Shown: positions 1-37,473 of the stretch, one piece after another | Numbering within the stretch: the first letter of the stretch is position 1 | How the letters are laid out: every line of letters begins with the position of its first letter | Assembly: GCA_902621675.1 (NCBI GenBank) | Contig: CACNMX010000011.1 | Location: 1-37,473, forward strand | DNA from: an uncultured Prochlorococcus sp. | GTDB taxonomy: Bacteria > Cyanobacteriota > Cyanobacteriia > PCC-6307 > Cyanobiaceae | DNA: 37,473 bases | Direction of reading: 5' to 3' | The notes under the pieces: model-generated | The model's database searches: none | Seen by the model: the letters and a program-made list of their open reading frames with translations, nothing else | Told to the model about the DNA's origin: nothing | Made by a program: the position numbers and the translations under genes

Positions 1-75
1 GAAGCAGGACCTGGTCCACATGATTCAGATTATTTATTTAAAAAATTTGTTTCTCTAATGTTAGAAAGATGTTGA
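1..75 (+). CDS. carA: Carbamoyl-phosphate synthase small subunit, C-terminal end (partial)
   Basis: The first 25 codons are open and end in TGA at 73-75. The peptide begins EAGPGPHDSDYLF and ends in LERC. The EA(S/G)PGPHD motif is the characteristic C-terminal stretch of the glutaminase subunit of carbamoyl-phosphate synthetase, just after the catalytic His-Glu region. That subunit hydrolyses glutamine to supply ammonia for carbamoyl phosphate, feeding pyrimidine and arginine synthesis. The 5' part lies outside the window. Only 24 residues are visible, so the call rests on this motif. Confidence 0.8.
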   Translation, partial: EAGPGPHDSDYLFKKFVSLMLERC

Positions 76-123
76 CATATTGTTTTCTTTTGATTTGATA
101 ATTACATTTGATATTAATTTTTT

Positions 124-128
124 GGAGG
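124..128 (+). promoter_or_regulatory. Strong Shine-Dalgarno before a non-standard start
   Basis: GGAGG lies nine bases before the ATA codon at 138. Good Shine-Dalgarno matches are uncommon in this window, so this one helps fix the translation start of the STAS gene, which lacks ATG, GTG or TTG. Confidence 0.6.
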
Positions 129-137
129 GTTTAGATC

Positions 138-500
138 ATAGAAGATTTCCAGAAGTTAACGGTTTCTTTAAGAGGAAACCTTGAGGTAAAAACAAATATT
201 ATTGTTTTTGCTTTTAAAGGCCAACTTGATGCTTTCTCAGAAAAACAATTTAAGACTTTTGTTACTAATAATTTAGAAAATGAGCTTCCATTCGTTATTG
301 ATCTTACAAAAATAGATTTTTTAGATTCCTCGGGTCTTGGAGCTCTTGTTCAGACTGCTAAAGAATGCAAAAAGGCGAAGCTTGGTTTCTCTGTCGTTGG
401 CAATTCTAGAGTGGCCCAAACAATTAAACTTGTTCGGTTAGGAGATTTTCTTAATTTGAAGTCAAGCCTTGAAGATGCATTAAATTATTTGAAAAATTGA
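138..500 (+). CDS. STAS-domain protein, anti-sigma factor antagonist type; probable ATA start
   Basis: An open frame of about 120 codons ends at TGA 498-500. It shows a single STAS domain: a beta strand near residues 20-27, then DLTKIDFLDSSGLGAL at about 55-70, which holds the DSSGLG motif. In SpoIIAA/RsbV proteins a serine of this motif is phosphorylated by a partner HATPase kinase. No ATG, GTG or TTG is available: the frame is closed by TAG at 132-134, and the next codons are ATC (135), ATA (138) and GAA. A strong GGAGG at 124-128 sits about nine bases before ATA 138, so ATA is the most likely start and ATC 135 the alternative. The stop overlaps the TTG start of the Mini-III gene. The family is clear; the partner and target are unknown. 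An HATPase kinase-like gene lies at 24486-24920. Confidence 0.8.
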   Translation: MEDFQKLTVSLRGNLEVKTNIIVFAFKGQLDAFSEKQFKTFVTNNLENELPFVIDLTKIDFLDSSGLGALVQTAKECKKAKLGFSVVGNSRVAQTIKLVRLGDFLNLKSSLEDALNYLKN

Positions 501-895
501 ATTATTGGATTCAAAACTTGGTTCCTTATGGATCTCCCGAGGAAATAGGTGTTATTCAACTTGCTTGGCTTGGAGATTCTGTATGGGAGCTTCACCAACG
601 GCTAAAGCATGTTCATTTTCCTTTAAAATCTAAAGATCTCCATTTATCGGTAGTAAACGAAGTTAAAGCAAAATCTCAGTCAAAATCATTAAGTCAAATT
701 GAACATTTATTAAATTCAAATGAAATGGATCTAATTCGGCGTGCTAGAAATAAAACAAAGAGATATCCAAGGTCTTCAGACCCTACCATATACTCAAGAG
801 CAACTGGTTTTGAAACTCTTATTGGCTGGCTATTTTTAAAAGATCCTCAGAGGTTATCAACTCTTTTTGAATATTTAGAATTAAAAATTGATTGA
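497..895 (+). CDS. mrnC: Mini-ribonuclease III (23S rRNA maturation)
   Basis: This 132-residue protein consists of an RNase III catalytic domain with no double-stranded RNA-binding domain, which defines Mini-III. The signature QLAWLGDSVWELH at 21-33 includes the metal-binding Asp27. The second acidic cluster falls near ATGFETLIGWLFL (about 102-114), where Glu104 fits the usual RNase III glutamate. Mini-III trims 23S rRNA precursor ends in Gram-positives, and cyanobacteria carry homologues. The TTG start at 497 overlaps the STAS stop in a TTGA arrangement, which suggests translational coupling. The stop is 4 bases before the methyltransferase ATG. Confidence 0.9.
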   Translation: MNYWIQNLVPYGSPEEIGVIQLAWLGDSVWELHQRLKHVHFPLKSKDLHLSVVNEVKAKSQSKSLSQIEHLLNSNEMDLIRRARNKTKRYPRSSDPTIYSRATGFETLIGWLFLKDPQRLSTLFEYLELKID

Positions 896-899
896 ACCT

Positions 900-1907
900 A
901 TGAAAAACTCCTCTAAAAAAAGATTTACCAGAAAAAATAATGGAGAATACAAAAAAAACTCAGATTTTGGTTATTACCCAAAAAATAAAAATCGTTCTGA
1001 AAATAATGATAGAATTTTGAACAATACTAATAAAAATAATAATGTTGAAAAGTTAAATAAAAATGAAAAAAATCATACTTTTTCATCTTTAAAAAGAAAT
1101 AAGTCAATATATAAATCTAATAAAGAGTTTCCAAAAAAAAATCCTGATATTAATCAACAGTTTATTAATAAGAGGAATTTTGATGATTGGATATGGGGTA
1201 AACATTCGGTTTATGAGGCTCTTACTAGTGAAAGATCAATTAATAGGATTTGGTGTACATCGGAAATCTTTTCTTCAGATAAATTCTATATTTTGCTTAA
1301 GGACCTAAAATCAAAAGGAGTTCTCATTGAAGAAGTTTCTTGGAACAGGCTTTCGCAATTGACTTATGGTGCTTCACACCAAGGTATCTCATTACAGTTG
1401 GCATCTTCTAAAACAATATCCCTAGAACAATTAATCGATTTTTCTAAACACAACTGTGCAAATCCTATAATACTCGCATTGGACGGTATAACTGATCCCC
1501 ATAATGTAGGTGCGATTATAAGATCAGCGGAAGCATTTGATTGCAAGGGCATCATCATTCCTCAGAGAAGATCTGCTGGATTGACGGGAACAGTCGCCAA
1601 GGTAGCTGCAGGAGCGTTAGAACATATGCAAGTAAGTAGAGTTGTTAACTTAAATAGAGCACTTGAGGAACTTAAAAAAAATGGGTTTCAGGTTGTTGGC
1701 CTATCTGGAGATGGTTCATTATCTATCTCAAATTTTCTAGAAAAATCCCCCTTGGTAGTCATAGTCGGTTCTGAAGAAAAAGGTATTTCTTTACTTACTC
1801 AAAAAAAATGTGATTTTCTATTAAGTATTCCTCTCAAAGGGAAGACTTCAAGTTTAAATGCCTCTGTGGCGGCTGCTATATCGCTATTTCACTTGACAAG
1901 AATATAA
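900..1907 (+). CDS. rlmB: 23S rRNA 2'-O-methyltransferase, TrmH/SpoU (RlmB-like) family
   Basis: This SPOUT-class enzyme transfers methyl from SAM to a ribose 2'-OH. All three SpoU motifs are visible: DPHNVGAIIRSAEAF (about 199-213), IVGSEEKGIS (about 288-297) and IPLKGKTSSLNASVA (about 310-324). The substrate-binding domain starts near W97 with WIWGKHSVYEAL. The first 95 residues are a low-complexity Asn/Lys/Ser tail not present in E. coli RlmB. I choose ATG 900 over an in-frame TTG at 888 because it begins 4 bases after the Mini-III stop without overlap. Adjacency to Mini-III suggests a small ribosome-maturation unit. The family is sure; the exact target base is inferred. Confidence 0.9.
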   Translation: MKNSSKKRFTRKNNGEYKKNSDFGYYPKNKNRSENNDRILNNTNKNNNVEKLNKNEKNHTFSSLKRNKSIYKSNKEFPKKNPDINQQFINKRNFDDWIWGKHSVYEALTSERSINRIWCTSEIFSSDKFYILLKDLKSKGVLIEEVSWNRLSQLTYGASHQGISLQLASSKTISLEQLIDFSKHNCANPIILALDGITDPHNVGAIIRSAEAFDCKGIIIPQRRSAGLTGTVAKVAAGALEHMQVSRVVNLNRALEELKKNGFQVVGLSGDGSLSISNFLEKSPLVVIVGSEEKGISLLTQKKCDFLLSIPLKGKTSSLNASVAAAISLFHLTRI

Positions 1908-1990
1908 ATTTATTTAGTAATAATCATTTTTATTTAAAGACCAATAAAATGTTGTTGTTTCAAAATATTTATATGATTAATAAAAATTTA

Positions 1991-2018
1991 TTGAATTTTC
2001 GCTACAAAATTGTATAGA
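1991..2018 (+). promoter_or_regulatory. Candidate sigma70-type promoter of the DUF1816 gene
   Basis: TTGAAT at 1991-1996 and TATAGA at 2013-2018 are separated by 16 bases, close to sigma70 consensus spacing. Transcription would start about 2025, leaving a leader of some 16 bases before TTG 2041. The preceding 133-base gap shows no other structure I can support. Confidence 0.45.
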
Positions 2019-2040
2019 ATTTAACAAGAATTTAGGCTAG

Positions 2041-2271
2041 TTGCCCAAAAAAAATTTGATTAGAAATTTTGGAAACAAACTCGGGTTAGCCTGGTGGGCT
2101 AAAATTGAAACAGAACAACCTAGTTGTACTTACTGGTTCGGTCCATTTATTACTAAACGTAGTTTAAAAGAAAATATATCTTCTTTTATTAATGATATTT
2201 CTGATGAAGGTTCTAAAAATATTAAATATAGTTTAGTTCGTTGCAAAAAAGAAGAACCACTAACTGTTTGA
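2041..2271 (+). CDS. DUF1816 family protein
   Basis: This 76-residue soluble protein contains the pattern LAWWAKIETEQPSCTYWFGPF (about residues 15-35), typical of the DUF1816 family found mainly in cyanobacteria, some members of which neighbour phycobilisome-type genes. No function is assigned to the family. The remainder is a basic tail ending KKEEPLTV. The start is TTG at 2041, directly after an in-frame TAG at 2038-2040; no ATG lies upstream. It is followed 29 bases later by gatA and may be co-transcribed with it. Confidence 0.75.
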   Translation: MPKKNLIRNFGNKLGLAWWAKIETEQPSCTYWFGPFITKRSLKENISSFINDISDEGSKNIKYSLVRCKKEEPLTV

Positions 2272-2300
2272 TAACTTTAATTTAAGAAAAAAATCAAGAA

Positions 2301-3749
2301 ATGAATTTTAATTCTTTAAGAAAAGAAATTATTAGCAATAATGTATCTGTTAAGGAATTAGTTTATGATTTTTTTGCCAAAATAGATAAAAAAGACTCTG
2401 AAATTAACGCATATATTTGTACTACAAGAGATAATGCTATTTCTCAAGCAGAGAACATTGATAAATTAATTCAAAATAAAGAAAAACTTCCTCCTCTTGC
2501 AGGGATGCCAATAGCAATAAAGGATAATATTTGCATCAAAGGAGTTTCAACAACTTGTGCAAGTAAAATGCTCAAAAGCTTTGTTTCACCTTATGAATCC
2601 ACAGCTTCAAGTAAATTATGGTCTTCAGGGGGAATTTGTTTAGGAAAAACAAATTTAGACGAATTTGCAATGGGTAGTTCAACGGAAACTTCTGTATTTG
2701 GTGTCACTTCAAATCCTTGGGATATTAATAGAGTTCCAGGAGGTAGTTCAGGCGGTAGTGCTGCTTCAGTTGCTGCTGGATTTTGTGCGGCGGCTATAGG
2801 TTCTGATACAGGAGGATCAATAAGGCAACCAGCTTCTTTTTGTGGGGTAGTAGGTCTTAAGCCCACCTATGGCAGAGTTAGCAGATGGGGACTAGTGGCA
2901 TTTGCTAGCTCTCTTGATCAAATTGGCCCAATTACAAATACTGTCTCAGATGCTGCTGAAATTCTTTATTCAATATCTGGTAAAGACCCCTATGACTCAA
3001 CATGTCTTGATAAGCCAGTGCCAAATTATTTGACTGATTTAAATAAATCTATAAAGGGTTTAAAAATTGGAATCATTAAAGAATGTTTTGAACACCCAGG
3101 GCTTAATCCAGAAGTTAAGGAATCTGTTCTTTCTGGAGTTGATAGATTCAAAACCTTAGGGGCTGAAATTATCGAAGTTGAATGTCCTAGATTTAACGAT
3201 GGGATAGCGACATATTATGTCATTGCACCATCTGAAGCCTCCGCAAATTTAGCTAGATATGATGGAGTTAAATATGGCTTCAGATCTAATGAAGGTTCAA
3301 ATCTTATTGATATGACCTCAAAAAGTAGAGCTGAAGGTTTTGGAGATGAGGTACAAAGAAGAATTTTGATAGGTACTTATGCTTTGTCAGCTGGATACAG
3401 TGATGCATATTACAAAAAGGCACAAAAAGTTAGGACACTTATAAGAAAAGATTTTGATAATGCTTTTAAGAAAGTAGATGTTTTATTGACTCCCACTTGC
3501 CCAACCACTGCTTTTTTGAAGGGAGATTTTGTCAATGATCCACTTTCAATGTATTTGTCTGATCTATTAACTGTGCCTGCTAATTTAGCTGGCCTCCCAG
3601 CAATCAGTATTCCTTGTGGTTTTGATACGAAAGGATTACCTATTGGAATGCAATTAATAGGCAATGTATTAGAAGAAGATAGAATATTGAATGCCGCTAA
3701 TATCTTTGAAATTGATGCTCGGGTAATTAAGAACAGACCTTTATTTTAA
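2301..3749 (+). CDS. gatA: Asp-tRNA(Asn)/Glu-tRNA(Gln) amidotransferase subunit A
   Basis: This glutaminase subunit of GatCAB releases ammonia from glutamine, which GatB uses to convert misacylated Glu-tRNA(Gln) or Asp-tRNA(Asn). The amidase signature is complete: Lys74 in AIKDNI, Ser149 in [11 protein letters not shown] and nucleophile Ser173 in [11 protein letters not shown] form the Lys-cisSer-Ser triad, each 5 residues lower than in Staphylococcus GatA. The length of 482 aa is normal. The ATG at 2301 is preceded by an A-rich leader with AAGAAA. gatB and gatC are not in the window, as is usual for the dispersed cyanobacterial genes. Confidence 0.97.
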
Positions 3750-3833
3750 ATTTGTATTAATAATTAATTTGTAATCACAAAGTATAGATCTTTTAGAAAT
3801 TTTCTCTATCTTATATATATAAATTATTTGAAT

Positions 3834-6800
3834 ATGACTTTCGTACCGCTTCATAATCATAGTGACTACAGCTTACTTGATGGTGCCAGTCAAATTTCAA
3901 AAATTGTAGAAAGAGCTTGCGATCTTGGAATGGAATCGATAGCTCTTACTGATCATGGAGTTATGTACGGTGTTCTTGATTTAGTCAAGAAGTGTAAAGA
4001 AAAAGGTATAAAACCAATTATTGGTAATGAAATGTACGTGATTAATGGTTCTATTGATGATCCTCAACCAAAGAAAGAAAAAAGATATCATTTGGTTGTT
4101 TTAGCAAAAAATTATATTGGTTATAAGAATCTAGTTAAGTTGACAACAATTAGTCACCTAAATGGGATGAGAGGTCGAGGCATTTTTTCTAGGCCATGTA
4201 TTGATAAATCACTTTTAAGCAAATATAGTGATGGCCTTATAATTTCTACAGCTTGTCTTGGTGGAGAGATACCTCAGGCTATTTTAAAAGGTAGATTAGA
4301 CGTAGCAGAGGATATAGCTCTTTGGTATAAAAAATTATTTGCAGATGACTTTTATCTAGAAATACAAGATCATGGTTCTATTGAGGATAGAATTGTTAAC
4401 GTTGAATTAATAAAAATTGGGAAGAAGCACCAAATAAAAGTTATCGCCACCAACGACGCCCACTACTTATCAAGTATGGATGTTGAAGCACATGACGCTT
4501 TGCTTTGTGTATTAACAGGAAAACTAATTAGTGATGAAAAAAGATTGAGATATACCGGAACAGAATATATAAAAAGTGAAAATGAAATGCTTGAGCTTTT
4601 TAAAGATCATATTGATGATGAATCAATTATTGAAGCGGTGAATAATACTTTAGAAATATCTCAAAAAGTTGAAGTATTTGATTTATTTGGTAATTATAGG
4701 ATGCCAAAATTCCCTCTTAATGAAGATACAGATTCATTTTCTTTCCTTACAAAATTATCTAATGAAGGCCTTTTAAAAAGACTTAAAAAAAATGATCTTA
4801 CAGAAGTTGATGAGAACTATAAAAAAAGACTATCTTCAGAATTAAAAATTATTAAAGATATGGGCTTCCCAGATTATTTTTTGGTTGTTTGGGATTACAT
4901 CAAATTTGCTAGAGATAACTCTATCGCTGTAGGACCAGGTAGAGGTTCTGCTGCAGGCTCATTAGTAGCTTATGCTCTTCAAATTACAAATATAGATCCT
5001 GTTGAGCATGGATTATTGTTTGAGAGATTTTTAAATCCAGCAAGAAAGTCAATGCCAGATATTGATACCGATTTTTGTATTGATAGGAGAAATGAAGTTA
5101 TTGATTATGTAACTAATCGTTATGGAGAGGATAAAGTTGCGCAAATAATTACTTTCAATAAGATGACCTCTAAGGCGGTTTTAAAAGATGTTGCGAGGGT
5201 TCTCGACATACCATATGGAGAGGCTGATAAATTGGCTAAGTTAATACCGGTAGTAAGAGGGAAACCTTATAAATTAAATGAAATGATTGATAAGAATTCT
5301 CCAAGCCAAGAGTTTAGAGATAAATATATTAATGATAATAGGGTGAAAAAATGGGTCGATTTGGCTTTGAGAATTGAAGGAACTAATAAAACATATGGAG
5401 TTCATGCTGCTGGAGTTGTTATAGCATCAGATCCTCTTGACGAACTTGTACCTCTTCAAAGAAATAATGAAGGACAAATAATAACTCAATATTCTATGGA
5501 CGATATAGAATCACTTGGATTATTGAAAATGGATTTCTTGGGTCTTAAGAATCTTACGATGATAGAAAAGACAGTTTCTCTTATTAATCAATCTACTGGC
5601 AGGATTATAAACATTGATGACTTACCGCAAAATGATGGTAAAACATTTGAGCTTATTGGGAGAGGAGATCTTGAAGGTATTTTTCAACTTGAATCTTCCG
5701 GTATGAAACAGGTCGTTAAGGATTTCAAACCCAACTCTCTGGAAGATATTTCTTCCATACTGGCTCTTTATAGACCTGGTCCTCTTGATGCTGGCCTTAT
5801 ACCTAAATTTATAAATCGAAAAAATGGGAACGAAAAGATTGATTTCCCTCATCCTTTTATTAAGTCAATTCTTACTGAAACCTATGGAATTATGGTTTAC
5901 CAAGAACAAATCATGAAAATTGCTCAAGACTTAGCCGGTTATTCTTTAGGTGATGCTGATTTACTTAGAAGAGCTATGGGGAAAAAGAAAGTTTCTGAAA
6001 TGGTAAAGCATAGAAATATTTTTGTAGATGGTTCTATGAAGAAAGGTGTAAATGAAAAATTGGCAAATGATCTTTTTGATCAGATGGTTTTATTCGCAGA
6101 ATATTGTTTTAACAAAAGTCACTCAACTGCTTATGGTGCTGTAACTTATCAAACAGCATTTTTAAAAGCCCATTTCCCTGTTGCATATATGGCAGCCCTC
6201 TTAAGCGTAAATTCCGGCTCTAGCGATAAGATGCAAAGATATATTTCTAATTGTTATTCCATGGGAATAGAAGTTATTTCCCCGAGTATAAATTTTTCTG
6301 GGGTTGATTTTACTATTAAAAACGATCAGATTTTATTCGGATTATCTGCAATTAAGAATTTAGGGGATTCTGCAATAAGAAACATAATTGAAAATCGAAA
6401 TAGTTTTGGAACCTTTAAGTCATTATCTGATTTATGCGACCGTTTGCCTTCTAATATTCTTAACAAAAGAAGTCTTGAATCTCTAATTCATTGTGGTGCA
6501 CTAGACGAGTTTTCAAATGATAATAATAGAGCTCAGTTATTGTCAGATCTTGAGCATGTTATTGAGTGGGCCTCTTCGAGAAATCGTGATAGATTATCAG
6601 GCCAAGGAAATCTATTTGACTCTAAAGATGAATTTTCTAATGTTGCTTTTTCAGATTCACAATTAGCTAAGGTTGATGATTATTCACTTATTGAGAAGTT
6701 AAAGTTAGAAAAGCAGCTATTAGGCTTTTATTTATCTGATCATCCTCTTAAGCATTTAACTAAGCCAGCAAAACTTGTATCACCTATAAGCATTTCTCAG

Positions 6801-7331
6801 TTAGAAGAAATAAAAGATAGAACCAAAGTCTCTTTAGTAGGAATGATTCCTGATTTAAAGCAAATTACAACGAGAAAAGGAGATAGGATGGCTATAGTTC
6901 AACTAGAAGATCTTTCTGGAAGTTGCGAAGCAATAGTTTTTCCAAAAACCTATTTAAGATTATCAGAATTTCTTTTGACTGATACTAGGTTATTGGTTTG
7001 GGGAACAATAGATAAAAAAAGTGATAAGACTCAATTAATAATTGATGATTGTAGAGAAATAGATAACCTTAAATTGCTTATTATTAATCTTGATAGTTCT
7101 CAAGCATCAGATGTAAGAGTACAAAATACATTAAGAGACTGTTTAATGAAATTTAAACCAGCTAAAGACACATTTGGAATCAAGATTCCAGTTTTAGCTG
7201 CAGTAAGAAATAAAAATAGTGTTACCTACGTTAAATTTGGAGATCAATTCTGTATTGGAGACATTCAAGGAGCTCGCAAATTATTAGAAGATAAATCATT
7301 CCAAGTTAATTTGAAATCTTTAGTTTCCTAG
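3834..7331 (+). CDS. dnaE: DNA polymerase III alpha subunit
   Basis: This is the catalytic subunit of the replicative polymerase. An N-terminal PHP domain begins PLHNHSDYSLLDG. The C-family palm carries PDIDTDFCIDRR with Asp409 and Asp411, and the third catalytic Asp567 in KMDFLGLKNLT. Further on come the fingers with ALYRPGPLDAG, a beta-clamp binding region and a C-terminal OB fold (about 910-1000). Its 1165 aa match bacterial DnaE1. I start at ATG 3834 rather than TTG 3828 two codons upstream, since DnaE proteins begin M-x-FVPLHNHS. There is no inserted exonuclease domain and no split-intein sign: the polymerase runs in one piece, unlike the split dnaE of many freshwater cyanobacteria. Confidence 0.97.
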   Translation: MTFVPLHNHSDYSLLDGASQISKIVERACDLGMESIALTDHGVMYGVLDLVKKCKEKGIKPIIGNEMYVINGSIDDPQPKKEKRYHLVVLAKNYIGYKNLVKLTTISHLNGMRGRGIFSRPCIDKSLLSKYSDGLIISTACLGGEIPQAILKGRLDVAEDIALWYKKLFADDFYLEIQDHGSIEDRIVNVELIKIGKKHQIKVIATNDAHYLSSMDVEAHDALLCVLTGKLISDEKRLRYTGTEYIKSENEMLELFKDHIDDESIIEAVNNTLEISQKVEVFDLFGNYRMPKFPLNEDTDSFSFLTKLSNEGLLKRLKKNDLTEVDENYKKRLSSELKIIKDMGFPDYFLVVWDYIKFARDNSIAVGPGRGSAAGSLVAYALQITNIDPVEHGLLFERFLNPARKSMPDIDTDFCIDRRNEVIDYVTNRYGEDKVAQIITFNKMTSKAVLKDVARVLDIPYGEADKLAKLIPVVRGKPYKLNEMIDKNSPSQEFRDKYINDNRVKKWVDLALRIEGTNKTYGVHAAGVVIASDPLDELVPLQRNNEGQIITQYSMDDIESLGLLKMDFLGLKNLTMIEKTVSLINQSTGRIINIDDLPQNDGKTFELIGRGDLEGIFQLESSGMKQVVKDFKPNSLEDISSILALYRPGPLDAGLIPKFINRKNGNEKIDFPHPFIKSILTETYGIMVYQEQIMKIAQDLAGYSLGDADLLRRAMGKKKVSEMVKHRNIFVDGSMKKGVNEKLANDLFDQMVLFAEYCFNKSHSTAYGAVTYQTAFLKAHFPVAYMAALLSVNSGSSDKMQRYISNCYSMGIEVISPSINFSGVDFTIKNDQILFGLSAIKNLGDSAIRNIIENRNSFGTFKSLSDLCDRLPSNILNKRSLESLIHCGALDEFSNDNNRAQLLSDLEHVIEWASSRNRDRLSGQGNLFDSKDEFSNVAFSDSQLAKVDDYSLIEKLKLEKQLLGFYLSDHPLKHLTKPAKLVSPISISQLEEIKDRTKVSLVGMIPDLKQITTRKGDRMAIVQLEDLSGSCEAIVFPKTYLRLSEFLLTDTRLLVWGTIDKKSDKTQLIIDDCREIDNLKLLIINLDSSQASDVRVQNTLRDCLMKFKPAKDTFGIKIPVLAAVRNKNSVTYVKFGDQFCIGDIQGARKLLEDKSFQVNLKSLVS

Positions 7332-7332
7332 A

Positions 7333-7782
7333 TTAACTTTTATCCTCAAAATTTTGAGTTGCAGGTTTAAAGGCAGCTTTTGCACGTTGTATGTTCATTG
7401 GTATATTTTCAATCCCAAAAAAAGATCCAGGCTCTTTATCCCAACTAGCTGATAATATTCCAAAACTCAATCCAGCTAGACCTAACAAGAAAAACAATGC
7501 TGAAATTGCAATGGTTGAGGAAGGAGGTATTTCCGCAATATTTCTTGTAACTATAATGTAACTAACAACAAAAACAGACATTCCTAATATTGTCGGTATT
7601 CCAGCTGTAAAGAATATTCTTCTTGCCATTCTGTCAGCAACATATTTGGGGATGCCACTTGATGATCGCTTTGGCTTGGTTACAGGAATAGATGTTTTTT
7701 CTAGATTAGCGAAAGCAGTTGTTTCAGAATAGTTTTTTTTCTTTTTATTTTGTGCCTTTTTTTTTGATTGTTTTTTTTTCAT
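7333..7782 (-). CDS. PAM68-family photosystem II assembly protein (DUF3464)
   Basis: The 149-residue protein has a very basic N-terminus of Lys and Gln (1-17), then GIPKYVADRMARRIFFTAGIP (about 43-63), two membrane spans (about 55-78 and 88-110) and the family-typical LSASWDKEPGSFFGIE (about 109-124). PAM68 in plants and Slr0933 in Synechocystis assist early photosystem II assembly and chlorophyll insertion into CP47. The stop is one base from the dnaE stop, so the two genes converge with no room for separate terminators. It lies 9 bases after rpsO and is probably co-transcribed with it. Confidence 0.88.
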   Translation of the reverse strand: MKKKQSKKKAQNKKKKNYSETTAFANLEKTSIPVTKPKRSSSGIPKYVADRMARRIFFTAGIPTILGMSVFVVSYIIVTRNIAEIPPSSTIAISALFFLLGLAGLSFGILSASWDKEPGSFFGIENIPMNIQRAKAAFKPATQNFEDKS

Positions 7783-7791
7783 TAATTGAGA

Positions 7792-8061
7792 TCATCCTCT
7801 GATTCCAATTTTCTTAACTAGTTCTTGATATTTTTGAACGTTTTTGTCTTTTAAGTAAGACAGTAATCTTTTCCTCTTACCAATCATTTTTAATAATCCT
7901 TGCCTTGAAGCAAAATCATGAATGTTTCCTTGAAGATGGTCACTTAATTTGGATATTCTTTTAGAAAGCATTGCTACCTGTACTTCAACTGAACCTGTAT
8001 CAGTTGGATGCACTTGATGATTTTCAATCAGCTTCTGTTTTTCAGCTGTATCTAATGACAT
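7792..8061 (-). CDS. rpsO: 30S ribosomal protein S15
   Basis: The 89-residue protein is full length and matches S15 throughout: [31 protein letters not shown] and the C-terminal [20 protein letters not shown]15 binds the three-way junction of the 16S rRNA central domain and nucleates assembly of the 30S platform. It starts at ATG 8061, 32 bases after the ruvA stop, with PAM68 9 bases downstream. Confidence 0.98.
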
Positions 8062-8093
8062 AAAATTTATTTCTTTTTATCTATGATACTACG

Positions 8094-8771
8094 TCATCTA
8101 GCTATATTACTACTATCCTCATCCAGATAATGCATAGCTAATTTCAATAATTTTTCAAATGATAAATTTTTTTCTTTTTTACCTAGGAGATCTATTTCTT
8201 TAATAATAATTGGCAAAATAGTATTTATTTCTTTGTTTTTGTAACTTAATGATTGAAGGGTTAATTGAAGGTCTTCTATCATTTTATTTATCTCAGGATC
8301 CTTAATCTCAAATTCATTTTTGTTTTTTTCTTCTTCAGATAATATTTCGCTTTTAAATTTACTTTTTAATTCTAAAATTAACCGATCACTCATTTTTTGT
8401 CCTATACCAGGTACAGAACAAATTAATTTTTTGTCTTGTATTTTTATTGCATTTATAACTTCACTAATAGAAAATTTGTTTAATATCCCAATACCAATTT
8501 GAGATCCAACACCTCGAATACTTAAAATTTCATTAAAGAAATTCTTTTGATCCTTTGATGTAAAGCCAAATAATAAATCTGAATCTTCTTTTTTTATATG
8601 CTTGATCCAAAGAGTAATATTTTTAGTAGATATCTGATTTGTTTTTAATTTGAGAAAAAAGGATTCTAGTATTTGTATTTCGTATCCTAATCCTTGACAA
8701 TTTATTAAAACAAAAAATTTTTGATTAGTTTGCCATAAATCAACTAAATCTCCATTTATCCAACTAATCAA
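8094..8771 (-). CDS. ruvA: Holliday junction branch-migration protein RuvA
   Basis: RuvA binds four-way junctions as a tetramer and loads the RuvB motor. The N-terminal OB domain has CQGLGYEI (about 25-32). Two helix-hairpin-helix motifs follow: ILSIRGVGSQIGIGIL and VPGIGQKMSDRLILELK. A charged linker and the RuvB-binding domain III end the 225 residues. The start is TTG at 8771, giving MISWINGDL in the usual MI..I.G pattern. It abuts the stop of the upstream exported-protein gene, whose last codons GGTGGT may act as ribosome-binding site, suggesting coupling. Lys/Asn drift is strong but motifs are intact. Confidence 0.93.
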   Translation of the reverse strand: MISWINGDLVDLWQTNQKFFVLINCQGLGYEIQILESFFLKLKTNQISTKNITLWIKHIKKEDSDLLFGFTSKDQKNFFNEILSIRGVGSQIGIGILNKFSISEVINAIKIQDKKLICSVPGIGQKMSDRLILELKSKFKSEILSEEEKNKNEFEIKDPEINKMIEDLQLTLQSLSYKNKEINTILPIIIKEIDLLGKKEKNLSFEKLLKLAMHYLDEDSSNIAR

Positions 8772-9134
8772 TTAACCACCATCCACCTGACATCCAATTA
8801 GCGCTCCTGCAGTACCGCCCGCTGGTACGGCCCAAAATCTGTCTTTCCCTCTAGATGAAGATAATGCAATTCCAGCACCAAGAATACCTCCTATAACAGA
8901 ACCTTCACTACAGTCATTATCATCTATTTTTTCAGCTTTGTTTTGATCTCCACAAGGTATTACAACGTCTACCTCATAACTTTTTACGTAGCCTGGATTT
9001 GATTTCGTTCCAGGAATGTACTCTTCTCTATATTCAGTTCTTGTACAAGTTACTGATTTTGGGGTTGTTGCATTAACTTGAGCAATAGGAGAAAAACAAA
9101 ATAATAAAGCTAAATAGTGAACTTTCATCATCAT
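8772..9134 (-). CDS. Exported glycine-zipper-like protein, unknown function
   Basis: The 120-residue product has a signal peptide: Met-Met-Met-Lys, a hydrophobic core (LALLFCFSPIA) and a likely cleavage after VNA at 22. The mature part has four cysteines (30, 61, 75, 115), compatible with disulfides outside the cytoplasm. Residues 79-115 are Gly/Ala-rich (SVIGGILGAGIALSSS and VPAGGTAGALIGC), resembling glycine-zipper or Rick_17kDa-type segments of envelope proteins. Three consecutive ATG codons make the exact start uncertain by two codons. It abuts ruvA. I do not recognise a named family; periplasmic or outer-membrane association is inferred. Confidence 0.75.
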   Translation of the reverse strand: MMMKVHYLALLFCFSPIAQVNATTPKSVTCTRTEYREEYIPGTKSNPGYVKSYEVDVVIPCGDQNKAEKIDDNDCSEGSVIGGILGAGIALSSSRGKDRFWAVPAGGTAGALIGCQVDGG

Positions 9135-9152
9135 TTTTAATCTAATAATATT

Positions 9153-10043
9153 CTATGTCCTTTTGATAATTTTGGTAGTAGATATAATAGTTCCTAATAA
9201 AACTAGTGAGGCGCCTAATAAAAAATTTATATTTATTATTTCACTAAAAAACAAAATCCCCCAAATTGAACCAAATAAAACTTGTAAATAATTAATTATT
9301 GATGCTTCAGAAGCAGGTAAATTTTTTAATCCTATAGTTAAGAAAGTCTGACCTAATTGGGTAAATAAGCCAATTCCTAATATCCAAACTAACTCACTCC
9401 AATTTGGGGTAACCCAATTGATTATTACAATTGGTAATAGAGTTATAAAAGAAACAAGTGGAAAATATTCAATAATTACATAAATATCTTCACTAAATGA
9501 AAGTTTTTTAACTGTAACGTATGCTAATGCGGTGCAGATTGCTCCAAGAAATGCTATCAAAATCGAAATAATTTCAATTTCTACGTTTATATTTGATAAT
9601 TGGCTTGGATTCAATATTACTAGTATTCCAATCCAGGCAATAATTAAAGCAAAAATTATATTACGTGTTATTTTTTCGTTTATAAATATGCCAGCAAATA
9701 TAGATATAAAAATAGGATATGTGTACTGAATGACTGTTGATATACTAAGAGGCATATTTCTTATCGCATAAAAAATACAAACTAAAGCTAAAGTTCCTAA
9801 AAAACCTCTTAGGATAAGTAGGGGTCTATTTTTGCCCCAAGGATTTATATTTTTTTTATTAATTATTAATAATGTAATTATTAAACTTAACAATGACCTG
9901 AATAAAACTAATTCATAAATAGGTATCCTTTTATCAATATTTTTTACGCACAAAGTCATCAAACTGAAGAAGAATGAGGCAAATACCAAATTATACTTTT
10001 TTAATGAATTGAGTTTTTTTTCTAATTCTTCGATATTTATCAT
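9153..10043 (-). CDS. EamA/DMT-superfamily permease
   Basis: The 296-residue protein has about ten hydrophobic segments in two halves, the EamA repeat arrangement (for example YNLVFASFFFSLMTLCVKN in the first half and ILIAFLGAICTALAYVTVK in the second). The second EamA repeat contains the typical PASEASIINYLQVLFG. Such transporters export amino acids, metabolites or other small molecules across the inner membrane; the substrate cannot be read from sequence. It lies 18 bases upstream of the exported-protein gene on the same strand and is divergent from dnaG. Confidence 0.88.
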   Translation of the reverse strand: MINIEELEKKLNSLKKYNLVFASFFFSLMTLCVKNIDKRIPIYELVLFRSLLSLIITLLIINKKNINPWGKNRPLLILRGFLGTLALVCIFYAIRNMPLSISTVIQYTYPIFISIFAGIFINEKITRNIIFALIIAWIGILVILNPSQLSNINVEIEIISILIAFLGAICTALAYVTVKKLSFSEDIYVIIEYFPLVSFITLLPIVIINWVTPNWSELVWILGIGLFTQLGQTFLTIGLKNLPASEASIINYLQVLFGSIWGILFFSEIININFLLGASLVLLGTIISTTKIIKRT

Positions 10044-10091
10044 TTAAAAAAAATAATTTTATTGTGAAATTAAGTGGATTCTTATTTGATT

Positions 10092-10120
10092 TTGACCTAT
10101 AACAAATAAATCATTATTTA
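10092..10120 (+). promoter_or_regulatory. Candidate dnaG promoter
   Basis: TTGACC at 10092-10097 and TATTTA at 10115-10120 are 17 bases apart, a plausible sigma70-type promoter ending about 20 bases before the dnaG ATG. The -10 match is moderate in an AT-rich background. Confidence 0.4.
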
Positions 10121-10139
10121 TTTTTCGATAATAATCTCA

Positions 10140-12173
10140 ATGGTTCATTCTATACATCCAAGAACTATTCAAGAGGTTAAGGAAAAAGCAGATATTGTTG
10201 ACGTTATATCTGAACATATTGTTCTGAAGAAGAAAGGCAAAGAATTTGTTGGGATTTGCCCTTTTCATGATGATACCAAGCCATCTATGACAGTATCACC
10301 TAATAAACAATTTTATTATTGTTTTTCTTGTGGTGCTGGTGGTAACTCTATTAAATTTTTAATGGAATTTACTCGTGCAAATTTTTCAGATGTTGTACTT
10401 TCTCTTGCCAAAAAAAATAATATTAATGTTGAAAATCTAGAGGGACCCCAAGTAGAAGCTTATAAAAAACAATTATCTAGAAAGGAAGAGCTTTATAAAA
10501 TATTAAGAGTCACTAAAAATTGGTTTAAGACTCAATTAAATAATTCTTTTGGTGTTGAAGCTATGAAATATTTAATATCAAAGAGAAACTTGAGTAACAA
10601 GATTATTGATAACTTTGAATTAGGTTTTGCCCCAAATTCATGGAATGATTTATTTAACTATCTATCCAAGGTAGAAAAATTTCCTATCAATTTAATATTA
10701 GCTTCAGGCCTTGCAATTTCTAAAGATAATTCTGACAAGATTTATGATCGTTTTAGAAATAGATTAATTGTTCCAATACATGATATGCAGGGAAGAGTAG
10801 TTGCTTTTGGAGGAAGATCTCTTGATGGTCAGGAACCTAAATACCTTAATTCTCCTGAATCAGAGATATTTGAAAAGGGCAAAATGTTGTTTGCATTCGA
10901 AAAAGCTTCTAGCAATATTAGGAAAAGAGATAAAGCTATTATTGTTGAAGGCTACTTTGATGTTATTTCTCTTCATTCAAAGGGTATTACTAATTCTGTG
11001 GCTTCTCTCGGTACCGCATTAAATAAGTATCAAATTTCCCAACTATGTAGATGTACAGATAATAAAAATATAATTTTGAATTTTGATTCTGATAATGCAG
11101 GTATCTTAGCTACAAAAAGAGTAATTAAAGAAGTCGAGAGTCTATCCATTTATGATCAAATTAATCTTAAGATACTTCAACTTATTGATTTTAAAGATCC
11201 TGACGAATATTTAAATAGTCATACTCCTGAAGATTATTTTAATTTAATTGATAATTCATCCTTTTGGATTGATTGGGAGATTGATCAGATCTTTAAAGAT
11301 AAAGATTTAACTAAATCTGAAATTTTCCAGAGTGTTATTTCTTCATTGGTAAAATTGTTGAGTAAACTACCTCAATCATCAACCAGAACTCATTATCTAC
11401 AAAAAGTTTCCGAAAAATTAAGTAAGGGACAAGCTAGGTTAGCAATACAGTTTGAACAAGATTTAAGAAATCAAGTAAAGGGATTTCGTTGGCATGGTAG
11501 ATCAAAAAAATTTGATCAACCAAATGAAATTTCCCGACGGGAGAAAAATGAATCGGAAATAATTTTTTATTATTTACATTGTCCAGATCTTAGGCTATTT
11601 ATTCGTGATGAATTTCTCAAAAGAGAAATTAATCGTTTTAATACTAGTTACATTCAAATTTTATGGGAAGCTATTTCAAAAATTGAACAAAATAATTTAG
11701 GTTTAAACTACTTAAATGATTTAAAACAATCAAATAGTCAAAATCTTCATAAAGATTTTTCTTCTATTAACTTAATTTCACTTCTGCCTGATTACTTATC
11801 TCTCAATAATCCTGAATCATCAAATAAAATTAATATTTTTATTAATCCAAATGAGTTGTTTTTAACATTGCTGAGTAATCCAAAAGACAATTTATTAGGA
11901 ACATTATCACTTCTTGAGAAATATAATTCTCTTAAAAGATGTAGACACTTAATTGAATCTTGGGGATCTCAAAGATTAAAAACATTAGAAAATTGTATAT
12001 CTATTTTAATTGATAATCCTTCTTCAGGTTCTTCAAATACAAATAAAGAGATAGATGATCTTTTTAAGGATTTAAACTCAGATGCGATCAAATTTCAGGA
12101 ATTATATTACTTAGAAAGGCAACATATTAATTTTTTAGATAAACAACGTTGTGGCAATTTCATCGCTAGTTAA
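10140..12173 (+). CDS. dnaG: DNA primase
   Basis: DnaG makes RNA primers at the fork. The N-terminal CHC2 zinc ribbon uses Cys40, His43, Cys61 and Cys64 (CPFHDD... and CFSCGAGG). The TOPRIM core has Glu270 in IIVEGYFDVISLH and Asp316/Asp318 in NFDSDNAG. The C-terminal 230 residues form a divergent helicase-interaction region rich in Asn, Ser and Leu. Its 677 aa slightly exceed E. coli DnaG (581), as is common in cyanobacteria. It is convergent with the HExxH-protein gene, 16 bases away. Confidence 0.96.
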   Translation: MVHSIHPRTIQEVKEKADIVDVISEHIVLKKKGKEFVGICPFHDDTKPSMTVSPNKQFYYCFSCGAGGNSIKFLMEFTRANFSDVVLSLAKKNNINVENLEGPQVEAYKKQLSRKEELYKILRVTKNWFKTQLNNSFGVEAMKYLISKRNLSNKIIDNFELGFAPNSWNDLFNYLSKVEKFPINLILASGLAISKDNSDKIYDRFRNRLIVPIHDMQGRVVAFGGRSLDGQEPKYLNSPESEIFEKGKMLFAFEKASSNIRKRDKAIIVEGYFDVISLHSKGITNSVASLGTALNKYQISQLCRCTDNKNIILNFDSDNAGILATKRVIKEVESLSIYDQINLKILQLIDFKDPDEYLNSHTPEDYFNLIDNSSFWIDWEIDQIFKDKDLTKSEIFQSVISSLVKLLSKLPQSSTRTHYLQKVSEKLSKGQARLAIQFEQDLRNQVKGFRWHGRSKKFDQPNEISRREKNESEIIFYYLHCPDLRLFIRDEFLKREINRFNTSYIQILWEAISKIEQNNLGLNYLNDLKQSNSQNLHKDFSSINLISLLPDYLSLNNPESSNKINIFINPNELFLTLLSNPKDNLLGTLSLLEKYNSLKRCRHLIESWGSQRLKTLENCISILIDNPSSGSSNTNKEIDDLFKDLNSDAIKFQELYYLERQHINFLDKQRCGNFIAS

Positions 12174-12189
12174 TACAAAAATTTTTAAT

Positions 12190-12657
12190 TTATAGACAGT
12201 ATTTCTTAATCAAGTTTTTAACTTTTTTGGGTTTATCTTCAAGAACATAAGCTTCTACCTCTTTCTCATAAGTCCCAGAAAAATTTGTACTAGAGAACTC
12301 TAATGCTTTTCTTTTACTTTGATGCAATTTGCTTTCTAATTTTTTTATATCCCCTATTGTTTTATTGTTATTACATTTTTGTATCGCATGAGTTGCTTCG
12401 TGTCTTAATGCTTTTCTTATCGCCCTTTCTGTTTTGAAGTTATCTTTATTTGGTTGTTGATTCTTATTTCTATAATTTGTTTTCTTTTTTGCATTTTCAG
12501 TACATATTATTATTTTATTTTCTTTAAAATTATGTAGCCCTTTTATTTCTTTGTTTAATAGGCATTCAATTTTATTTTCTTCAACTATGTAGTTTGATTT
12601 AATTAATAAGTTAAGAATCTCTTTATCTAATTTGCTCAAAAATAATACAAATTCCAT
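12190..12657 (-). CDS. Small HExxH-motif protein, putative metalloprotease, in the umuDC operon
   Basis: This basic 155-residue protein is not recognised as a named family. Residues 81-94 read RKALRHEATHAIQK and include HEATH (86-90), a perfect HExxH zinc-peptidase motif inside a predicted helix. Forty-five residues after His90, EKEVEAYVLEDKP (131-143) places Glu135 where gluzincins or ImmA/IrrE-like peptidases carry a third ligand in an ExEA helix. No signal peptide or membrane span is seen, so a cytosolic location is likely. The ATG lies 10 bases after the umuC stop on the same strand, so it is the probable third gene of an SOS-type operon. Enzyme activity is inferred from motif only; a chance HExxH in a DNA-binding helix remains possible. 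Confidence 0.75.
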   Translation of the reverse strand: MEFVLFLSKLDKEILNLLIKSNYIVEENKIECLLNKEIKGLHNFKENKIIICTENAKKKTNYRNKNQQPNKDNFKTERAIRKALRHEATHAIQKCNNNKTIGDIKKLESKLHQSKRKALEFSSTNFSGTYEKEVEAYVLEDKPKKVKNLIKKYCL

Positions 12658-12667
12658 TTCATTTTGT

Positions 12668-13954
12668 TTACTTCACTATAGTTGGGATTTGTTCTATATC
12701 AGTTGTAGATGAGCGACTTAAGAAATTCTTATTCATCTTCCAACTTTGTGGATTTTTTGTAATGGCCCATGTAATTGCATTGTTATTAAATCTTTTATTT
12801 AAAAAATCAATCGTTCTCATAAGATTTGCTGATTTTTTTAAGTCTTTCTGAGATTTGTAATTGATAACTGATTGCTGTAAGTATTCGCTATTAGTTAAAT
12901 CCTGCATTAAAACACCAGCTTTTGAGAATTTATATTTGGGATTATAAATTTCTTCAGACAATTCAACTACTATTTTTAAAATTTTATTTGTGTCATCTGT
13001 TGCATTTGTAAGTTTTCTATGAGCACTTCTTTGATAATTTTGACTTGAATATTTACTGGTTCTGGCAAATACTCTAATATCAGATGATTGCAAATTCTGA
13101 CTTCTCATTTTTTCAGAGGCTTTTATTGCGTGAGTTGCTAGTGCTTGAGTTAAGTCTTCTAATTTTGTGATAGGCGTGCCGAAACTCCTGCTCACCTGAA
13201 TTTCTTTTTTTGATTTCTTGTTTTTTTCTATGGGCAGGCATCTATAGCCTTTTAGTTCTAATTGCAGTCTTTTCCCTACGATGCCTAATTTCTTAATGAT
13301 TTCATTTTCTTCCATATCTCTTAGTTCTCTCGCATTTTTAATACCTTTACTTTGCAACCAATTAGAGGTTTGTTTCCCGACTCCCCATATCTTATCTATA
13401 CTAATTCTTTTCAAATAATTATTCTCATTTTCGGTTCTAGCTAAATCAAATATTCCAGCTGAATAATCAATATTTTTAGCTAGTTTATTAGCAATTTTTG
13501 CTCTTACTTTATTTTCTCCTATTCCTACTGTTATGGTAATCCCTAGATTCTGATATATTAATGATCTCATGCTTCTTGCCCAAGGATATAGATTTTCATC
13601 ATTAGGTCTAGAAATCGAGACGAATGCTTCGTCAATAGAATAAATTTCTATTTGTTCACAGTAATTTTTCAGTAAATTCATTAGTCTTCTGCTCATATCC
13701 CCATAGAGCGAGTAGTTTGAGCTTAAGACTGTTACATCTAATTTATTTAGTCTTTCTTTAACCTTAAAATACGGAGTTCCCATTTTAATTTTTAAAGCTC
13801 GCGCTTCAGGGCTTCTTGCAATGATACATCCGTCATTATTAGATAAAATTACTACTGGTTTATTTCTCAAATGAGGATTAATATTTTGTTCACATGACGC
13901 GTAAAAATTATTAGCATCTATAAGAGCTATTGCATCAATATTTGAAATTCTCAT
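12668..13954 (-). CDS. umuC: DNA polymerase V catalytic subunit UmuC (Y family)
   Basis: UmuC performs error-prone translesion synthesis with processed UmuD. The palm holds Asp13 in LIDANNFYASCE and Asp108-Glu109 in YSIDEAF; Tyr18 occupies the steric-gate position. The helix-hairpin-helix region (IDKIWGVGKQTSNWLQ) and little-finger domain (EIQVSRSFGTPI) follow, and the end matches the UmuC-type DUF4113 tail (INFLNKRF-like, then QSWKMNKNFLS). At 428 aa it is complete. Its ATG overlaps the umuD stop in ATGA, indicating translational coupling. Confidence 0.96.
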   Translation of the reverse strand: MRISNIDAIALIDANNFYASCEQNINPHLRNKPVVILSNNDGCIIARSPEARALKIKMGTPYFKVKERLNKLDVTVLSSNYSLYGDMSRRLMNLLKNYCEQIEIYSIDEAFVSISRPNDENLYPWARSMRSLIYQNLGITITVGIGENKVRAKIANKLAKNIDYSAGIFDLARTENENNYLKRISIDKIWGVGKQTSNWLQSKGIKNARELRDMEENEIIKKLGIVGKRLQLELKGYRCLPIEKNKKSKKEIQVSRSFGTPITKLEDLTQALATHAIKASEKMRSQNLQSSDIRVFARTSKYSSQNYQRSAHRKLTNATDDTNKILKIVVELSEEIYNPKYKFSKAGVLMQDLTNSEYLQQSVINYKSQKDLKKSANLMRTIDFLNKRFNNNAITWAITKNPQSWKMNKNFLSRSSTTDIEQIPTIVK

Positions 13955-14367
13955 AAATAGCTATGTATTGAATAAATAACAACTCCCCATATCTGTACAT
14001 CAATATGGTTTTTAAATCTAAAATCTGGATAATTATGATTTTCTGCTTTTAAATATAATTCATTATTTTTTATAGATAATCTTTTTATTGTAAATTCTCC
14101 GTCTATCATTGCAATGATGATATTCCCTGGCCTGGCTGTTAAGCTCTTGTCTACTATTATTAAATCTTTATCTTTAATTCCTGCATTTATCATTGAGTCA
14201 CCTTTAACTCTAAGAAAAAAAGTGCTAAACGGATTAGATATTAAATGTTCGTTTAAATCAATATTTTCTTCTGTATAGTCATCTGCAGGAGAAGGAAACC
14301 CTGCTGATACCGAATCAGTTAATAAGGGGATTTTAAATTTTTTAGTAGTTGAATCAGAAGAATCCAA
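13951..14367 (-). CDS. umuD: UmuD-type self-cleaving S24 peptidase, pol V accessory subunit
   Basis: This LexA-like protein is expected to cleave itself when RecA filaments form, giving UmuD' for pol V. The cleavage dipeptide is Ala22-Gly23 in SAGFPSPADDY (E. coli has Cys-Gly in the same context). The catalytic pair is Ser58 in KGDSMINAG and Lys95 in GEFTIKRL. At 138 aa it matches E. coli UmuD (139). There is no DNA-binding domain, so it is not LexA. The only usable start is TTG at 14367; no ATG or GTG occurs before the cleavage site. The LexA-box-like palindrome lies 12 bases upstream. Confidence 0.95.
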   Translation of the reverse strand: MDSSDSTTKKFKIPLLTDSVSAGFPSPADDYTEENIDLNEHLISNPFSTFFLRVKGDSMINAGIKDKDLIIVDKSLTARPGNIIIAMIDGEFTIKRLSIKNNELYLKAENHNYPDFRFKNHIDVQIWGVVIYSIHSYL

Positions 14368-14379
14368 GGTTAAATTAAT

Positions 14380-14393
14380 AGTATATATGTACT
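14380..14393 (-). promoter_or_regulatory. LexA-box-like palindrome overlapping the umuD promoter
   Basis: On the minus strand this reads AGTACATATATACT, i.e. AGTAC-N4-ATACT: a 14-bp inverted repeat with one mismatch to AGTAC-N4-GTACT. Cyanobacterial LexA sites have been described with a consensus close to RGTACNNNDGTWCB, which this meets except for one base. Its last six bases, TATACT, would double as a -10 element, so bound repressor would block RNA polymerase. The predicted transcript then starts about 14373, only a few bases before TTG 14367. Confidence 0.65.
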
Positions 14394-14465
14394 ATATAGC
14401 AAAAAATTAAAAAATAGTTAGTTATTGAACTTTTATAGATTAATTTTAGATTGAATCTAATCTTT

Positions 14466-14882
14466 TTAAGAACGATGATAAGGGGAGTTGTTAGATATAG
14501 AAATAGCTCTATAGATTTGCTCGATTAGGATTAATCTAGCTAGTTCATGAGGAAAAGTTAAAGGAGATAGGCTCAGTAAAAGATCTGATTTTTCTTTTAT
14601 ATCTGAACTAACTCCATCAGTATCACCAATTAAGAAATTAATTTTTTTATTTTTAAAATTCAAGAGTAAGGCACATAGTTCAACTGAATTAAACTGTTTT
14701 CCTTCTTCACTTAGGCAGATAATAATATTGTTATTGGATCTAAGATTATTTAAATTAAAAGTCTTTAACTCATTAATAACAAGTTCAGGCATTCTTTTTT
14801 TGTATTGATTAATTCCATCTCTAATCCAAAGTTTCTTTATTTTGCCGATAGCATAAATTGCTAATCTATTACTCTGAAGCAT
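14466..14882 (-). CDS. rlmH: 23S rRNA pseudouridine-1915 N3-methyltransferase
   Basis: This SPOUT methyltransferase modifies the A-site loop of 23S rRNA helix 69. Visible family features are the N-terminal [37 protein letters not shown], the SAM-binding knot residues [11 protein letters not shown] (about 82-92) and [24 protein letters not shown], ending in SPYHRS, the conserved C-terminal YH(R/K). The 138 aa are near the usual 155. It starts at ATG 14882, 19 bases after a small protein gene. The umuD cassette follows after 98 bases that contain its own promoter-like site. Confidence 0.93.
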
Positions 14883-14901
14883 AAGAAAATATTAAAACTT
14901 A

Positions 14902-15240
14902 TTATTCATCAAGAAGATAATTAAATTCATCATATAGTTCCTCTTCGGTTGTTAATTTCTTGGATAAATTATGTTTTTTAGAACTCATATTAATTTGATT
15001 AATCTCACTTTCTCTTAGTGAGTTATTAATATTAGAAGTCTCTTCTAAAGATTCTGAATTATCAATTAACGAATAAAAAATTTTATTGGGATCTTTTGTA
15101 TTAAGTGGATTGGTGATTAAATTATCATTATTAGTTATATCTTTATAATTATTAATATTTATATTTTTACTTTCGTTATTTAAATTTTTCTTTTTTTTTA
15201 AATTATTGAGTTTATATAAATTTTTTTTTGATAAGCTCAT
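14902..15240 (-). CDS. Asn/Lys-rich low-complexity protein, unknown
   Basis: A 112-residue ORF begins at ATG 15240. Residues 1-85 are dominated by Asn, Lys, Ser and Ile with no recognisable fold. Only the last 20 residues, KLTTEEELYDEFNYLLDE, look constrained: acidic and probably helical. No signal peptide or membrane span is seen. It is 19 bases upstream of rlmH and divergent from ksgA. The short acidic tail may be a docking motif with a disordered arm; this is inference only. It could be over-called, but the tight spacing with rlmH supports a real gene. Confidence 0.6.
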   Translation of the reverse strand: MSLSKKNLYKLNNLKKKKNLNNESKNININNYKDITNNDNLITNPLNTKDPNKIFYSLIDNSESLEETSNINNSLRESEINQINMSSKKHNLSKKLTTEEELYDEFNYLLDE

Positions 15241-15296
15241 GATATAAAGTATTAAGTAAATTCATATTTAATTTAAACATATTATTTATCTTTTAG

Positions 15297-16121
15297 ATGA
15301 ATTCTAAAAACTATCATCAAAAAAAAAGATTTGGACAACACTGGTTGGTAAATAAAAAAATATTAGAAAAAATTAAAGAAATTGCTGTTCTTAATGAAAA
15401 TGACTTTATTTTAGAAATTGGTCCTGGTAAAGGAGCTTTAACATCTAAGTTGTTAGATTCAGAAATTAAAAAATTACATGCAATTGAATTAGATAAAGAT
15501 TTAATAAATTTATTAAATGATAAATTCAATAATAATGATAAGTTTTCACTTCAGCAGGGAGATATTCTTTCTGTAAATTTAGATTCGATTAATAAGAAGA
15601 TTACAAAAGTTATTGCAAATATTCCTTACAATATAACTGGCCCAATATTGGATATTTTTATAGGTCGATTGGGCATTATAAGAAACTATAATTACGAAAA
15701 AATAATATTTTTGATGCAGAAAGACGTTGTAGATAGGATTTTGTCAAAAGAAGGGAGTCCCAATGCTGGTGCGCTTAGTATAAGAATGCAACTATTATCA
15801 AAAATAAAAAGAATATGTGATGTGCCGCCTTCATCATTTAGTCCGCCTCCAAAAGTTTTTTCTTCTTTAGTGGTTTTCGAACCAATTAAAAATGATTTAA
15901 GATTAAATATTAGTCTAGAAAAATATATAGATAAACTTCTTCGGATTTCATTTAATTCAAGAAGAAAAATGCTTAGAAATACTCTTAATTCAATACTTTC
16001 AAATGAAGAGATAAATGAATTATCTGAATCTTCAAAAGTTTGTTTTAATTTAAGACCACAAGATATTTCAATTGACCAATGGATTAAGCTTGCAGAAAAT
16101 TGTATTAAAATTAAAAAATAA
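15297..16121 (+). CDS. rsmA: 16S rRNA dimethyladenosine transferase
   Basis: RsmA (KsgA) dimethylates A1518 and A1519 of 16S rRNA late in 30S assembly. The start [11 protein letters not shown] (9-19), SAM motif [12 protein letters not shown] (38-49), HAIELDKDL (61-69) and catalytic NIPYNITGP (108-116) are all present, and [17 protein letters not shown] is the typical C-terminal domain entry. At 274 aa it is complete. ATG 15297 is 56 bases from the divergent gene; ispE begins 12 bases after its stop, a common cyanobacterial pairing. Confidence 0.97.
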
Positions 16122-16133
16122 AAATTTAAGTAT

Positions 16134-17069
16134 ATGCAAGATTTAGCTAAAAAGAAAATTAATATAAAATCTCCTGCCAAAATAAATTTGCACCTTGAAG
16201 TTATTGGTAAAAGAGAGGATGGATTTCATGAGTTAGCAATGATTATGCAAAATATTGATCTTTCTGATTATTTGGAATTTGAAATTAATAATGAAGGTCT
16301 AATTAAACTTGAGTCTGATTGTAATGATTTAAGCTTATCTGATGATAACTTAATTGTTAAATCGGCAAATCTTTTAAGAAAAAAATCAAATATAGATTAC
16401 GGTGCGAATATATTTTTAAGAAAAAATATTCCAATTGGCGCAGGATTAGCTGGTGGATCCAGTAATGCAGCAGCAACATTAATTGGTCTTAATAAGTTAT
16501 GGGGTTTGAACTTAGATCAAGAAACATTATGTTCATTAGCATCAAGTTTAGGATCTGATATTCCCTTTTTTATAAATGGTGGTATTCAATTATGTTTTGG
16601 AAGAGGAGAAATTTTGGAGAAATTAGATTCAAACTTTGAATATGGAGTAATTCTTTTAAAAAATCGAAATGTATCAGTATCTACAGCTGAAACTTATAAA
16701 AATTATAGTAATAGATTTGGTGATCAATATCTTACTGATAGAGAAATGATTGAGAACATAAGAAAAAATTTAAGAGATAATGGTTTAAATAACTTAAATT
16801 TTAATGATCAACATTCATCTATTAAAAATGATTTGCAGTTAGTTGTTGAAAATGAAAATGATTCTGTAAAGCAGGCATTATATTTACTTTCTAAATTAGA
16901 AAATTGTCTCACATTTTCAATGAGTGGATCAGGACCTACATGCTTTGCACTCTTTAAAGATATTGATATTGCTAAAAAAGAATTAACTGCAAATTATAAA
17001 TTATTTAGAAATAAAGGTTATGATTCATGGGTTTGCACTTTCCTTGAAAAGGGAATAACATTTATTTAA
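16134..17069 (+). CDS. ispE: 4-diphosphocytidyl-2-C-methyl-D-erythritol kinase
   Basis: IspE phosphorylates CDP-methylerythritol in the MEP isoprenoid pathway, supplying carotenoids, phytol and quinones. This GHMP kinase shows Lys16 in SPAKINLHLEV, the phosphate-binding loop GAGLAGGSSNAA (102-113), Asp142 in GSDIPFF and a C-terminal MSGSGPTCFALF glycine motif. Its 311 aa are normal. An internal stretch around 205-230 is Asn-rich. It follows rsmA by 12 bases, with a DUF3082 gene 25 bases after. Confidence 0.97.
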   Translation: MQDLAKKKINIKSPAKINLHLEVIGKREDGFHELAMIMQNIDLSDYLEFEINNEGLIKLESDCNDLSLSDDNLIVKSANLLRKKSNIDYGANIFLRKNIPIGAGLAGGSSNAAATLIGLNKLWGLNLDQETLCSLASSLGSDIPFFINGGIQLCFGRGEILEKLDSNFEYGVILLKNRNVSVSTAETYKNYSNRFGDQYLTDREMIENIRKNLRDNGLNNLNFNDQHSSIKNDLQLVVENENDSVKQALYLLSKLENCLTFSMSGSGPTCFALFKDIDIAKKELTANYKLFRNKGYDSWVCTFLEKGITFI

Positions 17070-17094
17070 AAATTTTTTTATAAAAAAATATATT

Positions 17095-17397
17095 GTGGCT
17101 GATAATAGTAATGAGAATATTGAAAAAAACATTCCTGAAAAAGGACCATTAAATTTTATTGTAGGTTCATTAACAAGTTTTTTATTATTTATATTTTTTT
17201 ATTTTTTAAGTAATAAAATTTCAATTTATTTTTCAGTACATAAACCATCTAATTCTTCTGAAATAGTACAAAATATTTCTTCTAGTATTAATACCTTAAT
17301 AATTGGATTATCATTTTTGCTAACTTTCTCTTTTGCTTTTATAGGTATAGGACTTTTTATTGTATTTATTCGCAGTTTTTTTCTGAAGAAAAATTGA
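17095..17397 (+). CDS. DUF3082-type small membrane protein
   Basis: The 100-residue protein has a charged N-terminus with NIPEKGPLNFIVGSLTSF (about 12-29) and two clear membrane spans (about 19-43 and 66-92), ending in a basic FLKKN. The layout and its place between ispE and pdhB match the cyanobacterial DUF3082 family, which has no assigned function. Start is GTG at 17095 (GTGGCTGAT); no ATG lies nearby in frame. Probably co-transcribed with rsmA and ispE. Confidence 0.75.
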   Translation: MADNSNENIEKNIPEKGPLNFIVGSLTSFLLFIFFYFLSNKISIYFSVHKPSNSSEIVQNISSSINTLIIGLSFLLTFSFAFIGIGLFIVFIRSFFLKKN

Positions 17398-17431
17398 ATT
17401 GCAAATATTATTAAGAAAACACTTTCTTTCA

Positions 17432-17527
17432 ATGTCTTTACATGACTTAGGCCTTTTAGTCCTTTTGTTGTCACCTGGAATGATTTTATCCATATTACTA
17501 CTCATAACCTTTGCTGAAGGAGGTTGA
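17432..17527 (+). CDS. 31-residue hydrophobic ORF, putative small membrane protein
   Basis: An ATG-to-TGA frame encodes a 31-aa peptide beginning MSLHDLGLLVLLLSPG and ending TFAEGG. Residues 5-28 form one continuous hydrophobic span with a proline-glycine kink, flanked by His/Asp and Glu, as in small subunits of thylakoid complexes. It lies 34 bases after DUF3082 and 49 bases before pdhB on the same strand. I cannot match it to PetG, PetL, PetM, PetN, any Psb or Psa small subunit, or NdhP/NdhQ from memory. There is no clear ribosome-binding site. Conservation would decide whether it is real. Confidence 0.5.
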   Translation: MSLHDLGLLVLLLSPGMILSILLLITFAEGG

Positions 17528-17576
17528 ATTATTCAAAGTGGTAGGATTATATATGTGATTAATTAGGTGATTAATT

Positions 17577-18560
17577 GTGGCTGGAACATTATTATTTAAT
17601 GCTTTGAAAGAGGCAATTGATGAAGAAATGGCAAATGATGTAAATGTCTGCGTTATGGGGGAAGATGTTGGTCAATATGGAGGATCTTATAAGGTAACTA
17701 AGGATTTATATGAAAAATATGGAGAGTTAAGAGTCTTAGATACTCCAATTGCAGAGAATAGTTTTACGGGTATGGCTGTGGGTGCAGCAATGACTGGCTT
17801 AAGACCAATAGTAGAAGGAATGAATATGGGTTTTTTGCTTTTAGCTTTTAATCAGATATCAAATAATATGGGTATGCTCAGGTATACAAGTGGCGGAAAT
17901 TATAAAATACCAGCAGTAGTTCGGGGTCCTGGAGGCGTTGGTCGTCAACTTGGTGCTGAACACAGTCAAAGACTTGAAGCATATTTTCATGCGGTTCCTG
18001 GTATAAAGATTGTTGCATGCAGCACACCTACAAATGCTAAAGGTTTAATGAAAGCAGCTATAAGAGATGATAATCCTGTTCTATTTTTCGAACATGTTCT
18101 TCTATATAACTTGTCTGAAGAATTACCTGAGGGTGACTATACCTGTTCTTTAGATCAGGCTGATGTTGTAAAAGAAGGCAAAGATATTACTTTATTGACT
18201 TATTCAAGAATGAGACATCACTGTCTTAAAGCTGTTGAAGAATTAGAAAAAAAAGAAGTAGATGTTGAGTTAATCGATTTAATAAGTCTAAAACCATTTG
18301 ATATGGAAACCATCTCAAAATCAATAAGAAAAACAAATAAAGTAATTATTGTTGAAGAATGTATGAAGACTGGAGGTATTGGAGCAGAATTAATTGCCTT
18401 GATAACAGAAGAGTGTTTTGACGATCTTGATGCACGACCAATTAGATTATCTAGTCAGGATATTCCCACTCCTTATAATGGAAATCTTGAGAATTTGACA
18501 ATAATCCAACCACATCAAATAGTTGAAAAAGTTGAAGATATAATTAGTGGGAGTATTTAA
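17577..18560 (+). CDS. pdhB: Pyruvate dehydrogenase E1 component beta subunit
   Basis: The beta subunit of the alpha2beta2 thiamine-diphosphate decarboxylase feeds pyruvate to acetyl-CoA. Typical features are [19 protein letters not shown] (about 26-44), the ThDP-contacting Glu in [17 protein letters not shown] (about 56-72), [16 protein letters not shown] (about 115-130) and the C-terminal transketolase domain with [14 protein letters not shown]. The 327 aa are complete. The GTG start at 17577 has GGTGA at 17566-17570. secD begins 3 bases after the stop, so export genes may be co-transcribed with pdhB. pdhA is not in the window. Confidence 0.96.
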
Positions 18561-18563
18561 GCA

Positions 18564-20033
18564 ATGAAAAGAAGGCAAGGCTGGCTTTTTTTTATTATAT
18601 TTCTACTTACTTTATCTGTTTATCTATTAATAAATTATCCCTTACAGTTGGGATTAGATTTACAAGGTGGCTCTCAACTTACGTTACAAATTATAAAAGA
18701 GGAAGGTAAGGTAACAAAAGATGAACTTGATGCAGTTAATTCGGTTATTGATAGACGAGTTAACAACTTAGGGGTTTCAGAGTCTAACTTGCAAACCCTA
18801 GGTGGAGATCAATTAATTTTAGAATTACCTGGAGAACAAAATCCATTAGTTGCTTCAAGAGTTTTAGGTAAAACTGCTTTATTAGAATTTAGGACCCAAA
18901 AAGAAGGAACATCTACAGATTTAAAAACCTTTCAACTTCAGAGATTTAAAATCAAAGAATTAATTGAACAATATTCCTCATCAGAAAATAATCAATATGA
19001 TGAAAATTTTTTAAAAATTATTCAAATTGATCTTAAAGAGATAGAGCAAGAATTAAATTACTCATCTACTAGAAGTGATTTATATGGGAAGTTAATTGAA
19101 ATGAAAAAGTATGTTGATAAGGAAATTACTAATTTATTTATTAAAACAGATTTATCTGGTAAGGATCTTATTAACGCAGGAAGGAGACAAGAACAAACAA
19201 ATAGTAATTGGGAAGTTTTATTAACTTTTAGTAGTTCAGGAGGTGATAAGTTTGCAGAAATTACAAAGTCAATTGCTGGCACTAATCAACTATTGGCAAT
19301 TATTCTTGATGGCGAATCAATAAGTGAAGCCAGTGTTGGTAGCCAGTTTGCTAATACTGGAATTACAGGTGGATCAGCAACAATAAGCGGTAATTTTAGT
19401 GCTGAAAATGCTAGAGAATTAGAAGTTCAACTCAAAGGTGGTTCATTGCCATTGCCAATTGAAATAGTTGAAACTAATACTATTGGGGCTTTGTTGGGAT
19501 CCAAAAATATTTTAAAAAGTCTTTATGCCGCAATTAGTGGATTAATTTTTGTAGGTATATTTATGATTTTTAATTATAAAATTCTAGGTTTTGTTTCAGT
19601 CCTTTCTCTAGTACTATATGGTTTCTTTAACTTAGCCCTATATTCTTTAATTCCTGTAACTTTGACTCTACCTGGAATATCTGGACTTATACTTAGTATT
19701 GGTATGGCTGTTGATGCAAATATTCTAATTTTTGAGAGAATTAGAGAAGAATTATATGATGGTAATACTCTTACAAGATCTATTGATAGCGGTTTTCAAA
19801 GAGCTAATTCATCAATAGTTGATGGCCATATTACAACTCTTCTAAGTTGTCTTGTATTGTTTTTATTAGGAACAAATTTTGTTAAAGGTTTTGCTGCAAC
19901 ATTAGGTATTGGAGTTTTAATAAGCTTGTTTACCTCATTAAATTGTTCTAAAACCATTTTGCGATTTTTTACAACATATCAATCTTTAAGACAAAAAAAT
20001 CTCTATCTACCCAGAAATAATTTTTCTAATTAA
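18564..20033 (+). CDS. secD: Protein translocase subunit SecD
   Basis: SecD works with SecF as the proton-driven partner of SecYEG that pulls secreted and thylakoid proteins across the membrane. It has one N-terminal span, then DLQGGSQLTLQI (D1 motif, about 32-43), a periplasmic P1 region with VIDRRVNNLGVSE, and five C-terminal spans containing LSIGMAVDANILIFERIREEL (D4 motif). The 489 aa are shorter than E. coli SecD (615) but usual for cyanobacteria. It starts at ATG 18564, right after pdhB, and precedes secF by 23 bases. Confidence 0.97.
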   Translation: MKRRQGWLFFIIFLLTLSVYLLINYPLQLGLDLQGGSQLTLQIIKEEGKVTKDELDAVNSVIDRRVNNLGVSESNLQTLGGDQLILELPGEQNPLVASRVLGKTALLEFRTQKEGTSTDLKTFQLQRFKIKELIEQYSSSENNQYDENFLKIIQIDLKEIEQELNYSSTRSDLYGKLIEMKKYVDKEITNLFIKTDLSGKDLINAGRRQEQTNSNWEVLLTFSSSGGDKFAEITKSIAGTNQLLAIILDGESISEASVGSQFANTGITGGSATISGNFSAENARELEVQLKGGSLPLPIEIVETNTIGALLGSKNILKSLYAAISGLIFVGIFMIFNYKILGFVSVLSLVLYGFFNLALYSLIPVTLTLPGISGLILSIGMAVDANILIFERIREELYDGNTLTRSIDSGFQRANSSIVDGHITTLLSCLVLFLLGTNFVKGFAATLGIGVLISLFTSLNCSKTILRFFTTYQSLRQKNLYLPRNNFSN

Positions 20034-20056
20034 ATTTTTTTAATTCTAATTTTGCC

Positions 20057-20971
20057 ATGAAATACAATCTTGAACTAATAAAAATTAAAAGAAAAATAAT
20101 TAGTTTTTCAACTGTTCTTATTTTGTTGAGTCTTTTAGGAATTTTATATTCTACTTTCAATACCACTTATAAGAAACCTATAAATTTAGGGATGGATTTT
20201 GTTGGTGGAAATGAATTAAGAATAGAGAGAGTTTGTGAAGAGGATTGTTCTAATTTTTCCCCTGATTCTGTTTTAGAAAATTTAAGAGAGATTTCTAAAA
20301 ATAAAAACATTTTAAATAATATTAAATTACAATTCCAAAATAATAATAAGTTAATTTCAATAAGAACACCTTATTTGAGTATCGAAGAATCAAATAATCT
20401 TATTACTAATCTTGATAATATTATTGGACCTCTAAATTATGAAAGTAAAGACTCAAGATTAATAGGTCCAAAGCTTGGGAAAAGATTACTTACTAATTGT
20501 GTTACCTCATTGTTGGTTTCTTTATTTGCAATATCTTTTTATATAACTATTAGATTTGATAAAAAATATGCATTATTTGCATTATTAGCTTTATTCCATG
20601 ATTTATTAATTGTTTTCGGTATATTCTCCTGGTTGGGCATTATATTATCTGTCGAGGTAAATAGTTTATTTGCTGTGTCCTTATTAACTATTGCTGGTTA
20701 TTCTGTAAATGATACTGTTGTTATTTTTGATAGAATTCGTGAGAATTTAAAATCAAAGAAAGAAGGCTATAACGAAACTATTCAATTATCAGTAAATGAA
20801 TCATTTAGGAGAACAACGTTTACCAGTATTACGACCCTTATTCCATTATTAAGCATAATTTTGTTTGGATCTTACTCGCTATTTTGGTTTTCTTTGGCCT
20901 TATCATTAGGAATTATAGTTGGAAGTTATTCAAGTATTTTATTGGCTCCATCTTTGTTGCTTAAAGACTGA
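20057..20971 (+). CDS. secF: Protein translocase subunit SecF
   Basis: The 304-residue partner of SecD has an N-terminal span, NLGMDFVGGNELRI (about 42-55), a short periplasmic part with SRLIGPKLGKRLL, and five further spans including IAGYSVNDTVVIFDRIRENL (about 215-234), the SecF signature. It follows secD by 23 bases and is clearly one operon with it. The periplasmic region has Asn-rich inserts typical of this genome. It is followed 18 bases later by a 60-aa membrane protein gene. Confidence 0.96.
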   Translation: MKYNLELIKIKRKIISFSTVLILLSLLGILYSTFNTTYKKPINLGMDFVGGNELRIERVCEEDCSNFSPDSVLENLREISKNKNILNNIKLQFQNNNKLISIRTPYLSIEESNNLITNLDNIIGPLNYESKDSRLIGPKLGKRLLTNCVTSLLVSLFAISFYITIRFDKKYALFALLALFHDLLIVFGIFSWLGIILSVEVNSLFAVSLLTIAGYSVNDTVVIFDRIRENLKSKKEGYNETIQLSVNESFRRTTFTSITTLIPLLSIILFGSYSLFWFSLALSLGIIVGSYSSILLAPSLLLKD

Positions 20972-20989
20972 GCTTAAAAATTCAACTAT

Positions 20990-21172
20990 ATGAAATTGAA
21001 TTACTATTTGATAATTTTATTTTCTTTAGTTTTAATAGATCTTTCTATTGAACTAAGAATATTATTTGATCATTTTACTTTTAGTTCACTATATTTTGCT
21101 ATAGGTAAACATCCCTTAGCTTTCTTTATACTTTTTTCTTATCCATATTTATATAAAAAATTAATGAAATAG
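20990..21172 (+). CDS. 60-residue membrane protein, unknown
   Basis: A small protein with two hydrophobic segments (about 5-22 and 33-54), a charged connector with ELRILFDHF, and a basic end YLYKKLMK, suggesting a hairpin with the C-terminus inside. ATG 20990 lies 18 bases after secF, so co-expression with the Sec genes is likely. The stop is 3 bases from the convergent AI-2E gene. I do not recognise a family. The length, start and spacing favour a real gene over a chance ORF. Confidence 0.65.
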   Translation: MKLNYYLIILFSLVLIDLSIELRILFDHFTFSSLYFAIGKHPLAFFILFSYPYLYKKLMK

Positions 21173-21175
21173 TTT

Positions 21176-22219
21176 TTAAATGTCTTTAAATGATTCTTTT
21201 ATTAAAACCTGTATTACTACAGCTAACGGAAGAGATAGTATTAAGCCTAATGGACCAAAAATGAAGGTAAATCCAAATTGTGAAATTAATGTCAAACCAG
21301 GAAGTAAGTTTGCTTTTTTCTTCATAATAGATGGCATTATTATATAGCTTTCAATATTTTGAATGATTACATATGCTCCTAAAACGGCCAGGGGTTTCCA
21401 AAAATTATCTAGTAGTGCTATTGAGATTGGAAATATGCCACTAATAACTGGACCTATATTTGGAATTATATTAAGAACCATTGCTATTAATGCATTTGAG
21501 ACAACATATTTGACATCTAATATAGACAAAACTATTAGTGATAATAGACCTACTGATAATGAGCTTATAACCATAGAAAAGGTCCAATTTGCTAATGCAA
21601 TATTGGATTTTTCCAGAATATTTCTAAATTTATTGCGATAAATTTTTGGAATTAATAGAAGTACATTCTCTTTATATTGTTTTGGTTCAATAGAAATCAT
21701 CAAACTAACTGCTAAAACGAATATTAATTTCAAAAGTCCTGAACCAAGATTCCCCGCTAAATTTATTAAATTTTTAAAACTTTCTTGAATAGCTTTTGCA
21801 ATAGTTGAGGCATCTGGAATGGTAACTACATTATTTATAAGACTGAATATGTCTATAACATTATCTGATTGTTCCCCATAAAATAAGTTATTGAATTTAT
21901 TCAGATTTGTATTTATCAAAATATTTATTTTTGATAAACCATTTGGAATGTCAAGCAGTATTTCATTGAATTCTTTTATAAACGGAGGCAATACTAGAAT
22001 AAAAATAGTGAATATTATTACCGTCATAACTGTTAAGACAAGAAACAATGACAGCGATCGGGGTATTTTCAACCCCTTTTGCATTTGATTACATAAATTA
22101 CATACAATATTTGAAATTACTAAAGAACAAATTATTAAAAGAAGAAAATCTTTCAAAGTCCATAATATTAAGAATGTGAATAAAATTACTACTAACTTGA
22201 AATATGATGAACTACTCAA
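21176..22219 (-). CDS. AI-2E family transporter (PerM/YdiK-like)
   Basis: The 347-residue protein has about eight spans. Residues 1-40 hold paired hydrophobic segments, a long amphipathic stretch follows (about 85-150), and the C-terminal half contains VLNIIPNIGPVISGIFPISIALL and LPGLTLISQFGFTFIFGPLGLILSLPLAVVIQV, the two signature regions of the family (former UPF0118). Members export AI-2 or act as ion antiporters; the substrate here is unknown. It starts at ATG 22219, 13 bases after psb28 on the same strand. Confidence 0.92.
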   Translation of the reverse strand: MSSSSYFKLVVILFTFLILWTLKDFLLLIICSLVISNIVCNLCNQMQKGLKIPRSLSLFLVLTVMTVIIFTIFILVLPPFIKEFNEILLDIPNGLSKINILINTNLNKFNNLFYGEQSDNVIDIFSLINNVVTIPDASTIAKAIQESFKNLINLAGNLGSGLLKLIFVLAVSLMISIEPKQYKENVLLLIPKIYRNKFRNILEKSNIALANWTFSMVISSLSVGLLSLIVLSILDVKYVVSNALIAMVLNIIPNIGPVISGIFPISIALLDNFWKPLAVLGAYVIIQNIESYIIMPSIMKKKANLLPGLTLISQFGFTFIFGPLGLILSLPLAVVIQVLIKESFKDI

Positions 22220-22232
22220 TTTTCAAAATATG

Positions 22233-22586
22233 CTACTTCTTCTCAGAGTATCCTAATCCATTTGATTTAGCATAACTATTTGCAAATCTCATAAATCTAT
22301 CAAAGTCTGATGTGTTCTTCCAAATATAAACTGCTTCTAAAAATATAGGTTCTCCATCAACAAACTTTACTTTAACTTCCCTAGTTAGTATTTCACCTTC
22401 AGAATCAATCATACGCATTCCTGTAATTTCACCTTCTGTAATTGAAGATAATGCCTGAGGCTTTTCGAACAAAAATAATGCTTGGCCTGTGGTACCGTCT
22501 TTACTCCTAGTTAGTCTTATTTCAGGCACTACTGGTTCATCAGTTCCCTCATAAAATTGTATTTTTGAAGTTTTATTTGCTGTCAT
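22233..22586 (-). CDS. psb28: Photosystem II assembly protein Psb28
   Basis: Psb28 is a soluble protein that binds photosystem II assembly intermediates near CP47 on the cytosolic side. The family pattern is clear: [21 protein letters not shown] (8-28), [28 protein letters not shown] and [26 protein letters not shown] choose ATG 22586, giving 117 aa as in other Psb28 proteins, over an upstream TTG at 22619 that adds an unrelated 11-residue extension. Together with PAM68 and GUN4 it makes this window rich in pigment and photosystem II biogenesis genes. Confidence 0.96.
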
Positions 22587-22646
22587 AGTTTTCAAATTAT
22601 AATTTTTTATAATAGGCAATATTTTTCACATTCGTTTGTAATTATT

Positions 22647-23687
22647 TTATAAAACATTATTTATTAACTCTAAAATACTTTCATCATATATTTTGTCGGT
22701 TAAATCTAATATCTTTATATTTGTTTTGCCAACTTTTTCAAATTCATAACATCTATCATAATAATCTAGAACTGATCTGCATACTAAGTCCCATTTCTCA
22801 TTGTTAATTGATTCCAGAGCTATTTTTGTCCTTTGTGGTCCTAATCTTTTTTTTATCCTTAATACAGATTCTTGGAGTTCCTCTTTTTTAAAAATACTAT
22901 AAGTATTTATCAACTCATCTAACCTATTGGATTCGCTTCTTAAAATTTCAATTCTCCTAGAATTTTTCATCTGATTGAAAAATTCATGAGGAATTTTGCA
23001 TTTGCCTATATTTGCACTTTCAGCTTCTACAAAAATATTATTAGAGAATTTAAAAGAATTTAATTTTTCTGCAATTTTATTTTCAAATTGTTCATTTGAA
23101 GGTTGTTCATTCATTCCTAAACCTCCAAATGTACTTCCTCTATGACAAGCAAATCCTTCAAGATCAATAGTTTGATATTTATATTTCTCAAGTAATGATA
23201 ATAATCTTGTCTTTCCTGTTCCTGTTTTTCCTCCAATAACTACTATATTCAACTTTTTTGAAAAACTATCTAATACCCATCTTCGATATATTTTGTATCC
23301 TCCCTTAAGTGTTATTGGATTTAATTTATATTTTTCTAGTAGCCAAGCAATGCTTTGTGAACGCATTCCTCCTCTAGAGCAATATATTCTGATAAAAAAT
23401 TCATTATTTTTATTATGGATAGTTTTATAAGAATCAATATTCATGAATAAATTATCAAGAAGTAATTCCATTTTATTTTCAAAAAATTTTAGTCCCTCTA
23501 TGACTGCTTTTTTTCTTCCTTCTTTTTTATAAATCGTCCCAATTATTGATCTCTCATCATTATCAAATAATGGAATGTTAATAGAATTAGGCAAGTGTCC
23601 TTTATAATATTCACTCGGGCTTCTAACATCTATAAGTGGTCCTTTAAAACTTCTAAATTTCTCTAGTTCTTTTCTTTTGAAATACAT
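22647..23687 (-). CDS. mnmH: tRNA 2-selenouridine synthase
   Basis: MnmH (SelU, YbbB) replaces sulfur of 2-thiouridine at tRNA wobble position 34 with selenium from selenophosphate, through a geranylated intermediate. The N-terminal rhodanese domain has DVRSPSEYYKGHLPNSINIP (20-39) and catalytic Cys103 in YCSRGGMRSQS. The C-terminal P-loop is GGKTGTGKT (152-160), followed by DLEGFACHRGSTFGGLG. At 346 aa it is full length. It is divergent from gun4 with 32 bases between ATGs, so regulatory sequence must be shared. The selenophosphate donor enzyme SelD is not in this window. Confidence 0.95.
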   Translation of the reverse strand: MYFKRKELEKFRSFKGPLIDVRSPSEYYKGHLPNSINIPLFDNDERSIIGTIYKKEGRKKAVIEGLKFFENKMELLLDNLFMNIDSYKTIHNKNNEFFIRIYCSRGGMRSQSIAWLLEKYKLNPITLKGGYKIYRRWVLDSFSKKLNIVVIGGKTGTGKTRLLSLLEKYKYQTIDLEGFACHRGSTFGGLGMNEQPSNEQFENKIAEKLNSFKFSNNIFVEAESANIGKCKIPHEFFNQMKNSRRIEILRSESNRLDELINTYSIFKKEELQESVLRIKKRLGPQRTKIALESINNEKWDLVCRSVLDYYDRCYEFEKVGKTNIKILDLTDKIYDESILELINNVL

Positions 23688-23719
23688 GGATAGTTTTTTT
23701 TCTAGATTGATTTTTTAAA

Positions 23720-24439
23720 ATGAATAACAAAGAACAAGATAACTATAGTAATGCTACATTAGATCTGATAAAAAAATTTGTAGATTCTAATCAAAGAAAA
23801 AGAATAAATTCATTAACTCAAATAGAATCTGAAGTTGAAAATATTTTTAATATTGGCCCTTCACTTTTTGATATTTTTGATAGTGATGGAGATGACTGGG
23901 CTGCTGGTTGGATATTGCAAGTTTTAAAAAAATTTAAGCCTGAATTCTTTGATAACTCTAAATTCAATAATTGGTTTAATACATATTCAGATATTGATAT
24001 TAATTATGAAGATTTACAATTGATGTTGGTTGAGAAAAAATTCGAAGAGGCAGATAGATTAACAAGTTCTTATTTACGAAAATTAGCTGGAAAATTAGCT
24101 GAAAAACGTGGATACGTTTTTTATAGTGAAGTAAAGAATATGTCCGGTAAAGATTTAGAAACCATAGATAGATTATGGACTATCTATTCTACTGGGAGAT
24201 TTGGATTCTCAATTCAGGCAAAGATATTAAAATCAGTAGGAAAAAAATATGAATTAATGTGGCCTAAAATTGGTTGGAAAAAAGAGGGCTTATGGACTAG
24301 ATATCCTGGATCATTTTGCTGGTCGTTGGATGCCCCTGATGGACATATGCCTTTAATAAATCAACTCAGAGGAGTAAGACTTATGGACTCCATACTGCGG
24401 CATCCTGCTATTGCAAAGAGACATAATAATATTCTTTAA
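23720..24439 (+). CDS. gun4: GUN4-domain protein, porphyrin-binding Mg-chelatase activator
   Basis: GUN4 binds protoporphyrin IX and its Mg form and stimulates Mg-chelatase at the first committed step of chlorophyll synthesis. The N-terminal helical bundle (about 1-90) precedes the GUN4 core: EEADRLTSSYLRKLAG (109-124), DRLWTIYSTGRFGFSIQAKI (150-169), GWKKEGLWTRYPGSFCW (185-201) and APDGHMPLINQLRGVR (205-220). Its 239 aa match Synechocystis Gun4 (about 233). It is followed by an HATPase gene that begins 46 bases after the stop, or overlaps if a TTG is used. Confidence 0.95.
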   Translation: MNNKEQDNYSNATLDLIKKFVDSNQRKRINSLTQIESEVENIFNIGPSLFDIFDSDGDDWAAGWILQVLKKFKPEFFDNSKFNNWFNTYSDIDINYEDLQLMLVEKKFEEADRLTSSYLRKLAGKLAEKRGYVFYSEVKNMSGKDLETIDRLWTIYSTGRFGFSIQAKILKSVGKKYELMWPKIGWKKEGLWTRYPGSFCWSLDAPDGHMPLINQLRGVRLMDSILRHPAIAKRHNNIL

Positions 24440-24485
24440 TGAGGTATTTAATAAGTTAAAATTAAGAAAGCATCAAAACAATATT

Positions 24486-24920
24486 ATGTCCTTATTTCGG
24501 GGCAAAAATATTTTAAAAAAATTTTTAAAAAGACCAAAGATTAACTGGTCAATCTACGAATTCGAATCATCATTACAGTTAAATGAATTTGTCGATCAAT
24601 TATTAGAACCTATAAAAAATTCTCAGTCAAGCTATCTTATAAAACTTGGTTTACATGAAGCTCTAGTTAACGCAGTAAAACATGGAAATAAATTAGATCC
24701 TAAAAAAAATATTAGAGTAAGAAGAATAATTACTCCTAATTGGTGTGTTTGGCAAATTCAAGATCAAGGTAAAGGTTTAGAAATAAAAAAAAGAAACTAT
24801 AAATTACCAAAAAAAATAAGTAGTGTAAATGGCCGTGGCTTATACATTATTAATGAATGTTTTGATGATATTAGATGGAGTAGTAAAGGTAATAGGCTTC
24901 AGTTGGCTTTAAAAAGGTGA
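24486..24920 (+). CDS. RsbW/SpoIIAB-like HATPase, putative anti-sigma factor kinase
   Basis: The 144-residue protein is a single GHKL ATPase domain: N box HEALVNAVKHGNK (57-69; Glu58, Asn62), G1 box QDQGKGLEI (92-100) and G2 box NGRGLYIINECFDD (115-128). This is the HATPase_c_2 type that binds sigma factors or phosphorylates STAS-domain antagonists. A STAS protein is encoded at 138-500, though whether they pair is unknown. ATG 24486 gives a compact protein; an in-frame TTG at 24411 would overlap gun4 by 29 bases and add 25 residues. Its last 22 bases overlap the end of the convergent gene. Confidence 0.88.
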   Translation: MSLFRGKNILKKFLKRPKINWSIYEFESSLQLNEFVDQLLEPIKNSQSSYLIKLGLHEALVNAVKHGNKLDPKKNIRVRRIITPNWCVWQIQDQGKGLEIKKRNYKLPKKISSVNGRGLYIINECFDDIRWSSKGNRLQLALKR

Positions 24921-25162
24921 TTCTTACTAGGGCAAGGTTGATCATGGTTAATTTCTTTTAGCCATTTAATACTTTCTTCTATATACTCAATAGTCTCCTT
25001 CTCATTACAAGAAATAATTAAATGACATAATCCCGCTGAAATTAGTTCTGCAGATCGTTTATATTTATTTCCTTTATCCTTATGCCATTTAGTATGATCA
25101 ATCTTTAATTTGTCATTAAGAATTTGAACAAGCTGAATAGTATCTTTATCCCAATAGGTCAT
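24899..25162 (-). CDS. Small conserved cyanobacterial protein, possibly DUF6439
   Basis: An 87-residue soluble protein, probably mostly helical: TIQLVQILNDKLK, then WHKDKGNKYKRSAELISAGLCHLIIS (about 26-51) and YIEESIKWLKEINHD. From memory it resembles a small cyanobacterial family listed as DUF6439, but I am not certain. No catalytic motif is evident. It starts at ATG 25162, 13 bases after the methyltransferase stop. Its C-terminal coding end overlaps that of the HATPase gene on the other strand by 22 bases. Confidence 0.7.
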   Translation of the reverse strand: MTYWDKDTIQLVQILNDKLKIDHTKWHKDKGNKYKRSAELISAGLCHLIISCNEKETIEYIEESIKWLKEINHDQPCPSKNHLFKAN

Positions 25163-25175
25163 AAAAGTTTTTTAT

Positions 25176-26231
25176 TTACTTTACAGCAGACCATACTTTG
25201 GTCATAAAAAAGGAATTTGATTTTACATCTTTAAACCCTACTTCTTCTATTTTAGAGTCTATATCCTCTTTTATGTAATCACAATAAAAAGGCTCATGAA
25301 AAGATTTATAGAAGTTTTCCATTACAGATGTAAAGTCAGGTGAATCACTTATTTGAATTGAATCAGCCAATACTAATATCCCACCAGGTTCGAGAACTCT
25401 AAAAAATTCATTTAATACTTTAGCTCTAATTGTTCTAGGTAATTCATGGAATAAGTAAACACAAGAAATGCATTGAAAACTATTATTTTCAAAAGGTAAT
25501 TCTTCAGCATTACCTCTTATTAACTCAATTAAATCACCATCTAAATCTGAAATATATCTACTTGCCTCTTTTAAGTATGAATCAGACAAATCAATTCCTG
25601 TAATTTTTTCTTTAGGAAATGCAGCTCTTAATTGTTTTAATGTTCTTCCTGATCCTGTGGCCACATCAAGTATTTTTATAGAACTTTTTTTTCTATTGCT
25701 AAAAATTTCAAGTCCCTTTTTTATTGGCTTAATTATTCTTCTTCTCATTGAGTCAGCGCTTCCATTGAAAAGTATCTCTACTTGTAGGTCATAAATGCTT
25801 GCTGAAAAATCTGATAAATAACCATCTGTTTGATGATGAAAATTTCTCAAGTAATATTGAGGATAATTATCTTTATCAATTGATTTTGGAAGATCATTAT
25901 AGTTTTGTTTTCTACGTCTATCCCATGTATTAGGCATATCTAGCCAAATTTTAGGATATTGAGTTAAATATCTAAGCCATGGCTCGTCAAACAATAATTT
26001 TTTTGGATATATATTTTTTTCTGCATCATTCCAATCTTCTTCTCTTAAAATATCCATTGAATTTTGGATTTGCATTAGTAGATTCTGATCTATATCAAAA
26101 TTTTCAAGCTTCGAATCGGGCAGAATAAAACTCATTAATCTTGAACTGATCTGCTTGTGAGCAAAACCTGCAATGCTTTTACTTTGTTGTAGCGTTTTAT
26201 ATGCAATTTTTGAGATAGATTCCCTAGCCAT
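25176..26231 (-). CDS. Class I SAM-dependent methyltransferase
   Basis: The 351-residue protein has a unique N-terminal half (1-180) with FDEPWLRYLTQYPKIWLDMP and HHQTDGYLSDFSASIYDLQVE, and a C-terminal Rossmann methyltransferase: SAM motif ILDVATGSGRTLKQL (187-201), GIDLSDSYLKEASRY, NAEELPFENNSFQCISCVYLFHELP and a post-II VLEPGGILVLADS. The order resembles UbiE/COQ5-type enzymes, but the long N-terminal domain differs, so the substrate is not inferred. It lies between glnA and a small gene, and follows the glnA terminator by about 28 bases. Confidence 0.88.
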   Translation of the reverse strand: MARESISKIAYKTLQQSKSIAGFAHKQISSRLMSFILPDSKLENFDIDQNLLMQIQNSMDILREEDWNDAEKNIYPKKLLFDEPWLRYLTQYPKIWLDMPNTWDRRRKQNYNDLPKSIDKDNYPQYYLRNFHHQTDGYLSDFSASIYDLQVEILFNGSADSMRRRIIKPIKKGLEIFSNRKKSSIKILDVATGSGRTLKQLRAAFPKEKITGIDLSDSYLKEASRYISDLDGDLIELIRGNAEELPFENNSFQCISCVYLFHELPRTIRAKVLNEFFRVLEPGGILVLADSIQISDSPDFTSVMENFYKSFHEPFYCDYIKEDIDSKIEEVGFKDVKSNSFFMTKVWSAVK

Positions 26232-26259
26232 TTTTTAATTTATATATTTATATTCCAAC

Positions 26260-26308
26260 AAAAAAAAAATCAATTTGAGAATATTTTGTGATATTTCTCA
26301 AATTGATT
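26260..26308 (-). terminator. Rho-independent terminator of glnA
   Basis: Arms 26268-26280 and 26296-26308 form a perfect 13-bp stem (AATCAATTTGAGA with its complement) around a 15-base loop. Read on the minus strand it is followed by eight further T residues (26267-26260). It sits 25 bases after the glnA stop, before the methyltransferase gene. It is the clearest terminator in the window. On the plus strand no T-run follows. Confidence 0.85.
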
Positions 26309-26333
26309 AATTTAAACTAATGTGTTCTTTTAA

Positions 26334-27755
26334 TTATGCATCGTAATACATGAAAAATTCATGTGGATGAGGCCTTTGTCTAAGTTGTTGTACCTCTTCG
26401 TATTTTATATCGATAAAGTTATCAATAAAATCTTCAGTAAATACTCCACCAGCTAATAGATAATCCTTATCTGCTTTTAGCGCATTAAGTGAGTCATTTA
26501 GAGATGAAGGCACTGTATCAATTTTTGCTAGTTCATCAGCTGGTAGTTCAAATAAATCTACATCTACTCCATCACCAGGATCAATTTGATTTTTAATTCC
26601 ATCAATACCAGCAAGCATCATTACAGAAAATGCTAAGTAGGGATTTGCAAGTGCGTCACCTGATCTGAATTCTAATCTTTTAGCTTTCGGGCTTGGACCA
26701 GTTAAAGGTATTCTTACTGCAGCTGATCTATTACCCTCAGAATAAACTAGATTTACAGGTGCTTCGAATCCTGGAACCAATCGTTTATAACTATTTGTAG
26801 TTGGGTTAGTAAAGGCTAGGAACGATGGAGCATGTTTAAGTATGCCTCCGATGTACCATCTTGCTGTTTGAGATAAATTTGCATATGCTCCTTCACCAAA
26901 AAATAGTGGCTGCCCACTCTTCCATAAACTTTGGTGAACATGCATTCCAGTTCCATTATCGTTAAATACAGGCTTGGGCATGAATGTTGCAGTTTTCCCA
27001 TATTTTTTGGCAACATTCCTGACAACGTATTTATAAGTCATTACGTTATCAGCTGAATTTATTAATGAATCGAATTTCATTCCTAGTTCGTGTTGACCGG
27101 CACCAGCAACTTCATGGTGATGCTTTTCTGTGGGTATGCCCAATTCACCCATTAAAAGTAACATTTCAGATCTGATGTCTTGCGCAGTATCATTTGGAGA
27201 AACTGGAAAATAACCTTCTTTGTATTGGATCTTGTATCCTAAATTTCCACCTTCTTCAATTCTTCCTGTGTTCCATGGAGCTTCAATTGTATCTACGCTA
27301 TAAAAGCAGGAACCCTCTTTTGAGTCGTATCTAACGTCATCAAATAAGAAAAATTCTGGTTCAGGTCCAAAAAATGCTGTGTCAGCAATCCCAGTGGATT
27401 CTAAGTACTTTAATGCCTTTTGAGCTAAAGATCTTGGGCATCTATCATAGGGCTCACCACTTCTAGGCTCTTGGATAGAGCAAATCATACTTAGAGTTTT
27501 ATGTTTATAAAAAGGATCTATCCATGCTGTACTTGCATCAGGGACCATTGACATATCGGAGGCATTAATTGCTTTCCAACCTCTTATTGATGAGCCATCA
27601 AATGCTAGACCTTCTGTAAATGAATCCTCTTCTATCATGTCTGATGTAAGAGTTAAATGCTGCCATTTACCATGGATGTCTGTGAATTTTAAATCGATGA
27701 GTTCAATACCTTCATCTTTAATTTGACTTAAAACATCTTGTGGGGACTTAGACAT
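26334..27755 (-). CDS. glnA: Glutamine synthetase type I
   Basis: GlnA joins ammonium and glutamate with ATP, the entry point of nitrogen. The N-terminal beta-grasp holds [15 protein letters not shown] (21-35). Metal ligands lie in [10 protein letters not shown] (129-138), [12 protein letters not shown] (212-223) and MHVHQS (271-276); [13 protein letters not shown] (317-329) and RSAAVRIP follow. At 473 aa from ATG 27755 it has the usual length. A start 19 codons upstream (27812) is rejected because it lies inside the NtcA-like box and above the predicted transcript start. The adenylylation-loop tyrosine is replaced by Phe402 in [10 protein letters not shown], so that regulation is not expected. 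Confidence 0.98.
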
Positions 27756-27777
27756 AACTTTTGAGATACCTTTTATG

Positions 27778-27783
27778 AAATTA
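27778..27783 (-). promoter_or_regulatory. glnA -10 element
   Basis: TAATTT on the minus strand lies 22 bases downstream of the NtcA-like box and fits TANNNT. Transcription would start about 27771, leaving a leader of some 16 bases to ATG 27755, too short for a riboswitch. The rest of the 214-base glnA/aminotransferase gap (to 27969) shows only AT-rich sequence. Confidence 0.55.
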
Positions 27784-27805
27784 ATAACTTGATGACTCTT
27801 ATTAT

Positions 27806-27819
27806 GTATCAACCGTAAC
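27806..27819 (-). promoter_or_regulatory. NtcA-box-like site upstream of glnA
   Basis: On the minus strand it reads GTTACGGTTGATAC, which fits GTN10AC and differs from GTAN8TAC by one base. It is followed after 22 bases by TAATTT (TANNNT), the arrangement reported for NtcA-activated cyanobacterial promoters. This predicts activation of glnA when 2-oxoglutarate signals nitrogen shortage. Confidence 0.7.
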
Positions 27820-27969
27820 TTTTTTCAACACTAGATGACTTCTTTCAGTGTTTCAAGTCATAACTTTAATAATTATTTACTTAATTATTTAAATTGAATT
27901 AATTTCTATAAAAAAATATCGCTTAAATGAAGATATTAGTCTAATTTAAGAGTAATTGAATGTAATGCT

Positions 27970-29154
27970 TTGACAGAAGCAAAACTTATTCCGGCATTAA
28001 GTAAAGAGAATTTATCTCATTTTTCAAAGACTTATGTTCCTTCCAGACTTTTATTGGGACCTGGACCTTCAAATGCACATCCAGAAGTCTTAAGCGCGCT
28101 TTCTTTGAATCCTATTGGTCATTTAGATGAAGCATATATCTCGTTGATGTCTGATGTACAGCAACTTTTAAGGTATACCTGGCAGTGTAATAATCGTCTC
28201 ACCCTCCCAATGAGTGGTACTGGTAGTGCAGCGATGGAAGCTTCAATAGCAAATTTTATTGAAGAAGGCGAAAAAATTCTTATTGCTAAAAAAGGATATT
28301 TTGGAGACAGATTAGTGGATATGGCAACTAGATATAAAGCTCAAGTATCCGTTATTGAAAAACCATGGGGTGAGGCTTTTACTTATGAAGAAATTAAGTA
28401 TGAGATAGAGACTAAAAAACCAGCTATTTTTGCTATTGTCCATGCTGAAACATCAAGTGGTGTTTTACAACCTCTTGATGGCATTGGCGATATATGTAGA
28501 AAAAATAACTGCTTATTTTTAGTTGATGCAGTTACTTCACTCGGCGCTATAGAGTTATTGATAGACGAATGGAAAATTGATCTAGCATACAGTTGTAGTC
28601 AAAAGGGATTAAGTTGTCCCCCAGGATTAAGCCCATTTACAATGAATAAAAGAGCTGAAGAAAAACTAAGTTCAAGAAAAACAAAAGTACCCAACTGGTA
28701 TTTAGATTTATCTCTATTAAATAAATATTGGGGTTCAGATCGTGTTTACCATCATACTGCTCCGGTAAATATGAATTTTGCTATTCGTGAAGGTTTACGA
28801 TTAATTGCTAATGAGGGTTTAGAAAATGTTTGGAAAAGACATAATACTAATGCAATGAAACTGTGGAATGGATTAGAAAGTCTTGGTATGGAATTACATG
28901 TTTCAGAGGATTATAGATTGCCAACTTTAACCACAGTTAAAATACCTCCAGCAGTTGATGGGGATGGTTTTAGAAATCATCTCTTAAGAAACTTTGGAAT
29001 TGAAATAGGAAATGGACTTGGAGAGTTGTCGGGTAAAGTTTGGCGTGTAGGGCTAATGGGTTTTAATTCATGTGAGGAGAATGTTGACAGATTATTAAAC
29101 CTATTTGATACTGAGCTAAAGAAATTTACTATTTTTGAGTCCTCAACTTTTTGA
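27970..29154 (+). CDS. Class V aminotransferase, alanine-glyoxylate/serine-pyruvate type
   Basis: This PLP enzyme of the AGXT/SPT family moves an amino group to glyoxylate or pyruvate, fitting photorespiratory or serine-glycine metabolism. Key features: LLLGPGPSNAHPEVL (27-41), MSGTGSAAMEASI (81-93), the PLP-pyridine Asp186 in FLVDAVTSLG and Schiff-base Lys212 in SCSQKGLSCPPGL. At 394 aa it is complete. Start TTG 27970 is assigned because the only nearby ATG (27965) meets TGA after one codon. It is divergent from glnA and its 3' end overlaps tadA by 26 bases. Substrate choice cannot be fixed from sequence. Confidence 0.9.
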   Translation: MTEAKLIPALSKENLSHFSKTYVPSRLLLGPGPSNAHPEVLSALSLNPIGHLDEAYISLMSDVQQLLRYTWQCNNRLTLPMSGTGSAAMEASIANFIEEGEKILIAKKGYFGDRLVDMATRYKAQVSVIEKPWGEAFTYEEIKYEIETKKPAIFAIVHAETSSGVLQPLDGIGDICRKNNCLFLVDAVTSLGAIELLIDEWKIDLAYSCSQKGLSCPPGLSPFTMNKRAEEKLSSRKTKVPNWYLDLSLLNKYWGSDRVYHHTAPVNMNFAIREGLRLIANEGLENVWKRHNTNAMKLWNGLESLGMELHVSEDYRLPTLTTVKIPPAVDGDGFRNHLLRNFGIEIGNGLGELSGKVWRVGLMGFNSCEENVDRLLNLFDTELKKFTIFESSTF

Positions 29155-29644
29155 ACCAATTTTGTAAAATTTTACTGCATTCATCTTCTAGGATACCTCC
29201 AATTATTTCCATTTTGTGATGAGCACTTTCATGTTTTGATAGGTCAATTGAGCCACCCAATCCACCTCTTTTCTTATCGTAAGCACCAAAAATAACTTTA
29301 CCCATCCGCGCTTGAATAAGAGCAGAGGAACACATAGTACAAGGTTCTAAATTTGTGATAAGAGTACATTCATTAAATCTCCAATCATTTTTTATTAAAG
29401 ATGCCTGCCTAAGTGCCATTATCTCAGCATGACCTAATGGGTCTTTACTTATATTCCTCCTGTTAACCCCTCTCCCGATACATCTTCCTCTCTCATCTAA
29501 AATTATTGAACAAATTGGTAGCTCAACTTTTCCAATTTCATTGGATCTTTTTAAAATCGAATTCATCCACAAAGTGTATTTTGAATTATTTGTTTTTTTT
29601 TGATTATCTTCATTACTATTTCCATTTTCAAAAATATATCTCAT
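29129..29644 (-). CDS. tadA: tRNA-specific adenosine deaminase
   Basis: TadA converts wobble A34 of tRNA-Arg(ACG) to inosine and is essential in most bacteria. The cytidine/deoxycytidylate deaminase zinc site is intact: His72 and Glu74 in GHAEIMALR, Cys102 and Cys105 in LEPCTMCSSAL. ARMGKVIFGAYDKKRGGLGGSIDL is the family-typical substrate loop. An N-terminal extension of about 25 residues rich in Asn precedes the fold at WMNSILKRS. The gene starts at ATG 29644, is divergent from the decarboxylase by 43 bases and converges into the aminotransferase. Confidence 0.95.
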   Translation of the reverse strand: MRYIFENGNSNEDNQKKTNNSKYTLWMNSILKRSNEIGKVELPICSIILDERGRCIGRGVNRRNISKDPLGHAEIMALRQASLIKNDWRFNECTLITNLEPCTMCSSALIQARMGKVIFGAYDKKRGGLGGSIDLSKHESAHHKMEIIGGILEDECSKILQNWFKKLRTQK

Positions 29645-29687
29645 TTACCAATATTGAGAATAGAATTATTAATAGATATATTATCTG

Positions 29688-31073
29688 ATGGCTGAAGATT
29701 TAATTAATAATAAAGATATATATTTCCCCTCATATGTAGGGACTAATGAAAAATTGATTACTTTGCTAAATAGAGCAAATCGAACTCTTTGTGACTGGTT
29801 CTCTAAAACTGATAAAAATGGTCCTTTACCTTTTGATGAGGGTTTCAAGTGCATTATGCCTGCGGATAAGGGTAACTCTGATGAAGATTTGTTTTCTGAG
29901 ATTGAATCTCTTTTGAATAATTCATTTAATCCCGTTCATCCTGGGTCACTAGCACACCTTGACCCCCCACCTCTAATTTTCTCTATATTGGGAGATTTAA
30001 TTGCTGCTGGGTTAAATAATAATCTCCTCGCTTACGAGTTATCACCTAGTGTAACTTTACTTGAGGAATCATTATGCAAGTGGTTTGCCAAGAAAATAGG
30101 GTTTGATGATTTCTCAGGAGGTATAGCCGCTAGCGGAGGTACATTAAGTAATCTGAATGCACTTATAGCAGCCAGAAATAATGCTGGATTAGGTACTAAT
30201 CCAAATTCTGTATTACTTGTTAGTGAAGATGCTCATTCTTCCTTTGTTAAATGTATAAGAGTAATGGGTCTTGATACTGCCAATCTTGTCAAGATTAAAA
30301 CTGATGAGCAAGGTCGAATGGATATAAACAATCTCAGAAAGTCTTTAGATAAATGTTCAACAGAAAATAAAAAAGTATTTGCTATTGTTGCCACTTTAGG
30401 AACAACTGTACGAGGAGCCATTGATCCTATTAAAGAAATAAGTGAAATCTGTAAACATAGGAACATATGGTTACATATTGATGGTTCAATTGGAGGGATT
30501 TTTGCTATAACTTCTATTCTGATAGAAGGTTTAAATAATATTAATCAAGCTAATTCGATAACGATAAATCCACAAAAAATCATTGGTATCACAAAGACTT
30601 CATCTTTGTTATTGGTTTCAAATATGAGTACTTTAAAAAATACTTTTAATACTGGACTACCATATATATCATCTAAAGAAAATATTATAAATAGAGGTGA
30701 AATAGGCATACAAGGTTCTAGACCTGCAGAGGTTATTAAACTATGGCTTGGTTTGCGTTTTTTAGGTATGAATGGAATAGAAAATATATTAAAATCATCA
30801 ATTAAAAGAAAAGATTTCTTTTTAAAAAATATAAATAAAAATAAATTTGATATATATTCAGGACCTCTTCATATTGTCTCATTCTTACCAAAGAAACTTG
30901 AGCCAAATGACTCCGATGCATGGACTCAAACTAAAGTTAATGAACTAATTAATAATAATTTTATGCTTTCTAGACCAAAATTTAAAGGTAAATATTTTTT
31001 ACGGGTTGTCATGGGAAATTACAATACAAAAGAATCTCATATTGAAGAACTTTTGAGACTTTTAAATGCTTAA
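29688..31073 (+). CDS. Group II PLP-dependent amino acid decarboxylase family protein
   Basis: The 461-residue protein has the fold of the aromatic-amino-acid, diaminobutyrate and glutamate decarboxylase family: HPGSLAHLDPPPLIF (84-98), ASGGTLSNLNALIAAR (148-163), His183 in SEDAHSSFVK over the cofactor, Asp265 in WLHIDGSIGG and Schiff-base Lys297 in ITINPQKIIGITK. The lysine is preceded by Gln instead of the usual His of HKW, and GSIGG replaces A(A/Y)GG. The substrate is therefore unclear. It is followed 3 bases later by a 45-aa membrane protein gene. Confidence 0.88.
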   Translation: MAEDLINNKDIYFPSYVGTNEKLITLLNRANRTLCDWFSKTDKNGPLPFDEGFKCIMPADKGNSDEDLFSEIESLLNNSFNPVHPGSLAHLDPPPLIFSILGDLIAAGLNNNLLAYELSPSVTLLEESLCKWFAKKIGFDDFSGGIAASGGTLSNLNALIAARNNAGLGTNPNSVLLVSEDAHSSFVKCIRVMGLDTANLVKIKTDEQGRMDINNLRKSLDKCSTENKKVFAIVATLGTTVRGAIDPIKEISEICKHRNIWLHIDGSIGGIFAITSILIEGLNNINQANSITINPQKIIGITKTSSLLLVSNMSTLKNTFNTGLPYISSKENIINRGEIGIQGSRPAEVIKLWLGLRFLGMNGIENILKSSIKRKDFFLKNINKNKFDIYSGPLHIVSFLPKKLEPNDSDAWTQTKVNELINNNFMLSRPKFKGKYFLRVVMGNYNTKESHIEELLRLLNA

Positions 31074-31076
31074 CTA

Positions 31077-31214
31077 ATGAATATTGGTAGACCAAAAATT
31101 ATTGCAATAGTAACAGGGTTTATATCTATAGCTATTTGTATAGCTTACTTACTCTTAATTACTATTTTTGATTTCAGAACTTTTCTAAATGATCAATTAT
31201 CTAATTTTTCTTAG
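31077..31214 (+). CDS. 45-residue single-span membrane protein
   Basis: A 45-codon ORF begins ATG 31077 just 3 bases after the decarboxylase stop and ends TAG 31212-31214. The peptide starts MNIGRPKIIAIVTG, has one membrane span (about 8-30) and a short polar tail FRTFLNDQLSNFS. The basic GRPK before the span predicts N-terminus inside. The tight spacing and clean architecture support a real gene; from memory, similar short proteins with a GRPK(L/I)IA start occur in marine cyanobacteria. Function is unknown. The end overlaps the convergent GTPase gene by 14 bases. Confidence 0.7.
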   Translation: MNIGRPKIIAIVTGFISIAICIAYLLLITIFDFRTFLNDQLSNFS

Positions 31215-32706
31215 TAAATGGAGGCAAACTTTTATTTGATTTAAAATACTTTTTCATTTCAATTTTTGAAATAGCTTCTTTTATGAAGTTATTTAAAATA
31301 TCCTCTCTCTTACTTATTTTATAGATCTTATCTACTACTTCTTGAATTCCTCCATCTCCCCAATCTTGCCCATTGTTAAAATATTCAATCAAACTTAGTC
31401 CTACTATTCTTATTAACCAGCCTGCGGTAACTGATTGTATTGATTTAGATAATATAATTTTAGTCAAGCTTGTAGCTAAAGCAGGAGAAAGAATAGCGAG
31501 ACCTCCTTTTAATATTCCTTGTTTAGCCAATGCGCTTAGCAATGATGTCGCCAAATCTTTTGCATCTTTTTTTGTAAGCTTTATTTCATATATTTTTGAT
31601 AACTCCATTATCATTTGAAGGTTTACGGAGGTAGTAGTAAGAAAATCAACAGCTGGTAGTGGATTAACTAGTATTACTCCTCCGGTTATCCACATATATT
31701 TATTAATCACTTTATTTGACATTAAATATCTTTGTTCTTGTACGAAATTTTTACTTTTAATACCTAACTTATTTGAGCGAAAAAGAATATTATCAGCCAA
31801 TAACTCTTCACCATTATTATCTAGGGTTTCAATTATTTCTCTAAATAAACTTCCTACCTCGGGGACTAAATTTAAAGCATCTGATTTTATATAGGGAGAT
31901 TTTTGAGGGACTGCAATTGTTTGAACCAATGAAATTTTATTTTTTCTAGCGGATGTTATAGAAATTATATTTTCTTTGATAAGGTTATTTTCATCTCTAG
32001 ACCTCAAATCACATTTATTTAGAACTATTATTATTTTTTTCCTTAATTTTAATAATTCTTTAATTAAATAGTTTTCGTATTTATTTATATCCTGATCTAA
32101 AACAAAAAGAACTAGGTCAGAATTTGATGCTTGTATAATTGTTGCTTTTTCTCTTTCTTCTCCTAATTTAGATGGTTCAAATAAACCCGGAGTATCAACT
32201 ATATTAACGTTTCTTTTTAAAATTGGTATACGAATTTTATAGCTATTAATTTTCTTTGTTGTACCAATTTTTGCTGAGGTTTGTCCGACAATATTTTTCA
32301 ATAAAGATCTTGCTATAGATGTTTTTCCTGAGGAACCTGCTCCAAAAAGAGTAACTTTGTAATCTCCTGTTTTTAATTGGGACTCCAGATTATTTTTTTG
32401 GTAATTTAACAATTCAGCTTTTACTTTATCGCTAATTTTTTTGTTAATTTTCTCGACTCCTTCCAAACTTATCTTGGCAGCACCATATGTATTTTTGAAT
32501 GAAAGTGTATTTTTTTTATTTTTATATATAACTTTATAAACTATTTTTTTAAATAATTTTTTATCAATATTATAAAAAGTATAAATAATTATAATTAAAA
32601 ATAAAAGAGTATAAATATTTACTATTCTTACAAATATAGAAAATAAAATATAAAGAAATAATATCAATATTATATACTTTATATACTTTAATTTCAAGTA
32701 TTTCAT
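31201..32706 (-). CDS. Membrane-anchored GTPase with DUF697-type C-terminus
   Basis: From ATG 32706 the protein is 501 aa. Residues 10-45 form two membrane spans. A TRAFAC GTPase follows: P-loop GAGSSGKTS (122-130), switch Thr149/150 in KIGTTKK, DTPGLFEP (171-178) and NKCD (230-233). The C-terminal region (about 330-440) has GGVILVNPLPAVDFLTTTSVNLQMI and further Ala/Leu-rich segments like the DUF697 family of YcjF/Era-like proteins. ATG 32706 is chosen over 32775 because it starts one base after the lspA stop, while the longer form overlaps lspA by 68 bases. Function unknown; envelope or thylakoid remodelling is speculation. Confidence 0.85.
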   Translation of the reverse strand: MKYLKLKYIKYIILILFLYILFSIFVRIVNIYTLLFLIIIIYTFYNIDKKLFKKIVYKVIYKNKKNTLSFKNTYGAAKISLEGVEKINKKISDKVKAELLNYQKNNLESQLKTGDYKVTLFGAGSSGKTSIARSLLKNIVGQTSAKIGTTKKINSYKIRIPILKRNVNIVDTPGLFEPSKLGEEREKATIIQASNSDLVLFVLDQDINKYENYLIKELLKLRKKIIIVLNKCDLRSRDENNLIKENIISITSARKNKISLVQTIAVPQKSPYIKSDALNLVPEVGSLFREIIETLDNNGEELLADNILFRSNKLGIKSKNFVQEQRYLMSNKVINKYMWITGGVILVNPLPAVDFLTTTSVNLQMIMELSKIYEIKLTKKDAKDLATSLLSALAKQGILKGGLAILSPALATSLTKIILSKSIQSVTAGWLIRIVGLSLIEYFNNGQDWGDGGIQEVVDKIYKISKREDILNNFIKEAISKIEMKKYFKSNKSLPPFTKKN

Positions 32707-32707
32707 T

Positions 32708-33166
32708 TTATCGATTATTTTTAAAAATGTTATACAGTAAAATAATGAAACCAATATTAATAGATATATCTGCAATATTAAACAATGGAAAATTTATAAT
32801 ATTTAAATTTATAAAATCAACTACAAAACCTCTATATATTCTATCTATACCATTACCAATAGTTCCCCCAAGAATAAAGCTATAAGAATATAGATCGAAT
32901 GAGTTTAAAGTATTCTTTCTAAATATCAAATAAATAAGCAATATAGAAAAAAAAATACTTATTAAAGATAAAAATACTCTACTACCACTAAATATGTTAA
33001 ATGCTGCTCCGTAATTTTTTACAAAGTCTAATTTGAATAAAAGAAAATCTTTATTAATAAATAATTTTTTATTATAAAACATTAAATATTTCGTAAATTG
33101 ATCTATCAGAACAATAAAAATACTTAAAGATACAAAATATAATTTTGTTTTTATATTAATAATCAT
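32708..33166 (-). CDS. lspA: Lipoprotein signal peptidase (signal peptidase II)
   Basis: LspA removes signal peptides from lipidated prolipoproteins. The 152-residue protein has four spans and the two catalytic aspartates: Asp117 in RIYRGFVVDFI and Asp133 in FNIADIS, with FVKNYGAAFNIF (48-59) and GGTIGNGIDR (100-109) as family motifs. It overlaps the bioY stop by one base and is followed at once by the GTPase gene. Codon and amino-acid composition are strongly Lys/Asn/Ile-biased but all motifs are kept. Confidence 0.95.
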   Translation of the reverse strand: MIINIKTKLYFVSLSIFIVLIDQFTKYLMFYNKKLFINKDFLLFKLDFVKNYGAAFNIFSGSRVFLSLISIFFSILLIYLIFRKNTLNSFDLYSYSFILGGTIGNGIDRIYRGFVVDFINLNIINFPLFNIADISINIGFIILLYNIFKNNR

Positions 33167-33735
33167 TATTTGCTACGTTTTAAACGTTCTATAGGTTTAA
33201 TAAGTAATAAAAGTGGAAAAAGCATTAATAAATGATATCCAATTTTACCTAATGAATATTTCCCTAAATTATATAAAAATAAATTGTATTGATTGTAGAA
33301 TATGATTTGTATGAAGTTGTAAAAAATTCCAGTTAAATGCATAGCACCTATTGCTATAAATCCGTTTTTTAAAAAGTTTCTAACGTTTATTTTATTTCTA
33401 TTATTTAAATTATCAATTATTTTGATTAATGGATATAAACCTAATAAATAACCAAAATTTGGAGTAAGCAAATAACCTAATGAACCTCCTTGGTGAAAGA
33501 CAGGAAGTATAAATAACCCCATAATTATATATATCGAAAATGCTCTGAAAACAACTTTTTTATGGAAAATAAGTGTTAATAAAATTATTGTCGGAATTTG
33601 CCATGTGATAGGTAACTCAAAGTTATTACTAGATTTATAGATAAAAGGTAGTGGAATATAAACAGGTAACATTGAGGTTATTACTATTGATTGAAGACTC
33701 ACCAGTATCTCAATTAATTTATAAAAATTGAGCAT
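33166..33735 (-). CDS. bioY: BioY-family biotin transporter
   Basis: The 189-residue membrane protein has about six spans and the BioY signature LPVFHQGGSLGYLLTPNFGYLLG (about 77-99), the counterpart of PvFa.G..G.....GPtgGYl.G. BioY is the substrate-binding S component of ECF biotin uptake systems and can act alone in some bacteria. No ECF ATPase or T component is present here. It starts at ATG 33735, 15 bases after the ABC permease stop, and shares one base with lspA. Assignment rests on this motif and topology. Confidence 0.85.
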   Translation of the reverse strand: MLNFYKLIEILVSLQSIVITSMLPVYIPLPFIYKSSNNFELPITWQIPTIILLTLIFHKKVVFRAFSIYIIMGLFILPVFHQGGSLGYLLTPNFGYLLGLYPLIKIIDNLNNRNKINVRNFLKNGFIAIGAMHLTGIFYNFIQIIFYNQYNLFLYNLGKYSLGKIGYHLLMLFPLLLLIKPIERLKRSK

Positions 33736-33750
33736 TATTATAAATTCTAT

Positions 33751-34983
33751 TTATAAACTTCTCAATGCAACAATTGGATCTAATTTAGAAGCTCTTTTTG
33801 CAGGTAAAACGCCAAAGATTAAACCTATTGATCCTGAAATGATCATTGTGGAAAAAGTGGTTGTAATTCCTACTGATGCAGGAAGTGGTGTTATCAGAGA
33901 TAAAAGAAAAACACCTGATAATCCTGTTGTTGTTCCAATTAATCCGCCAATTGTAGATAAAATCAATGCCTCAATCAAAAATTGAATTAATATGTCTGAC
34001 TGTTTAGCTCCTATTGCTTTTCTAAGTCCAATTTCTTCAGTCCTTTCACTTACAGAAACAAGCATGATATTCATGATTCCTATGCCTCCAACCACCAAAG
34101 ATACTGCACCAATACCAGCCAATAAAAACGTTAGCCCACTTGTTATATTGGTTACTATATTTAATGCATCTTCTTGTGATCTAACCGCAAAGTCATCATC
34201 TCTGATTATTTTATGTCTTTGCCTTAATAAGTTAGTAATCTGAAATTTAGCGGCACTAGTTGCATTTTTATTTATAGCTTCAACACTAATGAAGCTTAAA
34301 CTTACTCCATATGTCGGGTCCTTCCCTGTAATCCTATTGACCATGGTGGTTAATGGAATATAAGCATTTTTGTCTTGATTACTTCCAAATACAGCACCTT
34401 TTGGTTTTAATATTCCAATAATTTCATAAGTATGATCTTTAATTCTGATTTTTTCCCCAAGTGATGAAGAATTATCTTTGAAAAATTCTTCTTTAAGATC
34501 AGGACCTATTACTACATAACTTCTTGCACTATTAATATCACTATTAGATATAAATCTTCCCTTATCAACTTCAAAGCTTCTTACTTCAAGAAATTCAGGA
34601 GTAACTCCTGCAATTGATATATTTAGACTTTTAGAATTTGACTGCACTATTTCGTTAGCAGAAATTTGAGGCGCAACTTTTTTAACTGTTGGGACTTGAT
34701 TACTTATTGCTAGTGCATCTTCTAAAACAAGATTTTTAGGAAATGAAATACCTCTTCTTCTGGTGTCATTATTTCCAGGAACAATGAATAAAACATTTGC
34801 ACCTAAATTACTTAATTGGTTTTTAGCTAATGTTTGAGCACCTCTTCCAAGCCCAACAAGTGTAATAACAGATGCATTTCCTATAATTATCCCAAGCATT
34901 GTTAATGAACTTCTCAATTTGTTCGAGACTAAGGTTTTTGTAGCCATGCCTAAGGCTTCTTTTAATGAGATATTCCTAGACAT
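33751..34983 (-). CDS. MacB/FtsX-type ABC transporter permease
   Basis: The 410-residue protein has the MacB layout: an N-terminal span (about 22-45, LRSSLTMLGIIIGNASVITLV), a large periplasmic domain (about 60-280) and three C-terminal spans with VGGIGIMNIMLVSVSERTEEIGLRKAIGA (about 295-323), the FtsX signature. Such permeases drive peptide or lipoprotein export with a cytosolic ATPase, which is not encoded beside it. Its ATG at 34983 overlaps the end of pyk by 8 bases. Adjacency to lspA and bioY does not fix a substrate. Confidence 0.92.
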   Translation of the reverse strand: MSRNISLKEALGMATKTLVSNKLRSSLTMLGIIIGNASVITLVGLGRGAQTLAKNQLSNLGANVLFIVPGNNDTRRRGISFPKNLVLEDALAISNQVPTVKKVAPQISANEIVQSNSKSLNISIAGVTPEFLEVRSFEVDKGRFISNSDINSARSYVVIGPDLKEEFFKDNSSSLGEKIRIKDHTYEIIGILKPKGAVFGSNQDKNAYIPLTTMVNRITGKDPTYGVSLSFISVEAINKNATSAAKFQITNLLRQRHKIIRDDDFAVRSQEDALNIVTNITSGLTFLLAGIGAVSLVVGGIGIMNIMLVSVSERTEEIGLRKAIGAKQSDILIQFLIEALILSTIGGLIGTTTGLSGVFLLSLITPLPASVGITTTFSTMIISGSIGLIFGVLPAKRASKLDPIVALRSL

Positions 34984-36769
34984 ATTTATATTTATCTATT
35001 GCATCATCATCATCTTCAATTTGCCCCATGTATATAACTCCTTCATTTAGCTGCAGTGTAATAAGGTCACCATTACTAATTTGATGATTATCCATATTTT
35101 CTAAATTACAAATTGTAGAAATTTTTTTATTATTTTTGTTAAACAAAGCATAAACGTCATTTACATTTTGGTTCGTAACAATGCCCGCAATATTTTTACT
35201 TAGCGGAATATTCTTCATTAATTCCTCGGGAACAAATAATATTTCTCCCGGACAAATTAGGGACATATCTAGATTGTTTTTAATTATTCTTGCTTTACCT
35301 GTTACACCGATTTCCCCTATTGAAATTCCTCTTGATACAATCTTTCTTACTAAACCGACTTTTATTAAATCTGTAGAGCCACTAATACCAGTTAATGTGC
35401 CTGCAGTTTGAACTACTAAATCTCCTTGATTTAGTATTCCCATCTCCTGAGCAATTTGCATTGCTAAACTAAAAGTTTTCGCTGTTCTTTCATCATTTTT
35501 AACTACTATTGGAGTCACTCCCCAAACAAGTTGCAATCTTCTCGCTACACTCCTCTCTGTTGTAGTTGCCAAGATAGGTGTTGGTGGTCTGAATTTACTT
35601 ACATTTCGAGCGGTAGAGCCTGTTTTCGTTAAAGGGATTATAGCTCCTGCATCAAGTTGTCTAGCTATATTACTTACTGCTGCACTAATGGCATTTGGGA
35701 TCGTACTAGGTAAGTGACTTTCAATAGCTTTAAGTGGATAATCCCTTTCAATTCTTCTTGCTATGGTTGCCATAGTTTCAACTGCCTCTACAGGATAATC
35801 ACCAACGGCAGTTTCGTTTGAAAGCATTACAGCATCTGTACCATCCAGAATCGCATTTGCAACATCACTAACTTCTGCCCTAGTTGGTCTTGGGTTAGAA
35901 GCCATAGAATCAAGCATTTGAGTCGCTGTAATTATGGGGATACCTAGCGAATTAGCTTTTCTTATTAATTCCTTTTGTAAAAGAGGAACTTCTTCTGCAG
36001 GCATCTCAACTCCCAAATCACCTCTTGCAACCATTACTCCGTCACATAAAGGTAATACGGTGTCAATTTGATCAATTGCTTCAAATTTTTCTATTTTTGC
36101 TACTACAGGAGTCGAATGCCCATTTTTGTTTATTAAATCTTTTATCTCGTTTATATCGGATGGATTTCTTACGAAACTAAGGGCTATCCAATCAACTCCT
36201 TCAGATAAACCAAATTTTAAATCCTCTTTATCTTTTTCTGTTAATGCTTTTACTGATAATTGAACATCTGGGAAATTAACCCCTTTATTGTTTGAAAGAA
36301 CACCCCCTACAGTTACTAAACATTCCAAAAGATTAGCTTTTATATCTACTTTTTCTACAATCATTTCTATTTTGCCATCATCTAAAAGTATTCTTTTCCC
36401 TTCACTAACTTCTTGGGAAAGTTTGTCGTAGGTTACATTTGCAATTTTATTTGTACATTCAACTTCATTCGATGTCAGTGTAAATTTATCACCTTTTTTA
36501 ACTTTTACTGGACCATCTTTAAAGCGGCCTAATCTTATTTTAGGTCCTTGAAGATCTTGTAATATTCCAATATCTATATCTAGTTTATTTGATACCTCTC
36601 TTATTGTTTTTATTCTCTCAGCATGATCTTTATGATCTCCATGTGAGAAATTTAATCTAAATGTTGTTACTCCAGCTTTAATTAAATCTGTAATTATCTC
36701 TTCTGATTGAGTTGCGGGTCCAATAGTTGCTACAATTTTCGTTCTTCTTTTTAAATCAATATTCGACAT
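34976..36769 (-). CDS. pyk: Pyruvate kinase with C-terminal PEP-utiliser-type domain
   Basis: Pyruvate kinase makes pyruvate and ATP from phosphoenolpyruvate. The barrel starts RRTKIVATIGPAT (8-20), with RLNFSHGDHKDH (38-49), VVAKIEKFEAIDQID, DGVMVARGDLGVEMP and the signature ITATQMLDSM. After the allosteric domain (to about 475) there is an extra domain of about 110 residues containing CPGEILFVPEELMKNIPLSKNIAGIV, like the phosphohistidine swivelling domain of PEP utilisers. This gives 597 aa instead of about 470, a form common in cyanobacteria and Bacillus. Its end overlaps the ABC permease start. Confidence 0.96.
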   Translation of the reverse strand: MSNIDLKRRTKIVATIGPATQSEEIITDLIKAGVTTFRLNFSHGDHKDHAERIKTIREVSNKLDIDIGILQDLQGPKIRLGRFKDGPVKVKKGDKFTLTSNEVECTNKIANVTYDKLSQEVSEGKRILLDDGKIEMIVEKVDIKANLLECLVTVGGVLSNNKGVNFPDVQLSVKALTEKDKEDLKFGLSEGVDWIALSFVRNPSDINEIKDLINKNGHSTPVVAKIEKFEAIDQIDTVLPLCDGVMVARGDLGVEMPAEEVPLLQKELIRKANSLGIPIITATQMLDSMASNPRPTRAEVSDVANAILDGTDAVMLSNETAVGDYPVEAVETMATIARRIERDYPLKAIESHLPSTIPNAISAAVSNIARQLDAGAIIPLTKTGSTARNVSKFRPPTPILATTTERSVARRLQLVWGVTPIVVKNDERTAKTFSLAMQIAQEMGILNQGDLVVQTAGTLTGISGSTDLIKVGLVRKIVSRGISIGEIGVTGKARIIKNNLDMSLICPGEILFVPEELMKNIPLSKNIAGIVTNQNVNDVYALFNKNNKKISTICNLENMDNHQISNGDLITLQLNEGVIYMGQIEDDDDAIDKYKYV

Positions 36770-36830
36770 ATATAAATAATATTGCTAGATATAAATAAAT
36801 TTACCATACCCAAAGTTAGTTATTTAAGTC

Positions 36831-37160
36831 ATGGATTTTAAAACTTATCAGAAAAAAGCTAGAGAAACAGCACAATATCCAAATTTAGGCTCAAATAATA
36901 TTTATCCAACTCTTGGTTTGGTTGGAGAGGCTGGTGAGGTGGCAGAAAAAGTAAAAAAAGTTATAAGAGATAAAAATGGAATATTTGATAACGAATCTAA
37001 ATTAGGTATTAAAAAAGAGTTAGGAGATGTTTTATGGTACATATCAAATCTTTGTACAGAATTAAATTTCAATTTAGAGGATGTTGCATTACAAAATCTG
37101 GAAAAATTAAAATTAAGAGCTTCTAAAGGAAAGATAAGTGGGTCTGGAGATGATAGATAA
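36831..37160 (+). CDS. MazG-like nucleotide pyrophosphohydrolase
   Basis: The 109-residue all-helical protein matches single-domain MazG-type NTP pyrophosphohydrolases that clear non-canonical or excess nucleotides. The metal-binding helices are GLVGEAGEVAEKVKK (29-43; Glu33, Glu36, Glu39) and KKELGDVLWYISNL (61-74; Glu63, Asp66). ATG 36831 lies 61 bases from the divergent pyk. The stop is 2 bases from that of yggT. The host-type length suggests a cellular gene rather than a cyanophage MazG, but this cannot be settled here. Confidence 0.9.
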   Translation: MDFKTYQKKARETAQYPNLGSNNIYPTLGLVGEAGEVAEKVKKVIRDKNGIFDNESKLGIKKELGDVLWYISNLCTELNFNLEDVALQNLEKLKLRASKGKISGSGDDR

Positions 37161-37162
37161 GT

Positions 37163-37441
37163 TTAGCTATAACCTAAGCTTGCATACTGGAGATTAGTGA
37201 TTAAGTTTTGAATAACATTTAAAAGTAAAAAAGCTAATAAAGATGAAATATCAAAACCACCAATTGGAGGGATGATACCTCTAAAAATGTTTAAATAAGG
37301 ATCTGTGATAGAAGTTAATGCAGATAAAACACCGTTACTCCAATCAATACCTGGAAACCAAGTAAGTAAAATTCTTATTATCAATATGAAAGAATAGATT
37401 GATAAAGTTTGGCCCAGAACTGCAAAAATCTCAGATAACAT
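37163..37441 (-). CDS. YggT/Ycf19-family membrane protein
   Basis: A 92-residue protein with two membrane spans (about 7-28 and 65-85) and the YggT motif ILLTWFPGIDWSN (24-36) followed by ITDPYLNIFRGIIPPIGGFDISSLLAFLLL (46-75). Family members (CCB3/Ycf19 in plastids, YlmG in bacteria) are linked to cytochrome b6 haem attachment, nucleoid distribution or division. The exact role here is unknown. It starts at ATG 37441; the remaining 32 bases of the window are its upstream region and show nothing else. Confidence 0.92.
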   Translation of the reverse strand: MLSEIFAVLGQTLSIYSFILIIRILLTWFPGIDWSNGVLSALTSITDPYLNIFRGIIPPIGGFDISSLLAFLLLNVIQNLITNLQYASLGYS

Positions 37442-37473
37442 TATCTTTTCGTAATTTAATCCATCCTAACATT

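What the first reader, a model, noticed from the sequence alone, without database searches (positions are those of the whole stretch)
12190..14393. SOS-type cassette umuD-umuC with a small HExxH protein as third gene
Seen: umuD and umuC overlap (ATGA) and a 155-aa gene with HEATH at residues 86-90 and an EVEA helix 45 residues later starts 10 bases after umuC on the same strand. Known: canonical pol V operons are umuDC only; ImmA/IrrE-type zinc peptidases cleave regulators in other stress responses. Inference: the third protein could be a DNA-damage-induced protease acting on a repressor, on UmuD or on stalled-fork proteins. This is the best candidate in the window for an undescribed system.
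Basis: partly seen in the sequence, partly recalled or inferred. Interest (0 to 1): 0.7.

Follow-up and report, generated by a model that had tools for sequence, protein, structure and literature searches.

The report
Replication-fork protease of Prochlorococcus and cyanophages
In the tiny ocean cyanobacterium Prochlorococcus, the genes for an error-prone DNA-damage-bypass polymerase are followed by a third gene predicted to make a small zinc protease, and relatives of that gene in viruses of cyanobacteria mostly sit directly behind the gene for the ring that holds DNA polymerase on DNA, so the protein likely acts on proteins at the replication fork.

Summary

Unexpected: in T4-like cyanophages the nearest branch of X follows the sliding-clamp gene 45 (125 of 134 viral loci; 29 of 30 clusters), mostly with a 1-nt overlap, and none of the 134 loci holds umuDC. 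A host tie to a bypass polymerase plus a phage tie to the clamp favours action on clamp-bound proteins at the fork, as Spartan does in eukaryotes, over cleavage of LexA or UmuD (UmuD keeps its own cleavage residues). Fold well supported; peptidase activity, induction and substrate untested. New variant of a known kind; interest 0.6.

The parts
14380..14393 (.). LexA-like box (AGTATATATGTACT on +), 1 mismatch to AGTACNNNNGTACT
   Evidence: only site with <=1 mismatch in the window; LexA binding itself not tested
13951..14367 (-). umuD, first gene
   Evidence: Peptidase_S24 5.2e-34; NF007621 over cut-off
12668..13954 (-). umuC, second gene, overlaps umuD by ATGA
   Evidence: IMS 2.8e-39; below the NCBIfam UmuC cut-off
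12190..12657 (-). X, third gene, 155-aa predicted gluzincin-type peptidase
12388..12402 (-). codons of H86-E-A-T-H90, predicted zinc site
   Evidence: invariant H, E and H in 163 of 163 aligned relatives
12253..12255 (-). codon of E135, candidate third zinc ligand (E140 is the alternative)
   Evidence: both invariant in 163 of 163; which one binds not measured
10140..12173 (+). dnaG (primase), convergent neighbour; context only

Best explanation
The third gene behind this LexA-boxed umuD-umuC pair encodes a protein predicted to be a small gluzincin-type zinc peptidase that likely acts at the replication fork on proteins held at the sliding clamp. Shown: the layout, the LexA-like box, an invariant HExxH plus downstream glutamates, a zincin-like predicted fold, and the place of the nearest phage branch right behind the sliding-clamp gene in T4-like cyanophages. 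Inferred: that it binds zinc and cuts protein; that damage induces it together with pol V; and that its target sits at the clamp, either the bypass polymerase after lesion bypass or a protein stuck or cross-linked on DNA, much as Spartan works with PCNA and bypass polymerases in eukaryotes. In phages it would serve the phage's own gp45-clamp replisome. The four invariant cysteines may give redox or cysteine-switch control (untested).
For: Layout and spacing: X right after umuC in 43 of 55 X genomes of the family sample and in 80 of 80 named loci. LexA-like box (<=2 mismatches) upstream of umuD in the window, in 18 of 18 further loci and 78 of 78 named loci with enough sequence; background 62 of 941 stretches. 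HExxH, E135, E140 and C32, C52, C95, C154 invariant in 163 of 163. Two models, pLDDT 88.9 and 96.4; top 26 rows of the second look for X and top 18 for the phage form are zinc peptidases. Clamp gene 45 within 100 nt upstream in 125 of 134 viral loci and 29 of 30 clusters; clamp identity by Pfam gp45-slide_C in three phages. In DSL-LC02 the gene lies among clamp, clamp loader, DNA polymerase, recombinase and primase genes. Purifying selection. UmuD keeps Ala22-Gly23, GDSM and TIKRL.
Against: No activity, zinc, interaction or induction data. Foldseek itself is weak (best E 0.46 and 0.51) and Z stays under 8. X sits away from umuC in 11 of 55 genomes, and 0 of 14 such copies tested have a LexA-like box with <=2 mismatches. 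Many Synechococcus have umuDC without X. Phage relatives away from the clamp exist (ACG-2014f, S-CBP42, Syn5 gp14), and leader-bearing relatives occur in other cyanobacteria, so fork work is not the whole family's job. No clamp-binding motif was shown.
Confidence: 0.42

Rival explanations
1. ImmA/IrrE-like regulator protease: X, made with pol V, cuts LexA, UmuD or another regulator to tune the SOS response.
Against: UmuD keeps its own cleavage residues; PMC2921402 reports conserved LexA cleavage residues in MED4 (passage, and as cited in PMC3744912); no umuC or umuD in 134 viral loci, where the neighbour is the clamp.
Confidence: 0.2
2. Non-proteolytic partner: X keeps the fold but works as a chaperone or scaffold for pol V or clamp assembly, as Atp23 does beside its protease role (recalled).
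For: M76 (Atp23) is the most frequent Pfam match (14 of 55 members at E <= 0.1; 4 of 5 named-phage relatives), all under the cut-off.
Against: The catalytic glutamate E87 is invariant in 163 of 163, which scaffolding would not need.
Confidence: 0.15
3. Neighbour by history: X has an unrelated job in the cell and its place behind umuC is an accident of descent.
For: X lies elsewhere in 11 of 55 X genomes, without a LexA-like box in 0-hit tests of 14 copies; leader-bearing relatives occur in other cyanobacteria.
Against: Tight spacing in 80 of 80 high-light loci (related strains) and a separate replisome tie in phages.
Confidence: 0.13
4. Phage-type job kept by the host: X acts on the clamp's other role (in T4, late transcription through gp45) or on host proteins during take-over, and the host copy is a captured phage gene.
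For: Clamp adjacency; gp45 activates T4 late transcription (PMC2988020, passages); two host-contig copies (G072, G080) fall inside the phage branch.
Against: Host and phage copies form separate clades (98/86 and 100/96), so no recent capture for the umu-linked ones; direction of transfer open.
Confidence: 0.1

Closest known systems
IrrE/PprI (ImmA/IrrE-type peptidases)
   Different: X lacks the extra domains of IrrE (matched chain part 31-124 of 247), has no Pfam match to that family, and has four invariant cysteines.
Peptidase_M76 (Atp23), PF09768
   Same: Most frequent Pfam match in phage forms; the matched stretch runs from C32 through HExxH.
   Different: All scores under the cut-off of 25.2 bits; none for X; Atp23 is a mitochondrial protein (recalled), X is tied to replication genes.
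Spartan (SprT) and Wss1 (WLM)
   Same: Works-like comparison: small zinc peptidases of DNA repair; Spartan has a PCNA-binding box and is said to remove bypass polymerases, Wss1 has a cysteine switch (PMC4559962, passages).
   Different: Only chance-level Pfam matches (SprT-like 2 of 55, WLM 2 of 55 at E <= 0.1); no clamp-binding motif shown.
phrog_16003 (unknown function)
   Same: Matches X (3.7e-11) and the DSL-LC02 and S-SRM01 forms (1.8e-15, 2e-10).
   Different: Carries no function.
umuDC (pol V) operons
   Same: Gene order, overlap and LexA-like box.
   Different: A third gene follows; in 20 umuC loci of genomes without X or with X elsewhere none has it there.

Membership tests
Gluzincin-type zinc peptidases | HExxH motif in a helix | tested here: met
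   invariant in 163 of 163; helix 71-95 in the model
Gluzincin-type zinc peptidases | third ligand Glu on a later helix | tested here: inconclusive
   E135 (helix 130-139) and E140 both invariant; distances to the histidines not measured
Gluzincin-type zinc peptidases | zincin fold | tested here: inconclusive
Gluzincin-type zinc peptidases | bound zinc and peptidase activity | not testable with these tools
   needs purified protein
Peptidase_M76 (Atp23) | score over the curated Pfam cut-off (25.2 bits) | tested here: not met
   no match for X; best relative 20.3 bits
ImmA/IrrE | match to the family's Pfam model | tested here: not met
   0 families for X at E <= 1; not among the 25 of 45 or the 24 families shown
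ImmA/IrrE | fold of the IrrE peptidase domain | tested here: inconclusive
Spartan/SprT and Wss1/WLM | match to SprT-like or WLM Pfam models | tested here: not met
   best E 0.07 and 0.0079 in 2 of 55 members each; no match for X
Spartan/SprT and Wss1/WLM | clamp-binding motif and cleavage of DNA-bound protein | not tested
   motif looked for by eye only, nothing claimed
LexA-controlled umuDC operon | umuD and umuC in tandem with a LexA-like box upstream | tested here: met
   binding by LexA not tested

The most novel reading that the evidence does not exclude
X and its cyanophage sisters are a prokaryotic counterpart of Spartan: a clamp-guided, redox-switched minigluzincin that strips bypass polymerases and DNA-stuck proteins at UV-damaged forks, used both by the most abundant photosynthetic cell and by the phages that kill its kin.
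Probability: 0.22. Interest if true: 0.86.

Novelty: new variant of a known kind. Interest (0 to 1): 0.6.

Why it matters
If right, a bacterium and cyanophages carry a dedicated fork protease tied to pol V in one and to the sliding clamp in the other, a role known from Spartan in eukaryotes. It would give a function to a gene now named 'serine hydroxymethyltransferase' or 'hypothetical' in public records, give pol V a third partner in Prochlorococcus, and add a replisome gene to T4-like cyanophages. It is directly testable with a 155-residue protein, a clamp and an E87A mutant.

Tried and rejected
Single-sequence scans of X gave no Pfam family at E <= 1 and only chance matches in NCBIfam and PADLOC. 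A profile search of PDB sequences gave only chance matches. PF09768 sought in the own genome found nothing, but it rang in none of the control genomes either, so this says nothing. A first viral scan with X alone found no relative; alignments did. The annotation 'DenV' beside X in SynMITS9220M01 looked like a UV-repair link; Pfam's only match is 2OG-Fe(II) oxygenase (E 1.9e-4, below cut-off), so I dropped it. I looked by eye for a clamp-binding motif (X N-terminus; gp43 C-terminus; T4 passages) and found nothing to claim. Promoter prediction for X is uninformative: 17 promoter-like sites against 14.5 expected. A degenerate X in the umuC-dnaG gap was sought by eye in 17 loci and not seen. Co-occurrence of X and UmuC is not informative by itself (see full report). 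Families absent from the VIA lists (Atp23 among them) are not excluded by that.

Full report
What was claimed and checked. Searches confirm the three ORFs on the minus strand: umuD 13951-14367, umuC 12668-13954, X 12190-12657, with the ATGA overlap and a 10-bp gap. One search adds a LexA-like 14-mer at 14380-14393, the only site in the window with at most one mismatch. UmuD and UmuC are supported by family models, with the caveat that UmuC stays under the NCBIfam UmuC cut-off. No terminator-like site was found in 12000-14500 (0 found, 0.8 expected).

X is a real gene. One search reports 1188 relatives among 1580 candidates and the profile search reports 2305 among 3875 (best 120 shown each). 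In 81 high-light sequences, median dN/dS over 139 usable of 150 sampled pairs is 0.15. The few names given to close relatives are 'serine hydroxymethyltransferase' or 'hypothetical protein'; the first does not fit a 155-aa HExxH protein.

Where it occurs. Of 151 family genomes, 55 have X at E <= 1e-3 and 127 have UmuC at E <= 1e-60. Counted by eye from these lists, all 27 near-complete X genomes have UmuC, but 86 of 94 near-complete genomes do anyway, so presence alone proves little. Place says more: X follows umuC in 43 of the 55 (in G011 and G041 only a part of umuC is seen, in G055 it is split), lies elsewhere in 11, and one (G116) ends at the contig edge. Among the 80 named loci kept, all 80 have X 6-15 bp after umuC; these are closely related strains and not independent. 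Two larger genomes (G072, G080) have copies that fall inside the phage branch. In 20 umuC loci that I chose from 15 genomes without X and 5 with X elsewhere, 16 show dnaG nearby and none of 20 has X.

Control. LexA-like boxes with at most 2 mismatches lie upstream of umuD in 18 of 18 further loci tested (15 of 18 with at most 1) and in 78 of 78 named loci with enough sequence. Background 300-bp stretches of the same loci, true sites included, reach this in 62 of 941. Upstream of 14 X copies away from umuC it is 0 of 14. Published work predicts umuCD as LexA targets in several but not all Prochlorococcus examined (PMC3091678, passages). In PCC9511 umuC (PMM0937) stayed high for 8 h after noon under added UV, while the abstract says that added UV changed repair-gene levels only slightly (PMC2921402, passages). 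In Synechococcus CC9311, not tested for X here, genes downstream of umuDC rise with mitomycin C (PMC3744912, passages). Whether X itself is induced I do not know.

The phage side. Tblastn found relatives in named cyanophages. In DSL-LC02 and S-SRM01 the gene overlaps the end of the sliding-clamp gene 45 by one base; in SynMITS9220M01 one gene lies between. Pfam gives gp45-slide_C in all three. Two IMG/VR scans kept 134 distinct loci (80 of 109 relatives and 80 of 223, overlapping). Of these, 131 hold a gene-45 match, 125 with it ending within 100 nt upstream of X; in six it is further up, two lack upstream sequence, one (L236) has none; none matches umuC or umuD. The stop-start overlaps TGATG or TAATG occur in 121 of 134. 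At 70% identity the 133 full proteins form 30 clusters, 29 with a clamp-adjacent member. The query alignments held clamp-linked phage forms and only the best 80 hits per scan are kept, so forms elsewhere are under-sampled: relatives away from the clamp exist in ACG-2014f and S-CBP42 and, by fold, Syn5 gp14.

History. In a tree of 96 rows the Prochlorococcus-type copies form one clade (53 rows, 98/86) and clamp-linked phage copies another (31 of 33 phage rows plus two host-contig copies, 100/96); they join at 91/67. The SynMITS9220M01 type and leader-bearing relatives lie outside on long branches (midpoint root, bootstrap not fully settled). The direction of transfer is open. A phylum search finds relatives in 56 of 292 genomes at E <= 1e-3, outside the small-genome group mostly weak; the few read have leader-like or anchor-like N-termini, judged by eye.

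How it most likely works. Two genomic ties were found by separate routes: host X with a bypass polymerase, phage X with the ring that carries polymerases. Their overlap is the clamp-bound complex at the fork. A zinc peptidase made there together with pol V could end error-prone synthesis by cutting the polymerase, or clear proteins stuck on DNA. Spartan, with a PCNA-binding box, is said to remove bypass polymerases probably, and Wss1 is held by a cysteine switch (PMC4559962, passages); X has four invariant cysteines. This paragraph is inference.

Against the regulator idea: UmuD here keeps Ala22-Gly23, GDSM and TIKRL (that these are the cleavage residues is recalled from E. coli UmuD), so it can likely cut itself, and no viral locus holds an SOS partner. 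It remains the main rival because IrrE is the best solved match.

What is in print. Searches for PMM0936 (my guess for the MED4 X, from umuC = PMM0937; 0 papers), Prochlorococcus + umuC + metalloprotease (0), cyanophage + gp45 + zinc + peptidase (2, neither about this by title), cyanophage + sliding clamp + metallopeptidase (54 with two of three terms, 10 listed) and Prochlorococcus + umuC + operon (13 listed) showed no description of X in listings or in the passages read; the library lacks most subscription papers.

Noticed in passing
L033:3401-4000 (MT408532, SynMITS9220M01): Gene annotated DenV between gene 45 and the X relative; its only Pfam match is 2OG-Fe(II) oxygenase (E 1.9e-4, below cut-off). 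A similar-looking 199-aa ORF sits at the same place in L258.
   Followed up: partly
P0059, P0119, P0194; WJZ48381.1 in OR032571: X relatives carry the name 'serine hydroxymethyltransferase', apparently a spread misnaming.
   Followed up: no
L299:424-1767; L300:1498-2295; L301:1228-1998; L127:4135-4905: Longer relatives with leader-like or anchor-like N-termini and the motif HE[SAV]xH..Q.C in other cyanobacteria; G186 has five matches.
   Followed up: partly
L302, L304, L305, L309, L311, L312, L316, L317, L320, L321, between umuC and dnaG: A recurring small ORF of about 98 aa (..NHLWP.FVERLG..) lies there on the strand of dnaG; function unknown.
   Followed up: no
L304 and L311, between umuC and dnaG: A 102-aa ORF with HE[ST]TH, a CxxC and a hydrophobic tail, unlike X by eye.
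   Followed up: no
L131:4065-4526: An X copy away from umuC lies about 150 bp behind a 778-aa ORF that looks like a ribonucleotide reductase by eye; other such copies have unrelated neighbours.
   Followed up: no
L125:4178-4582 and L126 (G080): X copies of phage type on contigs of a cyanobacterial assembly, one with an internal stop; possibly viral contigs.
   Followed up: no
window 12668-13954: UmuC stays under the NCBIfam UmuC cut-off (331.6 against 431 bits), so picocyanobacterial pol V is rather diverged.
   Followed up: no
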